Origin: Gammaproteobacteria bacterium
GTDB taxonomy: Bacteria; Pseudomonadota; Gammaproteobacteria; Steroidobacterales; GCA-2729495
Length of the DNA: 64,000 nucleotides
Direction: 5' to 3'
Assembly (NCBI GenBank): GCA_003695765.1
Contig: RFHQ01000015.1
Coordinates: 1-64,000, forward strand
A program made the translations under genes and the position numbers. The notes under the pieces were generated by a model. It was given only the letters and a program-made list of their open reading frames with translations. It was not told the origin of the DNA and did not search any database. This document shows positions 1 to 64,000 of the stretch, one piece after another; position 1 is the stretch's first letter; the number at the start of each line of letters is the position of its first letter.

Positions 1-366
<366 letters not shown>

Positions 367-503
367 ATATCTCTACAAACGTCAGACGAGATCCCGAACT
401 ACTAAGTTACTGGTAAGTAACGAGTATGTTCGGTCACTCGCATCGGGCCATAGCGAGCCGCCATGGTGACGCGAGCGCCCACACAAATTACCTGTTTCCT
501 GAT

Positions 504-514
504 TGTTAAAGAGC
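504..514 (-). promoter_or_regulatory. rrn leader boxA antitermination element
   Basis: On the minus strand the leader contains GCTCTTTAACA followed by ATCAGGAAAC, matching the boxA of gammaproteobacterial rRNA leaders, which loads NusB/S10 and makes rrn transcription resistant to Rho. It lies about 140 nt upstream of the 16S 5' end and about 40 nt downstream of the promoter, the usual position. The rest of the leader (367-503) would form the 5' half of the RNase III processing stem, whose partner is outside the window. Confidence 0.88.
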
Positions 515-552
515 GAGTGCGATCCCCCGCGGGAATCGCGGGCAGACCGACA

Positions 553-580
553 ATTGTACAGAAGATTCTCCGGCCGGCAA
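553..580 (-). promoter_or_regulatory. sigma-70 promoter of the rRNA operon
   Basis: Read on the minus strand: -35 TTGCCG (575-580), a 16-bp spacer, and -10 TACAAT (553-558). An A/T block (591-600, ATTTTTTC on the minus strand) sits just upstream of -35 where an UP element is expected, and the bases after -10 are GC-rich, typical of stringently controlled rRNA promoters. It lies 33 bp beyond the tyrS stop codon on the same strand, with no convincing terminator between, so some tyrS readthrough into rrn is possible. Confidence 0.85.
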
Positions 581-612
581 GGGGTCGGCGAAGAAAAAAT
601 CCAGCCGCCGCC

Positions 613-1812
613 TCAGACAACGGTGACCCGGGCGAAGCGCCGCTTGCCGACCTGGTAGACGTGGGTCGTGCCCGCCGGGATCTCCAGGGCCCGGTCGGAG
701 ACCCGCTCCCCGTCGATCCGCACCGCGCCCTGGCCGATCATCCGGAAGGCCTCGGAATTGCTGGCCACGAGGTCGGCCTCGCGCAGCAGATTGGCAATCC
801 CCAGCCGGCCTTCCGGGGCCGGAACCCTGATTTCCGGCAAGTCCTCCGGCAGGGCCTTGTCCCGGAACTGCCGCTGGAAGGCCTCGCGGGCGCGTTCGCC
901 GGCGCCTGGCCCGTGGAAGCGGTCGACGATCTCGGTCGCCAGTTCGAGCTTCGCGTCCCGCGGATTCGCGCCCTGTTCCACGCCGCGCCGCAACGCGTCG
1001 ATCTCGGCGGCCGGCCGGAAGCTCAGCAGCTCGAAGTAGCGCCACATCAACTCGTCAGAGATCGACATCAGCTTGCCGAACATCTCGGCCGGCGGCTCGT
1101 CGATGCCGACGTAGTTGCCCATGGACTTGGACATCTTGTTCACGCCGTCCAGGCCCTCGAGCAATGGCATGGTCAGCACGACCTGCGGCGGCTGGCCCCA
1201 GCTCTGTTGCAGCTGCCGACCGACCAGCAGGTTGAACTTCTGGTCCGTGCCGCCCAGTTCCACGTCGGCCTCCAGCGCCACGGAGTCGTAGCCCTGGACC
1301 AGCGGGTACAGGAACTCGTGGATCGCGATCGGCTTGCCGGCCGCGTAGCGCTTGCTGAAGTCGTCGCGTTCCAGCATCCGCGCGACCGTGTGCCGGCCGG
1401 CCAGGCGGATCATGTCGGCCGCCGTCATCTCGTTCATCCAGCTCGAGTTGAACATGACCCGGGTGCGTTCCGGGTCGAGGATCTTGAAGATCTGTTCCTC
1501 GTAGGTGCGGGCGTTCTCGGCGATCTCCTCCGGCGTCAGCGGCGGCCGGGTCGCGTTGCGGCCGGTGGGGTCGCCGATCAGCCCGGTGAAATCGCCGATC
1601 AGGAAGATGACCTCGTGGCCGAGTTCCTGGAACTGCCGCATCTTGTTGATCAATACCGTGTGCCCGAGGTGCAGGTCCGGCGCCGTGGGGTCGAAGCCGG
1701 CCTTGACACGCAGCGGCCGGCCGCCGGTCAGCCGCTCGCGCAGCTCGTCCTCCAGCAGGATTTCCTCCGCACCGCGGCGAATGATTGCCAGCTGCTCGTC
1801 GACCCCGGTCAT
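613..1812 (-). CDS. tyrS: Tyrosyl-tRNA synthetase
   Basis: Charges tRNA-Tyr with tyrosine (class I synthetase, cytoplasmic). The 399-residue protein has the HIGH signature as HLGH at residues 48-51, the KMSKS loop at 226-230, the GGTDQKFN tyrosine-site block near 187-194, and a C-terminal S4 RNA-binding domain from about 335. An upstream in-frame extension to 2019 is open only because of GC bias; the ATG at 1812 gives the family's N-terminus. The gene is divergent from the M23 peptidase gene and directly upstream of the rrn promoter. The anmK-peptidase-tyrS-rrn order is known from pseudomonads. Confidence 0.97.
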
Positions 1813-2062
1813 CACCCGATTATCCACCGTGCATCGCCCCCGATGCCGCGGCCGCGAGCATACCGGAATCGACCGCTGCCCGGTACGCGAGCGGGCGGCG
1901 ACCGGAGTCTCAGATCCGGCCTGCATTGATTGACCCAGACCGCTGAGAATGCAGATAATTCTGCTGCTTGCGATCCGCGGGGGTGGGCCACCGAAGCGTG
2001 GCGGCGGATCGCCGGGCACGGCCCGGGTCCGCGTTCCGGGCCCGACACGGGGAGTCGCCAGC

Positions 2063-3469
2063 TTGACTGCACCGCACAGCCTGATGCCGGACTACAAGCC
2101 GGCGCCGGAGCAGCCGGTTCGCCGGCCGGCCCGCGTGCCCTGGTTCGCGGCCGGACTCGGCATTCCGCTGGTCTCGGTCGCGCTGCTCGGCGGCCCGCCG
2201 GCACCGGAATCCGCGACCGCCGGACAGGCGGCGCAGGCGGCCGCGTTGGCCGGCGAGGTCTCGGCCACAGCGGCACCAGCCACGGTCGCAGCCGACCCAG
2301 CCGCGGCAGCGGCCGGCGCTGTCGCTGTGCTGCCCGCGGTCGAACCACCGCCGCCCCCCGGAGAAACCGTGCGCCTGACGGTCCGCCGCGGCGACAGCCT
2401 CGACCGCCTGTTCGCGCGGCACGACATCAGCCGCGCCGATCTCGCCCGCATCATGCAGCTCGATCTCGCGCGCGAGCACCTGCGGCTGATCCGGCCCGGC
2501 GACACGATCTCGGTCCGCCACGAAATGGGCCATGTGCTGTCGCTGGACCGGGAGATCAGCCTGACCGAAGCTCTGCACGTCGAACGCGTCGAGGACGAGG
2601 GCTACCGGGCGGAACTGAAGGCCCGCGAGCTGGAACGGCGGCCGGTGGTGGCCAGCGGCACGATCGACAGCTCGCTGTTCGAGGCGGCCGCGGCCGCGGG
2701 CGTCTCGGACCGCCTGATCATGAACCTGGCGGGTATCTTCGCCTGGGACATCGACTTCGTGCTGGACATCCGCCGCGGCGACAGTTTCCGCGTGCTCTAC
2801 GAAGAGCTCTGGCGGGACGGCGAGCGGCTCGGCGAGGGCCGCATCCTGGCCGCCGAATTCATCAACCAGGGCGAGAGTTTCAAGGCCTTCTACTACGAAG
2901 ATCCGACCGGCCGCGCCGACTACTACGATCCGGACGGCCGCAGCCTGCGCAAGGCCTTCGTGCGCGCGCCACTGAGCTTCTCGCGGATCAGTTCCAATTT
3001 CAATCCGCGCCGCCGGCACCCGAAGCTGAACACGATCCGCGCGCACCGGGGCGTCGACTACGCGGCGCCGACCGGTACGCCGGTCAAGGCCGCCGGCGAC
3101 GGCAAGGTGATCTTCCGCGGTCGCAAGGGGGGCTACGGCAACACCGTGATCCTGCAGCATGGCGGCAACATCACGACGCTGTACGCGCATCTGTCGCGCT
3201 TCGGCAAGCCGCGCACCGGCAGCCGCGTCCGCCAGGGCCAGGTCATCGGCTATGTCGGCGCCACCGGCCTGGCGACCGGCCCGCACCTGCACTATGAGTA
3301 CCGCGTGAACGGCGTGCATCAGAACCCGCGCACGGTCAAACTGCCGGACGCCGAGCCGCTGGACCCGGCCTGGCTGCCCGCCTTCCGCGAGGTTTCGGCG
3401 GCGCTGTCGCGGGAGCTGGACGCGCACCGGCCGCTGCTCGCCAGCCAGGCCCCGTTGCCCAGCAGCTGA
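2063..3469 (+). CDS. LysM/M23-family murein endopeptidase (MepM-like)
   Basis: Predicted envelope-bound peptidoglycan endopeptidase. It has a short cytoplasmic N-terminus, one hydrophobic anchor ([19 protein letters not shown]), an Ala/Pro linker, a LysM-like/OapA-type region ([11 protein letters not shown]) and a C-terminal M23 domain. The lysostaphin-type zinc site is intact: HRGVDYAAP (H and D ligands) and HLHYEY. A TTG at 2063 is preferred as start because GGGGAG (2049-2054) lies 8 nt upstream; ATG at 2084 has no Shine-Dalgarno and is the alternative. It is followed 28 nt later by anmK; both serve cell-wall turnover, so co-transcription is likely. Confidence 0.9.
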
Positions 3470-3497
3470 TCGGCCGCGATCGGGCGCGGCCACAGAC

Positions 3498-4622
3498 ATG
3501 TCCGAGGCGCTGTTTATCGGGCTGATCTCCGGCACCAGCCGCGACGGTGTCGATGCCGTGCTGGTCCGCTTCGGCGACCACCGTTGCGAGCTCCTGGCCA
3601 GCCGCTGCCGACCGTACCCCGAGGCCCTGTCCGGCTGGCTCACGGCCGTGCTCGAACAACCGCAGCGCACGCCGATCGACCAGCTGGGCGCGCTGCACAC
3701 GGAGCTGGCTCAGGTCTTCGCGGACGCGACCCACGAGCTGCTGGACGTCGCCGGCGTCCCGGCCCGCGCCGTACGCGCGATCGGCAGCCACGGCCAGACG
3801 ATCCGCCATCGCCCGGATCTGCCGCATGGTTTCTCGCTGCAGCTCGGCGACCCGGGGACCCTTGCCGTGCTCACCGGCATTCCCGTGGTCGCGGATTTTC
3901 GCACCGCGGACATGGCCGCCGGCGGCCAGGGCGCGCCGCTGGCGCCCGCCTTCCATCGCTGGGCCTTCGCCTCGCCGGAAGAGAACCGTGCGGTCCTGAA
4001 CCTGGGCGGCATCGCCAACGTCACGCTGCTGCCCCGGGAGGGTCCGGTGCTCGGCTTCGATACCGGGCCGGCGAACGCCTTGCTGGACCTGTGGATCCGC
4101 GAGCAGCGCGGCGAGCCCTACGACGACGGCGGGCGCTGGGCCGCCGGCGGAAACGTCGATCAGGCGCTGCTGCGTGCCTGCCTGCAGGAAGCCTTCTTCC
4201 AGCGGCCGCCGCCGAAGAGCACCGGGCTGGAGCTGTTCAACCGGCGCTGGCTCGCGGCGCGGCTCGCGGCAGCCGGCGAACGGACCTCGCCACGCGACGT
4301 GCAGGCGACACTGGCCGAGCTGACGGCGATCACGGTGGCCCGGCCACTGCAGGCGGCGGGGCCGCCCGAGCGCCTGCTGGTCTGCGGTGGCGGCGTCCAC
4401 AACCCGGACCTGCTCGCACGGATCGCCGCCCGCCTGCCCGGCACGGTGGTCGAAAGCAGTGACTGCCTGGGCATTGCGCCCGACTGGGTCGAGGCCTGTG
4501 CCTTCGCCTGGCTCGCGCGCGAGCGCCTGGCCGAACGCCCGGGCAACCTGCCGCAGGTCACCGGCGCCCGGGTCGCGGTCCCGCTCGGCGGTGTCTATCT
4601 GCCGGCCGCCGGCGCATTATGA
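3498..4622 (+). CDS. anmK: Anhydro-N-acetylmuramic acid kinase
   Basis: Phosphorylates and hydrolyses 1,6-anhydro-MurNAc to MurNAc-6-phosphate in murein recycling. The 374-residue protein opens with GLISGTSRDGVDAV, the family's N-terminal ATPase signature, and carries the GSHGQTIRH block, LNLGGIANVT, and GFDTGPANALLD sugar/phosphate-binding segments and LLVCGGGVHN near the C-terminus. Length matches the family. It follows the M23 peptidase gene and precedes ppk1 on the same strand; ampD, at 22626-23195, acts in the same recycling pathway. Confidence 0.96.
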   Translation: MSEALFIGLISGTSRDGVDAVLVRFGDHRCELLASRCRPYPEALSGWLTAVLEQPQRTPIDQLGALHTELAQVFADATHELLDVAGVPARAVRAIGSHGQTIRHRPDLPHGFSLQLGDPGTLAVLTGIPVVADFRTADMAAGGQGAPLAPAFHRWAFASPEENRAVLNLGGIANVTLLPREGPVLGFDTGPANALLDLWIREQRGEPYDDGGRWAAGGNVDQALLRACLQEAFFQRPPPKSTGLELFNRRWLAARLAAAGERTSPRDVQATLAELTAITVARPLQAAGPPERLLVCGGGVHNPDLLARIAARLPGTVVESSDCLGIAPDWVEACAFAWLARERLAERPGNLPQVTGARVAVPLGGVYLPAAGAL

Positions 4623-4694
4623 CAACTGTGAACGGCGTAACATCACAGCCGTGGCGCCCTGCTATATTGAAATGTCTTTGTCAGCCGCGCCGCC

Positions 4695-6785
4695 GTGGAC
4701 ACGCCGAATCTCAAGCTGCCCGATTACTACATCAATCGTGAGCTCAGCGCGCTGGAGTTCAACCGGCGTGTCCTGCACCAAGTCGTCGACCCCCGCACAC
4801 CGCTGCTCGAGCGGCTGAAATTCATCTGCATCCTGTCGACCAATCTCGACGAGTTCTTCGAGATTCGGGTCAGCGGCCTCAAGCAGCGGCTGGAGCTGGG
4901 TTCGGCGCCGGCCGGGCCGGACATGCTGACACCGCAGCAGGTGCTGAATCAGCTCAGCGAACGAGTCCACGAACTGGTACGCGAGCAGTACCGGTTGCTG
5001 AACGACGAACTGATCCCGGCGCTGGACAGCGAAGGCATCCGATTCATACGCCGCACGCGCTGGAACCGCGAGCAGCGCGAGTGGCTGCGCGAACACTTCC
5101 ACAAGGAAATCGAGCCGGTGCTCAGCCCGGTCACGCTGGACCCGGCCCGGCCCTTTCCGCGCATCCTGAACAAGAGCCTCAATTTCATCGTCGGCCTGAA
5201 GGGCGTACATGCCTTCGGGCGGCCCTGCGACAAGGCCATCGTCCAGGCGCCCCGGTCCCTGCCCCGGCTGATCCGCCTGTCGCCGGAACTTGCGGATACC
5301 GGCCCAAACGACTTCGTGTTTCTGTCGTCGGTCATCCACGCCTTCGTCGACGAGCTGTTCACCGGCATGGAGATCAGCGGCTGCTACCAGTTCCGCGTGA
5401 CGCGCAACAGCGACCTCTATGTGGACGAGGAAGAAGTCGACGACCTGATGCGCGCGCTCGAAGGCGAGCTGATCGCCAGCCGCTACGGCGCGGCGGTGCG
5501 CCTGGAGACCGCTCACGATTGTCCGCCGGCGCTGACCAGCTACCTGCTGCAGATGTTCGGGCTGAGCGAGGCCGATCTCTACCAGGTCGACGGCCCGGTC
5601 AATCTCAATCGCCTGATGGCCGTGTACAGCCTCGTGGACCGGGACGACCTGAAGGATCCACCGTTCAGCCCGGGGCTGCCGGTGGTGCTGGGCAGCGACG
5701 ACGACATCTTCACGGCGATCCGCGAACGCGACCTGCTGTTACACCACCCCTATCAGTCCTTTGCGCCGGTGCTGGAATTCATCAGCCGCGCGGCGCAGGA
5801 TCCGGACGTTTTGGCGATCAAGATCACGCTGTACCGGGCCGGCGCGGATTCGCCCATCATCAAGGCCTTGGTCGCCGCAGCGCAGGCCGGCAAGGAGGTC
5901 ACTGTCAGCGTCGAACTGCGGGCGCGTTTCGACGAGGCCGCGAACATCGAGCTGGCCAACCGCCTGCAGACCGCCGGTGCGCACGTCGTCTACGGCGTCC
6001 GCGGCTTCAAGACGCATTGCAAGATGGCGATGGTCGTGCGCCGCGAAGGCGGCCGACTGGTGCGCTACGTGCACCTGAGCACCGGCAACTATCATCCGGG
6101 CACGGCGCGGGTGTACACCGACTACGGACTGTTCAGCGCCGACCCGGACCTCGGCGAAGACGTGCACCACGTGTTCCTGCAACTGACCAGCATGATGCAG
6201 ACACCGCCGGCGAAGCGCGTGCTGCAAGCGCCCTTCGACCTGCACGACAAGGTGCTGGAACTGATCGAGCAGGAGATCCGCAACGTCGCCCGCGGGCGCG
6301 CCGGGCACATCATCGCCAAGCTGAACGCGCTGGTCGAGCCCGAGGTGATCCGTGCCCTCTATCGGGCTTCCTGCGCCGGCGTCTTCGTCGACCTGATCGT
6401 GCGCGGAATCTGCTGCCTGCGTCCCGGCGTGCCCGGCGTGTCGGACAACATCCGCGTCCGCTCGATCGTCGGACGTTTCCTGGAGCACACGCGTGTGTAC
6501 TATTTCCATGCCGACGGCGAGGAAACGGTCTTCTGTTCCAGTGCCGACTGGATGGACCGCAATTTCTTCCGGCGCATCGAGCTGGCCTTTCCGATCCTGG
6601 ATCCGGAACTGAAGCGCCGCGTGATCGCCGACCTGGACATCTACCTGCGCGACAACCAGCAGGCATGGGAACTGCAGGCCGACGGCAGCTATCGCCTGTT
6701 GACGCCGGGACCGGACGAGGACCCGGTATCGGCGCAGGGCACGCTATTGGCGCAACTCGCCGAGCTGCCCAGCGTCAGCGCCTGA
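4695..6785 (+). CDS. ppk1: Polyphosphate kinase 1
   Basis: Reversibly polymerises the ATP gamma-phosphate into inorganic polyphosphate. The 696-residue protein has all PPK1 parts: N-terminal YINRELSALEFNRRVL, the head domain, and two phospholipase-D-like catalytic domains. The autophosphorylated histidine lies in THCKM (His441) and the second active-site histidine in HTRVYYFH (His598); HLSTGNYHPGTAR is also conserved. The GTG at 4695 gives the standard N-terminus. Its last 42 bp overlap the 3' end of the convergent ppx, so the two opposing polyphosphate enzymes form a tail-to-tail pair. Confidence 0.97.
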   Translation: MDTPNLKLPDYYINRELSALEFNRRVLHQVVDPRTPLLERLKFICILSTNLDEFFEIRVSGLKQRLELGSAPAGPDMLTPQQVLNQLSERVHELVREQYRLLNDELIPALDSEGIRFIRRTRWNREQREWLREHFHKEIEPVLSPVTLDPARPFPRILNKSLNFIVGLKGVHAFGRPCDKAIVQAPRSLPRLIRLSPELADTGPNDFVFLSSVIHAFVDELFTGMEISGCYQFRVTRNSDLYVDEEEVDDLMRALEGELIASRYGAAVRLETAHDCPPALTSYLLQMFGLSEADLYQVDGPVNLNRLMAVYSLVDRDDLKDPPFSPGLPVVLGSDDDIFTAIRERDLLLHHPYQSFAPVLEFISRAAQDPDVLAIKITLYRAGADSPIIKALVAAAQAGKEVTVSVELRARFDEAANIELANRLQTAGAHVVYGVRGFKTHCKMAMVVRREGGRLVRYVHLSTGNYHPGTARVYTDYGLFSADPDLGEDVHHVFLQLTSMMQTPPAKRVLQAPFDLHDKVLELIEQEIRNVARGRAGHIIAKLNALVEPEVIRALYRASCAGVFVDLIVRGICCLRPGVPGVSDNIRVRSIVGRFLEHTRVYYFHADGEETVFCSSADWMDRNFFRRIELAFPILDPELKRRVIADLDIYLRDNQQAWELQADGSYRLLTPGPDEDPVSAQGTLLAQLAELPSVSA

Positions 6786-8306
6786 CGGCTCGATCTGCAG
6801 CGCCAGCCCGGCGCCGTCTGCCAGCCGCCGTGCCTCCTTGCCGAGATCCGCGGCCGTCAGCGGATTCGCGGCCAGCCAGTCAGCGGGCGCCAGCAAGCGC
6901 AAGACATTGCCCCGGGCGACCAGCCGCAGCGGAAGCGCAACGCGGCCCCTGCGGCTGCGATTGAGCAGCACCGCCAGCCGCAACAGCACCGCCAGCCGCA
7001 GGCCCTGCCGGCGCCGGCGGCCACCGAGTACGGCGAAGGCCTTGCGATCGAAACTGCGGCGGTGGCTGCCGACCAACAAGGCCAGCAGTTGCTGTTCCTG
7101 CCGGGTGAAGCCGGGGAGGTCCGCGTGCTCGAGCAGGTAGGCGCCGTGCCGATGGTAGTGCGCATGCGCGATGTCCAGACCGATCTCGTGCAACTGCGCT
7201 GCCCAGCCGAGCAGGCGGCGCAGCTCGGGATCCTCCAGCGCCCAGTCCGCGGCGACCTGATCGAACAGCGCCAGCGCGGTCGTCGCGACGCGTTCCGCCT
7301 GCGCCGCGTCCACGCGCATCCGCCCGGCCAGGGCGCGCACGCTGCGCAGCCGCGCGTCCTCGTCGCTCAGCCGGCCGACCAGGTCATAGAGGATCCCTTC
7401 CCGCAGCGCGCCGTCGGCGAGCACGAGCCCGTCGGCGTCCAGCGCTTCGAGCACGGCCGCGAGGATCGCGACGCCACCGGCGAAGACCGGGCGGCGCTGT
7501 TCCGACAATCCGGGCAACTGCAGCCGCTCCACGCGGCCCGCGGCCAGCATCCGGTCGATCAGCGCCTCGACCCCTTCGCGATCGAGTCCGGCCTGCTCGC
7601 CAAGCAGCGCCCGGACCACGCGCCCGGCAGCCCGGATCGTGCCGGAGGTGCCGATGAAGCGCGCGATCGGCCGGTCCAGGAAACGCTCGCGCAGCGGCGC
7701 CAGCTCCATGCGCGCGGCCAGCCGCGCGTCGTCGAAGCGCCGCCGGCTCAGTTTGCCGCCGGCGAAGAACTCGCGGCTCACGCTGACACAGCCGAGGTAC
7801 AGGCTTTCGAGCAATTCGGGTTCCAGCCCCTGGCCGCGCGCCAGCTCGGTGCTGCCCCCGCCGATGTCGATGCAGATCTGCGGCCCGGCCACCGCCGGCA
7901 GGCCGTGCACCGCGCCGAGATAGATCAGGCGGGCCTCCTCGATGCCCGAGATCACCTGGACCGGGTGGCCCAGACTTTGCTCGGCTGCCTGCAGGAACTC
8001 GCCGCTGTTGCGCGCCTGCCGCAGCGTATTGGTGCCGACCACCCGGACCTGATCGGCGTGCATGTCGCGGATCCGCTGGCCGAAACGCGCAAGGCAATCG
8101 AGTGCCCGCGCCTGGCTGGCCGCGTCCAGGCGCTTGTTCTGGTCCAGCCCGGCCGCGAGTCGCACCATTTCCCGCAGGCGGTCGATGACGGTCAGCTGCC
8201 CGTGCGACAGCCGGGCGACGACCATGTGGAAGCTGTTGGAGCCAAGATCGACCGCGGCCAGGACCTCGGCGCCGCGATCCGGCGCCGGCCCAGCCTCAGC
8301 CGTCAC
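6744..8306 (-). CDS. ppx: Exopolyphosphatase / guanosine pentaphosphatase (Ppx/GppA)
   Basis: Releases orthophosphate from polyphosphate ends and may hydrolyse pppGpp. The 520-residue protein has the ASKHA fold: phosphate loop 1 AVDLGSNSFHMVVA near residue 17, VVGTNTLRQARN, a second phosphate loop CIDIGGGSTELA, and a C-terminal HD-like helical domain (LHEIGLDIAHAHYHRHG). The GTG start overlaps the bactofilin stop by 11 bp, so translation is probably coupled to that gene. Whether it prefers polyphosphate or pppGpp cannot be decided from sequence alone; its position against ppk1 favours polyphosphate. Confidence 0.95.
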   Translation of the reverse strand: MTAEAGPAPDRGAEVLAAVDLGSNSFHMVVARLSHGQLTVIDRLREMVRLAAGLDQNKRLDAASQARALDCLARFGQRIRDMHADQVRVVGTNTLRQARNSGEFLQAAEQSLGHPVQVISGIEEARLIYLGAVHGLPAVAGPQICIDIGGGSTELARGQGLEPELLESLYLGCVSVSREFFAGGKLSRRRFDDARLAARMELAPLRERFLDRPIARFIGTSGTIRAAGRVVRALLGEQAGLDREGVEALIDRMLAAGRVERLQLPGLSEQRRPVFAGGVAILAAVLEALDADGLVLADGALREGILYDLVGRLSDEDARLRSVRALAGRMRVDAAQAERVATTALALFDQVAADWALEDPELRRLLGWAAQLHEIGLDIAHAHYHRHGAYLLEHADLPGFTRQEQQLLALLVGSHRRSFDRKAFAVLGGRRRRQGLRLAVLLRLAVLLNRSRRGRVALPLRLVARGNVLRLLAPADWLAANPLTAADLGKEARRLADGAGLALQIEPSGADAGQLGELRQ

Positions 8307-8754
8307 CCTCGGTCACCGGCGCCGGCGCCCGCATCGGCTGCGTGGCGTCGTGCGCCTGCTTGCGCTTTGGCTTGCTTCCCGCCGCGGCCTGCTGGGCTGC
8401 CGGCTGGTGGATCAGCTGGCCGTTGATCTCGGCGCCAGCGGTCATCTCCAGCAGCTCGTAATGCAGGTTGCCGACGACCCGCGCCGTGGCGCCCAGCTCG
8501 ACCCGCTCCGATGCGTAGACGTCGCCCTCGACCGTGCCGTTGAGCAATAAGCGCGGCACGCGCACGCTGCCCTCGACACGGCCGTCTTCGCTGATGCTCA
8601 GCACTGCCTCCGGATCGCGCTCGGCAATGACGTTGCCGTGCACGATGCCGTCGATATGGCAGCCCCCGTCGAAGCGCAGGTCGCCTTCAATGCGCGTACC
8701 GTCACCGACGAGGGTGTGGATCAGGTCCGGCTTGCGCCGCTTGCCGAAAAACAT
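8296..8754 (-). CDS. Bactofilin (polymer-forming cytoskeletal protein)
   Basis: Self-assembling cytoskeletal scaffold. The 152-residue protein is a right-handed beta-helix of the DUF583 family, with repeated short beta rungs such as IEGDLRFDGGCHIDGIVHGNV and VEGDVYASERVELGATARVVGNL (quoted in part), flanked by short tails. The N-terminal MFFGKRRKPD resembles the membrane-contact peptide of bactofilins, and the C-terminal tail is Lys/Arg rich. It is the first gene of a pair with ppx. Bactofilins often organise cell-wall hydrolases, and a murein endopeptidase lies 5 kb away; that link is inference. Confidence 0.93.
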   Translation of the reverse strand: MFFGKRRKPDLIHTLVGDGTRIEGDLRFDGGCHIDGIVHGNVIAERDPEAVLSISEDGRVEGSVRVPRLLLNGTVEGDVYASERVELGATARVVGNLHYELLEMTAGAEINGQLIHQPAAQQAAAGSKPKRKQAHDATQPMRAPAPVTEGDG

Positions 8755-8829
8755 GCCATTACTCCGCGGATTGCCCCCGCGTGCCAGTCTACCGCCGCCG
8801 CCGGTCGAAAAAACCCGACCAGGGTCACA

Positions 8830-9531
8830 TCAGCCGGCTGCCGGTCGCCAATCGAAGGATTCCTCGACGTTCCGCGGCCGCTTGCCGCGCGGCAGCAGCC
8901 GGACGGTGACACGCCGTGGATCGAATCCCTCGGGAAAGCGCAGCTCCGCCTGCAGGTTCTGGAAATAGCGAAAGGAAAAATCCAGCGACTTGGCCCCGCC
9001 GCCCGTCAGGTCCGCCAGCGCCAGGCTGCGCGGCTGGCCGTCCTGCTCGCCTTCGACGACCAGTTCGACCCGCCCCGAGACCCGGCTGTCGCTGCGCAGC
9101 GCCTGCGCCAAGACCAGCCGCAGGCGGAACTCGTCCGGTCCGGCGCCGGGCTCGATCTGCAGATCCTGCACGCGCAGCCCGGCCTGCTGGTCGGCACCGA
9201 CGATGCCCTGGTAGAAGGCGATCTCCTCCGACTGCTGCTGGATGCGCGCCTGCAATTCGGCGAGTTGGATCTCGACGCGCCGGTAGGCCTCGGCCTTCAC
9301 CTTGCTTTCGGTGCTGAGCACGGCCAGCTGTTCGCGCAGCCGCTGCGCTTCGGTCTGCGCCGCAGTCAGCTCGCTTGCCAGCCGGCGCTTCTCGCGCAGC
9401 GCCTGCAGGCGGTTATAGCCGGCATTGGCCTGGCCCAGTTCGTAGGCGGTCCACAGCATCGCCAGTCCCGCCAGCAGCAGCAGCCAGGCGAGCCACCGGC
9501 GCCGCGGCAGATGGTCCGTCGCCCGGCGCAT
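8830..9531 (-). CDS. Membrane-anchored coiled-coil protein (DUF6776-like)
   Basis: No biochemical function recognised. The 233-residue protein has a positively charged N-terminus, one membrane segment (residues 13-30, WLAWLLLLAGLAMLWTAYE), a coiled coil from about 38 to 105 rich in Leu/Glu/Gln, and a beta-rich C-terminal domain likely in the periplasm (LRFPEGFDPRRVTVRLLP). This layout matches a family often found beside bactofilin genes in gammaproteobacteria. An ATG at 9570 would add 13 residues and overlap rppH by 25 bp; I prefer 9531. It is probably co-transcribed with rppH upstream. Confidence 0.82.
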   Translation of the reverse strand: MRRATDHLPRRRWLAWLLLLAGLAMLWTAYELGQANAGYNRLQALREKRRLASELTAAQTEAQRLREQLAVLSTESKVKAEAYRRVEIQLAELQARIQQQSEEIAFYQGIVGADQQAGLRVQDLQIEPGAGPDEFRLRLVLAQALRSDSRVSGRVELVVEGEQDGQPRSLALADLTGGGAKSLDFSFRYFQNLQAELRFPEGFDPRRVTVRLLPRGKRPRNVEESFDWRPAAG

Positions 9532-9545
9532 CGGCCGGACCGGCC

Positions 9546-10085
9546 TCACGGCGCGCCGCTCGCCTGCCATTCGTCCTGCCACCAGTCCGGCCGCGGCGGC
9601 GGGCCGCCGGGGAACAGCGCCGGGGCCAGCTCGGTCAGTGCCTGCGCGTAGACCGGGCGCTTGAAATAGATCACCTCCCGCACCGGCCGCCAGTAGTCGA
9701 CCCAGCGCCAGCGGTCGAATTCCGGTTGCTCGGAGCGGTCCAGACGCAGGCGGCTGTCGTCGCCGAGCAGGCGCAGCAGGTACCAGCGCTGTTTCTGGCC
9801 GATACACAGCGGCCGGACATGCCGGCGGACATAGCGCTCCGGCAACCGGTAGCGCAACCACTCGCGGGTCGTGGCCAGCAGTTCGACATCGTCCGGGCGC
9901 AGACCGACTTCCTCCCACAACTCCCGGTACATCGCCTGCTCCGGTGTTTCGTCGACCTGGATGCCGCCCTGCGGAAACTGCCAGCCGGGCTGCCCCTTGC
10001 GGCCGCCCAGCAGCAGCGTATCGTCCGCTGCGCAGATCACGATGCCCACGTTGGCGCGGAAACCTTCCTGGTCGATCAAGTCCAT
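9546..10085 (-). CDS. rppH: RNA pyrophosphohydrolase (Nudix)
   Basis: Removes pyrophosphate from mRNA 5' triphosphate ends and so triggers RNase E decay. The 179-residue protein starts MDLIDQEGFRANVGIVI, as RppH does, and has a complete Nudix box, GGIQVDETPEQAMYRELWEEVG at residues 40-61 (quoted in two pieces: GGIQVDETPEQ and AMYRELWEEVG), with WYLLRL and YWRPVREVIYFKRPVY typical of the subfamily. The ATG at 10085 is chosen; the longer open frame upstream is an antisense shadow of the permease gene. It is divergent from that gene, with 93 bp between them. Confidence 0.96.
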   Translation of the reverse strand: MDLIDQEGFRANVGIVICAADDTLLLGGRKGQPGWQFPQGGIQVDETPEQAMYRELWEEVGLRPDDVELLATTREWLRYRLPERYVRRHVRPLCIGQKQRWYLLRLLGDDSRLRLDRSEQPEFDRWRWVDYWRPVREVIYFKRPVYAQALTELAPALFPGGPPPRPDWWQDEWQASGAP

Positions 10086-10178
10086 TGCGGGCGGATTCTT
10101 CCACAGCGATCGAGTCGCTGTCACGGCGCAGCGGGCATTGGCATACACTTCCGCTGCCCCACGCGCCACGGACAGCCG

Positions 10179-11180
10179 ATGCAGCTCAGCCTCCGACGAC
10201 TCCTGCCCCTGCTGCTGCTGCTCGCCGCGGCGAGCCTGCTGCTCGCCCTGTGCACCGGCAGCCACGCGGCACCGCCCGAGGCGCTGCTGCGGGCGCTGCT
10301 CGGCGACGGCGATCCCCTGACGCGCGACATCGTGCTGCGCCTGCGCCTGCCGCGTGCGCTGGCCGCATTCGGCACCGGCGCCTGCCTCGCGCTGGCCGGC
10401 GCGATGCTGCAGGCCCTGCTGCGCAATCCATTGGCCGACCCTTACATCCTCGGCACCTCCGGCGGCGCCGCCGTCGCAGCGCTGGCCGCGATGCTGGCCG
10501 GCCTGGCCGGCAGCGGCATCGAGCTCGCGGCCTTCGGCGGGGCTCTGCTCAGCACGGCGCTGGTCTTCGGGCTCAGCAGTGCCGGCAGTCCGCTGAGCCC
10601 GCCGCGGCTGTTGCTCACCGGTGTCGTGCTCGCGGCCGGCTGGAGTGCGCTGATCAGCCTGATGCTGGCGATCAGCCCGGACACGAACCTGCGCGGCATC
10701 CTGTTCTGGCTGATGGGTGACTTCGCCTTCGCCAGCAGCCCCTGGCCGAGCCTGCTGGTGGCCGCCGCCGGCACCGCCGGTGGCGTGCTGCTCGGCCGCT
10801 CGCTGAACCTGCTGACGACCGGCGAGATGCAGGCGAGCCTGCTCGGGCTGCGGGTCGGCCCGACGCGCAGCGCCGTCTACCTGCTGGCCTCTCTGTTGAC
10901 GGCGGTCGCGGTCACGACGGCCGGCACCGTCGGCTTCATCGGCCTGGTCGTGCCCCACCTCATGCGCCTGCTGAGCGGTGCCGACCACCGGCGGTTGCTG
11001 CCTGCGGCGGCGCTGGCCGGCGGCAGCCTGCTGACGCTGGCCGACACCCTCGCGCGTTCCGTGCTCGCACCGCGGCAATTGCCGGTCGGTGCGATCACGG
11101 CGCTGCTCGGCGTGCCGCTGTTCCTTTACCTGCTGCGCCGCGCGGATCCGGCGGCCCGTCAGGCCCGGCGCGCGAAATAG
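10179..11180 (+). CDS. btuC: FecCD-family ABC permease, probably BtuC for cobalamin
   Basis: Inner-membrane permease of a cobalamin or siderophore ABC importer. The 333-residue protein is almost entirely hydrophobic, with about ten membrane segments and the FecCD landmarks RLPRALAAFGTGACLALAG, NPLADPYILGTSGGAA, GTVGFIGLVVPHLMRLL and the C-terminal LPVGAITALLGVPLFLYLL. Assignment to B12 is inference from the BtuD-like, BtuB and BtuF genes within 12 kb; no other permease is in the window. It is separated from its likely partners by three unrelated genes and the RNA locus. Its 3' end overlaps convergent tyrA by 22 bp. Confidence 0.87.
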   Translation: MQLSLRRLLPLLLLLAAASLLLALCTGSHAAPPEALLRALLGDGDPLTRDIVLRLRLPRALAAFGTGACLALAGAMLQALLRNPLADPYILGTSGGAAVAALAAMLAGLAGSGIELAAFGGALLSTALVFGLSSAGSPLSPPRLLLTGVVLAAGWSALISLMLAISPDTNLRGILFWLMGDFAFASSPWPSLLVAAAGTAGGVLLGRSLNLLTTGEMQASLLGLRVGPTRSAVYLLASLLTAVAVTTAGTVGFIGLVVPHLMRLLSGADHRRLLPAAALAGGSLLTLADTLARSVLAPRQLPVGAITALLGVPLFLYLLRRADPAARQARRAK

Positions 11181-12256
11181 TCCCGCCCGCGCTCCATCAG
11201 CTGCACGAAGGCTTGCTCGTCCCCGGCTTCGACCACCGCGGCGACCCGGTTGACGGCTTCGCGCAGCGCCGCCAAGGCCCCCGGACCGTGCGGGTTCTCC
11301 GACTGGATCTCGAAGTACAGGTGTGGATTCTCGGCGGCGACGCTGGCCGCGACGCGGAGCTGCGCATCGAAGGTCGTGCTCGACAGTTCGGCGAGCTTCG
11401 GCAAGGCCTCACCGCTGTCCGCGAGCGCCGTGAAGAAGGCGATGTTCAGCGCGTGCGAGAGGCCGAGCACATAGGCGATCAACCGGTCGTGCTCGTCCAC
11501 CGGCATCTCGATCTGTTCCGCCATCGTCGAGGCGAAGAGCTCGCGGGCCTCGGCGGTCGCTTCCGGAACGCCCGCGTCCAGAAACAGCACGTGCCGGCCG
11601 GACAACAGCTCCGTGTCCGGCCCGAACATCGGGTGCAACGATGTGACCCGCGCGCCGCTGTCGGCGAGGCGCCGCAAGGGGGCCAGCAGCGGCGACTTCA
11701 GCGACCCGATGTCGAAGATCAGCCCGCGCCGTCCGGCGGCGGCGAGCGCGTCGAGGATCGCGGCACTGGCCACGATCGGCGCGGCGACGACCGTCAGCTC
11801 GAACTCGTCCGCGGTTTCGCGCCAGTCGCTCACCGCCTGGAAGCCGGGCGGCGCCGGCGCCGGATCGGCGATGGTCACGGCATAGCCCTGCGAATCCAAA
11901 AAGTCGGCGAACCACAGGCCCATCTTTCCGGCTCCGCCGATCACCAGCGCACGCTGCCCGTGTCCGCGCCCTTCGGCGCGGACCCGCGCCCGCTCCTGGC
12001 GCGTCAGCGCCGACTCGATCAGCAGGCGCATCAGGGCCTCGGCCACCGACGGCGGCAAGCCCAGCGCCGCCGCCTGTCGGGCAGCCGCTTCCAGCACCTG
12101 TTTCTCTCGCTGGTAGTCGCGCGTCGGCAGGCCGGCCGCCTGCTTGACCGCACCAACCTGCTCGGCCAGCGCCTGCCGCTCGGCCACCAGCTCGACGATC
12201 TGGCGATCGATCGCCGACAGGCGCGCGCGAATGTCGTCGAGTTCCATGGGGCGCAT
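11159..12256 (-). CDS. tyrA: Bifunctional chorismate mutase / prephenate dehydrogenase (T-protein)
   Basis: Converts chorismate to prephenate and then to 4-hydroxyphenylpyruvate for tyrosine synthesis. Residues 1-90 form an AroQ-type chorismate mutase (RLSAIDRQIVELVAERQ, then TRDYQREKQVLE). The rest is an NAD-dependent dehydrogenase: ALVIGGAGKMGLWFADFL Rossmann motif, DIGSLKSPLL, SLHPMFGPD and LGLSHALNIAFF. The fused form is characteristic of gammaproteobacteria. Start may be ATG 12256 or ATG 12247. Tyrosine is also the substrate of TyrS 10 kb away, with no sign of joint regulation. Confidence 0.96.
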   Translation of the reverse strand: MRPMELDDIRARLSAIDRQIVELVAERQALAEQVGAVKQAAGLPTRDYQREKQVLEAAARQAAALGLPPSVAEALMRLLIESALTRQERARVRAEGRGHGQRALVIGGAGKMGLWFADFLDSQGYAVTIADPAPAPPGFQAVSDWRETADEFELTVVAAPIVASAAILDALAAAGRRGLIFDIGSLKSPLLAPLRRLADSGARVTSLHPMFGPDTELLSGRHVLFLDAGVPEATAEARELFASTMAEQIEMPVDEHDRLIAYVLGLSHALNIAFFTALADSGEALPKLAELSSTTFDAQLRVAASVAAENPHLYFEIQSENPHGPGALAALREAVNRVAAVVEAGDEQAFVQLMERGRDYFARRA

Positions 12257-12392
12257 ACGTTACCCCAGACCGGCAGGCGCTGCTCACGCGCGTCTGCAGC
12301 GCATGCCGCAGGTCATCTAGAATCGCTCCGGTGGGCAGCGGAGGCGACAGCATGGACCGCGTGAACGAGCCGTCTCCGGCGGCCCGGCTCGC

Positions 12393-13922
12393 ATGAGCAG
12401 CCGACTGGCCGTGGCGGCGAGTTCGTCGCTGGCAGCGGCGGCGGGCGCAGCGATGGCGGAGGCCGGCGGCAATGCCGTGGACGCGGCGCTGGCCGCGATT
12501 CTGGTCGCCGTCAATACCGAGCCGGGTATCTGCTCGCTGGCCTGCGGCGGTTACCTGACGGTGAAGCGGCCGGGACGCGACGCGCTGACCCTCGACGGTT
12601 ACGTGGCCGTGCCCGGGCGCGGCCTGCGCAGGCCGGCCGGCGAACGCCTGGCGATCCCGGTGCACCTGGAATACGGCGGCGGCGTCGACACGGTGATCGG
12701 CCCGGACACGGTCGGCGTGCCGGGTGCGGTCGCGCTGTTCGGCGAGGCATCGCGGGAATACGGTCGAGTGCCGTGGCCGGTGCTGTTCGAGCCGGTGATC
12801 GACTGCACCCGCCGCGGCTTTCCGCTGCCGCCGGCCTCCTACCATTACCTGGAGTACTCGGCGGAACCGATCTTCTGCCGCAGCGAGGACGGGCGCACGG
12901 CTCTGTGCCATCCCGATGGCCGGCTCAAGGAAGCCGGCGAGACGGTCGTCGTGCCGCACCTCGCCGACACCCTGAACCGCATCGCCCGCAACGGCCCGGA
13001 CGAGTTCTACACCGGTGAACTCGGTCGCGGCATCGCCGCCCATGTGCAGGCGGCGGGCGGCCGGCTCAGCGAGGCCGATCTCGCCGCCTACGAAGTGCTG
13101 CCTCGCCCCAGCCTGAAGACCGCCGTCGCCGGCTGGGAGGTCGCGAGCAATCCGCCCCCGGCGATCGGCGGCGCAGTGCTCAGCGCGATGCTGCAGCTGC
13201 TGAGCAGGGAGCCGATACGCGACTGGGACCGCGCCGCGCTCGCACGACTCGTCGACACCCAGCGCGCCGTGCTCGACTATCGCCGGCGGCGGCTGGACGA
13301 CAGCGATTCGCTCGAGGCCGATGCCCGGGCGCTGCTGCGCGCAGCGCTGCGCGGCGAGCTGCCGCGCGCCGGGGAGTCCAGCGCCACCTGCCACGTGTCG
13401 GCCGTCGACGCGGACGGCCTCGCCTGCAGCGTCACCGTGTCGGCTGGCTATGGCTCCGGCGACATGGCGCCCGGCACCGGGATCTGGCTGAACAATTCGC
13501 TGGGCGAGCTGGAATTGAACAAACGCGGCCTGGAGCCGGCGCCGCCCGGCAGCCGCTTGCGCTCGAACATGGCGCCGACAGTGGCGTGGCGGGATGGAGA
13601 ACTGCTGGCGATCGGCTCGCCGGGGGCGGACCGGATCACGACCGCGATCCTGCAAGTGTTGGTCAATCACCTGGTGCTCGGGCAAGCGCTGCAGCAGGCC
13701 GTCGACGCACCCCGCGCGCATGTCGAATTCACCGACGACGGCTGGCGCGTGGCGCACGAACCCGGACTGGCCATCGACGAACTCGGCGTCCCGGCCCGGC
13801 CGTTTCCGTCGCCGTCCATGTTTTTCGGCGGCGTCGGCGCGGCGGCCTGGCACCCGGCGCGGGGCTTTTCCGTCGCCGCGGATCCACGCCGCAGCGGTGG
13901 CACCTGGCACAGCGACGGCTAG
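12393..13922 (+). CDS. Gamma-glutamyltransferase-family Ntn hydrolase
   Basis: Self-processing Ntn hydrolase that in characterised members hydrolyses or transfers gamma-glutamyl groups. The 509-residue protein opens directly in the large-subunit fold (AGGNAVDAALAAILVAVNTEPG), so it has no signal peptide, unlike periplasmic GGT. The predicted cleavage nucleophile is Thr332 in SATCHVSAVD, where classical enzymes have TTHYSVVD. The oxyanion block is GSPGADRI rather than GSPGGSRI, and GIWLNNSLGELE matches the usual NN segment. Substrate is uncertain; a cytoplasmic amide hydrolase is as likely as glutathione cleavage. The next gene starts 2 nt after its stop. Confidence 0.86.
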   Translation: MSSRLAVAASSSLAAAAGAAMAEAGGNAVDAALAAILVAVNTEPGICSLACGGYLTVKRPGRDALTLDGYVAVPGRGLRRPAGERLAIPVHLEYGGGVDTVIGPDTVGVPGAVALFGEASREYGRVPWPVLFEPVIDCTRRGFPLPPASYHYLEYSAEPIFCRSEDGRTALCHPDGRLKEAGETVVVPHLADTLNRIARNGPDEFYTGELGRGIAAHVQAAGGRLSEADLAAYEVLPRPSLKTAVAGWEVASNPPPAIGGAVLSAMLQLLSREPIRDWDRAALARLVDTQRAVLDYRRRRLDDSDSLEADARALLRAALRGELPRAGESSATCHVSAVDADGLACSVTVSAGYGSGDMAPGTGIWLNNSLGELELNKRGLEPAPPGSRLRSNMAPTVAWRDGELLAIGSPGADRITTAILQVLVNHLVLGQALQQAVDAPRAHVEFTDDGWRVAHEPGLAIDELGVPARPFPSPSMFFGGVGAAAWHPARGFSVAADPRRSGGTWHSDG

Positions 13923-13924
13923 TC

Positions 13925-16585
13925 GTGCGCCTGCCCGCGGTGCTCCTGTGCCTGCTGCCTGTGGCTGTCGCCCCGCGCGCGGGCGCCGCTGGCGAACTGA
14001 CGCTGACCGAGGGCACGGCCCTGCACGCCAGCGCCAGCGCCGACGGCCGCCGCATCGCGCTGGACTTGGCCGGACGCATCTGGATCCTCGACCGGAAGCC
14101 GCGGGAGGCCCGCGCGCTGACCGCCGGCACGCAGGTCGCAAGCCGGCCGGCGTTGAGTCCCGACGGGCGGCTGGTCGCCTTCGAGTTCGCCGACCGTGGC
14201 CACCGACAGATCGCGGTCGTGCCGGTGGCCGGCGGGCTGCCGCGGCAGGTCAGTTTCGGCGACTTCGATCATCGCGCGCCGTCCTGGCATCCGGACGGCA
14301 AGCGCCTGCTGCTGTCCTCCGACCGCGGCGGCAGTGAGGACATCTGGGCGCTCGACCTGACCAGCCTCGACTTGGAGCAGCTCAGCTTTGCGCCGGGCGA
14401 CGAGCGGGATCCGGCCTGGGACGACGCCGGCAGGCGGCTCGTGTACGTCGGCGACACGCCGGACGGCGGCGACGGCCTGTACGTCCGCGAGCCCGACGGC
14501 AGGCGGCGCTTGCTGTGGCGCGAGCGTGGCCGCTTGCATGCGCCGGCCTGGCGGCCCGGTGGCGGCCTGATCGCCTACGTGCGGCGGATCGGCGGTCGAG
14601 GCCAGCTCCGGCTGCTGCTGCTGTCCGAGCCGCCGGTCAGCAAGGGCCTGACCCGCCACGAAAACGTGTTTGCGTCACGGCCGTCATGGCAGGGGCCGGA
14701 CCAGCTGATCTACACCGCGGACGGCCGCCTGCGCCGGCGGCACCTCGATCGTTTCGCGGCCGAGGATCTGCCGTTCAACGCCCGGGTCACGGTCCCGGAT
14801 CGGGCACCGGTCTCGCCGGCCCCGGCACCGGCGCCCGACTGGCCCCAGCCGGCGCGCGCCTTCAGCGGTCTGGACGGCGGCAACGGTCGCTGGTACGCAG
14901 GGGCGTTGGGCGCGGTCTGGGCGCTGGATCGGGCGGGTCAGGTCACCCGCCGATTCGGCGTGGTCACGGCCAGCGCCCGGCGGCCGGCGCTGGCACCGGG
15001 ACTGGAGCGGCTGGCCTGGATCAGTGATCACGGCGGCGCGCCCCGGGCTTGGGTCGCCGAGCTCGATCACGGCCCGGAACGCGCCATCGGCAGCCCGGAA
15101 TGGCGCATCAGTGCCATCGCCTGGCGGCCGGACGGCCGCTCGCTCGCCGGCCTGGCGCGGCGGGCCGGGGCGGCACGGCAGTCGGTGCTGCTCTTGGCCA
15201 CCGACGGAACGGCAGCACCGCGACTCATTGCCGGCGGCCTGCGCGGGCTCTCCGGGCTGAGCTGGTCCGGCCCGGACCGGCTGCGGCTGTATCGCGACGT
15301 CGGCTTGCCGGATCTGCTGCTCGGACTCGACGGGCGGCTCGGGGAAGCGGCGCCCGACGGAATGCGCCAGGCCTGCGGCCCCCCGGGCGGCGAATGGCTC
15401 GCCGGTCTCGATGCCGGCGGCCGTCTCCGGCTGCCGGGCACCGGGGCCGACTCGCCGGGGACGGTCGAGGCCTTCGGCTGCACGGCCAGCGGCGGCCTTT
15501 GGTACCAGCGGGACGGCCGCCTGTGGCAGTGGCGGCCCGGTGAGGAAGCGCGCCCGCTGCGCCTGGGGCTGAGCTGGCGACCGGCCGAAGGCCGCGGGCG
15601 CAGGGTGTTGCGGGTCGGCCGGCTCTTCGACGGCCTCGGACCCGGCTACGTCACACAGCGTGACATCGTGATCGAGGACGGCCGCATCGTCGCGATCCAG
15701 CCCTGGCAGGACCCGCCGCCGCCAGGGCGTCTGCTCGATCTCCGCGAACTGACCGCGCTGCCGGGCCTCGTGGACGTCGGCGCCGCGCCAGGGCCGATGG
15801 GCCTCGCCGTCGAGGGCCGGGCCTGGCTCGATGCCGGTGTCACCAGCCTGCGCTATGCGGCGGCCGATCCACGCGGGGTCGCCGAGCGCGCCGAGACCTG
15901 GCGGTCCGGCACGTTGCCCGGCCCGCGCGTCTATTACAGCCCGCCCGCCTGCGCGGCGGCCGGATCCGTCTCGGCCGCAGCGCGCCTCGCCGGCTACCGC
16001 CTTTGCGAAGCTGCGGACCGCGGCTGGCCTGCGCAGATCGCCGACGCGCATGCGCTCGGCCAGCCGGCGATCGCGACCCGGCCGTTTCCGGCCCTGCTGC
16101 TGCCGATCGACGAGCTCTGGCTGGCCGGCCAGTCGGGGGTCTACGGCGACATCATCGATCTGGCCGGCGCGCGTAGCCTGCGCCTGGCTTCCCGCCTGAC
16201 GGCCTTGCTGCCCCCGCCGCCGCAGGCGCCCTCGGCCATCGAGCGGGCCCAAGCGCGGGCGCGGGCGCAGGCCCTGTTTCGCGCCGCGGGCCGCGGGGCG
16301 CGGATCCTGCCGGCAGCCGACGGGCGCCGCTGGCCACCCGGGCTTGGTTTGCGTCGGGAACTGCAGGCGCTGGTCGACAGCGGCTTGCAGCCTTTCGAGG
16401 TATTGCGCATGGCCACGCGAGACGCAGCGCAGGCGCTCGCGGCAGGCCGCGGGCTTGGCGAACTGCGCCCCGGTGCTCGGGCCGACCTGCTGCTCGTGGC
16501 CGGCGACCCGCTGGCGGACATCGAGGCCGCGACGCACCCGGCACTGGTGCTGCTCGGCGGCCGCGAATACCGCCCGGGCCGCTGA
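13925..16585 (+). CDS. Secreted TolB-like beta-propeller fused to a degenerate amidohydrolase domain
   Basis: The 886-residue product starts at a GTG with a clear signal peptide (RLPAVLLCLLPVAVAPRAGA). Residues ~25-540 are WD40/TolB-type PD40 repeats (SPDGRLVAFEF, SWHPDGKRLLLSSDRGGSEDIWALDL, ALAPGLERLAWISD). From ~555 it resembles the amidohydrolase superfamily (GRLFDGLGPGYVTQRDIVIEDGRI; ending LGELRPGARADLLLVAGDPL). The metal-binding HxH that should follow PGLVDV is replaced by GAA (residues 619-621), and the later ligand histidines also seem absent, so hydrolase activity is doubtful. Related two-domain proteins are secreted or periplasmic. It is 2 nt downstream of the GGT-like gene and likely in the same transcript. 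Confidence 0.88.
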   Translation: MRLPAVLLCLLPVAVAPRAGAAGELTLTEGTALHASASADGRRIALDLAGRIWILDRKPREARALTAGTQVASRPALSPDGRLVAFEFADRGHRQIAVVPVAGGLPRQVSFGDFDHRAPSWHPDGKRLLLSSDRGGSEDIWALDLTSLDLEQLSFAPGDERDPAWDDAGRRLVYVGDTPDGGDGLYVREPDGRRRLLWRERGRLHAPAWRPGGGLIAYVRRIGGRGQLRLLLLSEPPVSKGLTRHENVFASRPSWQGPDQLIYTADGRLRRRHLDRFAAEDLPFNARVTVPDRAPVSPAPAPAPDWPQPARAFSGLDGGNGRWYAGALGAVWALDRAGQVTRRFGVVTASARRPALAPGLERLAWISDHGGAPRAWVAELDHGPERAIGSPEWRISAIAWRPDGRSLAGLARRAGAARQSVLLLATDGTAAPRLIAGGLRGLSGLSWSGPDRLRLYRDVGLPDLLLGLDGRLGEAAPDGMRQACGPPGGEWLAGLDAGGRLRLPGTGADSPGTVEAFGCTASGGLWYQRDGRLWQWRPGEEARPLRLGLSWRPAEGRGRRVLRVGRLFDGLGPGYVTQRDIVIEDGRIVAIQPWQDPPPPGRLLDLRELTALPGLVDVGAAPGPMGLAVEGRAWLDAGVTSLRYAAADPRGVAERAETWRSGTLPGPRVYYSPPACAAAGSVSAAARLAGYRLCEAADRGWPAQIADAHALGQPAIATRPFPALLLPIDELWLAGQSGVYGDIIDLAGARSLRLASRLTALLPPPPQAPSAIERAQARARAQALFRAAGRGARILPAADGRRWPPGLGLRRELQALVDSGLQPFEVLRMATRDAAQALAAGRGLGELRPGARADLLLVAGDPLADIEAATHPALVLLGGREYRPGR

Positions 16586-16606
16586 TCCGTCGCAGCGTTG
16601 GAAAAA

Positions 16607-16849
16607 TTTACAGGCGCGAACCGGCGAACTTTGTAAAAACGGCGGCTTGCGATCGATTCGGATCCGCCGGTCCGGCGCCCCGATACCGCGAAAATCCGTG
16701 AAGGGCGCGATGGAACTGCCTGTCGCGGCGCGGCCTTCGCCGGGACGGCCGCCCGTCGGTGGCCGGCGGCCCTGTCGGGTTCCTTTACAATCTGGCGCCA
16801 GTTACGCAGAAACCGCTGACCATTGGAGCCATTAACTACTGAATTTACG
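16607..16849 (+). promoter_or_regulatory. Candidate activator-binding half-sites upstream of the sigma-54 promoter
   Basis: The non-coding stretch 16586-16863 has no supported gene. It holds TTTACA (16607-16612) and its inverted partner TGTAAA (16632-16637), 19 bp apart and about 255-285 bp upstream of the predicted start, then TTTACA (16784-16789), GTTACG (16801-16806) and TTTACG (16844-16849). Sigma-54 promoters need a distal enhancer-bound activator, and these repeats could be its sites. They are short and the assignment is inference only. Confidence 0.35.
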
Positions 16850-16863
16850 CTGATTCGCGGCAG

Positions 16864-16880
16864 TTGGCACGCAGGTTGCA
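16864..16880 (+). promoter_or_regulatory. Sigma-54 (RpoN) promoter
   Basis: TTGGCACGCAGGTTGCA matches the -24/-12 consensus TGGCACG-N4-TTGCW at every consensus base, with the required 10-bp spacing from GG (16866-16867) to GC (16878-16879). The start site should be about 12 nt after the -12 C, near 16891. No credible coding region begins downstream; instead an A-rich RNA and a terminator follow. In pseudomonads, CrcZ and CrcY are likewise driven by RpoN with the activator CbrB. Confidence 0.85.
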
Positions 16881-16890
16881 GGTAAACACT

Positions 16891-17119
16891 GCGCACAAAA
16901 AAAGGTTACTGCAGGCGGTGGCGCTATTCGACATCTGCAAACAGACATCGAAGCCAGAAGACGCTCGCAACGAGAAGAACAAGAACCAGAAGAAGAAGCA
17001 GAGGCAGCGACAGCACAACAACGACAACAACCCAGCGATGCCACGCCGCTGACGCCGTAACCGAATTCGCGACAACAACAATAACCCGTATACCCCGCCT
17101 CCCTAGCGGGGTTTTTTTT
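16891..17119 (+). ncRNA. AAN-rich sigma-54-dependent small RNA, CrcZ/CrcY-like
   Basis: Predicted transcript of about 230 nt running from the sigma-54 start to the terminator. It contains AAN-triplet runs of the type bound by the distal face of Hfq: AAGAACAAGAAC (16975-16986), AAGAAGAAG (16990-16998), AACAAC and ACAACAAC (17017-17031) and AACAACAATAAC (17074-17085), plus A7 near the 5' end. The last run is the kind of catabolite-activity motif repeated in CrcZ. The base composition is unlike the flanking GC-rich genes. Short frames across it (62 aa plus strand, 78 aa minus strand) lack support: the plus one would start inside the promoter. Role as an Hfq sponge in carbon catabolite control is inference. 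Confidence 0.75.
17093..17119 (+). terminator. Rho-independent terminator of the small RNA
   Basis: CCCCGC (17093-17098) pairs with GCGGGG (17106-17111) around the 7-nt loop CTCCCTA, followed at once by eight T residues (17112-17119). This is a strong intrinsic terminator in the plus direction and marks the 3' end of the small RNA; it lies 44 bp upstream of the BtuD-like gene, which therefore needs its own promoter. Confidence 0.95.
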
Positions 17120-17163
17120 GCCCGGCTTTCGCGCCGGCCGGACTGCGCCTATGCTCGGCCCCC

Positions 17164-17970
17164 ATGACCGGCTCGGCAGACAGCGGATCATGCGTGCTCG
17201 AGGCCCGCGGACTGTGCGTGGAGGCTGCCGGACGGCGGCTGGTCAGCGATCTGGACTTCTCGCTGCACGCCGGCGACTTCGTCTGCCTGCTCGGCCCGAA
17301 CGGCGTAGGCAAGACGCTGAGCCTGCACACGCTGGCCGGCCTGCGCGCGCCGGCGGCCGGCCGCGTGTCGTTGCTGGGCCGGCCGCTGGAGCGGCTCGAC
17401 CGGCGGCAGATCGCCCGACAGCTCGGCTTGCTGTTGCAGCACCACGAGGACGCCTTTCCGGCCACGGTGCTCGAGACCGCCTTGCTGGGCCGCCACGCTC
17501 ATCTGGGCTTTCTGGAATGGGAGCGCAGCGCCGACCTGGCGCTGGCGCGCGCGGCGCTCGCGCGCGTCGACCTGGCCGGGCTGGAGCAGCGCCCTGCACA
17601 GCAGCTCTCCGGAGGTGAACGCCGCCGGCTCGCGGTGGCGACGCTGATGGTCCAGGATCCGCTGATCCTGCTGCTGGACGAGCCGCTGAACCACCTGGAT
17701 CCGGCGCACCGCTTCCTGGTACTGGACACGCTGGCCGCGCTGGCGGCCGAAGGCCGGGCGATCGTCGCCAGCCTGCACGACCCGGCGCTGGCCGCGCACT
17801 ACGCGAGCAGCGTGCTGCTGCTGTACGGCGACGGGCGCTGGCAGGCCGGCCCGGCGGCCGAACTGCTGACCGCCGAGCGCATGAGCGCGTTGTACCAGAC
17901 CGCGTTTGCCAGCTATCGCCGGGGCGACGAAGAACTGCTGATCCCGGTGCCCACCCGGCCGGCTGCTTGA
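17164..17970 (+). CDS. btuD: ABC transporter ATP-binding protein, BtuD/FecE-like
   Basis: Cytoplasmic ATPase of a cobalamin or siderophore importer. The 268-residue protein has Walker A GPNGVGKT, Q-loop in LGLLLQHHED, signature LSGGERRR, Walker B ILLLDEP, the D-loop NHLDP and switch histidine in SLHDPAL, the usual order for FecCD-type importers. The cobalamin riboswitch and btuB that follow support a role as BtuD with the BtuC-like permease at 10179 and BtuF at 20835. It sits upstream of the riboswitch and so is not obviously under its control. Specificity for B12 is inferred from neighbours. Confidence 0.88.
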   Translation: MTGSADSGSCVLEARGLCVEAAGRRLVSDLDFSLHAGDFVCLLGPNGVGKTLSLHTLAGLRAPAAGRVSLLGRPLERLDRRQIARQLGLLLQHHEDAFPATVLETALLGRHAHLGFLEWERSADLALARAALARVDLAGLEQRPAQQLSGGERRRLAVATLMVQDPLILLLDEPLNHLDPAHRFLVLDTLAALAAEGRAIVASLHDPALAAHYASSVLLLYGDGRWQAGPAAELLTAERMSALYQTAFASYRRGDEELLIPVPTRPAA

Positions 17971-17998
17971 CAGCGAAATTCGCTCCCGCCTAAAGTCG

Positions 17999-18214
17999 CC
18001 GCTCGCCTGGTGTTCCCGGACGGCGGTCCGGGATAACGGGAAGCCGGTGAAGCAGGTCGCAAGAACCCGCCATTCCGGCGCTGCCCCCGCAACGGTGAAC
18101 GAGTCAAACCGGTTCAGCGCGTCCGCCCGGACGCGCGGCCACTGCGCAAACGCGTGGGAAGGCGAACCGGTGGGGAACACGCGGTTCCCGCTCGCAAGCC
18201 CGGAGACCGGCCGG
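17999..18214 (+). promoter_or_regulatory. Cobalamin (adenosylcobalamin-type) riboswitch
   Basis: The btuB leader shows the conserved cobalamin-aptamer elements in order: GGGAAGCCGGTGAAGC-type block (18048 onward), GAACCCGCC then GCTGCCCCCGCAACGGTGA (18080-18098), and the B12 box GCGGCCACTGCG (18135-18146), closing with GCCCGGAGACCGGCC (18198-18212). Binding of adenosylcobalamin normally represses the downstream transport gene. Boundaries are estimated from these motifs. Control extends to btuB and probably to the adenosyltransferase gene after it. Confidence 0.94.
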
Positions 18215-18276
18215 CGATGGGATCAGGGTGCGGAGGGCGCCTGGCGGGCCATCCCGGCGCAGCCAGTTCAGCTCTC

Positions 18277-18326
18277 CCTCCCTGCCGATACGCACTGCAG
18301 CGCGCGGGGTCGCGCGCGAAGGGAGG
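18277..18326 (+). promoter_or_regulatory. Riboswitch expression platform that can hide the btuB ribosome-binding site
   Basis: The btuB Shine-Dalgarno AGGGAGG (18320-18326), 4 nt before the ATG, is fully complementary to CCTCCCT (18277-18283). Between them a very stable hairpin forms: GCGCGCG (18300-18306), loop GGGT, CGCGCGC (18311-18317). The two stems can stack, closing the ribosome-binding site. No run of T follows, so control is probably at translation initiation. The ligand-dependent alternative pairing was not worked out. Confidence 0.7.
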
Positions 18327-18330
18327 CACC

Positions 18331-20259
18331 ATGCATTTCCGTCCTTGTCTGCACGGTCTGATCGCCGGCGCCGCACTGTTCGCCGGCGCCGCGGCGGCCG
18401 ACGATCGCATCGAGAACATCGTCAGCACCGCCAGCCGGACCGAACTGCCGGCTGCCCGCGTCGGCAGCGCCTTCAGCGTCGTCGACCGGGCCTTGATCGA
18501 GCGCCGTCAGGCCGTCCTGGCCAGCGATCTGCTGCAGGACCTGCCGGGCGTCGCGGTCAGCCGGCTGGGCGGGCCGGGCAGCCAGACGCAGCTCAGGCTG
18601 CGCGGCGCCGAGGCCAACCACGTGCTGGTCCTGATCGACGGCATGCCCGTCAACGACCCGGCCGCAGCCGACGAATTCAGCTTCGAGCAGTTCACCAGCT
18701 GGGATCTCGAGCGGATCGAGCTGATCCGCGGACCCCAGAGCGCGCTCTGGGGCAGTGACGCGATGGCCGGTGCGATCAACTTCATCACGCGACGCGATGG
18801 CGCCGCACCGCTCAGCGCAGCCGGCTTCGCCGAAGGCGGTTCCTTCGACAGCCGGCGCGCCGGCCTGCGCGCCGGCGGCGGGCGGGGGCGTTTCAGCGGC
18901 ACGGCCAGCCTGTCCTGGTTCGAGACCGACGGCGAGAACATCGCCCGCCAGGGCGACGAGCGCGATGGCTACGAGAACCTGACCCTGGGCCTGCACACGG
19001 CCTTCGAGGTCAGCGAGCAGCTGGCCCTGGAACTGACGGCGCGGCACACCGACGCCAGCGCCGACTTCGACGATACCTTCGCGACGGGGCTGCCGACCGA
19101 TGCCGACCTGGTCACCGATACGCGTTACTGGTACCTGCAAGGCGCCGCCGAACTCGCCCTGCAGGACGGCCGCTGGCGCCAGCGGCTGACCGCGCACTGG
19201 CTGGACAGCGAGCGCAAGAACCGCGACGCCGGGCGACTGACCGACCGCAGTGACGGCGAGCGCAGCGGCCTGCGCTATCAGAGCTCCTGGGCACTGGGCA
19301 AGGCGCCGGACCGCTACCAGCTCACGGCCGCGATCGACTACGAGAAGGAAGAATTCGCCCAGGCATTTCCGGGCAACCCCTTCCTGTCGGCGGCCGACCA
19401 GCGCCAGTCGCGGAACAGCACCGGCCTGGTCGCGGAGCTGCAGGCCCAGCCGCTGCCGGGACTGGACCTGAACGGCAGCCTGCGCCATGACCTGAACAGC
19501 GACTTCAAGGACAAGACGACTCTGCGGCTGACGGCGGCCTGGCGGCCGGACGCCGGCGCGACGCGGCTGCACGCGAGCTATGGCACCGGGATGAAGAAGC
19601 CGACCTTCACCGAGCTGTTCGGCTTCTTCCCGGCCTCCTTCGTCGGGAACCCGGACCTGAAGCCCGAGGAATCCAGCGGTTTCGATATCGGCATCGACCA
19701 GCGATTCTTCGACGATCGCCTGCGGGCCGACCTGACCTGGTTCTACGCCGAACTGGAGAACGAGATTCAGACCGTCTTCCTGCCCGGCTTCCGCTCTTCG
19801 GTGGTCAACGGCGACGGCCGCAGCCGCCGCCAGGGCATCGAACTCGAACTGCAGGCGCGGCTGACACCGGCGCTGCAGGCCACGGCCAGCTATACCTATA
19901 CCGAGGCCAGCGAGCCGGACGCGAGCGGCCGCCGGCAACGCGAAATCCGGCGGCCGCGGCACATGGCAGCCGTGAACCTGGACTACGGCTTCGCCGGCGA
20001 CCGCGGCGACCTGAATCTGAACCTGTCCTACACCGGCGACCAGCTGGACCGCGACTTTTCCCGGTTCCCGTCGCCGCTGGTGACGCTGGACGATTACCTG
20101 CTGGTCAATCTGGCCGCGAGCTATGCGCTCGGCGAGCGCTGGAGCGTCTACGCCCGTGCCGAGAACCTGCTGGACGAAGACTACGAAAACGTCTTCGGCT
20201 ACCGGAATCCGGGCCGGGCCTTCTATGCCGGCATCCGCGCCGGATTCGGCCAGCGCTGA
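18331..20259 (+). CDS. btuB: TonB-dependent vitamin B12 outer-membrane receptor
   Basis: Beta-barrel importer of cobalamin across the outer membrane. The 642-residue protein has a signal peptide (residues 1-22), a TonB-box-like IENIVSTAS, a plug domain (ASDLLQDLPGVAVSRLGGPG, RIELIRGPQSALWGSDAMAGAINFIT) and a 22-strand barrel with the IDQRFF and GRSRRQGIELEL blocks, ending in the outer-membrane signature AGIRAGFGQR. Start ATG 18331 follows GGGAGG; longer frames run through the riboswitch. The preceding cobalamin riboswitch makes vitamin B12 the likely substrate. The TonB-like protein at 34725 might energise it. Confidence 0.95.
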   Translation: MHFRPCLHGLIAGAALFAGAAAADDRIENIVSTASRTELPAARVGSAFSVVDRALIERRQAVLASDLLQDLPGVAVSRLGGPGSQTQLRLRGAEANHVLVLIDGMPVNDPAAADEFSFEQFTSWDLERIELIRGPQSALWGSDAMAGAINFITRRDGAAPLSAAGFAEGGSFDSRRAGLRAGGGRGRFSGTASLSWFETDGENIARQGDERDGYENLTLGLHTAFEVSEQLALELTARHTDASADFDDTFATGLPTDADLVTDTRYWYLQGAAELALQDGRWRQRLTAHWLDSERKNRDAGRLTDRSDGERSGLRYQSSWALGKAPDRYQLTAAIDYEKEEFAQAFPGNPFLSAADQRQSRNSTGLVAELQAQPLPGLDLNGSLRHDLNSDFKDKTTLRLTAAWRPDAGATRLHASYGTGMKKPTFTELFGFFPASFVGNPDLKPEESSGFDIGIDQRFFDDRLRADLTWFYAELENEIQTVFLPGFRSSVVNGDGRSRRQGIELELQARLTPALQATASYTYTEASEPDASGRRQREIRRPRHMAAVNLDYGFAGDRGDLNLNLSYTGDQLDRDFSRFPSPLVTLDDYLLVNLAASYALGERWSVYARAENLLDEDYENVFGYRNPGRAFYAGIRAGFGQR

Positions 20260-20292
20260 GAACGGTCCGCGCCGGGGCTCTATACTTCGCCC

Positions 20293-20844
20293 ATGGGCAA
20301 GCGACTGTCGAAGATCTACACCCGCACCGGTGACGACGGCAGCACCGGGCTCGGCGACGGCCGGCGCGTCGCCAAGGACGACCCGCGCGTCGAGGCCTAT
20401 GGCTCCGTGGACGAGCTGAACAGCGCGATCGGCGTGGTGCTCGCGCGGCCGGGCCTGCCGGCCGCGGTCCGCGACTGCCTGACTGCGGTGCAGCACCGGC
20501 TGTTCGATCTCGGCGGCGAGCTGTGCCTGCCGGGCCACCAGGCGATCGACGAGGCCGCCGTCACCGCCCTCGAACAGGCGCTGGACGGTTTCAACCGTGA
20601 TCTGCCGCCGCTGCAGGAGTTCATCCTGCCCGGCGGCAGCGACGGGGCCGCCGCCTGTCAGCTCGCGCGGGCGATCTGTCGGCGCGCGGAGCGGCGGACC
20701 TGGCGCCTGGCGCGCGACGAACCGGTGAACGAGGCCGCGCTGAAGTTTCTCAACCGGCTGTCCGACCTGCTGTTCGTCGTCGCGCGCGTGCTGAATCGCG
20801 AGGCCGGCGTGGCCGAACCGTTCTGGCAGAAGGCTCAGTCCTGA
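20293..20844 (+). CDS. Cob(I)alamin adenosyltransferase, PduO type
   Basis: Transfers adenosine from ATP to cob(I)alamin to make adenosylcobalamin. The 183-residue protein has the PduO N-terminal ATP-binding block KIYTRTGDDGSTGLGDGRR and VEAYGSVDELNS, the FILPGGS segment, and the CRRAERR helix followed by LNRLSDLLFVVAR. It begins 33 bp after btuB and is probably co-transcribed, so imported cobalamin would be adenosylated at once and its product would repress the riboswitch upstream. Its end overlaps convergent btuF by 10 bp. Confidence 0.95.
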   Translation: MGKRLSKIYTRTGDDGSTGLGDGRRVAKDDPRVEAYGSVDELNSAIGVVLARPGLPAAVRDCLTAVQHRLFDLGGELCLPGHQAIDEAAVTALEQALDGFNRDLPPLQEFILPGGSDGAAACQLARAICRRAERRTWRLARDEPVNEAALKFLNRLSDLLFVVARVLNREAGVAEPFWQKAQS

Positions 20845-21704
20845 GCCAGCGCCTCGCGGGCGCGGTCGAGCGCGTCGCAGATCGCCTCGGCGCCGTCGAT
20901 CAGACGCGGACCCGGCCGGCTGACCAGATCCGCCGGGACGCTGAAGAAATTGCCCGCCCGGCTCGCCGGCAGTTCCGGCCAGTCCTGCCAGCGGGAGAAA
21001 TCGGGCGGGCGGTTGGGCGCATAGCCACTGGCGATGATCGCTTCCGGGCGCGCGGCGATCACGCTTTCGACGCTGACCACCGGCGCCAGGCCCGCCAGCC
21101 CGGCAAAAGGGTTGTCGCCGCCGCAGAGCGCCATCGCCTCGCCGATCGCGTGCCGCCCGGTCACCGTGCGCAAGGGCTGCGACGAGACCTGGTAGAACAC
21201 CCGCAGCCGGCGCTTGCCCGCCGCGGTCGCGGCCAGCGCCCGCAGGCGCTCGCGGTAGCGGCGAGCCGACCGTTCGGCCGCCTCGCGCGTGCCGGCCAGC
21301 GCCCCTAGCCGTTCGATCTGCCCGGCGATGCCGGCCAGGCTCGGTGATGGCATCAGCACGACCCGATAGCCCAGCGCCCGCAAGCGCTCGACGACCTCGA
21401 CCGGCGTGCCGCTCGCCCAGGCCAGCACTAGGTCCGGCGCGACGGCTGCCAGCGCCTCGTAATCGATCCGGAACGCATCGCCGATGCGCGGCAGGTCCGC
21501 GGCGGCCGGCGGGTAGTCAGTGAAGGCCACGCCGGCGACCAGCCGCGATCCAGCGCCGGCCGCGTAGGCCAGCTCGGCCAGGTGCGGCGCCAGCACCGCG
21601 ATCCGCCGCGCGGCGGCCTCGGCGGTGCCGCCGGCCGGTGCGGACGACGCCAGCATGGCGAGCAGCGCAGCGGCCACCGCCAGGACCCGTCGCCGGCGCG
21701 GCAT
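20835..21704 (-). CDS. btuF: Periplasmic cobalamin-binding protein
   Basis: Binds cobalamin in the periplasm and delivers it to BtuCD. The 289-residue protein has a signal peptide (RRRRVLAVAAALLAMLASSAPAG) and the helical-backbone binding fold: RIAVLAPHLAELAYAAGAGSRLVAG, PRIGDAFRIDYEALAAVAPDLVLAW, then RVFYQVSSQPLRTVTG and IIASGY. The ATG at 21704 overlaps the ampE stop by one base (TGATG), so it is coupled to ampDE rather than to the other btu genes. Longer upstream frames are shadows of ampE. Confidence 0.92.
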   Translation of the reverse strand: MPRRRRVLAVAAALLAMLASSAPAGGTAEAAARRIAVLAPHLAELAYAAGAGSRLVAGVAFTDYPPAAADLPRIGDAFRIDYEALAAVAPDLVLAWASGTPVEVVERLRALGYRVVLMPSPSLAGIAGQIERLGALAGTREAAERSARRYRERLRALAATAAGKRRLRVFYQVSSQPLRTVTGRHAIGEAMALCGGDNPFAGLAGLAPVVSVESVIAARPEAIIASGYAPNRPPDFSRWQDWPELPASRAGNFFSVPADLVSRPGPRLIDGAEAICDALDRAREALAQD

Positions 21705-22600
21705 CAGCTGACCAGGTCGTAGAGCGTCAGCACCGCGATCGCCGGGCACCAGATCAGCCACAGGCTGCGCAGCACCAGGTCCATGGCCGCCGCAACCGGG
21801 GCACCCGGACGAAGCTCGCAGCGGTCGCCCGCCCGGCCGGCGGCCGCGCTGCCGGCGCAGGCGAGCACGTCGTTGTTGATGTCGAAGAAGCGCTCGGCGC
21901 AGTTCTGGTAATAGGCCCGCCAATCGGCGATCGCCTCCTCGAAACTGCCCGCGAGCGCGTAGCTGACGGCCAACAGCCGCGCCGGTATCCAGGCCAACGC
22001 GGCGTGCACGGCCTGCACGGCGGCCCGCAGTTGCCCGCCGGCCGCATCTTCCGGAGGGCAGCGATAGGCTGCCCGGCGGCGCATCAGGTCGATCACCCGA
22101 AACAGCCACGCCCCCGCCGGCCCGAGCAGCAGGAACCAGAACAGGACGCCGAAAATTCGGTTGTTGGCCTGCACGAAGACGGCGCGCTCCACGGCCTGAT
22201 CACGAGCCACCGGATCGTCGGGCGGATCGGTCTCCAGCAGCTCCTTCGCCAAGTTGCGGATGCGTTGCGGGTCGCCCCCTTCCAGGGCCAGCCGGTATTC
22301 GTCCGCCTCCTCCTTCAGATCGCGCGGCCCCAGCGAGAACAGCAGCACGATGATGGCGAACGCGAAATACAACAGCCGGAACAGCGCCTCGTCGAGGATC
22401 GCCCCGGCGACGACGACCGGCAGCACGAGCAGACACAAGGCCAACAGGATCGCCGCGAACATCAGCGGGCGCGGCAGCGGCGCGGCGACGCCGAACACGC
22501 GATCGAAGAACGGGTCCAGCCAGCGAAACTCGCGCAGATGAAACAGGTGCGTGAGCAGGCGCTCGATCGCCAGTCCCAGCAGCAATGCAATCAGGTTCAT
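21704..22600 (-). CDS. ampE: AmpE-family inner-membrane protein
   Basis: Membrane protein encoded with AmpD and linked to beta-lactamase induction and envelope sensing; its molecular role is not settled. The 298-residue product has four or so membrane segments (LIALLLGLAIERLLTHL, LMFAAILLALCLLVLPVVVAG, LLYFAFAIIVLLFSL, IFGVLFWFLLLGPAGAWLF, and a C-terminal LWLIWCPAIAVLTLYDL), a loop with the WLDPFFD motif and GPRDL, and YYQNCAERFFDINNDVLAC typical of AmpE. Start ATG 22600 gives MNLIALLLGLAIE, the family N-terminus. It follows ampD by 25 bp. Confidence 0.92.
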   Translation of the reverse strand: MNLIALLLGLAIERLLTHLFHLREFRWLDPFFDRVFGVAAPLPRPLMFAAILLALCLLVLPVVVAGAILDEALFRLLYFAFAIIVLLFSLGPRDLKEEADEYRLALEGGDPQRIRNLAKELLETDPPDDPVARDQAVERAVFVQANNRIFGVLFWFLLLGPAGAWLFRVIDLMRRRAAYRCPPEDAAGGQLRAAVQAVHAALAWIPARLLAVSYALAGSFEEAIADWRAYYQNCAERFFDINNDVLACAGSAAAGRAGDRCELRPGAPVAAAMDLVLRSLWLIWCPAIAVLTLYDLVS

Positions 22601-22625
22601 GCCGGCCGTTTCCCGTGTCCGGCTA

Positions 22626-23195
22626 TCACGATACCTTGTCGAGCAGCGCCTGCAAGCGTTGCCAGTCGAAAGCCGGCCCGGGATCGGTCTTGCGCCCCGG
22701 GGCAATATGGCTGTGACCGACGACCGGGGCCCGCCGCAGTCCGGGCAGCGCCCGGCGCAATGCCACGATCAATTCCGCCAGCACACGGTACTGACGGGCG
22801 TCGTAGGGCCGCTCGTCGGTTCCCTCGAGTTCGATGCCGACGGAGAAATCGTTGCAGCGTCGCCGCCCCGCATAGCTGGACTCGCCGGCATGCCAGGCGC
22901 GCTCGTGCAAGGGCACGTATTGCACCAGTTCGCCGTCGCGGCGGATCAGCAGGTGGCAGGAGACCCGGAGCTGGCAGATGCCGGCGAAATACGGGTGGGC
23001 CGCCGGGTCGAGGCAATTGCTGAACAACGCGTCGATCCACGGGCCGCCGAATTCTCCGGGCGGCAGTGAAATGCCGTGGATCACGATCAGCGCCGGCTCG
23101 CAGCCCGCCGGGCGGGCATCGCGGTTCGGCGAGCGCCGCTGCCGCGCGCCGGCGACCAGCCCGGTCTGCGGATCGACCCGCCAGCTCACGGGCAA
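22626..23195 (-). CDS. ampD: 1,6-anhydro-N-acetylmuramyl-L-alanine amidase
   Basis: Cytoplasmic zinc amidase that splits 1,6-anhydroMurNAc-peptides during murein recycling and so controls AmpR-type signalling. The 189-residue protein has the amidase-2 fold: LIVIHGISLPPGEFGG with the first zinc His, SCHLLIRRDGELVQYVP, RAWHAGESSYAGRRRCNDFSVGIELEG (in part), and GHSHIAPGRKTDPGPAFDW with the second His and the Asp ligand. There is no signal peptide, as in true AmpD. The start is TTG 23195 or GTG 23189. It shares the recycling pathway with anmK. Confidence 0.96.
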   Translation of the reverse strand: MPVSWRVDPQTGLVAGARQRRSPNRDARPAGCEPALIVIHGISLPPGEFGGPWIDALFSNCLDPAAHPYFAGICQLRVSCHLLIRRDGELVQYVPLHERAWHAGESSYAGRRRCNDFSVGIELEGTDERPYDARQYRVLAELIVALRRALPGLRRAPVVGHSHIAPGRKTDPGPAFDWQRLQALLDKVS

Positions 23196-23245
23196 TCGGC
23201 CGTGGCCCGGTGAACCCGGCCGGTGGGCTGCGCAATAATGCCCGG

Positions 23246-23983
23246 ATGCAGCCGCGCACCTTTCACCCGGGACCGCTCAGCGGCGGCGACGAGCTGGTGC
23301 TCGGCGACGCGGCGGCACGACATCTGCGCACCGTGCTGCGGCTGCAGCGCGGCGCACGCCTCGTGCTCTTCAACGGCGACGGACGGGAATACCCGGCCGA
23401 GCTGCTGACCACGGGCAAGCCGCTGCGCGTGCGGCTGGACGCGGCTCGGCCCGGCCTCGCCGATTCGCCGCTCGCGCCAGTGCTGATGCAGGGCATCTGC
23501 CGCGGCGCGCGCATGGACCTCGTGATCCAGAAGGCCACGGAGCTCGGCGTCGCGGCCATTCTGCCACTGGCCTGCGAGCGCAGCGTCGTGCGCCTCGACG
23601 GCCCGCGCGCAGAGGCGCGCCGGCAGCACTGGCAGGGCGTGGCCCGGGCAGCGGCCGAACAGTGCGGGCGGGCCAGTGTGCCACGGATCGGCGCGGCTGC
23701 CACGCTGGCCGACGGCATCGCCGCGTTGCCCGCGGCCGGCAGCCGCCTGCTGCTCTCGCCCGGTGCCGGCACCGGCATCGGCGCGGCCCTGCGGCAGTGG
23801 CCACCGCTCGTGATCCTCTGTGGCCCCGAGGGCGGGTTCAGCGACGGCGAGCGCGCGCTGGCGGCCGGCGCGGGCTTCACGCCGGTGTCGCTGGGTCCGC
23901 GCGTCTTGCGCACCGAGACCGCGCCGCTGGTCGCGCTGGCGATCCTGCAATACCTGTACGGCGACCTGCGGGAAGGCGGCTGA
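23246..23983 (+). CDS. rsmE: 16S rRNA m3U1498 methyltransferase
   Basis: Methylates U1498 of 16S rRNA using S-adenosylmethionine. The 245-residue SPOUT-fold protein has the N-terminal PUA-like domain (HLRTVLRLQRGARLVLFNGDG), KATELGVAAILPLACERS, WQGVARAAAEQCGR, and the knot motifs LVILCGPEGGFSDGE and SLGPRVLRTETAPLVAL. The ATG at 23246 gives the family N-terminus (RTFHPGPLSGGDELVL). It is divergent from ampD with about 50 bp between them and convergent with chpC. Confidence 0.97.
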   Translation: MQPRTFHPGPLSGGDELVLGDAAARHLRTVLRLQRGARLVLFNGDGREYPAELLTTGKPLRVRLDAARPGLADSPLAPVLMQGICRGARMDLVIQKATELGVAAILPLACERSVVRLDGPRAEARRQHWQGVARAAAEQCGRASVPRIGAAATLADGIAALPAAGSRLLLSPGAGTGIGAALRQWPPLVILCGPEGGFSDGERALAAGAGFTPVSLGPRVLRTETAPLVALAILQYLYGDLREGG

Positions 23984-23988
23984 CAAGT

Positions 23989-24474
23989 TCAGACGGGCTG
24001 CAGGCCGGCAGGCGCGAGGCCCGCGGCCACGGTGGCTTCGAGTTGCTCCAGGTCCGGGATCAGCGGGTATTCGTTGATCATGCGGACCTGGCAGACGATC
24101 GGCCCGTCGGCCGGCCAGGCATGCCGCGTGTCCGGCTCGATCACCTCGCGGTTCACGCGCACCAGTTGCGGGAAACCCTCGGTCAGCAGCCCGTAGGCCC
24201 GGTCCGGCAGGGCCTCGCCGAGGACATTCATCACCGCGATCCGCGTGCGGCCGCCTGGTTCCGCGAACGGCAGGCCCGCGAGCTGTTCGAAGGAGATCAC
24301 CGGAATCTGCCGATCGTTCCAGCGCAGCATGCCGCGCAGCCAGTCCGGCGCCCCGGCCTCCACCGGCTCCAGCATGTGCCGGACGACCTCGGCCACGCAG
24401 GCCCGCGGCACGATCAGCCGATGCTGATGCAGCGGAATCAGCAGGCTGTACAGTTCGTCGGCCTGGTTCTGCAC
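23989..24474 (-). CDS. chpC: CheW-like chemosensory adaptor ChpC
   Basis: Adaptor-like CheW-domain protein at the end of the Pil-Chp operon. The 161-residue product carries a single CheW fold (LYSLLIPLHQHRLIVPRACVAEVVR, GMLRWNDRQIPVISFEQLAG, RIAVMNVLG, DLEQLEATV). The GTG at 24474 is chosen because it follows the chpA stop by 4 nt and removes residues that overlap chpA. In Pseudomonas ChpC is accessory and may link other receptors to ChpA; that role here is inferred from position and domain. Confidence 0.88.
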   Translation of the reverse strand: MQNQADELYSLLIPLHQHRLIVPRACVAEVVRHMLEPVEAGAPDWLRGMLRWNDRQIPVISFEQLAGLPFAEPGGRTRIAVMNVLGEALPDRAYGLLTEGFPQLVRVNREVIEPDTRHAWPADGPIVCQVRMINEYPLIPDLEQLEATVAAGLAPAGLQPV

Positions 24475-24478
24475 GGCT

Positions 24479-27400
24479 TCAGTCTTCCTCGCGCTCGAGC
24501 AGCGCATTCACCGCATCCAGCAACTCCTGCTCCTGGTAGGGCTTGCCGAGATAATCGTTGACGCCCAACTCGATCGCGCGGGCGCGGTGCTTCTCGCTGA
24601 CGCGCGAGGTGATCATGATGATCGGCAGACCGGCGGTCTCGGGATTGTTGCGCACATGGGTCGCGAACTCGTAACCGTCCATCCGCGGCATTTCGATGTC
24701 CAGCAGGATGATGTCCGGCCGGTGATCCTTGAGCACGCCGACCGCCTCGACCCCGTCTTTCGCGGTAATCACCTGAAAGTCGTTGCGCTCGAGCAGACGC
24801 TGGGTCACGCGGCGCATCGTGATCGAGTCGTCGACGACCAGCGCCAGCGGCTGTTCCTTGACCGCCGCCTGCACCGGCTCGACCGGTTCCAGTGCCGGCC
24901 GCGTGCTGCGCACCAGCGCGCCGGCATCTAGGATCACGACGACGCGGCCATCGCCGAGTATGGTCGCCCCGGCAATACCGCGGATTCTCGCCAGTTGTTC
25001 TCCGACCGGCTTGACGACGATTTCGCGGCTGTCCAGCAGTTCGTCGGTGATCAGGGCCGTGGAGTTCTCGCCCGCCTTGACGAGGATGATGGACACCCGG
25101 TCCGCTTCCGGCGGCAGCCGCGACGGCCCGGTGCCGATGAACTGCCCGAGATGATGGAAACGATAGACCTGCCCGGCGTACTCGATACTGGGCTCGTCCT
25201 CGGCCATCCGGGCATCGAGTTCCTCGCGGCTGATGCGAATGATGCCCTCCACGGTCGGCATCGGCAGCGCATACAGCTCGTTGCCGGCCCGCACGATCAG
25301 CGCCTGGGTCACAGCCAGCGTGAACGGCAGGCGGATCACGAAGGTCGTGCCCAGGCCGGCTTGCGACTCCATGCGCAGCGTGCCGCCGAGCTTGGCGATC
25401 TCGCTGGCGACGACGTCCATGCCGATGCCCCGCCCCGCCGCCTGGGTCAGGCGGCCGGCGGTGGAAAAGCCCGGCCGCAGGATCAGCTGCATCGCCTCTT
25501 CGTCCGTGACACGCTGCTGCGGGTCCAGCAGACCCTGCTCGACGGCCTTGCGCCGGATCGCGTCGACGTCCAGCCCGCGGCCATCGTCGGCGACCTCGAT
25601 CACGACCTCGGAACCCTCGCGGTGCAGGCTGATGCTGACCCGGCCGGTGGCCGGCTTGCCCGCCCGTTCGCGTTCCTCGGGCGGCTCGATGCCGTGTATC
25701 ACGGCGTTGCGGAGCAGGTGCTCGAACGGCGCCAGCATCTTTTCCAGCACCTGCCGATCCAGTTCGCCGCCGCCCTGCAACAGCAGCTCGGCCTGTCGCC
25801 CGTGCTCGGCCGCGGTCTGCCGCACGAGGCGGGCCAGTCGCGCACCGTGCTCCTGGAAGGGCACCATGCGGGTGCGCATCAGGCCGTCCTGCAATTCGGC
25901 TGCGGTGCGCGATTGCTGGGCCAGCATGGCTTCGGTATCGCTGGTCAGGTTCTTGAGCAGATCCTTCAGGCTATTGACGTCGCTGGCCGTCTCCGCCAGC
26001 GCGCGCGACAGTTGCTGGATACGCGAATAGCGGTCGAGCTCCAGTGGATCGAATTGCTCGTCCCTGGCGATGTCGGATTGGTGCAGATACAGGATCTGCG
26101 CTTCGGTCGCCAGTTCCAGGCTGCGCAACTGCTCTTTCAGTCGCACGACCGTCTGCCCGAGCTCCTCGAGGTTGAACTGGATCTGGCTCATCTGTTGCGC
26201 GAGCCGGGAATGGAAGATGCTGATCTCGCCGGCATTGTTGAGCAACTGCTCCAGCGTGCCCGGATCGACGCGGGCGAATTGCCGCCGTTCCGCGATCGTC
26301 GCGTCCCGGCCCGGCGGCACGACACGCTCGAGGTCGCCCCTGCCGGGCTGCGGCGGCGCCTCGAGTTCGCGGGCCAGCGCACCGATCTGCTCCAGCGTCG
26401 CGGCAGCCGCTGTCTCGGCCAGCGGCGGCGTCTCTTCCGCCGCAGCGGTTTCCTCGACCGCCTCGCCGGCCGCTTCTGTGGCGGTTTCCTCTGCCGCGTC
26501 GCCAGCCGCTTCCGCGGCGGTTTCCCCGGCCGCCTCGCCGGTCGGCTCCGTGGCAGCCACGGCCTCTGTGCCCACCGCCTCGCCGGACGGCACCGCCGTC
26601 GCATCCTCGGCCGCAGCCGCCTCCTCGCCCGCCAGTGCCGTAGCCAATGCCTCGCGGAGCGCGGCCGAGGCCGCCGGCACGACGCCGGCCACGACCTGCT
26701 CTCGCATCCGGTGCAATTCGTCGACCACCGCCTGCAGGAGGCCGGCGAGCTCGGTGGTGAACTGCAGCCGGCCGCTGTTCAGCGCGATCAGCAAGGCTTC
26801 GAGATCGTGACTCAAATCGCCCATCGCCGGCAGGCCGGCCATGCGCGCACCACCCTTCAGCGTGTGCAAATACCGCTGCATCTCCTGCAGGATCGGTGCC
26901 TCGGCCTCGCCACTGTTCAGGCGCGCCAGCGCTGCATCGCAGTTTTCGAGGATCTCGCCGGCCTCATCGGCGAAGATGCCCGCGATCTCGGCGTCGAAGG
27001 CCGGTGCCTCGCCGGCATCGACCGTCGGCTCGGCTTGGGCCGCGGGCTCGGCCGCGGCTGATTCGACGCTGCCACTCGCCGCGGCCAGGACCGCCGCGTC
27101 GAGCTCGGCCAGCCGCTCCCGGAGTTCGGTCGTGTCCGGCCATGGCCCGGCCGTCGCGAAGGCCGCGATCGTCGCCTCGATTGCGTCCGCTGCATCGCCC
27201 AGCGCGTCGATGCAGGCGGCGTCGACCAGCACCCCGTTGTCGCAGGCATGCCGGACCAGCTGGTTCAGCGGACCGGTGATCGCTGCGGCGGCATCGGCCT
27301 TGGCCATCGTCACGCTGCCGTGCAAGGTATGGCAGCTGTGGTGCAAGGATTCGGGCAGCCTGAATGGCGGCACGCCGGCGCGGCATTCCGCGACGAAGTC

Positions 27401-29893
27401 ACGGATTGCGGCGAGGTGCCCGCCGGCTTCCTTGGCGAGGATGTCCAGCAGCACCGGGTCGATCACCGGCTCGGACTCGGCGCCTGCAACGGCTTCGGCC
27501 TCTGGCTCGGCTTCGGCCGCGCGCGCCTCACCTGCCTCATCCAGCAACGCTTCCTCGGCATCCAGGGCCGCGGCCTCGGCCAGCGACAGGTCTTCGACCG
27601 CTGCCTCGTCCTGCACGGCAGCCGCCTCCGTTTCGCCGACCGCGGTCTCCGCCGGCGCGGCCGCGGGTTCCGGTTCCCGGCCTGCGGCCAGCGCCGTGGC
27701 CCGCGAGATGATGCCCGGCACGTCGGCGCTGACTTCGGCGCCGACCTCGAGCTGTTCAAGCAACTGCGGCAAGGCCGCGACGGCATCGCCGACGACATCG
27801 ACCACGGCCTGCGACGCCGGCAGCGTCTTGTTGATGATGCGATTCAGCAGGTCCTCGATCCGCCAGCAGAAGTCGCCGATCAGGCTGGCACCGACCATGC
27901 GACCACTGCCCTTCAATGTATGGAAGGACCGCCGCAGCGCGATCAGCGCATCGTTGTCCTCGAGCTTCTCGGCCCAGGCCGGATAGTTGCGGTTGATCGC
28001 CTCGATTTCTTCCCCGGCTTCCTCGATGAACAGCTCGATGATCTCGGGGTCCGGGCGCTGCTCGCCACCCGGCGAGCTGCTCATCGCCGCCGTCGCGCCG
28101 GGATCGATGATCTGCACCGTGGCGGACGGCTCTTCCAGCGCCAGCGTCGTGTCCAAGCCGCCGACCCGCTCGGGCACGGCCGGCAAGTCCGGCGCGGCTT
28201 CTTCGCCGAGTTCGCGCAGCGCAGCGATGCAGCGCCGGGCGTTGTCGAGCATGTAGATCGGCTCGCGGCGCCCGGCCTCCAGCGTTTCCAGGTAGTAGTC
28301 GAGGCTGACGACCGCATCGGCCAGCAGGTCGATCTGCCGGCGGTCGCCGATGCCGGATTCCTGTTGCAGCAGCTCCCGGATGGCCCGGCTGATCTCCTCC
28401 ACCGTATCGACGGCCTCCGACTTGTCGAGGATCAGCAGGCCCGCCGCGATGCCGCGCAACAGGCCCGGCACCGCATCCAGCGCCGCGCCGTCGGTGGGCC
28501 GCTCGACAACCTGCGAAATCGCATCCTGCACGCGCGCCAGGTTGACCACGCACTCGCGCATCACGGCGCGTGACACTTCGGCGAACTCGGGCTCCTCGGC
28601 CGGTGGCTCCTCGGCTGCCGCGCTCTCCGCCTGCGGCGCGATCAGCTGCAACAGGCCTTCGTCCAGCCGGCGCTCCACGCTCAGCAGCGCCGCGGCCATC
28701 TCGATGAACCGGCCTTCGTCGACCGTCTCGGGGCGGTCGACGAACTGCAGGAGTTCGTCCCGGCGCGACAGCACGATTTCGCGCAGTTCACCGAGCCCCA
28801 GTACGCCCAGCGTATCGCCGATCTTTTTCAGCAATTCGATCTGCGGCGCCAGCTCCTCGACGTGCTGCATGCCGGTACGCACGAAGATGTCCAGCACGTC
28901 CTTGACCCGCGCCAGGTCTTCGCGGATCGCCTCGGCGACGGTCTGCATCAGCCGCGCGCTCGGTGCCGACAGGCTCTCGCGCACGGCCTCGACCTGGGCA
29001 TCGCCGGGCACCAGCTCGCCGAGCTGAAAGGCCTCGCGGATCGCCTGCACCCGCGGGCCGGACGGCTGCGCCCGGGCGACGTAGTACAGCAAGTTGTTGA
29101 TCAGCTCGCGCGGCGCCTGCTGCGCATACCGGGCCTCGCCGGAATTCATCAGGCGTTTCAGCTCGCGGTCCGCCTGACCCATCAGCCGTTTCAGCGACAC
29201 GCTGGAATCCAGCGCCCCGCCCAGCAGCGCTTCTACGACGCCGCTGACGATCCACCACAGCGTGTGGACTTCGTCGCTGCGGGCCGCTCGCTCCAGCCGC
29301 TCGGCGATCTCGCCGAGCTGACGCAGGTTGCGCTCGCTCTCCGTGCCGCGGATCCAGCCCAGCAACGCCAGTTGAAAGCGCGGCCGCAATTGCCGGCACA
29401 GGGCCACGATGTCCTCGCCGCTGGGCTGGCGCCCGGCCGTCGGCGGCGTGGCGGCCGCCGGCGCGAACACGTTCAGCATCAGCAGCGTGCTTTCCGACAT
29501 CAGCGGCTTGCCGCGGGCGGCCCGCAGGTCGTTCAGCAACGGCAGCAGCACCAGCGGGATGTCGCGACCGCCGTTGAGGATGCGCTCGACATAGGCCGGC
29601 AGTTGCACCGCGGCCCGGCTCAGCGCCTCGATCGCCCCTTCGCGGGCTTCACCGCGGGCGCGCGCCAGCCACTCGCAGGTCGCCTCCATTTCCTCGGCCA
29701 GCAGGCTCGCGCCGTAGGTCTCGGTCATGCGCAGCACGCCGCGCGCCGTGTGCAGCAGGCGGGTGCAGCGCTCCAGCAGGCGCGGGCCGCCTTCCCCCTC
29801 GGCGAACTGCTCGAGCGCAAGGCGCACGTCGCCCAGCGTCGCGGCGAGTTCCTCGCCGACGATCTGCAGCGACTCCGACGCGACCTCGTTCAT
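24479..29893 (-). CDS. chpA: Pil-Chp hybrid sensor kinase ChpA (PilL) with several Hpt domains and a receiver
   Basis: Large CheA-like histidine kinase of the type IV pilus chemosensory system, passing phosphate to PilG and PilH. The 1804-residue protein has N-terminal and internal Hpt modules; those with a phosphorylatable His are HTARG (His48), HTLKGSG (His658), HTLHGS (His855) and HTLKGGA (His1010), with further degenerate Hpt-like helices between. After an Ala/Glu-rich linker come dimerisation helices, an HATPase domain (HLLRNAVIHGIEPPEER near 1390; DDGRGLD; AAGRGIGMDVV), a CheW-like domain and a C-terminal receiver with Asp1732 (LLDIEMPRMDG). ATG 29893 is preferred to a TTG at 29941 inside pilJ. 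Confidence 0.95.
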   Translation of the reverse strand: MNEVASESLQIVGEELAATLGDVRLALEQFAEGEGGPRLLERCTRLLHTARGVLRMTETYGASLLAEEMEATCEWLARARGEAREGAIEALSRAAVQLPAYVERILNGGRDIPLVLLPLLNDLRAARGKPLMSESTLLMLNVFAPAAATPPTAGRQPSGEDIVALCRQLRPRFQLALLGWIRGTESERNLRQLGEIAERLERAARSDEVHTLWWIVSGVVEALLGGALDSSVSLKRLMGQADRELKRLMNSGEARYAQQAPRELINNLLYYVARAQPSGPRVQAIREAFQLGELVPGDAQVEAVRESLSAPSARLMQTVAEAIREDLARVKDVLDIFVRTGMQHVEELAPQIELLKKIGDTLGVLGLGELREIVLSRRDELLQFVDRPETVDEGRFIEMAAALLSVERRLDEGLLQLIAPQAESAAAEEPPAEEPEFAEVSRAVMRECVVNLARVQDAISQVVERPTDGAALDAVPGLLRGIAAGLLILDKSEAVDTVEEISRAIRELLQQESGIGDRRQIDLLADAVVSLDYYLETLEAGRREPIYMLDNARRCIAALRELGEEAAPDLPAVPERVGGLDTTLALEEPSATVQIIDPGATAAMSSSPGGEQRPDPEIIELFIEEAGEEIEAINRNYPAWAEKLEDNDALIALRRSFHTLKGSGRMVGASLIGDFCWRIEDLLNRIINKTLPASQAVVDVVGDAVAALPQLLEQLEVGAEVSADVPGIISRATALAAGREPEPAAAPAETAVGETEAAAVQDEAAVEDLSLAEAAALDAEEALLDEAGEARAAEAEPEAEAVAGAESEPVIDPVLLDILAKEAGGHLAAIRDFVAECRAGVPPFRLPESLHHSCHTLHGSVTMAKADAAAAITGPLNQLVRHACDNGVLVDAACIDALGDAADAIEATIAAFATAGPWPDTTELRERLAELDAAVLAAASGSVESAAAEPAAQAEPTVDAGEAPAFDAEIAGIFADEAGEILENCDAALARLNSGEAEAPILQEMQRYLHTLKGGARMAGLPAMGDLSHDLEALLIALNSGRLQFTTELAGLLQAVVDELHRMREQVVAGVVPAASAALREALATALAGEEAAAAEDATAVPSGEAVGTEAVAATEPTGEAAGETAAEAAGDAAEETATEAAGEAVEETAAAEETPPLAETAAAATLEQIGALARELEAPPQPGRGDLERVVPPGRDATIAERRQFARVDPGTLEQLLNNAGEISIFHSRLAQQMSQIQFNLEELGQTVVRLKEQLRSLELATEAQILYLHQSDIARDEQFDPLELDRYSRIQQLSRALAETASDVNSLKDLLKNLTSDTEAMLAQQSRTAAELQDGLMRTRMVPFQEHGARLARLVRQTAAEHGRQAELLLQGGGELDRQVLEKMLAPFEHLLRNAVIHGIEPPEERERAGKPATGRVSISLHREGSEVVIEVADDGRGLDVDAIRRKAVEQGLLDPQQRVTDEEAMQLILRPGFSTAGRLTQAAGRGIGMDVVASEIAKLGGTLRMESQAGLGTTFVIRLPFTLAVTQALIVRAGNELYALPMPTVEGIIRISREELDARMAEDEPSIEYAGQVYRFHHLGQFIGTGPSRLPPEADRVSIILVKAGENSTALITDELLDSREIVVKPVGEQLARIRGIAGATILGDGRVVVILDAGALVRSTRPALEPVEPVQAAVKEQPLALVVDDSITMRRVTQRLLERNDFQVITAKDGVEAVGVLKDHRPDIILLDIEMPRMDGYEFATHVRNNPETAGLPIIMITSRVSEKHRARAIELGVNDYLGKPYQEQELLDAVNALLEREED
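26445..26552 (-). repeat. Three 36-bp tandem repeats within chpA
   Basis: Three imperfect 36-bp units, 26445-26480, 26481-26516 and 26517-26552, each begin GCGGTTTCC on the plus strand. On the coding strand they give 12-residue repeats of the form xEAAGxAxEETA, part of a longer Ala/Glu linker between the last Hpt domain and the kinase core. Being a multiple of three, copy-number change would keep the frame and alter only linker length. Confidence 0.85.
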
Positions 29894-29918
29894 GTCCCGG
29901 GCCGCGCGCGGCGGCTGT

Positions 29919-31970
29919 TCACGCAGTACGCTGATCGGCAAACTCCACCGCGTCGTCGCCGGCCTGCTCCGCCTCCGGCGGCATCAGCTCCGGCTCCTCT
30001 TCCCCACTGTCGCCCCCGCTGCCGGGGGTCCCGGGAGCCGCGTCCTCGGCCGGCAGCCGGAAACCGGCCACCGAGCGTCGCAACTGCGCCGCCAGCTCCG
30101 CGAGCTTGCGGATCGACTCGGTCGTCTCGCTGGTGCTCGTCGCGGTCTCCGAATTGATCTGCTGCAGCACGTCCATGCTCACGGTCACCGCCTCGGCGGA
30201 GCGGGCCTGCTCCCGAGCCGAATCCGAGATGCTCTGCACCAGCGACGCGATCTGATTGGAGACCTGCTCGATTTCCTCCAGCGCCGCCCCGGCGTTCTCG
30301 GCCAGCAGCGCGCCGCCGACGACGTCGGTCGTGCTGCGCTCCATCGAGACCACCGCCTCGTTGGTGTCGGCCTGGATCGTCCGCACCAGCACCTCGATCT
30401 GCTTGGTCGCGTTGGCCGAGCGCTCCGCCAGCCGCTGCACCTCGTCCGCGACCACCGAGAAGCCGCGGCCGGCCTCACCGGCCATCGAGGCCTGGATCGA
30501 TGCGTTCAGCGCCAGGATGTTCGTCTGCTCCGCGATGTCGTTGATCAGTTCGACGATGTTGCCGATTTCCTGCGAACTCTCGCCGAGGCGTTTGATGCGC
30601 TTGGAGGTGTCCTGAATCGTCTCGCGGATCGCGTTCATGCCCGCGATCGTACGCCGCACGGCATCGCCGCCCTTGTGAGCCACGTCGACCGAGTGCCGTG
30701 CTACGTCGGAGGACCGCTCCGCATTGCCGGATACCTCCTCCAGCGATGCGGTCATCTGCGCGATCGCCTGCGATGCGGCGGCCAGCTGCTTCGACTGGTT
30801 GGCGCTGGCCTCCGCGAGCTGCTGAGCCGTGACGTCGGTCTGGCGCGCGGCGGCGTCGACCATGATGGCGCTGTCGTTGACCGTCATGACCAGTTCGCGC
30901 AGCGCCTCGATCGCATAGTTGATCGAGTCGGCAATGGCGCCGGTGATGTCCTCGGTGACGGTCGCCTTCACGGTCAGGTCACCATCGGCCAGGTTGCTCA
31001 ACTCGTCGAGCAGCCGCATGATCGCCTGCTGATTGCGCTCGGTCTGTTCCGCCTGCAGGGCGGCCGCCCGGCGCAGATTCGCGGAACGGAAATACAGCAG
31101 CGCGACGGCCAGGAACAGGATCAGCGCAGCGCCGCTCAGCGCCAGCAACAGCGTCTGCGGCGCGAGGCCGAACAGCGCCGGTGCCGCGCCCGTGGCCGGC
31201 GCGTTCGCAAGCCGCAGCGCCAGTTCGTCGAGCCGCGCCCGCTCGCCCGCCAATGCAGAGAGCCGGTCCGTCTCCGCGACGATGTCGCGCAGTTTCTCGC
31301 CATAGGTCGCGACCGTGTCGGCCAGCGCGCCGAGCACGTCGATGGCCGCAGTCTCGGTGACCGCGCGCAGGCCGAGTTCCGGGTCGCCTTCCTGGAAGCC
31401 GCGGATGATCCGCGCCATGCCCATCTCGGCGTCCAGCAGCGGTTGCGTGGCCGCGCTCGGATCGGCGCCGGCGGCCAGCGCCGCGACCTCGCGCCGCGCG
31501 ATATCGGCCAGCAGGCGCAGGCGCTCGAGCTGGGCGGCCACCGCCGGCGTGTCCTGCAGTGTCAGCGCACTCTCGAGACTGTAGCTGCGTTCCGCCAGTT
31601 CCCCGGCCAGCAGCTCGAGGTCTTCAGCGGTCCGGCCCAGGTTCAGCAGCGGGTCGCGCCGCTCCTCGATGCGTCGCAGCAGCGCGGAGAGCTCCTTCAA
31701 CGCCGCGGCCTCGCTGGCCGGCAGTCCGCGGGCCGCACGGTCGAGTCGCCGCGCCAGACCCGGCAGTTCCTGCAGCGACGCCGAATCCCCGGTCAATGCC
31801 TGACGGGCACGGGCCAGCGCGGCCTGCACTTGCAGGATCCCGCCGGCCGCGGCCGCGCCATCCGGCAGCAGCTTCCCGCTGAGGCCGAGCCCGGTCAGCG
31901 CGCCGAGCACCAGGAACAGCAGCCCCCCGAGCACCGGAATCAGTTTCGAACCGCTCACCTTCGATGACAT
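29919..31970 (-). CDS. pilJ: Methyl-accepting chemotaxis receptor PilJ
   Basis: Inner-membrane receptor of the Pil-Chp system; in Pseudomonas it senses pilin and surface contact. The 683-residue protein has a first membrane helix ([21 protein letters not shown]), a helical periplasmic domain, a second helix ([22 protein letters not shown]), a HAMP segment ([18 protein letters not shown]) and a cytoplasmic signalling hairpin with the conserved tip [18 protein letters not shown] and [16 protein letters not shown]. It lies between pilI and chpA; the chpA ATG begins 25 bp after its stop. Confidence 0.95.
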
Positions 31971-32026
31971 GCTGACAACCCCGTGTCTTCCCGGCCCGCG
32001 GCGTCACCGCCGGCCATTGTTTCGCC

Positions 32027-32599
32027 TCAATCGGCGGCAGCCTGCAGGAACTCGTCCGCCGCGAGCAGGCGCCGGGTGCTGAATACCGGCCAGCGCTCCT
32101 CGCCGCGCTGAAAGCTGCCGCTCAGGTACCGCTCGCAGCGAATCATCGTCTCCGGCAGCTCGCTGCTGTGCTCGCTGTCGAGAAAGCGCCGGAAGCCATA
32201 GACCTCGTCGACCAGCAGGCCCACGGGGTACTCGCTGCTGTTCAGCACCAGCACCCGCGCGGCCCGCCCGCTCCCGCCACTGCCGGCGCCGAGGAAGGCG
32301 CGCAGGTCCACCAGTGGCAGCAGGTGGCCGCGGACGTTCGCCAGTCCCCGCAGCCAGGCCTTGGCGCCGGGCACCCGGGTGATCGAGCCCGGCACCATCA
32401 GCACCTCGCGGATCTCCTCGCGCGGCACGATGTACTGCTCGGCGCCGAGCCGGAAACCGATGCCGACCCATTCGCGCAGCTCCCCGGACTCGGCCCCGCT
32501 GCCGGCCTGCGCGACCTGGCTGCGGCGCTCCAGCTCGCGCAACAGGTCGAAGGGATGCTCGCGCAGTTCCCGCAGCGAGGACAGGGCCGGCGCAGCCAT
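32027..32599 (-). CDS. pilI: CheW-like adaptor PilI
   Basis: Couples the PilJ receptor to the ChpA kinase. The 190-residue protein has an N-terminal helix (LRELREHPFDLLRELERRS) followed by a CheW fold: GIGFRLGAEQYIVPREEIREVLM, GLANVRGHLLPLVDLRAFLGAG (in part), RVLVLNSSEYPVGLLVDEVYGFRRFL. Its ATG overlaps the pilH stop by one base (TGATG), so translation is coupled. Confidence 0.94.
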   Translation of the reverse strand: MAAPALSSLRELREHPFDLLRELERRSQVAQAGSGAESGELREWVGIGFRLGAEQYIVPREEIREVLMVPGSITRVPGAKAWLRGLANVRGHLLPLVDLRAFLGAGSGGSGRAARVLVLNSSEYPVGLLVDEVYGFRRFLDSEHSSELPETMIRCERYLSGSFQRGEERWPVFSTRRLLAADEFLQAAAD

Positions 32600-32961
32600 C
32601 AGCCGAGTCGGGCCCGCACGGCGGCGAGCAGCGACTTGTCGTCCACCGGCTTGGTCAGATAATCGACCGCCCCCTGGCGCAGCCCCCAGGCACGATCGCT
32701 CTCCTGGTCCTTCGAGGTGCTCATCACGACCGGAATCTCGGCCGTCAGCGGGTTGCGCGTGAGCTTGCGCGTCGCCTGGAAACCGTTCATGCCGGGCATG
32801 ACGATGTCCATCAGGATCAGGTCCGGGTGGTTCTGCTCGGCGATCGCGATCGCCTCCTCGCCATCACTGGCCAGCAGCGTCTCGAAGCCGTGCTTCTCCA
32901 GCACCCGCGACATCACATGCTGTTCGGTCGGGGAATCATCGACAATCAGGACCAGCGACAT
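32599..32961 (-). CDS. pilH: Response regulator PilH
   Basis: Single receiver-domain regulator that tunes type IV pilus retraction or drains phosphate from ChpA. The 120-residue CheY-like protein has the acidic pair VDDSP, the phosphorylated Asp in LILMDIVMPGMNG, the conserved Thr/Ser in VVMSTSKD and Lys in YLTKPVDD. It lies 15 bp downstream of pilG and overlaps pilI by one base. Confidence 0.94.
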   Translation of the reverse strand: MSLVLIVDDSPTEQHVMSRVLEKHGFETLLASDGEEAIAIAEQNHPDLILMDIVMPGMNGFQATRKLTRNPLTAEIPVVMSTSKDQESDRAWGLRQGAVDYLTKPVDDKSLLAAVRARLG

Positions 32962-32976
32962 GTCTGTGCCTCCCGT

Positions 32977-33396
32977 TCAGCGGTTCACCTGCCTGCTGAT
33001 CGCCTCGAGCAGTTCGTCCTTGGTGAACGGCTTGGTCAGGTATTGCTCGGAACCCACGATGCGCCCCCGGGCGCGGTCGAACAGGCCGTCCTTGCTGGAC
33101 AGCATGATGACCGGCGTATCGCGGAAGGTCTTGTTGTGCTTGATCAGTGAACAGGTCTGATAGCCGTCCAGCCGCGGCATCATGATGTCGACGAAGATCA
33201 CGTCCGGATGATGGTCGGCGATCTTGGCCAGCGCATCGAAGCCGTCGGTGGCCGTGTAGACGGTGCAGCCCTCCTTGCTCAGCAGCGTCTCCGCCGTGCG
33301 CCGGATGGTCTTGCTGTCGTCGATGACCAGCACCTTGAGCCCGTCTAGCCGGCGGGCCGCGTCGCGGTTCACTGGCGCCTCCATCGTGGGTGTCAT
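32977..33396 (-). CDS. pilG: Response regulator PilG
   Basis: CheY-like output regulator that promotes pilus extension. The 139-residue receiver has VIDDSKTIRR, the phosphorylated Asp in VIFVDIMMPRLDG, LSSKDGLFDRARG and LTKPFTKDEL. As the first gene of pilGHIJ-chpAC it probably carries the operon promoter; AAGGTGG lies 5 nt before the ATG and a TATGTT -10-like hexamer (complement at about 33408-33413) follows a small palindrome. The 247-bp gap to divergent gshB holds no other gene. Confidence 0.95.
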   Translation of the reverse strand: MTPTMEAPVNRDAARRLDGLKVLVIDDSKTIRRTAETLLSKEGCTVYTATDGFDALAKIADHHPDVIFVDIMMPRLDGYQTCSLIKHNKTFRDTPVIMLSSKDGLFDRARGRIVGSEQYLTKPFTKDELLEAISRQVNR

Positions 33397-33422
33397 TTTC
33401 CACCTTTTAACATAAGCTTAGC

Positions 33423-33436
33423 GCCGTGTGCACGGC
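33423..33436. promoter_or_regulatory. Palindrome in the pilG-gshB divergent promoter region
   Basis: GCCGTG-TG-CACGGC is a perfect 6-bp inverted repeat about 27-40 bp upstream of the pilG start codon, near where the -35 region of the pil-chp operon should fall. A transcription-factor operator is possible. It is short, and in such GC-rich DNA chance is a fair alternative. Confidence 0.35.
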
Positions 33437-33643
33437 GGACGGCGCCAGCAGCGGCGCCGGGATCAGGAACCGGAAATCGCGGGTCGGCCGCCGCCCTTCC
33501 CTGCGCCGCGACGGGCCGTCGAATGCGCCGGTCCCCACCGGCCTGCTGGCGACAACACAACGGCCCGATCATACTGCGGACAGGGTGATATTTCAGCAGC
33601 GCGGCGGCAGAATGTGATGCCCGTCAAGCGCCCGGAGAGCCGC

Positions 33644-34612
33644 ATGCCACCGATCCGCCTCGGCATCGTGATGGACCCGATCGGGTCGATCACACCCTAC
33701 AAGGACAGCAGCCTCGCGATGCTGCTGGAGGCCCAGGCGCGCGGCTGGGAGCTCCACTATCTGGAGCAGCAGGATCTCCGGCTGCATAACGGCGAGGCCT
33801 TCGGCACCGCGCGCCGGCTCGAGGTGCGCGATAGCCGCGAGGACTGGTACCGCCTGCAGGCGCCGGCGGACGTCCGGCTGGGCGAGCTCGACGCGATCCT
33901 GATGCGCAAGGATCCGCCCTTCGACACCGAGTACATCTACAGCACCTATATCCTCGAGCGCGCCGCCGAGCGCGGGGCGCTGGTCGTCAACCGGCCGGCG
34001 GCGCTGCGCGACATCAACGAGAAGGTCTATACCGCGTGGTTTCCACAATGCTGCCCGGATACGCTGATCACGCGCTCGATCGGCCAGATGCGCAGCTTCC
34101 TGAAAGACCACGGCACCGTGGTCGTCAAGCCGCTGGACGGCATGGGCGGACGTTCGATCTTCGTCGTCCGGCATGGCGACAACAACGCCAACGTGATCTT
34201 CGAGACGCTGACCCGCGACGGCCGGATCTACGCGATGGCCCAGCGTTACATCCCGGAGATACGCAGCGGCGACAAGCGGATCCTCCTGGTCGACGGCGAA
34301 CCGGTCGGCAAGGTGCTGGCCCGCATCCCGCCGCCGGACGACAACCGTGGCAATCTGGTCATGGGCGCGCAGCCGGAGGTGCGCGAATTGAGCGAACAGG
34401 ACCGCTGGATCTGCGCCGAGGTCGGCCCGGTTTTGCGCGAGCACGGCGTGCTGTTCGCCGGACTCGACGTGATCGGTGACTATCTGACCGAAATCAACGT
34501 CACCAGTCCCACCGGCATCCGCGAGCTTCGGAAACTGGCCGGACTCGACGTCGCGGCGCGCCTGCTGGACGCGGTCGCGGCACGGCTGGAAGCCGGCGCG
34601 GCCGCCGCCTGA
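33644..34612 (+). CDS. gshB: Glutathione synthetase
   Basis: Joins gamma-glutamylcysteine and glycine with ATP to make glutathione. The 322-residue protein opens PPIRLGIVMDPIGSITPYKDSS, very close to the E. coli N-terminus, and has the ATP-grasp blocks RKDPPFDTEYIYSTYILE, VVKPLDGMGGRSIFVV, ILLVDGEPVGKVLARIP, RGNLVMGA and GLDVIGDYLTEINVTSPTG. ATG 33644, preceded by GGAGAG, is preferred to ATG 33617. It is divergent from pilG and followed by the tonB-like gene, an order familiar from pseudomonads. Confidence 0.97.
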   Translation: MPPIRLGIVMDPIGSITPYKDSSLAMLLEAQARGWELHYLEQQDLRLHNGEAFGTARRLEVRDSREDWYRLQAPADVRLGELDAILMRKDPPFDTEYIYSTYILERAAERGALVVNRPAALRDINEKVYTAWFPQCCPDTLITRSIGQMRSFLKDHGTVVVKPLDGMGGRSIFVVRHGDNNANVIFETLTRDGRIYAMAQRYIPEIRSGDKRILLVDGEPVGKVLARIPPPDDNRGNLVMGAQPEVRELSEQDRWICAEVGPVLREHGVLFAGLDVIGDYLTEINVTSPTGIRELRKLAGLDVAARLLDAVAARLEAGAAAA

Positions 34613-34670
34613 CGGGCCTTTCCCGCCGCGCGTTCTGTGAACCAGTCCCGCCCGGCCCGGGGTCAGCGGG

Positions 34671-34676
34671 TATAAT
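34671..34676 (+). promoter_or_regulatory. -10 element upstream of the tonB-like gene
   Basis: A perfect TATAAT lies 49 bp before the ATG of the tonB-like gene, after the gshB stop. No good -35 hexamer is visible 16-18 bp upstream, so either the promoter depends on an activator or the hexamer is fortuitous. It would drive tonB, yqgE, ruvX and pyrB independently of gshB. Confidence 0.5.
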
Positions 34677-34724
34677 CGAAACGGGTTGACGGGCGGCAGG
34701 CCTTGCCGCGGGGTCACCGGGCGC

Positions 34725-35654
34725 ATGGGTACAGCGAAACAGACGGCCACGGCCGGGCCAGGATGGCAGCCGATCGAGTGGTCCGCCGCTGCCGCGCGCG
34801 ATCGCCTCTCGTCGACGCTGTTCCTCGCTGCGCTGTTCCACGCGATCGTGATCCTCGGCGTCGGCTTCGGCGCCCCGCCGGGCTTCACCCCCGCGACGTC
34901 GCTCGACGTCGTGATCGTCAACCGCCAGGACAGCCCGGCGCTGCCGCCGGCGCAGGCGACCGCGCTCGCGGAGCGCAATCTCGCCGGTGCCGGCAACACC
35001 CGCGAGAGCGCCCAACTGCGCACGGCGATCACCCGCCGGGCCGACGCCGAGGCCTTCGGCCCGGAACGGACGGGCGCCGACACCGCCCGGCTGGCCGGCG
35101 AGGAACGTCACCGGCAGGCCGAACTCGTGACCAGCCTGACCGGCGAGCGGCCGGCGCCGCTGGCCGTGCAGGCCGGCGAGCGGCGGTCACAACCGCAGCG
35201 CACGGCGCTGCCGGGTGTCGATCGTGCCGTGGAACTCGTCAACGAACCGGACAGCGAGACGCTGATCACGGCCAGCGGCCCGCGGGAGCTGGTGGTCAGC
35301 GCCAGCACGCGCGAATCCCGAATTGCGCGTTACCTGAGCGGATGGAAACGCAAGGTGGAACGGATCGGCACGCTGAACTTCCCGCGCCAGGCCGCGAGCC
35401 GCGGCCTGCACGGCAACCCGACGCTCGAGGTCGCGATCGGCGCCGACGGCCGCCTGCGCGAGGTGCTGGTGCGCCGCTCCTCCGGCACCCGGCAGCTCGA
35501 CGACGCGGCGATCGAGATCCTGCGCCTCGCCGCGCCCTTCGAGCCCTTCCCGGCCTTCCTGCGCAACGACTACGACGTGCTGCGCTTCGCCTACGAGTGG
35601 CGCTTCGGCGACCGGCCCGGAGCGGGCACGCTGACGATGGTGCACGAGGGCTGA
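34725..35654 (+). CDS. TonB-family energy-transducing protein
   Basis: Inner-membrane protein with a periplasmic TonB C-terminal domain, expected to pass proton-motive energy to outer-membrane receptors or to act in motility as its Pseudomonas counterpart beside gshB does. The 309-residue product has one N-terminal membrane segment (LFLAALFHAIVILGVGFG), a long Ala/Arg/Glu linker without the classical Pro-Lys repeats, and a TonB fold at the end (LNFPRQAASRGLHGNPTLEV, VRRSSGTRQLDDAAIEI, YEWRF). ATG 34725 is preferred over an upstream start at 34686. Confidence 0.87.
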   Translation: MGTAKQTATAGPGWQPIEWSAAAARDRLSSTLFLAALFHAIVILGVGFGAPPGFTPATSLDVVIVNRQDSPALPPAQATALAERNLAGAGNTRESAQLRTAITRRADAEAFGPERTGADTARLAGEERHRQAELVTSLTGERPAPLAVQAGERRSQPQRTALPGVDRAVELVNEPDSETLITASGPRELVVSASTRESRIARYLSGWKRKVERIGTLNFPRQAASRGLHGNPTLEVAIGADGRLREVLVRRSSGTRQLDDAAIEILRLAAPFEPFPAFLRNDYDVLRFAYEWRFGDRPGAGTLTMVHEG

Positions 35655-35710
35655 CCGGCCTGCGAACAATGCTTGCCGGGTCGCCGGGATCGACGGATAC
35701 TGAACCGGCC

Positions 35711-36274
35711 ATGGACAAGCCGACCAACCTCACCGGTCACCTGCTGATCGCGATGCCGTCGCTGCTGGACCCGAATTTCGCGCGCACGGTCACCTACATC
35801 TGCGAGCACGGGGAACAGGGGGCGCTCGGCCTCGTGATCAACCGGCCGCTGGACATGGACTTCGGCGAGGTGCTGGAGCAACTCGCGCTGAAGGCTGCGG
35901 ATCCGGCGCTCGCGCGGCGGCCGATCCTGCAGGGCGGGCCGGTCGAACTGCAGCGCGGCTTCGTGATCCACAGCGCGCCCCGCGACTGGGAAGCGACGGT
36001 CGCGGTGACCGACTCGATCTTCGTGACCACGTCGCGGGACATCCTGAACTCGCTGGCCGATGGCCGTGGCCCCGAGCAGGCGCTGCTGGTGCTCGGCTAT
36101 GCCGGCTGGGGCCCGGGTCAGCTCGAGGATGAAATCGCCGCGAATGCCTGGCTCAGTGTGCCGGCCTCGGCCGACATCATCTTCGACACCCCGTTCGAGG
36201 AACGCTGGCAACGCGCCGCCGCGCTGCTCGGCGTCGACATCGCGACCCTCGGCCCGCAGGCCGGCCATGCCTGA
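35711..36274 (+). CDS. yqgE: UPF0301/AlgH family protein YqgE
   Basis: Conserved cytoplasmic protein of unknown biochemical role (called AlgH in Pseudomonas). The 187-residue product shows the family's landmarks: LTGHLLIAMPSLLDPNFARTV, GALGLVINRPLD, ILQGGPVELQRGFVIH, VTTSRDILNSLADG and GYAGWGPGQLEDEIAANAWL. It is 18 bp upstream of ruvX; the yqgE-ruvX pairing is widely conserved and suggests a shared but undefined function. Confidence 0.95.
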   Translation: MDKPTNLTGHLLIAMPSLLDPNFARTVTYICEHGEQGALGLVINRPLDMDFGEVLEQLALKAADPALARRPILQGGPVELQRGFVIHSAPRDWEATVAVTDSIFVTTSRDILNSLADGRGPEQALLVLGYAGWGPGQLEDEIAANAWLSVPASADIIFDTPFEERWQRAAALLGVDIATLGPQAGHA

Positions 36275-36292
36275 GCCGAAGCCGGCGTCGCG

Positions 36293-36763
36293 GTGAGCGA
36301 GCCACGCGGCCAGGCCAGCCAGCCCGACATCGTTCTCGCCTTCGACTTCGGCGAGCGCCGCATCGGCGTCGCCGTCGCCAGCACCGCCGCCGGCGCCGCG
36401 GGCGCCGCGGGCACGCTGGCGGCGCGGGCCGGCGAACCCGACTGGGCGGGCCTGGATCGCCTGCTGGCCGAATGGCAACCGGCCCGGCTGGTGATCGGCT
36501 TGCCCTATAATGCCGACGGCAGCGAGTCGGCCATGACTGCGAAAGCCCGGCGTTTCGGCGCGGCGCTGGCGCAACGCTACGCCTTGCCGCTGGCCTGGGT
36601 CGACGAGCGCTACACTTCCACCGACGCGGAACAACGGCTGCGGGAGGAGCGCGCCAGCGGCCGGCGGCGGCGGCTGCGCAAGCAGGACATCGATCAGCAG
36701 GCGGCGATCCTGATCGCGCAGAGCTGGTTGCGGAGCACGGGGCGGGAGCCAGGGGGACAATGA
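36293..36763 (+). CDS. ruvX: Pre-16S rRNA nuclease / Holliday-junction resolvase-like YqgF
   Basis: RNase H-fold nuclease implicated in 16S 5'-end maturation. The 156-residue protein has the acidic FDFGERRIGVAVA first strand, LVIGLPYNADGSES, and WVDERYTSTDAEQRL with the catalytic acidic residues and Arg/Lys-rich segment. The Gly/Ala run GAAGAAGTLAA is a small low-complexity insertion. Start is GTG 36293. Its stop overlaps the pyrB ATG by 4 bp. Confidence 0.94.
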   Translation: MSEPRGQASQPDIVLAFDFGERRIGVAVASTAAGAAGAAGTLAARAGEPDWAGLDRLLAEWQPARLVIGLPYNADGSESAMTAKARRFGAALAQRYALPLAWVDERYTSTDAEQRLREERASGRRRRLRKQDIDQQAAILIAQSWLRSTGREPGGQ

Positions 36764-37737
36764 GCAGCGACCAGCCGCAATGCGAGCAGCTGACCAGCTG
36801 GGGCGGGCTGCGTCACCTGCTGACGCTCGAAGGTCTGCCGCGGGACATGCTGGTCGATCTGATGGATCGCGCCGAGGCCTATCTGCGCGCGGCCGGCGAG
36901 CCGCCCGCCCGAGATGATGCCCTCGTCGGTCGCACCGTCGCCAACCTCTTCTTCGAGCCCAGTACCCGCACCCGCGCCTCCTTCGAGCTGGCCGCCAAGC
37001 GCATGAACGCCGACGTGTTGAACCTCGACGTCAACACCTCGTCGCGCAAGAAGGGCGAAAGCATTCTGGATACGATCTACACCCTGCAGGCGATGCAGGT
37101 CGACGTCTTCGTCGTGCGGGATGCCTCGGCCGGGGTGCCGGCCCTGATCGCCAGCGAGGTGCAGCCGCATGTCAGCGTGCTGAACGCCGGCGAGGCGACG
37201 GTGTCGCACCCGACGCAGGGCCTGCTGGACCTGATGACGATCCGCCATCACAAGACTGACTTCGCCCGGCTGGCCGTCGCCATCGTCGGCGACATCGCGC
37301 ATTCCCGCGTCGCGCGTTCCGCAGCCCAGGGGCTCCACACGATGGGCACGCGCGACCTGCGCCTGGTGGCGCCGCCGGGGCTGGAACCGGACCCGGCCTG
37401 CTACCCGGGCGCGCGGATCACGAACGACCTGAATGCGGGCCTGGCCGGCGCCGACGTCGTCATGACCTTGCGCATACAGAACGAGCGGCTACGCGAACAC
37501 GAGACCCTGATCGACGCCGCCGAATATCACCGCCAGTACGGCATCACACGGGAGCGCCTGCTGCGCGCGAAGCCCGACGCGATCGTGATGCATCCGGGCC
37601 CGATGAACCGGGGCGTGGAGATCGCCAGTGACGTGGCCGACGGCCCGCAGTCGGTGATCACCGAGCAGGTCACGAACGGCCTGGCGATGCGCATGGCGCT
37701 GCTGGCCACCGTGATCGAGACCCGCCAGCAGCGGTAG
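36760..37737 (+). CDS. pyrB: Aspartate carbamoyltransferase catalytic subunit
   Basis: Condenses carbamoyl phosphate with aspartate in pyrimidine synthesis. The 325-residue protein has the carbamoyl-phosphate loop FEPSTRTRASFELAAKRM, SSRKKGES, HPTQGLLDLMTIRHHK, VAIVGDIAHSRVARS and HPGPMNRGVEI. It is coupled to ruvX by a 4-bp overlap. The pseudomonad-type companion pyrC' (inactive dihydroorotase) is not found after it; instead a PyrK-like flavoprotein follows 5 bp later. Confidence 0.97.
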   Translation: MSSDQPQCEQLTSWGGLRHLLTLEGLPRDMLVDLMDRAEAYLRAAGEPPARDDALVGRTVANLFFEPSTRTRASFELAAKRMNADVLNLDVNTSSRKKGESILDTIYTLQAMQVDVFVVRDASAGVPALIASEVQPHVSVLNAGEATVSHPTQGLLDLMTIRHHKTDFARLAVAIVGDIAHSRVARSAAQGLHTMGTRDLRLVAPPGLEPDPACYPGARITNDLNAGLAGADVVMTLRIQNERLREHETLIDAAEYHRQYGITRERLLRAKPDAIVMHPGPMNRGVEIASDVADGPQSVITEQVTNGLAMRMALLATVIETRQQR

Positions 37738-37742
37738 GCGGC

Positions 37743-38618
37743 GTGGCGGGCGAGCGGGGCAGCATCTACGCCGAGCAGGCCCGCCTGCTCGAACGCCGGG
37801 CCTACCCGGACGAGCAGTTCGTCTGCCGGCTGGCGAGCCCGCTGTGTGCGCGGCACGCGCAACCGGGGCAGTTCGTGCATCTGCGCTGCGAGGAGCACAT
37901 CCCGATGCGCCGGCCGCTGTCGATCCAGCGTGCCGACGCCGACGCCGGCTGGATCGAACTGCTGTTCAAGACCCACGGTCATGGCCTGCGGGCGCTGAGC
38001 CGGCACGACCCCGGCGCGGCCGTCGACCTGCTCGGACCAATCGGCAACGGTTTCCCGGCACCGGCCGCGGGAACCCTGCCGGTACTGCTCGGCGGCGGCG
38101 TCGGCATTCCACCCTTGCTGTTCCTCGCCGAGCGCCTGGCCGCTGCCGGCGGGCCGCATCCGGTGGCGTTCTTCGGGTCCGAACTGCCGTTCCCGTTCGA
38201 ACTGCTGGACAGCCGGCTGCCGTTGCCGGGCGCGGCGGCCGCGGCCAGCATCGCCGACCTCGAGCGAATCGGCGTGGCCGGCCGGCTGGCCAGCGCCGCC
38301 GGCCAGCCCGGCTGCTTCGAGGGCTTCGTCACGGAACTGGCCGCCGGCTGGCTGGCCACGCTGCCGGCCGAGCGCCTGCGGCAATGCGTGATCTACGCCT
38401 GCGGGCCCGAGCCGATGCTGGCGGCAGCGCAGGCGCTGGCGCGGCGCCACGGGCTCGCTTCCTGGCTCTGCCTCGAGGAATACATGGCCTGCGGCGTCGG
38501 CGGCTGTGCCGGCTGCACCGTGCCACTGCTGATCGACGGCCGGCCGGCGATGAAACGCGTCTGCGTGGACGGGCCGGTATTCCCTGGCCCGGCCGTCTAC
38601 CCGGCCGCCGGCGCCTGA
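37743..38618 (+). CDS. PyrK-like iron-sulfur flavoprotein (dihydroorotate dehydrogenase electron-transfer subunit)
   Basis: Ferredoxin-reductase-like protein related to PyrK, which carries electrons from PyrD type 1B to NAD. The 291-residue product has the FAD-binding block RRPLSIQRADAD, a nucleotide-binding LLGGGVGIPPLLFLAERL, CGPEPML, and C-terminal 2Fe-2S ligands CLEEYMACGVGGCAGC plus a distal CVDGPVF. Start is GTG 37743, 5 bp after pyrB. The catalytic PyrD partner is not in the window, so the electron donor is unknown; it could serve another oxidoreductase. Confidence 0.87.
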   Translation: MAGERGSIYAEQARLLERRAYPDEQFVCRLASPLCARHAQPGQFVHLRCEEHIPMRRPLSIQRADADAGWIELLFKTHGHGLRALSRHDPGAAVDLLGPIGNGFPAPAAGTLPVLLGGGVGIPPLLFLAERLAAAGGPHPVAFFGSELPFPFELLDSRLPLPGAAAAASIADLERIGVAGRLASAAGQPGCFEGFVTELAAGWLATLPAERLRQCVIYACGPEPMLAAAQALARRHGLASWLCLEEYMACGVGGCAGCTVPLLIDGRPAMKRVCVDGPVFPGPAVYPAAGA

Positions 38619-38625
38619 TACGCAG

Positions 38626-38702
38626 ATCCCGCGAGCAGGCGCCGGGCCGCGGCTCGTCGCTTCCCGCCCGGTCAAAGCGGAGCGGGCGCGAGTGCGGGAT
38701 CA
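38626..38702. terminator. Dyad structures in the convergent gap after the PyrK-like gene
   Basis: Between the convergent ends at 38618 and 38700, GATCCCGC (38626-38633) matches GCGGGATC (38695-38702) as an 8-bp inverted repeat, and inner GC-rich arms CCCGC (38664-38668) and GCGGG (38683-38687) can also pair. A bidirectional termination or mRNA-end structure is plausible, but there is no T tract, so intrinsic termination is not established. Confidence 0.35.
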
Positions 38703-39755
38703 ACCGAAGTGGATCTGCGCCTCGAGGTTCGAGCGCGAATCGGCGTTCGCCAGCGCCTCGTCCATCGTGATCCGGCCGTCGCGGTACAGGGCGAGCAAGG
38801 CGGTGTCGAAGGTTTGCATGCCCTGCTCGCTGCTCTCGTAGAAGGCCTCTTTCACCTTGCTGATATCGCCGATCTGAATCAGCTCCGCGATGCGCGGTGT
38901 GTTCAGCATGACCTCGACGGCCGCGACGCGATTGCCGTCCGTGCTGCGCACCAGGCGTTGCGAGATGATCGCGCGCAGGTAATGCGACAGGTCCATGTAG
39001 ACCTGCGGATGCTGGTCTTCCGGGAAGATGTTGATGATCCGGTCCAGGGTCTCCGGCGCATTGTTCGAGTGCAGGGTCGCAATCGCCAGGTGACCGGTGC
39101 CTGCCAGGTCGATCGCCGCCTGCATGGTCTCACGATCGCGGATCTCGCCGATCAGGATCACGTCCGGCGCCTCGCGCATCGCGCTTTTCAGTGCCCGCTG
39201 GTAGCTGATGGTATCGGAGCCGATCTCACGCTGGTTGATGATCGACTTCTTGTTCGTGTGCAGGAATTCGATCGGGTCCTCGATCGTCAGGATATGCGAC
39301 GAGGTCTTCTGATTGCGGTAGTCGATCATCCCGGCCAGCGTCGTCGACTTGCCGTTGCCGCTGGCGCCGACCATCAGGATCAGGCCGCGCCGGAACATCA
39401 CCAGTTCCTTGAGGATCGGCGGCATGCCGAGCTCGTCCAGGCTCGGGATCTCGTGGCTGATGTAGCGCATCACCATCGATACGTTGCCGCGCTGGTGAAA
39501 GACATTGACGCGAAAGCGGCCCAGGCCCGGCTTGGAGACGGCGAAATCGATTTCCAGCTCCCGGGTAAAGGTCTCCAGCTGCTCCTCGGTCATCAGTTCG
39601 ATTGCGGCCTGACGCACCATCTTCGGCGTCAGCTCGAGCTTGTTGACGGGCATGATCTTGCCGTCGATCTTGATCTTGACCGGCGCATAGCAGGTGAGGA
39701 AAAGGTCGGAGGCCTTTTTCTCGACCATCAGGTTGAACAGGGGTTGCACGTTCAC
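38700..39755 (-). CDS. PilT/PilU-family retraction ATPase, third paralogue
   Basis: Hexameric GSPII-E type ATPase of the type IV pilus base. The 351-residue protein has the family N-terminal domain (MVEKKASDLFLTCYAPVKIKIDG), Walker A GASGNGKST, Asp box LTIEDPIEFLH, Walker B DVILIGEIRDRET and His box ATLHSNNA. The Walker A differs from the GATGSGKST/GPTGSGKST of its two neighbours by having Ser-Gly-Asn. It lacks PilT's AIRNLIRE motif, having RIAELIQIGD instead, so it is closer to PilU. It starts 21 bp downstream of pilU and is probably translated from the same mRNA. Its distinct job is unknown. Confidence 0.9.
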   Translation of the reverse strand: MNVQPLFNLMVEKKASDLFLTCYAPVKIKIDGKIMPVNKLELTPKMVRQAAIELMTEEQLETFTRELEIDFAVSKPGLGRFRVNVFHQRGNVSMVMRYISHEIPSLDELGMPPILKELVMFRRGLILMVGASGNGKSTTLAGMIDYRNQKTSSHILTIEDPIEFLHTNKKSIINQREIGSDTISYQRALKSAMREAPDVILIGEIRDRETMQAAIDLAGTGHLAIATLHSNNAPETLDRIINIFPEDQHPQVYMDLSHYLRAIISQRLVRSTDGNRVAAVEVMLNTPRIAELIQIGDISKVKEAFYESSEQGMQTFDTALLALYRDGRITMDEALANADSRSNLEAQIHFG

Positions 39756-39776
39756 GCTGGCGTCTCTCCGGGAGGC

Positions 39777-40928
39777 TCAGAAGTGGTTGCCGTCGTCCTC
39801 GTCGATCAGCGCCAGGCCCTGGGACTCGGGCGTCACCTGGTCGCGCTTGCTCTCCAGCTTGATGCGCAGCCGCAGCTCGTTCTTCGAGTCGGCGTTGCGG
39901 ATCGCCTCCTCGTAACTGATCTTGCCGGCCTCGTAGAGATCGAACAGATCCTGATCGAAGGTCTTCATGCCGAGGCGGTTGGACTTCGCCATGATTTCCT
40001 TGATCTTCGCTACCTCGCCTTTGAGGATCAGGTCAGCGATCAACGGCGACTGCAGCATGATCTCCATCGCTGCGATCCGCCCCTTGCCGTTGGCCCGCGG
40101 CAGCAGCCGCTGCGAGATCAGCGCTTTCACGTTCAGCGACATGTCCATCAGCAGCTGATCGCGCTTGTCCTCTGGAAAAAAGTTGATGATCCGGTCCAGC
40201 GCCTGGTTGGCGCTGTTGGCGTGCAGGGTCGCCAGGCAGAGATGGCCGGTCTCGGCGAACTGGATGCCGTATTCCATGGTCTCGCGATCGCGGATCTCGC
40301 CGATCAGGATCACGTCCGGCGCCTGCCGCAGGGTATTCTTCAGCGCTGCGTGCCACGATTCGGTGTCGACGCCGACCTCGCGCTGGGTGATGACACAGCG
40401 TTCGTGCGGATGGACGTACTCGACCGGATCTTCGATGGTCATGATGTGGCCGCGGGAATTCCGGTTGCGGTGTCCGATCATCGCCGCCAGCGTGGTCGAC
40501 TTGCCGGAGCCGGTGGCGCCGACCAGGATCACGAGGCCGCGCTTGGTCATGACGACGTCCTGCAGGACTTCAGGCAGTTCCAGCTCCTCGAAGGTCGGGA
40601 TCTTCGTGATGATCGTGCGCAGCACCGCCCCGACCGCCCCCTGCTGGATGAAGGCGCTGACGCGAAAGCGCCCGATGCCCTGCGGGTTGATCGCGAAATT
40701 GCATTCCTTCGTCGCGTCGAATTCCCGGGCCTGCTTGTCGTTCATGATCGAACGCACCAGCACCGCGCTCTGCTCCGGCGTCAGCGCCTGCTCGCCGGCA
40801 CGGTGGATTTCGCCGTCGATCTTGATCGCGGGCGGGAAACCGGCGGTGATGAACAGATCGGAGCCGTTTTGCGCAACCATCTTCTTCAGCAGGCTCTGCA
40901 TCAGCCGGGTCGCCTGTTCACGTTCCAT
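39777..40928 (-). CDS. pilU: Twitching motility ATPase PilU
   Basis: PilT-dependent accessory retraction ATPase. The 383-residue protein matches PilU throughout: KMVAQNGSDLFITAGFPPAIKIDGE, Walker A VGATGSGKST, MTIEDPVEYVHPHERCVITQREVG, DVILIGEIRDRETME, CLATLHANSANQALDRIINFFP and the PilU-type C-terminal extension after residue 345. It sits between pilT and the third paralogue on the same strand, 47 bp after pilT. Confidence 0.94.
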   Translation of the reverse strand: MEREQATRLMQSLLKKMVAQNGSDLFITAGFPPAIKIDGEIHRAGEQALTPEQSAVLVRSIMNDKQAREFDATKECNFAINPQGIGRFRVSAFIQQGAVGAVLRTIITKIPTFEELELPEVLQDVVMTKRGLVILVGATGSGKSTTLAAMIGHRNRNSRGHIMTIEDPVEYVHPHERCVITQREVGVDTESWHAALKNTLRQAPDVILIGEIRDRETMEYGIQFAETGHLCLATLHANSANQALDRIINFFPEDKRDQLLMDMSLNVKALISQRLLPRANGKGRIAAMEIMLQSPLIADLILKGEVAKIKEIMAKSNRLGMKTFDQDLFDLYEAGKISYEEAIRNADSKNELRLRIKLESKRDQVTPESQGLALIDEDDGNHF

Positions 40929-40975
40929 GTGTCAGCTCCTCGAGTTCCTTTCGCCGGAGCCTGCCGGGGGCAGGC

Positions 40976-42016
40976 TCAGAAGGTGTCCTTGTTCGTGGCT
41001 TTGAAGCGCGCCTCTTCCTTGCTGATCACGCCCTTGGACAGCAGCGCCTGCAGATTCTGGTCCAGTGTCTGCATGCCAGCCGACTGGCCCGTCTGGATCG
41101 CCGAATACATCTGCGCGATCTTGCCCTCGCGGATCAGGTTGCGGATCGCCGGAGTACCGATCATGATCTCGTGCGCCGCGACGCGGCCGCCGCCGATGCG
41201 TTTCAGCAGCGTCTGCGAGATCACGGCGCGCAGCGACTCCGACAGCATCGAGCGGACCATCTCCTTCTCGGCCGCTGGGAACACATCGACCACGCGGTCG
41301 ATGGTCTTGGCCGCGGAACTCGTGTGCAGCGTGCCGAACACCAGGTGGCCGGTCTCCGCGGCGGTCAGCGCCAGGCGGATCGTTTCCAGATCACGCATCT
41401 CTCCGACCAGGATCACGTCCGGATCTTCACGCAGGGCCGAGCGCAGGGCTTCCGCAAAACCGAGGGTATCCCGGTGCACCTCGCGCTGGTTGATCAGGGA
41501 TTTCTTGCTCTCGTGCACGAACTCGATCGGATCTTCGATCGTGAGTATGTGATCCGGTTTGCTGTTGTTAATGTAATCCACCATCGCGGCCAGCGTCGTC
41601 GACTTGCCGGAACCGGTCGGACCGGTGACCAGCACGATGCCGCGCGGATACATCGCGATGTCCTTGAAGATCTCGGGCGCGCCGAGATCGTCCAGGCTCA
41701 GGATCTCCGACGGGATCGTGCGGAACACTGCCCCGGCGCCACGGCTCTGGTTGAAGGCGTTGACGCGGAAGCGCGCCAGCTTCGGAATTTCGAACGAGAA
41801 GTCGGTCTCGAAGAACTCCTCGAAGTCCTTCCGCTGCTTGTCGTTCATGATGTCGTATATCATGCTGTGCACTTCCTTGTGGGAAAGCGCCGGCATGTTG
41901 ATTCGCTTGACGTCGCCGTCCACCCGGATCATCGGCGGCACACCGGCCGAGAGGTGCAGGTCTGAAGCATTGTTCTTGACCGAGAAGGCCAGCAACTGGG
42001 CGATATCGACGGACAT
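40976..42016 (-). CDS. pilT: Type IV pilus retraction ATPase PilT
   Basis: Depolymerises the pilus to drive twitching motility. The 346-residue protein has LLAFSVKNNASDLHLSAGVPP, Walker A GPTGSGKST, Asp box LTIEDPIEFVH, Walker B DVILVGEMRDLET, FGTLHTSSAAKTIDR and the PilT-specific AIRNLIREGKIAQMYS needed for retraction. It leads a pilT-pilU-pilU-like operon, divergent from yggS, and is functionally tied to the Pil-Chp operon 9 kb away. Confidence 0.96.
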   Translation of the reverse strand: MSVDIAQLLAFSVKNNASDLHLSAGVPPMIRVDGDVKRINMPALSHKEVHSMIYDIMNDKQRKDFEEFFETDFSFEIPKLARFRVNAFNQSRGAGAVFRTIPSEILSLDDLGAPEIFKDIAMYPRGIVLVTGPTGSGKSTTLAAMVDYINNSKPDHILTIEDPIEFVHESKKSLINQREVHRDTLGFAEALRSALREDPDVILVGEMRDLETIRLALTAAETGHLVFGTLHTSSAAKTIDRVVDVFPAAEKEMVRSMLSESLRAVISQTLLKRIGGGRVAAHEIMIGTPAIRNLIREGKIAQMYSAIQTGQSAGMQTLDQNLQALLSKGVISKEEARFKATNKDTF

Positions 42017-42118
42017 TTCGAACCCCGGATCAATGAGTTAACTGCCCGATGCGCCGCGCGACTTGCCATAAGGGGGCAGTGCTTGAGACATAGTATAGCC
42101 ATCGGACCGAAGGTGGCC

Positions 42119-42802
42119 GTGACGCTAATCACGGAACAAAAGGCCAGAATCGACGCGCGCATCCGGTCTGCCGCGCTGGCCGCCGGCCGCAACCCGTCGG
42201 GCATCCGGATCCTCGGCGTCAGCAAGCGGCAACCGCGGGAGCGGGTCGCCGCAGCCCTGGCGGCCGGCATCCGTGATCTTGGCGAAAACTATCTGCAGGA
42301 CGCCATGGCCCGGATCACGGAATTCGGCAGCGCCGCGCGCTGGCACTTCATCGGCCGCGTGCAATCCAACAAGACCCGTCCGATCGCGCAGCACTTCGAC
42401 TGGGTGCAGACGGTCTGCGACCGGCGGATCGCGCGGCGCCTGTCCTCGCAGCGGCCGGTGCACGCGGCCGCGCTCGATGTCTGCATCCAGATTGCCCCCT
42501 GGGAGCAACCGGAACGCGGCGGCGCTCTGCCCGAGACCGTCCCGGCGCTGGCCGAGGAGATCGAGGCACTGCCGCGCCTGCGGCTGCGCGGCCTGATGGT
42601 CATGCCCTTGCCCGGCCGCGATGCCGAGGACCTCGCCGCGGAATTCCGCGCGGCCCGCGCGCTGTATGATCGGCTGTGCGAGGCCGGTCACGCCCTGGAC
42701 ACCCTGTCCATGGGCATGTCAGATGATCTGGAGATCGCGGTGGCCGCCGGCAGCACGATGCTGCGCATCGGCACGGCGCTGTTCGGCCCGCGCAAGGATT
42801 GA
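42119..42802 (+). CDS. PLP homeostasis protein YggS
   Basis: Pyridoxal-phosphate-binding protein of the YggS/PROSC family, important for vitamin B6 and amino-acid balance and without known catalysis. The 227-residue form begun at GTG 42119 has the PLP lysine in GVSKRQP (usual form VSKxxP), GENYLQDAMARI, WHFIGRVQSNKTRPIAQHFDWVQT (in part), RLRGLMVMPLP, LSMGMSDDLEIAVAAGSTMLRIGTALFG (in part). A TTG at 42083 would add 12 atypical residues and spans a TATAG-rich promoter-like stretch, so it is less likely. Followed by proC, as in many gammaproteobacteria. Confidence 0.94.
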   Translation: MTLITEQKARIDARIRSAALAAGRNPSGIRILGVSKRQPRERVAAALAAGIRDLGENYLQDAMARITEFGSAARWHFIGRVQSNKTRPIAQHFDWVQTVCDRRIARRLSSQRPVHAAALDVCIQIAPWEQPERGGALPETVPALAEEIEALPRLRLRGLMVMPLPGRDAEDLAAEFRAARALYDRLCEAGHALDTLSMGMSDDLEIAVAAGSTMLRIGTALFGPRKD

Positions 42803-42824
42803 TTCGGTTCGACACGAGCGAGAC

Positions 42825-43655
42825 ATGGCATTCCCTGAGACCCGCATCGGCTTCATCGGCGCCGGCAACATGGCGCGAGCCATCATCGGCGGCCTGCTGC
42901 AGGCCGGTCACCGCCCGGCCAGCATCGCAGCCGCCGACCCGTCCGGCGAGGCCCGTGACCGCGCCCGGGCACTGCACCCGGGACTGCGCCTCAGCGACGA
43001 TAACCTGGCGGTGGCCAAGGGCTGCGAGGCGCTGGTGCTGGCCGTCAAGCCGCAGTCGCTGCCGGCGGTCGCGGCCGCCCTCGGCCCGCGTCCGGCCGGA
43101 CAGCTGCTGCTGTCGATCGCGGCCGGCGCGCGGCTGGCGAGCCTGCGCCGCTGGCTGGGCGCTGAGGCCGCCCTGGTGCGCGCGATGCCGAACCAGCCGG
43201 CGCTGGCCGGCGCCGGGATGTCGGTGCTGGTCGCCGGTGGCGGTCTGGCGCCCGAACAACGCGCGCTGGCCGAATACATCCTGCAGGCGGCCGGCGAGAC
43301 CGGCTGGGTCGACGACGAATCGCTGCTGGATGCGGTGACGGCGATCTCCGGCAGCGGGCCTGCCTACTTCTATCTGCTGACGGAGATCCTCGAAGACAGC
43401 GCTCGCGAGATGGGCATCCCGGCGGAACTGGCTGCCCGGCTGGCGCGGCAGACCGCCTATGGCGCGGGGCTGGTCGCGCGTGATTCAGGGCTCGGCCTCG
43501 CCGAGCTGCGCGAGAGCGTGACCTCGCCCGGCGGCACGACCGCCGCCGCGCTGGCCTCGCTGGAGCAGGCCGGCTACCGTGCTATCGTCGCCGCGGCCCT
43601 GCGGGCCGCCCGGCAACGCGCGGTCGAGCTGGGCGATGCCGCCGACGATCACTGA
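42825..43655 (+). CDS. proC: Pyrroline-5-carboxylate reductase
   Basis: Last step of proline synthesis, reducing pyrroline-5-carboxylate with NAD(P)H. The 276-residue protein has the N-terminal Rossmann motif IGFIGAGNMARAIIGGLL, LVLAVKPQSL, VRAMPNQPALAGAGMSVL and the C-terminal family block AVTAISGSGPAYFYLLTEIL with ESVTSPGGTTAAALASLE. ATG 42825 is chosen. It lies 22 bp after yggS and 18 bp before yggT. Confidence 0.97.
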   Translation: MAFPETRIGFIGAGNMARAIIGGLLQAGHRPASIAAADPSGEARDRARALHPGLRLSDDNLAVAKGCEALVLAVKPQSLPAVAAALGPRPAGQLLLSIAAGARLASLRRWLGAEAALVRAMPNQPALAGAGMSVLVAGGGLAPEQRALAEYILQAAGETGWVDDESLLDAVTAISGSGPAYFYLLTEILEDSAREMGIPAELAARLARQTAYGAGLVARDSGLGLAELRESVTSPGGTTAAALASLEQAGYRAIVAAALRAARQRAVELGDAADDH

Positions 43656-43673
43656 ACGGAGAGCCTGACGGCG

Positions 43674-44255
43674 ATGAGCGATGCACTGATCTTTCTGCTG
43701 CGCAGCCTCGGCGAACTGTACATCAGCGCCTTCCTGTTGCGGCTCGTGCTGCAATGGCTGCGCGCCGATTTCTACAACCCGCTGAGCCAGTTCATCATCC
43801 GCGTGACCAACCCGCTCGTGGTCCCGTTGCGCCGTGTGGTGCCGGCCGTCGGCCGGATCGACACGGCGAGCCTCGTCGCAGCCCTCGGCCTGCAGCTCGC
43901 CGTGACGCTGTTGCTGCTCAACCTGGCCTGCATCGGCGAGCCGGGCTTGCTGCAGGTTCTCGGCCTGGCCGCGCTGCGACTCGTGTACCTGCTGCTCAGG
44001 ATCTATTTCTTCGCGCTGCTGATCTATGTCGTCATGAGCTGGATCGCGCCCGGCGGCTACAACCCGGCGACCAGCCTGCTGGCAAGCCTCTGCGAGCCGG
44101 TGCTGGCGCCGTTCCGCCGGCTGATCCCGCCGATCGGTGGCATTGACCTGTCGCCGCTGTTCGCGATCCTGCTGCTGCAAGCGCTGACGATGCTGTTGCC
44201 GGCGGGACCGCTGCTGCGCGGCCTGCTGTGCAGCGCGATGGGCCAGCCGCTGTGA
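43674..44255 (+). CDS. YggT-family membrane protein
   Basis: Inner-membrane protein of the YggT/Ycf19 family, linked to osmotic tolerance and cell-division gene neighbourhoods elsewhere. The 193-residue product has two YggT modules, each with two hydrophobic helices and the motif NP(L/A)...V.P(L/F)RR: FYNPLSQFIIRVTNPLVVPLRR and GYNPATSLLASLCEPVLAPFRRLIPP (quoted in part). No catalytic residues are known. Its position after proC is the common gammaproteobacterial arrangement. Confidence 0.93.
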   Translation: MSDALIFLLRSLGELYISAFLLRLVLQWLRADFYNPLSQFIIRVTNPLVVPLRRVVPAVGRIDTASLVAALGLQLAVTLLLLNLACIGEPGLLQVLGLAALRLVYLLLRIYFFALLIYVVMSWIAPGGYNPATSLLASLCEPVLAPFRRLIPPIGGIDLSPLFAILLLQALTMLLPAGPLLRGLLCSAMGQPL

Positions 44256-44328
44256 GCGGCGAACGTGGCCCGTTACCCGCGGCTGGTTTATAGTCACTAC
44301 CATCCCGACCACGGCAGGGTGGACGCCC

Positions 44329-44823
44329 ATGAAAACGACCAAGCTGATGCTCTGTGCGGCGGCGGTGCTACTGCTCGGCGCCTGCGGCCAGGAACCCGAG
44401 AGGCAGGTCGTCGGCGGTGCGCCGACCGCCGTGCAGCCGGACGATGCCACCTATCGCGATTTCGGCGACTACGTCCTGCATTTCAACGCCCTGACCACAG
44501 ATCAGCTGACCCCGGAAGTGGCCAAGCAGTACGGCATCGTGCGCAGCAAGAACCGGGCGCTGCTGAACGTGTCGATCATCCAGAAGCAGGCGGGCAGCAC
44601 CGGACGCTCCGTGCCCGGCAGCGTCAGCGCCTCGGCCCGCAACCTGACCGGGCAACTGAAGAACCTGGTGTTGCGCGAGATTCGCGAGGGCGATGCCGTC
44701 TACTACATCGGCGACGTGCCGGTCAGCAACGGGGAAACCTTGTTCTTTACGGTCGATGCGACACCGATCAACGAAACCAGCCGCTTCTCGGTGCAGTTTT
44801 CGCGGCAGTTCTTCACCGACTGA
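44329..44823 (+). CDS. DUF4426 lipoprotein
   Basis: Small secreted lipoprotein of unknown role. The 164-residue precursor has a lipobox LLGAC (Cys 19), then a DUF4426 beta domain: FGDYVLHFNALTTDQLTPEVAKQYGI, NRALLNVSIIQKQ, LREIREGDAVYYIGDVPVSNGETLFF, FSVQFSRQFF. Members of the family commonly follow yggT. The TATAGT hexamer at 44289-44294 is a possible -10 of its own. It is convergent with the TerB-like gene, only 3 bp away. Confidence 0.9.
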   Translation: MKTTKLMLCAAAVLLLGACGQEPERQVVGGAPTAVQPDDATYRDFGDYVLHFNALTTDQLTPEVAKQYGIVRSKNRALLNVSIIQKQAGSTGRSVPGSVSASARNLTGQLKNLVLREIREGDAVYYIGDVPVSNGETLFFTVDATPINETSRFSVQFSRQFFTD

Positions 44824-44826
44824 GTC

Positions 44827-45294
44827 TCAGCCCTCCGGCGGCGGCGGCAGCGAATCGAGCACCTGCTGGCGCAGCCGGATCACATCGCCGCGCGAGACAT
44901 ACATGAGCCCGGCCACCTTGCCGACCAGGTAGTCCTCGTACTTGTCCAGTTCGCGATCGGCCAGCGCCACCTGCCACAGCATCTGGACGATGCGCAGCTT
45001 CTCCCGATAGTCGAGACCGCTGTGCAGGCTGCGCGTGAATTCGTGCAGCGACACCGATTCCTCGGCCAGTTGCCGCGCGCTGGCGAGCAGCTCGGCGGCG
45101 CCCCGCTCGTCCAGCCCGAAACTGGCCTGCAATTGCCGCTGAATCTCCTGATCCTCGCGCGGATCCAGCCGGTGGTCCGCGCGCGCCATCTCCACTAGCA
45201 ATACGGCGGCTGCCAGTTCCGGCGACGGCCCCGCCGCATCGCTGCGCGGTTCCGGCAGCAGGCGGCCGAGCAGTCGCCGGAGTCCCCCGATCAT
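44827..45294 (-). CDS. TerB-like (tellurite-resistance fold) protein
   Basis: All-helical protein with a TerB/DjlA-type domain; function unknown. The 155-residue product includes LAAAVLLVEMARADHRLDPREDQEIQRQL (in part), FGLDERGAAELLASARQLA, LDYREKLRIVQMLWQVALADRELDKYED and VAGLMYVSRGDVIRLRQQVL, with the repeated E/D..AD...D pattern thought to bind metal. Its ATG overlaps the upstream hydrolase stop by 4 bp (ATGA), so the two are translationally coupled. Confidence 0.9.
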   Translation of the reverse strand: MIGGLRRLLGRLLPEPRSDAAGPSPELAAAVLLVEMARADHRLDPREDQEIQRQLQASFGLDERGAAELLASARQLAEESVSLHEFTRSLHSGLDYREKLRIVQMLWQVALADRELDKYEDYLVGKVAGLMYVSRGDVIRLRQQVLDSLPPPPEG

Positions 45295-45938
45295 GCGTTC
45301 TCGGTCGCGAGCCAGTCCTGCAGCGACTCGCGCAGCAGCGTCAGCTTGCCGTGGAAGAAATGGTCGACGCCGGGCAACACCCGCAGTTCGGGGCCTGGCG
45401 CCAGCTCGTTGACCCAGTCGATCACCGTTTCGCAGGCGACCACCTCGTCGGCATCGCCCTGCAGGATCAGCCAGCGGCAATCGGGCTGCCGGCCTTCGAG
45501 CAGGCCGGCCATGCGTGCCGCCGGCGGGGCCACGCAGACCAGCTGCGCCGGCCGCAGCGAAAGTGCCGCGCGGCAGGCCACCATCGCGCCGAAGGAAAAA
45601 CCGGCCAGCCATAGCTCGGCCGCCGGGTAACGCTGGCGCGCCCAGTCGGCGACGGCAACCGTGTCCTCCGCCTCGCCCAAGCCGCCGCCAAAGGCGCCGT
45701 CGCTGGCGCCGACGCCGCGGAAATTGAAGCGCAGCGCCGGCACGCCCAGCTCGTTGGCGACCCGTGCCAGCGTATGCACGACCTTGTTCAGCATCGTGCC
45801 CTGGAACTGCGGGTGCGGATGGCAAAGCACGGCCACCGCGCGCCCGGCGGCTGAGCGTGGCTGTTCGAGCAGCGCTTCCAGCTTGCCGGCCGGACCGTCC
45901 AGCATCAGCGCCTCGCGCAAGATCTTCGGACCGCTCAT
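45291..45938 (-). CDS. Alpha/beta hydrolase (YfbB/Dienelactone-hydrolase-like small esterase)
   Basis: Cytoplasmic hydrolase of unknown substrate. The 215-residue protein has the oxyanion block CHPHPQFQGTMLNKVV, LRFNFRGVGASDG, the nucleophile elbow GFSFGA (Ser in GFSFG), acid residue in ILQGDADEVV and catalytic His in GVDHFFHGKL. This pattern matches a common family of uncharacterised proteobacterial hydrolases. GGGAGG lies just upstream of ATG 45938. Confidence 0.88.
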   Translation of the reverse strand: MSGPKILREALMLDGPAGKLEALLEQPRSAAGRAVAVLCHPHPQFQGTMLNKVVHTLARVANELGVPALRFNFRGVGASDGAFGGGLGEAEDTVAVADWARQRYPAAELWLAGFSFGAMVACRAALSLRPAQLVCVAPPAARMAGLLEGRQPDCRWLILQGDADEVVACETVIDWVNELAPGPELRVLPGVDHFFHGKLTLLRESLQDWLATENA

Positions 45939-46064
45939 GCCCCACCTCCCGACGGAAGCCCGATTATTGGCGATTTGCGCGAAGCGGGCCAGAAGCGGCA
46001 TCCTTGAAAGCGCAAAGATCAGCCGCCGGCGCCAGCGACGCGCCGGCCGTGGGAGGACCGGAAG

Positions 46065-46691
46065 ATGGAATTGACGTCCAGCAGTTTCGCCGATGGCCAG
46101 CCGATTCCGGAGCGCTGCGCTTTCGGCATCCCGGACGCCCGGGAACACATGCGCCTCGGGCAGAACCTGAGTCCGCAGCTGAGCTGGCGCGGCGTGCCGG
46201 CCGAAGCGCGCAGCCTGATCCTGCTGTGCATCGATCCGGACGTGCCGTCAGTGGCCGACGACGTGAACCAGGAAGGCAAACGGATCCCGGCCGAGCTGCC
46301 GCGGGTCGATTTCTGCCACTGGGTCCTGGTCGACCTGCCGGCCGCCGACGGCGGCCTGGCCGAAGGCGAGTGTTCCGACGGCGTCGTCCCGGGGGGCAAG
46401 CGCAACCCGCCGGGCCCGGCGGGCTCGCGCCAGGGCCTGAACGACTACACCGGCTTCATGGCCGGTGACCCGGACATGGCGGGCGAGTACTACGGTTATG
46501 ACGGGCCCTGTCCGCCGTGGAACGACGAGCGGCTGCACCATTACCGCTTCACGCTGTACGCGACCGACCTGCCGCGCTGCCCGGTGGACGGCGCCTTCAC
46601 CGCCGCCGACGTCCAGCGCGCGCTGGAGGGTCACGTGCTGGCCGAGGCCAGCATCACCGGAACCTATACGCTGAACCCGGCGCTGCGCTGA
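46065..46691 (+). CDS. YbhB/YbcL-family phosphatidylethanolamine-binding (PEBP-like) protein
   Basis: Raf-kinase-inhibitor-like small-ligand-binding protein. The 208-residue product has the PEBP signature LSPQLSWRGVPAEARSLILLCIDPDVP (in part), FCHWVLVDLP, GYDGPCPPWND and HHYRFTLYATDLPRC. There is no signal peptide, so it is probably cytoplasmic. Ligand and role are unknown. It stands alone between the divergent hydrolase and the convergent msrB. Confidence 0.93.
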   Translation: MELTSSSFADGQPIPERCAFGIPDAREHMRLGQNLSPQLSWRGVPAEARSLILLCIDPDVPSVADDVNQEGKRIPAELPRVDFCHWVLVDLPAADGGLAEGECSDGVVPGGKRNPPGPAGSRQGLNDYTGFMAGDPDMAGEYYGYDGPCPPWNDERLHHYRFTLYATDLPRCPVDGAFTAADVQRALEGHVLAEASITGTYTLNPALR

Positions 46692-46703
46692 GCCTGGTCC
46701 GGC

Positions 46704-47105
46704 TCAGTCCTGATCGGCCGGGCGCAGATCCAGCGAGGCCGAGTTGATGCAGTAGCGGGTGCCGGTGGGAGGCGGCCCGTCCGGAAAGACGTGGCCGAGG
46801 TGCGCGCCACAGTGCGCGCAGACGACCTCCTCGCGCAACATGCCATGACTGCGGTCCAGGTGCGTGGCCACGGCCGCGTCACTGACCGGCGCGCGAAAGC
46901 TGGGCCAGCCGCTGCCGGAGTCGTACTTGTCCGTGGACGAAAACAGCTCGGCGCCGCAGACGATGCAGTGGTAAAGCCCCGGCGTCTTGCAGTCGTGATA
47001 CTGCCCGGAGAACGCCGGTTCCGTGCCCTTTTCCTGAGTGACATGGAATTGCTCCGGCGTCAACCGCCGCCGCAGTTCCTCCGGGTCCATTCGCCTGCCG
47101 CTCAT
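46704..47105 (-). CDS. msrB: Peptide methionine-(R)-S-oxide reductase
   Basis: Reduces methionine-R-sulfoxide in proteins. The 133-residue protein has the zinc cysteines C47/C50 (CIVC) and C96/C99 (CAHC), [19 protein letters not shown] and the catalytic Cys119 in TRYCINS. Reading starts at ATG 47105 or ATG 47090. It is cytoplasmic, without signal peptide, and stands in front of two very small genes on the same strand. Confidence 0.97.
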
Positions 47106-47157
47106 GCCTGGGCTCCGTCGTTCGATGCCGGCATTATGCCAGCCGCGGGCCAGGCGA

Positions 47158-47295
47158 TCAGCGCAGCAGCAGGATCAGCGCGGCGGCCGCGAGGCACGAC
47201 AGGCCGGTCAACAGGGCGCGCCGGCGGCGGGCAGCGAAACGCAAGGCCAGCAGGCCCGCGTCGAGCTCATCGAGCCAGCGCAGCAGGCATTCCAT
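47158..47295 (-). CDS. Small membrane protein, 45 aa, unknown function
   Basis: ATG 47295 opens a 45-codon frame: an acidic amphipathic N-terminus ([19 protein letters not shown]), an Arg-rich turn (AARRRRALL) and one predicted membrane helix ([16 protein letters not shown]). The start is 4 bp after the stop of the preceding 59-codon gene, so the pair would be co-translated. The charge layout (Arg cluster at the inner face) fits a single-pass protein. I recognise no family; support is the spacing and plausible topology. Confidence 0.5.
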
Positions 47296-47299
47296 GCGG

Positions 47300-47479
47300 C
47301 TAGCGCGGCTGGTCGTTCTCGACCAGGTACAGGTGCGGCTTCGGCGGCTCCGGGCGCTCGTCGGGCGATTCCCCGGCGATCCGTCCGCGGACGCCGGCCA
47401 GTGCCTGCTCGATCCATGCCCGGCGGCGCAAGGTGGCTTCGTTCGTGATCAATGGCGTGCTATGTTTTCTGTTCGACAT
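47300..47479 (-). CDS. Small soluble protein, 59 aa, unknown function
   Basis: ATG 47479 opens a 59-codon frame reading SNRKHSTPLITNEATLRRRA, then an amphipathic helix WIEQALAGVRG and a Pro/Glu-rich tail ending HLYLVENDQPR. Upstream GAAGAAG lies 3-9 nt from the ATG as a weak ribosome-binding site. The AT-richer start (AACAGAAAACATAG) contrasts with the GC-rich region and argues for a real N-terminus. Family unknown. It precedes the 45-aa membrane protein by 4 bp. Confidence 0.5.
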   Translation of the reverse strand: MSNRKHSTPLITNEATLRRRAWIEQALAGVRGRIAGESPDERPEPPKPHLYLVENDQPR

Positions 47480-47546
47480 AGTCTTCTTCGTTCCAGTGGT
47501 CAGTGCTGCCGGCCCGAGGCCGCTGCCGTGGCCAGGGCCGCTGTGC

Positions 47547-47828
47547 TCATTCGCCGGGCTTCCAGTCGCGGCGGACGCGGTCGGTCCAGTTGCGGTAGCC
47601 CTTCCAGGTGTAGAGGGACGGGTCCAGCGGAATGCGCCGGCTGCCCGGCGCCTGCACCCGCGTCAGCCAGCGGCGATAGGCCTCCAGGCCGTTGCCCTGC
47701 CGGGCTTCGGGCGCGAGGCGCTCGCTGCCGAGGCGACGCTGGCCCGGGACGTCGCCGCCCGGCCGCTGGTTGCTTCCCCCCTTGCCCGGGTGCGAGTCAT
47801 TCAGTTTCCCGGCCTTGAAGTCGTTCAT
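47547..47828 (-). CDS. Small basic hypothetical protein, 93 aa
   Basis: ATG 47828 is preceded by GGAG with 8-nt spacing, a good ribosome-binding site. The product is Gly/Arg-rich and probably disordered at first (GKGGSNQRPGGDVPGQRRLG), then has a compact C-terminus, GLEAYRRWLTRVQ and SLYTWKGYRNWTDRVRRDWK, rich in aromatic and basic residues that could bind nucleic acid. Function unknown; no family recognised. Confidence 0.65.
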   Translation of the reverse strand: MNDFKAGKLNDSHPGKGGSNQRPGGDVPGQRRLGSERLAPEARQGNGLEAYRRWLTRVQAPGSRRIPLDPSLYTWKGYRNWTDRVRRDWKPGE

Positions 47829-47954
47829 CGTTATATCTCCGCGAGGCGGTACTCGCCGCGAAGATTAGGCGCCGAGACGGCTGCCCACGAGGAACTGCTT
47901 CACAGGCGCCGCGATTTAACCTGTTGATTATGCGGGCGTTGCACGCCGGCCGGA

Positions 47955-49322
47955 TCAGGCCGAGAGGCGGTAACAGGGCTCGTAGGGCGTGGCCAGCCGC
48001 ATGCGGCCCTGCTCGACGAAACCGGCCAGCAGGCGATCGAGTTCGGCGACGATCTGCGGGTCGCCATGCAGTTGGAAGGGGCCGCGCGCCTCGATGGCCC
48101 GGATGCCGTATTCCTTGACGTTGCCGGCGACGAGGCCGGAGAAGGCCCGCCGCAATTGCACCGCGAGCTCGTGAGGATCGGCCGTGCGCTGCAGCTGCAG
48201 GCCGGCCATCGCCTCGTGGGTCGCGACGAAGGGGCGCTGGAAGTCGCTGTCGATCCGCAATCGCCAGTTGAAATAGTAGGCATCGTTCTGGCCGTGGCGG
48301 TAGGCCGCCACTTCACGGATGCCCGCATCGACGAGCCGCGCGACCCGCACCGGGTCGCCGATCTCGATGCGGTAGAAACGACGCGCCGCCTCGCCGAGGG
48401 TCTCGCCGACGAACCGGTCGATGCTGCGGAAATAGTCTGCGCTCTCCGGCGGGCCGGTCAGCAGCAGCGGCAGCGGGATGTCGGCGTTTTCCGGCTGCAT
48501 CAGGATGCCGAGCAGGAACAGCAGTTCCTCCGCAGTGCCGACGCCGCCCGGGAAGACGACAATGGCATGGGCGACGCGCACGAATGCCTCGAGCCGCTTC
48601 TCCATGTCCGGCATGATGACCAGCTCATTGACGATCGGATTCGGCGACTCGGCGGCGATGATGCCCGGCTCACTGATGCCGACATAGCGCCCGCCCCGGA
48701 TTCGCTGTTTCGCATGGCCGATGGTCGCCCCCTTCATCGGCCCCTTCATCGCGCCCGAGCCGCAGCCGGTGCAGACGTCGAGGCCGCGCAGGCCGAGCTG
48801 GTAGCCGACCTCCTTCGTGTAGTCGTACTCGCCGCGGTCGATCGCGTGGCCGCCCCAGCAGACGACGAGCTTCGGCTCGGCCGGCAGGCGAATGATGCGG
48901 GCATTGCGCAGTATCTGGAACACGGCGTCGGTGACACCGTCGCTGCTGTCGAGATCGAAATGCCCGCCGGCCAGCTGGCCGTGCACATAGACGACATCGC
49001 GGAGTACGGCGAACAGCTGTTCGCGGATGCCGCGGATCATGCGGCCGTCGACGAACGCCTGCGCGGGCGCGTTCTTCACTGCCAGCTTGACACCGCGATC
49101 CTGCTGCACGATGCGGATTTCGAAATCCGCGTACCGGCGCAGGATGGCGCGTGTGTCGTCGCTGCGGCTGTCGACGTTCAGCACCGCCAGGGCGCAGCGC
49201 CGCAGGACCTCGTGCTGGCCGCCGTCTTCGCTGGCGCTGCGCAGCGCATCGACTTCCTTTTGTGACAGGACTTCGAGGCTGCCCTCCGGCATGACCTCGA
49301 CCGTCTCGGTGATCTTGTGCAT
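47955..49322 (-). CDS. ppnN: Nucleotide 5'-monophosphate nucleosidase (PpnN/YgdH, LOG family)
   Basis: Cleaves purine and pyrimidine monophosphates to base and ribose-5-phosphate; in E. coli it is stimulated by (p)ppGpp. The 455-residue length equals that of PpnN. The LOG core shows VVCWGGHAID, GCGSGAMKGPMKGATIGHAKQ, GISEPGIIAAESPNPIVNEL (motif region), and the diagnostic VFPGGVGTAEELLFLLGIL. N- and C-terminal PpnN-specific domains are complete (start HKITETVEVMPEGSLEVLSQ). Single gene between a small ORF and the transpeptidase. Confidence 0.95.
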   Translation of the reverse strand: MHKITETVEVMPEGSLEVLSQKEVDALRSASEDGGQHEVLRRCALAVLNVDSRSDDTRAILRRYADFEIRIVQQDRGVKLAVKNAPAQAFVDGRMIRGIREQLFAVLRDVVYVHGQLAGGHFDLDSSDGVTDAVFQILRNARIIRLPAEPKLVVCWGGHAIDRGEYDYTKEVGYQLGLRGLDVCTGCGSGAMKGPMKGATIGHAKQRIRGGRYVGISEPGIIAAESPNPIVNELVIMPDMEKRLEAFVRVAHAIVVFPGGVGTAEELLFLLGILMQPENADIPLPLLLTGPPESADYFRSIDRFVGETLGEAARRFYRIEIGDPVRVARLVDAGIREVAAYRHGQNDAYYFNWRLRIDSDFQRPFVATHEAMAGLQLQRTADPHELAVQLRRAFSGLVAGNVKEYGIRAIEARGPFQLHGDPQIVAELDRLLAGFVEQGRMRLATPYEPCYRLSA

Positions 49323-49356
49323 CGCTGGGGGGCCGTCAAATCCGCCGGACGGGACT

Positions 49357-49863
49357 TCAGGGCAGGATGTCGATCGGCGTGCCGTCGCCGGTCATCAGCC
49401 AGATGTCCACCATGTCCGAGTTCGACACCGCGATGCAGCCATCGGTCCAGTCGGCGATCCGGTAATACTCTTCGCTGTGCGTCGGTTCGTTCGGCAGGCC
49501 GTGAATCATGATCTGGCCGCCGGGCGAAACGCCGCGACGCCTGGCCTGCGCGCGGTCCCGATCGTTCGGGTAGGACACCTGTATCGACAGGAAGAAGTCG
49601 CTGTCCGGATTGCGGCGCGTCAGGCGGTAATGGCCCTCCGGCGTTCGCGAGTCGCCTTCTTCCCGCTTGTGACCGCGCGGGGTCAGGCCCAGCGCGATCG
49701 GGGCCCGCTTCAGGACTTGGTCGCCACGCATCAGCAACAGCAGGCGCTGGCTCTTGTAGACGACCACGCGGTCGGCCCGGGGCGGCTCCGCGGCCGCCGG
49801 CGCGACGCCGAGCCAGGCGCCCAGCAGCGCGAGACCGATTGCCAGTTGGCGTCCCTGGTGCAT
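49357..49863 (-). CDS. L,D-transpeptidase (YkuD domain)
   Basis: Secreted peptidoglycan-modifying enzyme or hydrolase of the ErfK/YbiS/YcfS/YafK group. The 168-residue precursor has a signal peptide (QLAIGLALLGAWLGVAPAAA) and a YkuD domain: VVVYKSQRLLLLMRG, SRTPEGHYRLTRRNPDS, MIHGLPN, and the catalytic Cys in WTDGCIAVSNSDMVDIW. The ATG 49863 follows AGGGAGG. It is 81 bp downstream of the MltD-like gene; both act on murein. Confidence 0.93.
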   Translation of the reverse strand: MHQGRQLAIGLALLGAWLGVAPAAAEPPRADRVVVYKSQRLLLLMRGDQVLKRAPIALGLTPRGHKREEGDSRTPEGHYRLTRRNPDSDFFLSIQVSYPNDRDRAQARRRGVSPGGQIMIHGLPNEPTHSEEYYRIADWTDGCIAVSNSDMVDIWLMTGDGTPIDILP

Positions 49864-49944
49864 GGCACAGCTCCTCCCTGCGCGAGCATTAAGCCCAGCC
49901 CGGCCCGCCGGCGCAAGCCCGGCGGTCACGGTTCCGCCGACCGT

Positions 49945-52119
49945 TCAGCTAGCCTCGGCCAGCGTCGACGAGTCGCCGGCCGCCTGATCCACCGGCTCGA
50001 CGCGCGGAAACAGCACGGCGACCCCGGGCCGCACGCGGTCCAGATCGAGATCCGGGTTGTACTGGCGCAGCAGCCAGACCGGTACCCGGTAACGCCGGCG
50101 GGTCAGCTCCCAGACCGATTCGCCGCGCCGCAGCCGATGCACCGTGGTCTCGGTGACGCGGTAGCGGGTGAAATAGGCTTCCTGCAATTGCCGGTGATAG
50201 GCGATCCGGCGGGCCACGAAAGTCTCCGGGTCGACCCGGCTGAAATCCAGCTTCAGCCGCTGCCCGATCACGACCGGCCGGCGGAAGGCATAGCCGTTCA
50301 GATCGCGCAGTCGCTGCGTGCGCAGTTCCAGCCAGTCCGCGTAATGGCCCAGCGTCTCCGCAGCCTGGATCTCGATCGTACCGTCGCCGGCCACGAGGTA
50401 GTCCGACGGATCGGCCAGCAATTCGCCACCGGCTTCGTCCGGCGGCTGGCTCAGGGCCGCAGCCACGGCGGCCGCGTCGACGTCGGCCACCGGCCCCACC
50501 GGCGCTGCGGGGGCCGAATCCACAGGCCCCGCTGGCCCGGCGGGCGGCGCGGCGACATCCTCCACCGCGACCGCCACGGCCGGCCGCGCCTTGGCCACCG
50601 CGGCCATCGCGGCGCGCAGCTGCAGGCGCTGCCCCGGGTAGATGCGATCGCGGTCGGAAATGCCGTTCAGCGCCGCCAGCTCGCCGGTGGCCAGCCCCGC
50701 GCGCGCAGCGATGCCGCCGAGTGTATCGCCGGCCCGCACGACGTAGACCGGCGCATTCGGATCGATCGCCGGTCGCGCCGCCGGCGCACCGGCATAGGGC
50801 AGCCGGAGCACCTGGCCCGCGCGGATCCGGTGCCGGCTGCGCAAGCCGTTCAGGGCCACCAGTTCCGAGACGCTGGTGTGGTAGCGGCGCGCGATCACCG
50901 ACAGGCTCTCGCCCCGGCGCACGCGGTGGTAGAGATCCGGCGTCTGCTCGTCGAAGCGTCGCGATTGCGGCAGGCTGGCCAGCAGGCGCTGCGGGCTGTC
51001 GGCCAGTGGCTCGGCTGGCAGCCGCAGCGGAAAGCCACGCGGAATGTATTTGCTGCCTTGCCAGACGGGCTCGAGCAGCGCCGGGTTCATGCGCTGCAGC
51101 TGACGCAGCGGCAGGCCGAAGGCCTCGGCGACCGCAGCAGCCGGCACGTAGTCGGGCATGCGAACGACGATGCGCGCCTGCGGCGGCTCCGGTTCCAGCG
51201 GACCGAAGAATTCTGCGGCCCGCTGCTCCGCCTCGACCGCGGCCAGCAGCGCGACGTAGAAGTTCCGTGAAGCGAAGCCGAAGGCCCTGCCGTCGTAGCG
51301 GTGCACGATCGCCTCGATGTCGTCGCTGCCGACCCGCCGCACGGCACGCCGCATCCCGGCCACGCCATGGTTGTAGGCCGTGATCGCCAGGGGCCAGGAC
51401 TGCAGGATCGAATAGTTGTAGCTCAGCAACTGGGCAGCGGCGTCGCTGGAAAGGAAGGGGTCGCGGCGCGCGTCGACGACGTGATCCACCTGCATGAAGC
51501 GGCGCCCGGTCGAGCGCGTGAACTGCCAGAGGCCGGCGGCGCCGACATGCGAGCGGGCGTCCGGGTTGAACGAGGACTCGACATGCGGCAGCGCCGCGAC
51601 TTCCAGCGGCACGCCTTCGCGCGCCAGGGCCTGTTCGATATAGGGACGCCAGCGGCCGGAACGGACCAGGCCGTCCCGGAAGCGATCGGCGAGGCCCTGT
51701 TGAAAGCGGATCCGCCGGGCCGCGCGGCGCAGCTCGGCATTGCTGACGCCTTCGGGCCACAGGGACAGCACGCGGCGCTCGGCATGGCTCAAGCCCTTGC
51801 GCTTGCCGGCGGCCAGGGCCAGAAGGATCTTGCGATAGCGTTGCCGGGCCCGGTCGGCCAGGCGGCGCCGCTGAGCAGCGCTGGCCTGCGCCGGCAGGCT
51901 GAGTTCTTCGTAGACCACCGCGAGATGGCGGTCATCGTGCACCAGTGCGTGCGCCGAATCGACCTCGGTGAAGATCCTGAGCCAGAACGCGATCTCCGGC
52001 TCGAGCCCAGAGGGGCGTGGCAGCGCGGCAACCGCCGGCAGTGCGCCCAGGCAGCAGAGCAGGCCGAGCAGCCAGCCTGTGGCCCCCTGCGCTCGCCTGT
52101 CTGTTCCCCGCAATTGCAT
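49945..52119 (-). CDS. mltD: Membrane-bound lytic transglycosylase MltD-like with LysM repeats
   Basis: Cleaves glycan strands to 1,6-anhydro-muropeptides, the substrates of AmpD and AnmK. The 724-residue protein has a signal sequence (WLLGLLCCLGALPAVAA, no clear lipobox), an SLT domain with catalytic Glu181 in LPHVESSFNPDARSHVGAAG and AITAYNHGV, then LysM repeats YHRVRRGESLSVIARRYHTS and YVVRAGDTLGGIAARAG, a Pro/Ala linker and a third LysM-like VHRLRRGESVWELTRRRYR near the C-terminus. It is longer than E. coli MltD (452 aa) because of an extra C-terminal region. Confidence 0.94.
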   Translation of the reverse strand: MQLRGTDRRAQGATGWLLGLLCCLGALPAVAALPRPSGLEPEIAFWLRIFTEVDSAHALVHDDRHLAVVYEELSLPAQASAAQRRRLADRARQRYRKILLALAAGKRKGLSHAERRVLSLWPEGVSNAELRRAARRIRFQQGLADRFRDGLVRSGRWRPYIEQALAREGVPLEVAALPHVESSFNPDARSHVGAAGLWQFTRSTGRRFMQVDHVVDARRDPFLSSDAAAQLLSYNYSILQSWPLAITAYNHGVAGMRRAVRRVGSDDIEAIVHRYDGRAFGFASRNFYVALLAAVEAEQRAAEFFGPLEPEPPQARIVVRMPDYVPAAAVAEAFGLPLRQLQRMNPALLEPVWQGSKYIPRGFPLRLPAEPLADSPQRLLASLPQSRRFDEQTPDLYHRVRRGESLSVIARRYHTSVSELVALNGLRSRHRIRAGQVLRLPYAGAPAARPAIDPNAPVYVVRAGDTLGGIAARAGLATGELAALNGISDRDRIYPGQRLQLRAAMAAVAKARPAVAVAVEDVAAPPAGPAGPVDSAPAAPVGPVADVDAAAVAAALSQPPDEAGGELLADPSDYLVAGDGTIEIQAAETLGHYADWLELRTQRLRDLNGYAFRRPVVIGQRLKLDFSRVDPETFVARRIAYHRQLQEAYFTRYRVTETTVHRLRRGESVWELTRRRYRVPVWLLRQYNPDLDLDRVRPGVAVLFPRVEPVDQAAGDSSTLAEAS

Positions 52120-52314
52120 GCCCGAACTGCCTCTCCCCGCGGTGCGACCGCCGGCGCCGGCCAGAATAGCCCCGTGCCACGATTCCGGACGCCAACCGCT
52201 TCACATAACGACGGTTGCCGCAGGACGGTGAGCAGGCGGCCGAGGCCTGCCGCAGCGGCTTCTTCGTCGGCCGGAAAACTGCTACCGTCGCACGGTAATG
52301 CTGCTGCTTTTTGT

Positions 52315-52349
52315 TTAGCTTAACTCAGCAACTTGCAGTCATAAGCTAA
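52315..52349. promoter_or_regulatory. Inverted repeat TTAGCTTA / TAAGCTAA in an AT-rich promoter region
   Basis: In the 244-bp divergent gap between the MltD-like and lipoprotein genes, TTAGCTTA (52315-52322) is repeated in inverse as TAAGCTAA (52342-52349) with 19 bp between. The flank CTTTTTGTTTAG is strikingly AT-rich for this chromosome. The dyad ends 14 bp before the TTG start of the lipoprotein gene, so it could be an operator or an mRNA stem near the ribosome-binding site. The remainder of the gap (52120-52314) shows nothing definite. Confidence 0.5.
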
Positions 52350-52363
52350 CGCGCTCCACGACC

Positions 52364-53755
52364 TTGCTTCAAGTCGCCTGCAGACCCTCGCGCCCTGCCT
52401 GCGCCCTGCTGCCCGGGCTGGCGGCCCTGCTGCTGGCCGCCTGCGACCCATCGCCGGCGTATCGGGCCCTCACGGCACAGGATCGCTCCGGCGAGTCGGC
52501 GACCGCCGGGCCGCCCGCCATCGGGCCCGGGATTGTGGCGCCGCCGCTGCCGGCGCCCGGCGAACCTGCTGGACCGGACCGGGCAAGCCTGCCCACGCCC
52601 AGCCAAGCCAACCCAGCCGGCGAAGAAGTGTCAGCGCCGGACGCGCCGCAGGGGGCAACGGCCAGCGCATCGCCCGATGACACGGGTGGCCTGCAGCTGC
52701 TCGGCGCCATCGTCGCGCCGGGCGAGTCCGCCCGCCTGACCTGGGCGCCGAGCGAGGTCTTCGAGGGCATCTCGACGGCCACGCCGGTGCTGGTCGTCAA
52801 CGGCGCCCGCCCGGGGCCGGTGCTGTGCCTGACGGCGGCGATCCACGGCGATGAACTGAACGGCATCGAGATGGTGCGCCGCGTGCTGCATGCACTGAAA
52901 CCGGAGAAGCTGCGCGGCGCGGTCATCGGCGTGCCGATCGTCAACCTGCAAGGCTTCCGCCGCGGCTCGCGCTACCTGCCCGACCGGCGTGACCTGAACC
53001 GCTACTTCCCCGGCAACCCCAGCGGCAGCTCGGCGGCCCGGATCGCCTACTCGCTGTTCGAGGACATCGTGCGCCACTGCGACATGCTCGTCGATCTGCA
53101 TACCGGCTCTTTCTACCGTACGAACCTGCCACAGCTGCGGGCCGACCTGCGCAACCGGCGGGTGCGGGAACTGGCCGAGGGCTTCGGCGGCATGGTCGTG
53201 CTGCACCACGAGGGCGCGGCGGGCACGCTGCGCCGCGCCGCGGTCGACGCCGGCATCCCGGCCGTAACGCTGGAAGCCGGCGAACCGCTGCGCCTGCAGC
53301 CGGCGAAGGTCAGCGAAGGTGTCAGGGGCATCTTCGCACTGATGACGGCGAAGAACATGATCCGGCGGCTGCGGCTCCTGGGCCAGCCGGAACCGGTCTA
53401 CTACGAGTCCACCTGGATACGCGCCGACCACGGCGGGATCCTTTCCGGACTGGTCCGACTCGGGCAGCTCGTCGAACCGGGCGACGTCCTCGGCACAGTC
53501 ACCGACCCGATTACCAACGAACAGAATCTGATCTACGCGACCCGGCGCGGCCGCGTGCTCGGTATGGCCGTGAACCAGGTCGTCATGCCGGGCTTCGCCG
53601 CGTTTCGCATCGGCATCGAGACCGATGCCCCGCTGGCCGAGTTCCTGCCCGGCGCCGGGTCCACCGCCAGCGAAAGCGGCGACGATGCTCTGGTGCCCGA
53701 GGAAAACGGCGAGAGTGATGCCACGCCGCTCTCGGACCCGGAAGAGACGTCCTGA
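52364..53755 (+). CDS. Succinylglutamate desuccinylase/aspartoacylase-family lipoprotein
   Basis: Zinc carboxypeptidase-fold (M14-like) enzyme anchored to the envelope. The 463-residue precursor has a lipobox LLLAAC, a Pro/Ala/Ser linker to about residue 105, and an AstE/AspA domain with zinc ligands in LTAAIHGDELNGIEMVRR (His, Glu) and DMLVDLHTGS (His), substrate segment RDLNRYFPGNPSG and a glutamate in VTLEAGEPLRL. Cytoplasmic arginine-catabolic AstE has no lipid anchor, so the substrate here is probably an envelope amide or peptide. Start is TTG 52364, the only start giving a full signal peptide. Confidence 0.88.
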   Translation: MLQVACRPSRPACALLPGLAALLLAACDPSPAYRALTAQDRSGESATAGPPAIGPGIVAPPLPAPGEPAGPDRASLPTPSQANPAGEEVSAPDAPQGATASASPDDTGGLQLLGAIVAPGESARLTWAPSEVFEGISTATPVLVVNGARPGPVLCLTAAIHGDELNGIEMVRRVLHALKPEKLRGAVIGVPIVNLQGFRRGSRYLPDRRDLNRYFPGNPSGSSAARIAYSLFEDIVRHCDMLVDLHTGSFYRTNLPQLRADLRNRRVRELAEGFGGMVVLHHEGAAGTLRRAAVDAGIPAVTLEAGEPLRLQPAKVSEGVRGIFALMTAKNMIRRLRLLGQPEPVYYESTWIRADHGGILSGLVRLGQLVEPGDVLGTVTDPITNEQNLIYATRRGRVLGMAVNQVVMPGFAAFRIGIETDAPLAEFLPGAGSTASESGDDALVPEENGESDATPLSDPEETS

Positions 53756-53758
53756 AAC

Positions 53759-54640
53759 TCAGCGCAGCGCCTGCAGTGCCGCGATCCGTTCTTCGATCGG
53801 CGGATGTGACATGAACAGGCGGCGGATGCCGCCGCCGCCCCCACCGGCGATGCCGAATGCCTGCAGGGACTCCGGCAGGCGGCTGGGTTCGTGCAAGCCG
53901 GCCAACCTGCGCAGGGCCGCGATCATGTTGTCGCGTCCGGCGAACTGCGCGCCGCCGCGATCGGCACGGAACTCGCGCTGCCGGGAGAACCACATCACGA
54001 TCATGCTGGCCAGGATGCCGAGCAGCAGCTGCGCCGCCAGCGATGCAATGAAGAAGCCGGGCCCGTAGCCGCGTTCGTTCCGCAGAACCACGCGATCGAC
54101 GACGAAGCCGACGAGTCGCGACAGGAAGATCACGAAGGTATTCAGCACGCCCTGCAGCAGCGCCAGCGTGACCATGTCGCCATTGGCCACGTGGGCGATC
54201 TCGTGGCCGAGCACGGCGTCGACCTCGTTCTCGCGCATCTGCTGCAACAGGCCCGTGCTGACGGCGACCAGCGCCGCGTTGCGCCGGGCCCCGGTGGCGA
54301 AGGCATTCGGCTCCGGCGATTCGTAGATCGCGACCTCCGGCATCGCGATGCCGGCGGCCGCCGCGTGTTGCTGCACGCGGTTCAGGAGCCAGGCCTCGGC
54401 CGAATTGGCCGGCTGCTCGATGACCTTCGCGCCGGTCGTCCACTTCGCCGCCGTCTTGGACATCGCCAGCGAAATCAGCGAACCGGAAAAGCCGATGATC
54501 GCCGAGAAGATCAGCAGGCTGGTGAAATCGATGCCGCCGCTTTCCTCGAGCCAGTTCTCCAGCCCAAGCACCCGCACAGCCACGGCCAGCACCGCCAGCA
54601 CGGCGATATTGGTGGCCAGAAACAGTAGAATTCTTTTCAT
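53759..54640 (-). CDS. htpX: Membrane zinc metalloprotease HtpX
   Basis: M48 protease that degrades misfolded inner-membrane proteins with FtsH. The 293-residue protein equals E. coli HtpX in length: N-terminal helix [20 protein letters not shown], second helix [19 protein letters not shown], the zinc motif [13 protein letters not shown], membrane segments [19 protein letters not shown] and [20 protein letters not shown], and the third ligand in [12 protein letters not shown] 54640 gives the KRILLF N-terminus. Convergent with the lipoprotein gene, 3 bp apart. Confidence 0.97.
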
Positions 54641-54676
54641 GCGCAGCCCGTCCGCAAGCTCTGAACGGATCATATC

Positions 54677-55660
54677 GTGGCGGCATGGGGCGGTTTCAAG
54701 TCACGGGGCCGGCTCCCGGGCGGGCACGTGAACGGCGCGGAAGGGCAGACGCTGCGGGCCTTTCTGGCGCCGCGTTATTGGCCGTTGCTCGCCGGCCTCG
54801 GGCTGCTGCGAGGGCTGTCCTGGCTGCCCTACCCGCTGCTGACCGGCCTCGGCTGGGGCGCCGGGCGCCTGATGCAGGCCCTGCTGCATCGGCGCCGCCA
54901 TGCCGCCGAAGTCAATCTCGCGCTCTGTTTTCCCGAGCTTGATGAGTCGGCACGCAGGCGCTTGCTGCGCGAACATTTCACGTCGCTGGGCATCGGCGTC
55001 TTCGATTACGCGCTGGCGATGTGGGCCAGCGACCGGCGCGTCCAGCGGCTGGTGCAGCTCGAAGGACTCGAGAACCTGCTGAAACCGGTGCGCGAAGGCC
55101 GCGGCGTGATCCTGCTGAGCGGCCACCTGCCGGCGATCGAACTGACCGGCCGGGCGCTGGCGTTGCAGGTGCCGGACATGGCGGCCATCTACCGGCCGCA
55201 CAAGAACCCGCTGATCCACGAGCTGATGCGCCGCGGGCGCAGCCGCAGCGTCCGGCGACAGATTCCGAAGCGCGACATGCGCCAGATGCTGCGGCTCCTG
55301 AAGCAGGGCGGTGTGCCGGTCTGGTATGCCTCGGACCAGAGTTTCCGCGGCAAGGGCGCGATCCTGGTGCCCTTCTTCGGCGTGCCGGCGATGACCAACC
55401 CGGCGCTGAGCCAGCTCGCGCGTATCGGCGATACCGTGGTGGTGCCCTACCTGACACGACGCCTGCCACGGGCCCGCGGCTACGTCGCCAGGATCCTGCC
55501 GCCACTGGAAGATTTCCCGTCCGGCGACCCGGCGGCGGATGCACTGCGCGTGCATCGGCTATTGGAGGAACACATTCGCGAGGCGCCGGCCCAGTACTAC
55601 TGGATACACCGCCGCTTCAAGGACCGGCCGGCGGAACTCGGCAACCCCTACGAGCAATGA
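54677..55660 (+). CDS. Lipid A biosynthesis acyltransferase (LpxL/HtrB family)
   Basis: Adds a secondary acyl chain to Kdo-lipid A at the inner membrane. The 327-residue protein has an N-terminal hydrophobic stretch ([19 protein letters not shown]), the catalytic HX4E as [52 protein letters not shown] and a C-terminal [15 protein letters not shown] 54677 is used; a GTG at 54728 is an alternative. It sits among Kdo and heptose genes, consistent with lipid A-core assembly; which acyl position it uses is unknown. Confidence 0.93.
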
Positions 55661-55661
55661 G

Positions 55662-56387
55662 TCAGCGGTCGCCCGCGTTGCTATCTCGATAAGCGTCCAG
55701 CAGGGCCTGCCAGTGTTCCTCGGCGAACTCGATCCCGCCGCCACTGATCTTGCGCAGCGAGCGCTGCAGGCGATCGAGGTTGCGGCGCTGCCAGCGGCCG
55801 GGCCGCGGCATGCGCCGGCCCCGGTCGAAGTCCAGCAGATAGAGCCGACCTTGCGAGTCGATCTGGATGTTGTGGGCCGTCAGGTCCGCATGGAAGACGC
55901 CCTCGGCATGGAAACGCGCGATCAGTTCGCCGACCGCGGCCCAGCCGGCCGGCGGCAGCGGCCCGGCGGCCAGGCGCGTGGACAAGGGCCGGACGTCGGG
56001 AATGCGCACCGTCACCAGGTCGGCCCTGTAGATCAGGCCGCGCCGCCGAACGTGGGCAGCGACCGGCCGGGGCGACGGCAGGCTGCGCTCCTGCATCCAG
56101 TGCAGCAGTTCCCATTCGCGGAATGCGCGGCTGTGCGCCAGTCCCAGCCACGGAAATTCGTCGTCGAGCCAGCGCCCCATGAAGCCGCCGCGGTGATAGT
56201 GCCGCAGCACCCATTGCTGCCCGGCATGCTCGATGAACAGCGTGCTGCCGCGGCCGCCGGCGTAGCCGGGCGCGACTTCGGCATCGGGCCAGTTCGCGGG
56301 GTCGAACAGCGCCGGGCCGATATGGCTGGCCAGCGAGTCATCATATAGGATCACCGACTCGCCGAGCCGTTCCAGCCGCCGGGCCAT
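55662..56387 (-). CDS. kdkA: 3-deoxy-D-manno-octulosonic acid kinase
   Basis: Phosphorylates Kdo of the lipopolysaccharide inner core using ATP. The 241-residue kinase-fold protein has RGSTLFIEHAGQQWVLRHYHRGG with the ATP-binding Lys replaced as usual in this family by its Arg-rich strand, the catalytic FHADLTAHNIQID and metal-binding LLDFDRGRRMPRPG segments. It is convergent with the acyltransferase gene (1 bp apart) and divergent from the GT9 gene (8 bp apart), inside an LPS-core gene group. Confidence 0.93.
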   Translation of the reverse strand: MARRLERLGESVILYDDSLASHIGPALFDPANWPDAEVAPGYAGGRGSTLFIEHAGQQWVLRHYHRGGFMGRWLDDEFPWLGLAHSRAFREWELLHWMQERSLPSPRPVAAHVRRRGLIYRADLVTVRIPDVRPLSTRLAAGPLPPAGWAAVGELIARFHAEGVFHADLTAHNIQIDSQGRLYLLDFDRGRRMPRPGRWQRRNLDRLQRSLRKISGGGIEFAEEHWQALLDAYRDSNAGDR

Positions 56388-56395
56388 TCGTTCAG

Positions 56396-57463
56396 ATGCC
56401 TTTCAGTCGCACGCAGCCACCCGAGTCTCTGTGCCTGATCCGCCTGTCCGCGATCGGCGATTGCTGCCACACGCTGCCGGTCGTGCGCACCTTCCAGGCG
56501 CACTGGCCGGACACTCGCATCAGCTGGATCATCGGCAAGACCGAGCACGCCCTGTTCGCAGGCACGGACGGCATCGAGTTTATCACCTACGACAAGGCCG
56601 ACCCCTGGGGCAGCCTGCGCCGGATCCGCCACCAAGTCTCCGGGAGGCGTTTTCCGTTGCTGCTGCACATGCATCCGTCGATGCGTGCCAATCTCGTCAG
56701 CCTCTGCGTCCGCGCCGACTTGCGGCTCGGGCTCGGTGGCCGCACGAACGACTACCAATGGCTGTTCACGAATGCGCGCACCGAGCCGAAGGATCGTGTA
56801 CACGTAATGGATCGCTTCTTCGGGTTTGCCGAATATTTCGGACTCGGGCCACGGGAGCTGCGCTGGGACATCCCGGTCAGCGACGCCGACCGGGCGCTGG
56901 CGCGTTCATTGTGCGCCGGCGACGCGCCGGTCTGCGTCATCAGCCCCTGCAGCAACCCGCGCTTTCGTAATTTCCGCAACTGGCGGGCCGAGAACTACGC
57001 AGCGCTGGCGGCCTGGCTGCGGGACGAGCGCGGCGCCCGGATCATCGTCACCGGCGGCCCGACCGAGACCGAGCGGCGCTTCGGCGAGATCATCGCGGCG
57101 GCCGGCGGCGAGGCGGTGACCAACCTCGTCGGGCAGACGAGCCTGAAGCAGCTGTTCGCAATCATCGGCGAGGCCGACCTCGTGATCTGCCCCGACTCCG
57201 GACCGGCGCATATGGCCACGGCGGCCGGCACGCTCTGCGTCGGTTTGTACGCGACGACGAACCGGCTGCGCGCGGCCCCCTATTTCTGCCAGGACCTGGT
57301 CGTGGACAAATACCCCGACGCCGTGCAGCGCGAATACGGCAAGCCGGTCGAGGCGCTGCGCTGGGGCACACGGGTGCGCAACCCGGCGGCGATGGACCTG
57401 ATCACGCTGAGCGATGTCACGGCCAAGATCGACCAGGCACTGGCGCGCCTCGGCAAGTCCTGA
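56396..57463 (+). CDS. Glycosyltransferase family 9, LPS heptosyltransferase I-like
   Basis: Likely transfers heptose to the Kdo of the inner core from ADP-heptose at the cytoplasmic face. The 355-residue GT-B protein has CLIRLSAIGDCCHTLPVVR with the acceptor-site Asp, WIIGKTEHALF, the donor-domain strand CVISPCSNPRFRNFRNW, RIIVTGGPTETERRFGE and CPDSGPAHMATAAGT. It resembles WaaC but has a long DKYPDAVQREYGK segment before the C-terminus. Start is ATG 56396. Confidence 0.9.
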   Translation: MPFSRTQPPESLCLIRLSAIGDCCHTLPVVRTFQAHWPDTRISWIIGKTEHALFAGTDGIEFITYDKADPWGSLRRIRHQVSGRRFPLLLHMHPSMRANLVSLCVRADLRLGLGGRTNDYQWLFTNARTEPKDRVHVMDRFFGFAEYFGLGPRELRWDIPVSDADRALARSLCAGDAPVCVISPCSNPRFRNFRNWRAENYAALAAWLRDERGARIIVTGGPTETERRFGEIIAAAGGEAVTNLVGQTSLKQLFAIIGEADLVICPDSGPAHMATAAGTLCVGLYATTNRLRAAPYFCQDLVVDKYPDAVQREYGKPVEALRWGTRVRNPAAMDLITLSDVTAKIDQALARLGKS

Positions 57464-57518
57464 TTCCCGGCCGGCGGCGGCCTCCGGTACACTGCGTTCA
57501 GGCAGCGGAGGACCGACC

Positions 57519-58448
57519 ATGCTCGAAGTCTTCGATCAGCAACGGCTTGCGCAGGCCGTGCCGGACGAGATCGGCGATCTGCTGGAAGCCGGCCACATCG
57601 TGCAATTCGACCCCTGCCCGATCGAACTGCCGGCCGACGACGAACTCGAAACGCTGCGCCGCCAGTTGCCGCAACAGCTGAAGCTCAAGAATGTCAGCTA
57701 TCACCCGGAAGCCGATCAGGTCAAGGGACTGGACGAGAACTCGCCGGTTGCCGAGCTGGCCTACCGCACGCTGACGACGCACCGCGACCGGGTCACGGCC
57801 TTCCTGCAGGCGATCATGCCGACACTGACCCGCAACATGCGGGTCGGCACCAGCAGCTTCCGGCCGATGGAAGAGCGCGGCCGCAATCTCAAGCCCCATG
57901 CGAGCAACGAGCTGGTGCACGTCGACGCCGGGGCCTACGGCGCGACCAACGGCGATCGCCTGTTGCGCTTCTTCGTCAACGTGAACCCCAGCGTCGACCG
58001 GGTCTGGGCCACGAAGGGCGCGCTGCCGGAGTTGCTGGCGCGCCACGGCGATGCGGCCGGCATGACTTCGGCCGGCCTCCGGCGGCTCGACAAGGGGCCG
58101 CTGGACAAGCTGCGCAGCTCGCTGCTGGATGGTGTTGCGCAGATCGGCCTGCCGCTGGCGAAGGTGCTCGACAGCAGCCCCTACGACCGGGCGATGCGCC
58201 GCTTCCACAACTACATGAAGGACACGCCGGCGTTCCAGCGCGATCCGGAAGGGCATCGGGAGTTCCGCTTCGGACCGTTCACGGCCTGGATGGTGTTCAC
58301 CGATATGGTCAGCCATGCCTGCCTGTCGGGCCGGCATGCGCTGATCTACACCGCCGTGTTGCCGCTGGAGAACTGCCGGCGGCCGGAGCTGGCACCGATC
58401 AATCTGCTGCGCGCCCGGCAGGCTGCTGCGCCCGCCACTACACGCTGA
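57519..58448 (+). CDS. kdoO: Kdo 3-hydroxylase (KdoO)
   Basis: Fe(II)/2-oxoglutarate-type dioxygenase that converts the outer Kdo residue of the inner core to Ko (octulosonic acid). The 309-residue product has LKLKNVSYHPEADQVKGLD, VGTSSFRPMEERGRNLKPHA and the iron-binding HVDAGAYGATNGDRLLRFF region with the HxD pair, plus a distal His candidate in VSHACLSGRHALIYT. ATG 57519 follows GGAGGA. With the Kdo kinase and heptosyltransferase it indicates a modified inner core; it is convergent with the amine-dehydrogenase operon. Confidence 0.93.
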   Translation: MLEVFDQQRLAQAVPDEIGDLLEAGHIVQFDPCPIELPADDELETLRRQLPQQLKLKNVSYHPEADQVKGLDENSPVAELAYRTLTTHRDRVTAFLQAIMPTLTRNMRVGTSSFRPMEERGRNLKPHASNELVHVDAGAYGATNGDRLLRFFVNVNPSVDRVWATKGALPELLARHGDAAGMTSAGLRRLDKGPLDKLRSSLLDGVAQIGLPLAKVLDSSPYDRAMRRFHNYMKDTPAFQRDPEGHREFRFGPFTAWMVFTDMVSHACLSGRHALIYTAVLPLENCRRPELAPINLLRARQAAAPATTR

Positions 58449-58526
58449 AAGCCGGCCTGGAGCGGGCTCAACGCGGCAACCGCTGTCAGCGCTTTCGCCT
58501 GTCTCTACAGAGTCGGCCGTACCCGC

Positions 58527-58982
58527 TCAGCGCCCTGCGCTCGACGGCTGGGCCGCGCCGTGATCCGGCTCGGCGAGCCGCGCCAGGATGTCGCGGCGCC
58601 GCCGCAGCGGATCAGGCTCCGGCTGACGCCGCAGGGCGCCGACCTCGTCGGCCGTGTAGGGCCGAAAGTCCGCCGGCAGTGTGGCGGCGCTGAACTCCCG
58701 CAGCATCCAGTTCATCAGCCGCGCTACACGCCGATCGTCCAGGCGCGCGAAGGCGACGCCCGGCACCTGGATCAAAAAGCGCCGCCCGGCATCGCTGTAT
58801 AGAAAGCGCCCGACGACATCGGTCATCCGTGGCACTTTGCCCGGAAAACCCTCGCCGTGCTCGAGATGGCAACCTTGGCAATGCAGCATGTAATCGAGCC
58901 GGGCCTGCGCCGCTTCGTCCGCGACTGCCGGCCGCGCCAGGAGCAGGCAGCCCAGCCAGGCGGCGAGCGCGGCGCCGCTCAG
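58527..58982 (-). CDS. Monohaem cytochrome c, likely electron acceptor of the amine dehydrogenase
   Basis: Periplasmic c-type cytochrome. The mature part has one haem motif CQGCH (ML-HCQGCHLEHGEGFPG), a candidate axial Met nearby (VPRMTDVVG) and a second Met-rich segment (LMNWMLREF). No ATG exists; a CTG at 58982 overlaps the light-chain stop as CTGA, mirroring the common ATGA coupling, and gives a hydrophobic signal (ALAAWLGCLLLARPAVA). A GTG at 59045 is the alternative and would supply the positive n-region but overlap the light chain by 67 bp. It is the last gene of the operon. Confidence 0.78.
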   Translation of the reverse strand: MSGAALAAWLGCLLLARPAVADEAAQARLDYMLHCQGCHLEHGEGFPGKVPRMTDVVGRFLYSDAGRRFLIQVPGVAFARLDDRRVARLMNWMLREFSAATLPADFRPYTADEVGALRRQPEPDPLRRRRDILARLAEPDHGAAQPSSAGR

Positions 58983-59476
58983 TCGGCCTTGCCGATGACG
59001 CGGGCGACCGAGCAGTTGTAGGTCTGGTGTTCGGTACCCAGGCACCAGTTGTACTCGTTGTTCAGTTGCGGCTGGTAGATCGGGCGGTCGCCCTCGTTGC
59101 GCGTGCACGAGCAATTTCCACAGGCCGACTTGCCGCAGCAGTCGTTGTAGGAGATTACATAGGCGGCATTGTCCACCGGGTTCGTGCAGGTGCCGATCCA
59201 GGTGATCGGCGACATCTCGGTGCCTGGCGGGCAGCTGCTCGCGGAACCGCCACAGCAAGCGCACAGGAAGCCGTCGGTCGCGCAATAGCGCCAGTAATCG
59301 CAACTGGTCGGGTCACCGCTTTCCGGCGCCTTATCGGCGCCACGCGCAACCGGCAGCAGCGGCAACGTCGCAGCGCCGGCCAGCAGACCACCAAGCCGTC
59401 CAAGAAAACTGCGCCGTGAGCTGCGTTGCGCGATCCCACGCAGCCGGCGCTCCGTCCATTGGTCCAGCCAGTTCAT
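58979..59476 (-). CDS. mauA: Amine dehydrogenase light (beta) chain, TTQ precursor
   Basis: Carries the tryptophan tryptophylquinone cofactor of methylamine or aromatic-amine dehydrogenase. The 165-residue precursor has a twin-arginine-type signal (QRSSRRSFLGRLGGLLAGAA) and the Cys-rich family core: TSCDYWRYCATDG, CPPGTEMSPITWIGTC, NDCCG, CGNCSC and NNEYNWCLGTEH. The two TTQ tryptophans correspond to Trp93 and Trp144, and the Asp residues used in maturation to Asp68 and Asp112. Substrate (methylamine or aromatic amine) cannot be told from this chain. It abuts the heavy-chain stop with no gap. Confidence 0.94.
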   Translation of the reverse strand: MNWLDQWTERRLRGIAQRSSRRSFLGRLGGLLAGAATLPLLPVARGADKAPESGDPTSCDYWRYCATDGFLCACCGGSASSCPPGTEMSPITWIGTCTNPVDNAAYVISYNDCCGKSACGNCSCTRNEGDRPIYQPQLNNEYNWCLGTEHQTYNCSVARVIGKAD

Positions 59477-60616
59477 TCAATTCGCTCCAAACACGAGCAA
59501 CGGTGTTTCCGTCCCGATGCCGGCAATGGTCTTCAGTAATTCGCCATCACTGGCGCGGTAGACATCCAGTTGCATTTCTACGTTGATGACCAGCAGCAGC
59601 TCGGCATCGCGGGTCAGGGCCAGGGTCAAGCCGGGCAGCCGCAAGGGATAACGGGCGATGCGCTGGCGCGCGGACGGATCGAAGACCCAGACTTCCACGC
59701 CGGGATCGCGGTGCGAACCCTCCCGGCCTTCCGGGTGCGCCAGTACATAGAGGCGCCCGTCGGCACCGGCGGCGGCCGGCGCCAGGCCACCTGGTCGCCA
59801 ACCGGCGGTCTCGTCGTCCAGCATGCTCCAGGCCGGCTCGATCCGCGGCGCGTCGCCGCTGAAGTCCACGGGCTGCCAGCGGCCGTGGTAGCTCGGAAAC
59901 CAGGCGCGGCCCGCATGCCAGGCGGCCTTTTCGATCAAGGCATCGCTCTCCGGGTCGAAGAAGCGCTCGCTGCGGCTGGTCCCGGCCGGCTGGCCGTCGG
60001 CGTCGAGCCGCACGGTGTACAGCGTGCCATTGCCGCAGAGTGAACTGAAGCTCCGCTGACCAGTCGGGAAGACGGCTGCGCAACCGGGAATCGGGATGTC
60101 CGCGACATAGCGCTTCGCGATCGGGTCGACCACGCTGACCGACATCGCCGGAGTGAAGTTGTAGATCAGCGCCAGCGTATCGTCGCTGGTCATCTGCATG
60201 CTGAATTTCTGCGGCAGCAGGATGGCGCGGTTCGTCTTGAGCACGACTTCGCCGGTCGGTGACAGGCTGCGCTTGTCGTAGATCGTCAGCACGTCAGTGC
60301 GCTCGCCACGCGTACCGCGCGAGTAATAGGTTTCGGCCAGGTAGATCTCCGGCCGGGTCCGCGACTGCGCGAGAAAGGCCGCAAAGGCGCTGTTGAACAT
60401 GCCCTTGAACTGGTCAGCCGGGGTCTCGGCGTCGAGATCCAGGACCACCGTCTTGCCATCCATGATGTGCTCGAAGGCGATGTCGTGCACCAGCACCCAG
60501 TGCGCCGGCCAGCGTTCCGGCAAGGGCTCGACCTGGCCCAGCGGGTCAGCCGCAAACTCCGCCCGGGCAGCGCCGGCCAGTAACAACAAAGCGGTTATCC
60601 AGTTCAGTACGCGCAT
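59477..60616 (-). CDS. mauB: Amine dehydrogenase heavy (alpha) chain
   Basis: Seven-bladed beta-propeller subunit of the periplasmic TTQ amine dehydrogenase. The 379-residue precursor has a signal peptide (RVLNWITALLLLAGAARA) and family landmarks: YYSRGTRGERTDVLTIYD, LIYNFTPAMSVSVVD, IPGCAAVFPTGQRSF, AGWRPGGLAPA and VWVFDPSARQRIARYPL. ATG 60616 begins 1 bp after the aldehyde-dehydrogenase stop; longer frames overlap that gene. With the light chain it forms an alpha2beta2 enzyme that oxidises a primary amine to an aldehyde plus ammonia. Confidence 0.94.
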   Translation of the reverse strand: MRVLNWITALLLLAGAARAEFAADPLGQVEPLPERWPAHWVLVHDIAFEHIMDGKTVVLDLDAETPADQFKGMFNSAFAAFLAQSRTRPEIYLAETYYSRGTRGERTDVLTIYDKRSLSPTGEVVLKTNRAILLPQKFSMQMTSDDTLALIYNFTPAMSVSVVDPIAKRYVADIPIPGCAAVFPTGQRSFSSLCGNGTLYTVRLDADGQPAGTSRSERFFDPESDALIEKAAWHAGRAWFPSYHGRWQPVDFSGDAPRIEPAWSMLDDETAGWRPGGLAPAAAGADGRLYVLAHPEGREGSHRDPGVEVWVFDPSARQRIARYPLRLPGLTLALTRDAELLLVINVEMQLDVYRASDGELLKTIAGIGTETPLLVFGAN

Positions 60617-60617
60617 C

Positions 60618-62033
60618 TCAGACCGCCGCATTGATGATCTTGATATCAGTATACGCGGCCAGCCCCTCTTCACCGAATTCGACGCCGAGACCGGAACATT
60701 TCACGCCCCCGAAGGGGATATGCGGCGCGATGTCCGCGTGCTTGTTGATGAATACCGTGCCGGCCTCGAGCCGCGCGGCAACGTCGGCGAGCTGCTCTGG
60801 ATCGCGCCCCCAGACGGAGGCGTCCAGCCCATAGCTCGTGCCGTTGGCGCGACGCACGGCATCGTCGACCTCTGTATAGCGGATGATCGGCAGCACCGGA
60901 CCGAATTGCTCGTCGTCGACCAGCGGCGCGCCATCCTCGATATCCGCGACGAAAGTGACCGGGTAGAAATAGCCCGGGCCGTCCGTGGGTTCTCCACCAC
61001 AGAGAATGCGCGCCCCACGCGCTTTTGCATCTTCCACCAGCTCGATGACCTTGCGGTACTGGCGCTCGTTCTGCAACGGCCCGAGCAGGTTGTTCGTATC
61101 CAGCCCGTCGCCCATCGGAACCTTGGCATCGATCGCCAGCAGCGACTCCGCCACCGCATCGTACAGCGCGTCGTGCACATACAGCCGCTTGATCGCGCCG
61201 CAGGTCTGGCCGGAGTTGATCATCGCACCCCAGTAGAGACCTTCGGCGATCGCGGCCGGGTCGGCATCGGGCAGCACGATCGCCGGGTCGTTGCCGCCCA
61301 GCTCCAAGGTCACGCGCTTGAGGTCGCTGGCCGCGCTGGCCATGACCTTGCTTCCGGTCGGGATCGAACCGGTGAACACCAGCTTGCGGATGTCCGGGTG
61401 GCGGCTGAGCTCCGCCCCCAGCTCGTCGCCGCCGGCGATCGCATTGACCAGCCCCGGCGGCAGAACCTCGTTCATGATCTCGACCAGCCGCAGTGTGCCC
61501 AGCGGCGTGAACGGCGACGGCTTGATGACCACGGCATTGCCGGTGCGGATCGCCGGCAGAATATGCCAGACGGCGATCATCAGCGGCCAGTTCCACGGCG
61601 TGATCGAACCGACGACGCCGATCGGCACACGATGTTCTTCGACCCGCCGCTCCTCACTGTCTTCGATGACTTTCACCGGCAGGCTCTGTTGCGCGGTGAA
61701 GCCGGCCCAGCCAATGCAGCCCTGCAGCTCGAACTCGGCACCGAGACCCTTCAGCGGCTTGCCCTGCTCGCGGCTCAGCAGCTCCGCCAGTTCCGCCTGA
61801 TGCTCGGTGATGGCGCCGGCAACCGCGGCGCAGGCCTCGCTGCGGGTTTCGTCGCTGGCGCAGCGCCAACCGGCGAAGGCCTGCTGCGCAGCGCCGACAG
61901 CGTCATCGAGCTGCGCGCGGCTGGCCTGGGCCGCCAGCCCGACGACCTCGCCGGTCGACGGGCTGCGAATCTCCGCATAGTCATCGGCCGGCACCGACTT
62001 GCCGTCGATGATCAGGTCATATCGTCTGCTCAT
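60618..62033 (-). CDS. NAD(P)-dependent aldehyde dehydrogenase
   Basis: Oxidises an aldehyde to the acid, presumably the product of the amine dehydrogenase in the same operon. The 471-residue protein has all ALDH motifs: ITPWNWPLM, KPSPFTPLG, FTGSIPTGSKVM, catalytic Glu in LELGGNDP, nucleophilic Cys in SGQTCGAIKR, and EQFGPVLP. The ATG 62033 follows a 20-bp gap from the SDR gene. Substrate is unknown. Length and motif order are typical of non-acylating ALDHs. Confidence 0.94.
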   Translation of the reverse strand: MSRRYDLIIDGKSVPADDYAEIRSPSTGEVVGLAAQASRAQLDDAVGAAQQAFAGWRCASDETRSEACAAVAGAITEHQAELAELLSREQGKPLKGLGAEFELQGCIGWAGFTAQQSLPVKVIEDSEERRVEEHRVPIGVVGSITPWNWPLMIAVWHILPAIRTGNAVVIKPSPFTPLGTLRLVEIMNEVLPPGLVNAIAGGDELGAELSRHPDIRKLVFTGSIPTGSKVMASAASDLKRVTLELGGNDPAIVLPDADPAAIAEGLYWGAMINSGQTCGAIKRLYVHDALYDAVAESLLAIDAKVPMGDGLDTNNLLGPLQNERQYRKVIELVEDAKARGARILCGGEPTDGPGYFYPVTFVADIEDGAPLVDDEQFGPVLPIIRYTEVDDAVRRANGTSYGLDASVWGRDPEQLADVAARLEAGTVFINKHADIAPHIPFGGVKCSGLGVEFGEEGLAAYTDIKIINAAV

Positions 62034-62053
62034 ATCGGTTCTCCGCTGCCGGT

Positions 62054-62857
62054 TCATTCGCCGGCGTAGAAACTCTGCAGGACCACCGGGCTCTCCGGTA
62101 GCGTGGAGCCGCCGTCGACGACGATCGTCTGACCGGTGATGTAGCCGGCCTCGTCCGAGGCCAGGAACAGCATCGTGTTGGCGATGTCGGCCGGCGCGCC
62201 GAGCTTGCCGAGCGGGATCGATCCCGCCATTGCCGCGATCTCCGCCTCGTCGCCGAGCGCCTGCATCGCCGGCGTCAGAATATAACCGGGCTCCACACCG
62301 TTGACGGTGATATTTTCCCGCGCGTATTCCAGCGCCGCGGTCCGGATGAAGCCGTTCAATCCGCCCTTGGTCGCCGCGTAGTGCGCCGTGCCCGGCATCG
62401 CGACCCGCGGCCCGGTGACCGACGAAGTGAACAGCAGGCGGCCACCGCCCCGGCGGCGCAACTGCGGCAGTACGGCCTGGGTCAGCCAAAACGCGGCCTT
62501 CAGGTTGACGGCGAAAGTGCGTTCGAGATCGCTGTCGTCCAGCTCCTCGATCGTGTGAATCGGATAGACGGCGGCGTTGTGCACCATGATGTCGATGCGC
62601 CCGAAGGCCTCGGCCGTCTGCGCGACCATGGCATCGACCTCGGCGTGTATGCCGACGTCGGTCTGGATCAGCAGCGCGCGGCCGCCGCCAGCATTGATCG
62701 AGTCGGCCACGGCCTGGCCGTTGTCGCTACTGCGGGTCGCGATGACGACCGCCGCTCCGGCCTTGGCAAAGCATCGTGCAATGCCTTCACCAATGCCCTG
62801 GCCGGCGCCGGTGACGATCGCCACGCGGCCTGTCAGATCCCCGATCATCGGCCGCAT
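62054..62857 (-). CDS. Short-chain dehydrogenase/reductase
   Basis: NAD(P)-dependent oxidoreductase with a Rossmann fold. The 267-residue protein has the cofactor motif TGAGQGIGEGIA, HNAAVYPI, the catalytic Ser in LLFTSSVTG and YxxxK as HYAATKGG, and GQTIVVDGGSTLPE at the end. Its ATG overlaps the stop of the upstream SDR by one base (TAATG). It is part of the amine-catabolism operon; substrate unknown, and the acyl-alcohol or hydroxy-acid role is only a guess. Confidence 0.93.
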   Translation of the reverse strand: MRPMIGDLTGRVAIVTGAGQGIGEGIARCFAKAGAAVVIATRSSDNGQAVADSINAGGGRALLIQTDVGIHAEVDAMVAQTAEAFGRIDIMVHNAAVYPIHTIEELDDSDLERTFAVNLKAAFWLTQAVLPQLRRRGGGRLLFTSSVTGPRVAMPGTAHYAATKGGLNGFIRTAALEYARENITVNGVEPGYILTPAMQALGDEAEIAAMAGSIPLGKLGAPADIANTMLFLASDEAGYITGQTIVVDGGSTLPESPVVLQSFYAGE

Positions 62858-63663
62858 TATGACGCAGTATCGCCGCCGTCGACCACCAGTTCGGCGCCGG
62901 TCATGAAGGCGCTGTCGTCCGAGGCCAGGAAGAGCACGGCCCGGGCGATCTCCCCGGGCTGCCCGAAACGCCCGACCGGGGCCATCCGCTCGAAGGCCCG
63001 GCGCACTTCGGCCGGGTCCTTGCCCAGCGTGCCCAGCACGGCGTGGCGTTCGATCTCCTGCGCCAGCATCGGCGTTTCCACGAGACCGGGGTGAATCGAG
63101 TTGACACGGATGTTGTAGCCCAGCAACGCGAATTCCACCGCGGCCGACTTGCTCAGCAGCCGCAATCCGCCCTTCGTCATGCTGTAGGCGGCGCCGAACG
63201 GATAGGCCTTGATGCCGACGGCCGACGAGATATTGATGATGGAGCCGCCAGCCGCCGACGCGGCGGCCCGCGCTTTCATCAGCGGCAGCATGTGCTGAAT
63301 AGCGAGAAAACCGCCGATCAGGTTCACCCGGCAGATGTGTTCGAGGTCCGCCAGCGGCAGGTCTTCGAGCCGGCCGACGCGGACGATGCCGGCGTTGTTG
63401 ACCAGGATGTCCAGGCCGCCCTCGTTCGCCGCGACCGAATCGGCGGCCGCCTGCCAGGCGCTCTGCTCGGCCACGTCCAGTTCGATGCTGCGCGCCTGCC
63501 CGCCGCCGGCGACGATCTCCGCGGCGACGCCATCCGCTCCCTGCCGATCGATATCGGCGGCGACGACTGCCGCGCCTTCGCCGGCCAGGACTCGGGCGAT
63601 CTCGGCGCCAATACCATGCGCCGCGCCGGTCACCAGGGCGAACTTGCCGGCCAGCCGGGCCAC
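62857..63663 (-). CDS. Short-chain dehydrogenase/reductase
   Basis: Second NAD(P)-dependent SDR of the operon. The 268-residue protein has TGAAHGIGAEIARVL, VAADIDRQGAD with an Asp that favours NAD, NNAGIVRVG, catalytic Ser in IINISSAVG, YSMTKGG and the terminal MTGAELVVDGG. Start is GTG 63663, 3 bp after the MFS gene's stop. It is about a third identical in pattern to its neighbour, so the two probably act on different intermediates. Confidence 0.93.
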   Translation of the reverse strand: MARLAGKFALVTGAAHGIGAEIARVLAGEGAAVVAADIDRQGADGVAAEIVAGGGQARSIELDVAEQSAWQAAADSVAANEGGLDILVNNAGIVRVGRLEDLPLADLEHICRVNLIGGFLAIQHMLPLMKARAAASAAGGSIINISSAVGIKAYPFGAAYSMTKGGLRLLSKSAAVEFALLGYNIRVNSIHPGLVETPMLAQEIERHAVLGTLGKDPAEVRRAFERMAPVGRFGQPGEIARAVLFLASDDSAFMTGAELVVDGGDTAS

Positions 63664-63666
63664 GGC

Positions 63667-64000
63667 TCAGGCCATCAGCCGGCGATTATTGGCGTAGAGC
63701 CGCGCCTGCACCCGCACCGGCGGCAGGATCAGCAGCAGGCTCGCCGCGAACAGGGCCGCACCGAGCCAGTTGACGTTCACATAGCTGCCTTCGTCGATGA
63801 CCAGCGCGGCCAGGCCCGGCCCGAAGGCCAGGCCGAGCATCTGCATCGCCACCGCATAGACGACCACTCGGCCTCGCCGGTCGAAACTGGCCATGGCCGC
63901 GAGCAGAAACGGATGCACGAGGTTCCAGCAGAAGTTGTAGACGATCACCGCGGCGCTGAACTGCAGCAGCGAAAAATCGCCGATCAGCAGGAACAGCATG
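63667..64000 (-). CDS. Major facilitator superfamily transporter, C-terminal part (runs off the right edge)
   Basis: The last 110 or so residues of a membrane transporter, with four predicted helices (LLIGDFSLLQFSAAVIVYNF, FLLAAMASFDRRGRVVVYA, MLGLAFGPGLAALVIDEG, WLGAALFAASLLLILPP). The FDRRGR loop between helices fits the MFS motif. The 5' end lies beyond position 64000. As the first visible gene of the operon it may import the amine or a related substrate; that is inference from position. Confidence 0.75.
   Translation of the reverse strand, partial: MLFLLIGDFSLLQFSAAVIVYNFCWNLVHPFLLAAMASFDRRGRVVVYAVAMQMLGLAFGPGLAALVIDEGSYVNVNWLGAALFAASLLLILPPVRVQARLYANNRRLMA

Follow-up and report, generated by a model that had tools for sequence, protein, structure and literature searches.

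A predicted σ54-dependent, ARN-rich small RNA gene downstream of a PEP-CTERM box in uncultured Gammaproteobacteria

The DNA described here, referred to as the window, is a stretch of 64,000 nucleotides from a gammaproteobacterial MAG (G000). Between a beta-propeller/amidohydrolase gene and the gene of an ABC-transporter ATPase it contains a gap to which the original prediction assigned a small RNA resembling CrcZ and CrcY. Both neighbouring genes lie outside the sRNA unit. The upstream one serves as a synteny anchor, and the downstream one is missing or displaced in several homologous loci. The features of the locus are as follows.

13919 to 16585, forward strand: beta-propeller/amidohydrolase gene (PF07676, PF01979), upstream neighbour
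16773 to 16789, forward strand: PEP-CTERM box with the sequence TGTCGGGTTCCTTTACA, predicted to be the PrsR enhancer and lying 75 nt before the -24 element
16830 to 16845, forward strand: conserved IHF-like A/T element, a putative IHF site located between the enhancer and the promoter; its sequence is degenerate in the window
16864 to 16880, forward strand: σ54 (RpoN) -24/-12 promoter, TTGGCACGCAGGTTGCA
16891 to 17119, forward strand: predicted sRNA, about 229 nt, with its start placed from the promoter
16904 to 16909, forward strand: 5′ strand of stem P1, GGTTAC, pairing with 17057 to 17062
16927 to 16952, forward strand: hairpin P2, TTCGACATCTG-loop-CAGACATCGAA
16953 to 16964, forward strand: conserved single-stranded element GCCAGAAGACGC, a candidate base-pairing seed
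16975 to 17002, forward strand: ARN tracts 1 and 2, AAGAACAAGAAC and AGAAGAAGAAGCAGA, predicted Hfq distal-face sites
17017 to 17031, forward strand: AAC-rich tract 3, AACAACGACAACAAC, seen in the sequence and the alignment
17057 to 17062, forward strand: 3′ strand of stem P1, GTAACC, partner of 16904 to 16909
17068 to 17089, forward strand: near-invariant CGCGACAACAACAATAACCCGT, including ARN tract AACAACAATAAC, kept in nearly all family loci
17093 to 17119, forward strand: intrinsic terminator, CCCCGC-loop-GCGGGG-T8
17164 to 17970, forward strand: ABC-transporter ATPase gene (PF00005), downstream neighbour

Elsewhere, the window carries a partial 16S rRNA gene (RF00177, 1-366, reverse strand), which lies at its start and is truncated at its 3′ end, and a cobalamin riboswitch (RF00174, 79.5 bits, 17990-18229, forward strand) located 5′ of an ORF resembling TonB-dependent receptors and of a gene for a cobalamin adenosyltransferase. 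The riboswitch is unrelated to the sRNA.

The pattern TTGGCACN5TTGCW has a single exact match within the 64 kb, which is TTGGCACGCAGGTTGCA at 16864-16880 on the forward strand. When two mismatches are permitted, the window has 5 matches against 5.5 expected. Since mismatch-tolerant matches are at the chance level, the promoter hexamers alone are inconclusive, and it is the comparison with related loci that decides. The -24/-12 form [T/C]GGCA[C/T]-N5-TTGC[A/T] is present in all 30 aligned loci, and rpoN is encoded in the window's own MAG. The hexamer GCGCAC begins at 16891, 3′ of the promoter, and the block from GCGCAC to T8 is conserved in the family loci. At the other end of the unit, the terminator stem and its T8 run end at 17119, with the GGGG and the T8 invariant in 30 loci. 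The σ54 promoter, the strong T8 terminator, the AAN-triplet runs and the gap without a gene, all four of which the original prediction had read from this one sequence, are thus borne out.

Homologues of the sRNA are found by BLAST in 30 of 37 same-family genomes and in none of 23 genomes from other families of the order. The original prediction would have been contradicted by absence from close relatives, and the sRNA is present in them; it had also proposed a covariance or motif search in related genomes. The covariance model, run over 396 genomes of the order, reaches E<1e-19 in 32 of the 40 family genomes. Family f7 adds more than 50 genomes with full-length but weaker matches (E<1e-5, about 1e-6 to 1e-12), and in all, distant homologues occur in at least two families besides the window's own. 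A 22-nt core pattern with one free base is exact in 26 contigs, all of them MAGs, labelled mostly as Gammaproteobacteria, Pseudomonadota or Chromatiales. Phage sequences give no match to the sRNA stretch.

Within the 30 aligned copies, CGCGACAACAACAAUAACCCGU is near-invariant and the 5′ end, GCGCACAAAAAAGGTT, is retained in most; in family f1 the 5′ end is near-invariant. The hairpin TTCGACATCTG...CAGACATCGAA, the element GCCAGAAGA, the A-rich tracts and CGCGACAACAACAATAACCCGT are also kept in most copies. The copies in f7, together with two in f6 (L178 and L179), retain the upstream box, the σ54 promoter, the A-A-N tracts and the terminator. In f7, GACGCCAGAAGAA is retained and the closing stem has another sequence, GTAACTG/CAGTTAC. 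In families f1, f6 and f7 alike, the sRNA follows the amidohydrolase gene, a shared neighbourhood that speaks for orthology of the loci. The downstream gene varies: amidase or methyltransferase-like lipoprotein genes are found in f7, and other genes in f6 and at L010, L023 and L024. One f6 genome (G155, locus L185) has a homologous A-rich RNA adjoining the same amidohydrolase gene, with no recognisable σ54 promoter or PEP-CTERM box at the locus. The promoter appears to have been replaced or lost there, and since at least this one distant homologue has no recognisable σ54 promoter, the RNA can probably exist outside the PrsR/σ54 circuit.

No conserved reading frame or start codon is found among the homologous loci, and neither the longest frames nor the ATGs in the gap are conserved. 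A small protein gene, in which the A-rich codons could encode Lys and Asn, was rejected on the grounds that indels fall out of frame, many copies have an in-frame TAG in the AAN phase and no start is conserved. Since there is no conserved frame and the downstream gene changes, the RNA is best regarded as an independent sRNA, with its own promoter and terminator, a conserved structure and no fixed downstream gene. The conservation in 30 loci makes a chance origin untenable, and compensatory changes in the stem and conservation across families likewise speak against A-rich intergenic DNA; it is exceedingly improbable that the locus is either such DNA or a small protein gene. Judged from comparative genomics, the locus is almost certainly a real sRNA gene, widely conserved in uncultured Gammaproteobacteria.

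The RNA is closed by the long-range stem P1. Of its six pairs, three have changed on both strands, and 97.7% of cells are paired. The hairpin P2 is weaker, with 88-90% of cells paired and one covarying pair per half. Taken as a whole, the 15-pair structure is equalled by none of 500 shuffles and beats every slid control. In the MAFFT alignment the terminator region is misaligned and RNAalifold mispairs it as a result, so P1 and P2 were evaluated with a hand-written structure. Since the single-sequence folding z-score of the window sRNA is only -1.76, the structural evidence comes from comparison and not from energy.

The RNA is rich in A-R-N triplets. The window has three strict (ARN)n tracts with n≥4, AAGAACAAGAAC, AGAAGAAGAAGCAGA and AACAACAATAAC, in addition to AACAACGACAACAAC, and the homologues have two to four strict tracts each. 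There are 16 ARN triplets in the window transcript, compared with 5.3 in dinucleotide shuffles; across the loci, each transcript has 15-26 triplets in runs of at least three, compared with about 5-11 in shuffles. Nearly every locus exceeds at least 98% of its own shuffles in ARN content, the exception being L025 (p=0.09). In the aligned A-A-N triplets both A's tend to be preserved and the third position varies among all four bases, as would be expected if the tracts are read by the distal face of Hfq. An hfq gene is present in all family genomes examined, and the Hfq of the window's MAG carries the distal-face segment SIYLVNGIKLQG with an intact motif, which includes residues known for distal-face binding. 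Class II sRNAs engage Hfq through ARN motifs and a U tail, and the corresponding elements, an Hfq with an ARN-reading distal face, ARN motifs and a terminator U tail, are all found here. It is therefore quite probable that the sRNA binds Hfq.

The PEP-CTERM mRNAs are not obvious partners in such a system. ARN tracts near the start codon occur in 24% of them and in 18% of controls (n=45 and 68), which is not an enrichment, so that direct Hfq titration from these mRNAs through start-codon tracts was rejected. At the 3′ ends of PEP-CTERM mRNAs, ARN tracts are mildly enriched (29% and 16% of controls). At one locus (L186 in G038), GGATAACAACAAGAAACC stands right before the terminator of a PEP-CTERM gene, giving it a 3′ end that resembles that of the sRNA.

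An invariant 17-nt element, TGTCG-N7-TTACA, which was overlooked in the original prediction, is located 5′ of the promoter. In ungapped, promoter-anchored columns, GTCG-N7-T[T/G]AC[A/G] is present in 30 of 30 loci; its distance to the -24 box downstream is 75 nt, or 74 nt in two loci. The PEP-CTERM box is a 17-nt motif 1 ending in TTTACA, followed by a spacer of 62.8 ± 10.6 nt (32-92) and a σ54 motif (Haft 2006; PMC1569441). This arrangement is found upstream of PEP-CTERM genes and is phylogenetically tied to PrsR, PrsK and PrsT (PMC1569441); pepA of Aquincola, in particular, is RpoN-dependent and carries a predicted enhancer (PMC9850573). The box in the window, TGTCGGGTTCCTTTACA, with its spacer of 75 nt, agrees with the published definition. 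CbrB, the activator of the Crc RNAs, recognises TGTTAC/GTAACA subsites (PMC6296734). Because the upstream site is a PEP-CTERM box and not a CbrB site, it suggests control by PrsK/PrsR and a place in the exosortase/PEP-CTERM regulon, and the link to carbon catabolite repression that had been drawn from the resemblance to CrcZ is not sustained.

In most family genomes the box and σ54 pattern occurs once, at the sRNA, and a reversed control pattern has no matches. Eight extra matches in four family genomes all precede secreted proteins of the PEP-CTERM or VPLPA-CTERM type, seven of them above the NCBIfam cut-off; with strict patterns, none was seen before PEP-CTERM genes in the window's own genus. 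Above the TIGR02915 cut-off, PrsR is found in most of the family's genomes, the four of the same genus (G001-G004) among them, and in the complete same-genus genome G001 it is adjoined by PrsK. No PrsR above the cut-off of 502.6 bits was found in the window's MAG, which is 92% complete and has a best score of 350 bits, or in G010 (98% complete) and G017 (94%), two genomes in which the sRNA is preceded by a variant box. This variant, TGTCG-N7-TGACA, is present at L027 (G017), L028 (G010), L017 and L019. In G010 and G017, the variant box together with the lack of a PrsR match above cut-off suggests that another activator may serve the sRNA. Overall, the sRNA is very likely to be under the control of the PEP-CTERM box and PrsR, with dependence on PrsR and RpoN deduced from these elements.

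Between the box and the promoter, the IHF-like pattern YAANNNNYTR is found at this position in 16 of 30 loci, compared with 2 and 0 in two control windows, and columns -32, -31, -25 and -24 of this region are conserved. The spacers between box and -24 element (L071, L079-L085 and L188-L265) cluster at about 53, 61-66, 73-76 and 83-86 nt, in steps of about one helical turn, with the classes of downstream genes assigned only roughly.

These features suggest how the unit might work. When PrsK/PrsR is active, phosphorylated PrsR would occupy the PEP-CTERM box, some 100 nt upstream, and IHF-like bending would help it to activate σ54 polymerase at the -24/-12 promoter. The transcript, about 230 nt long, would fold through the long-range stem and the 5′ hairpin, leaving the A-R-N tracts and the U-rich 3′ end exposed. 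Hfq would then be bound at its distal face by the ARN tracts and at its proximal face by the U tail. Made alongside PEP-CTERM surface proteins, the RNA would relieve or re-set the Hfq-dependent control of other mRNAs. Such decoy action is favoured by the number and persistence of the ARN tracts, whereas the conserved elements outside them (GCCAGAAGACGC and the 5′ GCGCAC) exceed what a pure decoy needs. There is perhaps an even chance that the main role of this sRNA of the PEP-CTERM/exosortase regulon is that of a CrcZ-like Hfq decoy.

The same surplus of conserved elements gives some weight to a base-pairing sRNA of class II, similar to ChiX or MgrR, in which the ARN motifs and U tail load Hfq, as they do in that class, and GCCAGAAGACGC or the 5′ GCGCACAAAAAAGG pairs with mRNAs, perhaps those of surface or matrix genes. 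A seed is favoured by GCCAGAAGA, which is retained in most f1 loci, in f7 and also in the G006 copy, which diverges elsewhere, and the near-invariant 5′ end in f1 could serve the same role. Yet two to four tracts of at least four triplets, with 15-26 ARN triplets in all, are a surplus for a single Hfq hexamer, and base pairing as the main activity is a possibility to be entertained with some reserve.

Two further readings are improbable. The RNA could be the 5′ leader or attenuator of the ABC-transporter gene, with the σ54 promoter serving that gene and the hairpin acting as a regulated terminator, since the ATPase starts 45 nt past the T8 on the same strand and follows the RNA in most f1 loci. 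However, with only the amidohydrolase gene upstream constant and the downstream gene differing in f6, f7 and the three loci named above, this reading was rejected; the T8 and the stem are, moreover, invariant, and no conserved alternative pairing was noticed in them. It is similarly doubtful that the RNA is a sponge for a G/U-rich sRNA or for an ARN-reading protein other than Hfq. Its CA-rich tracts resemble the targets of GcvB-like RNAs, and among the sub-threshold Rfam matches in the window AgvB (Anti-GcvB) scores highest, but this match (25.7 bits, gathering threshold 56) is far under the threshold and owes much to the terminator, and the free variation of N in A-A-N fits reading by Hfq better than base pairing.

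The combination of box, σ54 promoter and noncoding RNA considered here as an Hfq decoy may extend beyond the order. In a scan of 370 genomes of the class, the box and σ54 pattern has matches in 45, many of which precede PEP-CTERM genes. At five loci in other gammaproteobacterial orders (L218, L219, L257, L258 and L262), it precedes ARN-bearing noncoding stretches with a spacer of 74-76 nt. All five are convergent with and adjoin the end of an Ffh-like gene, and four have a terminator detected by the scan; L218 and L219 also have a RimM-like frame nearby. These units may be analogues or distant homologues of the sRNA, possibly an independent sRNA family. In family f4, locus L206 (G039) has a box and σ54 promoter followed by a noncoding unit of about 170 nt with AACAATAATAATAAT, AACAACAACCC and a GC stem-T8, upstream of an aspartokinase-like gene.

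It is tempting to suggest, though with less than even confidence, that the PEP-CTERM/exosortase regulon has an RNA arm, in which PrsK/PrsR also drives an ARN-rich, Hfq-titrating RNA, with similar units next to the Ffh-like gene in other orders, and that CrcZ is one of several independent inventions combining an NtrC-type regulator, σ54 and an Hfq decoy. If so, floc- and biofilm-forming environmental bacteria would couple their exosortase-anchored surface proteins to global post-transcriptional control, and the poorly understood PrsK/PrsR system would gain a second kind of output. As a structured and conserved sRNA family, the RNA is a candidate for a new Rfam entry.

Several known systems share parts of this design. 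GlmY and GlmZ of Enterobacteria have a σ54 promoter, the NtrC-family two-component activator GlrR (QseF), an upstream dyad of the TGT...ACA type and an sRNA product, all of which have counterparts here, the control in the present case being predicted. The GlrR site, TGTC-N10-GACA, has a spacing unlike that of the PEP-CTERM box, and GlmY and GlmZ are not ARN-rich and act via RapZ and glmS; the Rfam models of GlmY and GlmZ give no match in the window or the homologues. The PEP-CTERM box/PrsK-PrsR regulon, known from PepA of Zoogloea and Aquincola, shares with the sRNA locus the 17-nt motif that ends in TTTACA, the σ54 motif and a spacer within the published range. Its published members are protein genes, whereas the product here is a noncoding RNA, and a literature search found no link between PEP-CTERM and sRNA or Hfq in this sense.

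The closest parallel in design is with CrcZ, CrcY and CrcX of Pseudomonas and Azotobacter, which have an intergenic σ54 promoter, an NtrC-family two-component activator and help from IHF (PMC4063720, PMC6296734, PMC8871633), features that are predicted here. In P. aeruginosa, CrcZ binds and titrates Hfq through its six (ARN)n tracts (PMC4063720); the sRNA likewise has several tracts at n≥4, a terminator, an Hfq in the genome and predicted occupancy of the Hfq distal face. CrcZ with cbrAB has been described in Pseudomonadaceae only (PMC8871633), and the literature found on σ54-driven Hfq-titrating decoys covers only that family and carbon catabolite control. Searched up to E=10, the CrcZ model RF01675 (gathering threshold 95 bits) finds nothing in the window. 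In 60 relatives it has three sub-threshold matches (19.6-22.9 bits), none at the sRNA, and its scores of 24.6 and 27.5 bits with two f7 homologues are sub-threshold and were not reproduced on a shorter stretch. The sRNA is about 230 nt long, compared with 407 in CrcZ, and contains a covarying long-range stem unlike CrcZ; it has a PEP-CTERM box in place of CbrB subsites, and it lies between amidohydrolase and ABC ATPase genes, while CrcZ lies beside or downstream of cbrB. Its regulon would be one of surface and matrix, in contrast to carbon catabolite control. Membership of the CrcZ family was therefore rejected, since RF01675 is unmatched at the locus and the activator site and neighbours differ. 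What holds of the proposed CrcZ/CrcY-like RNA outside Pseudomonas is a conserved, σ54-driven, AAN-rich and terminator-ended sRNA, which differs from CrcZ in sequence, activator and locus but plausibly works like it.
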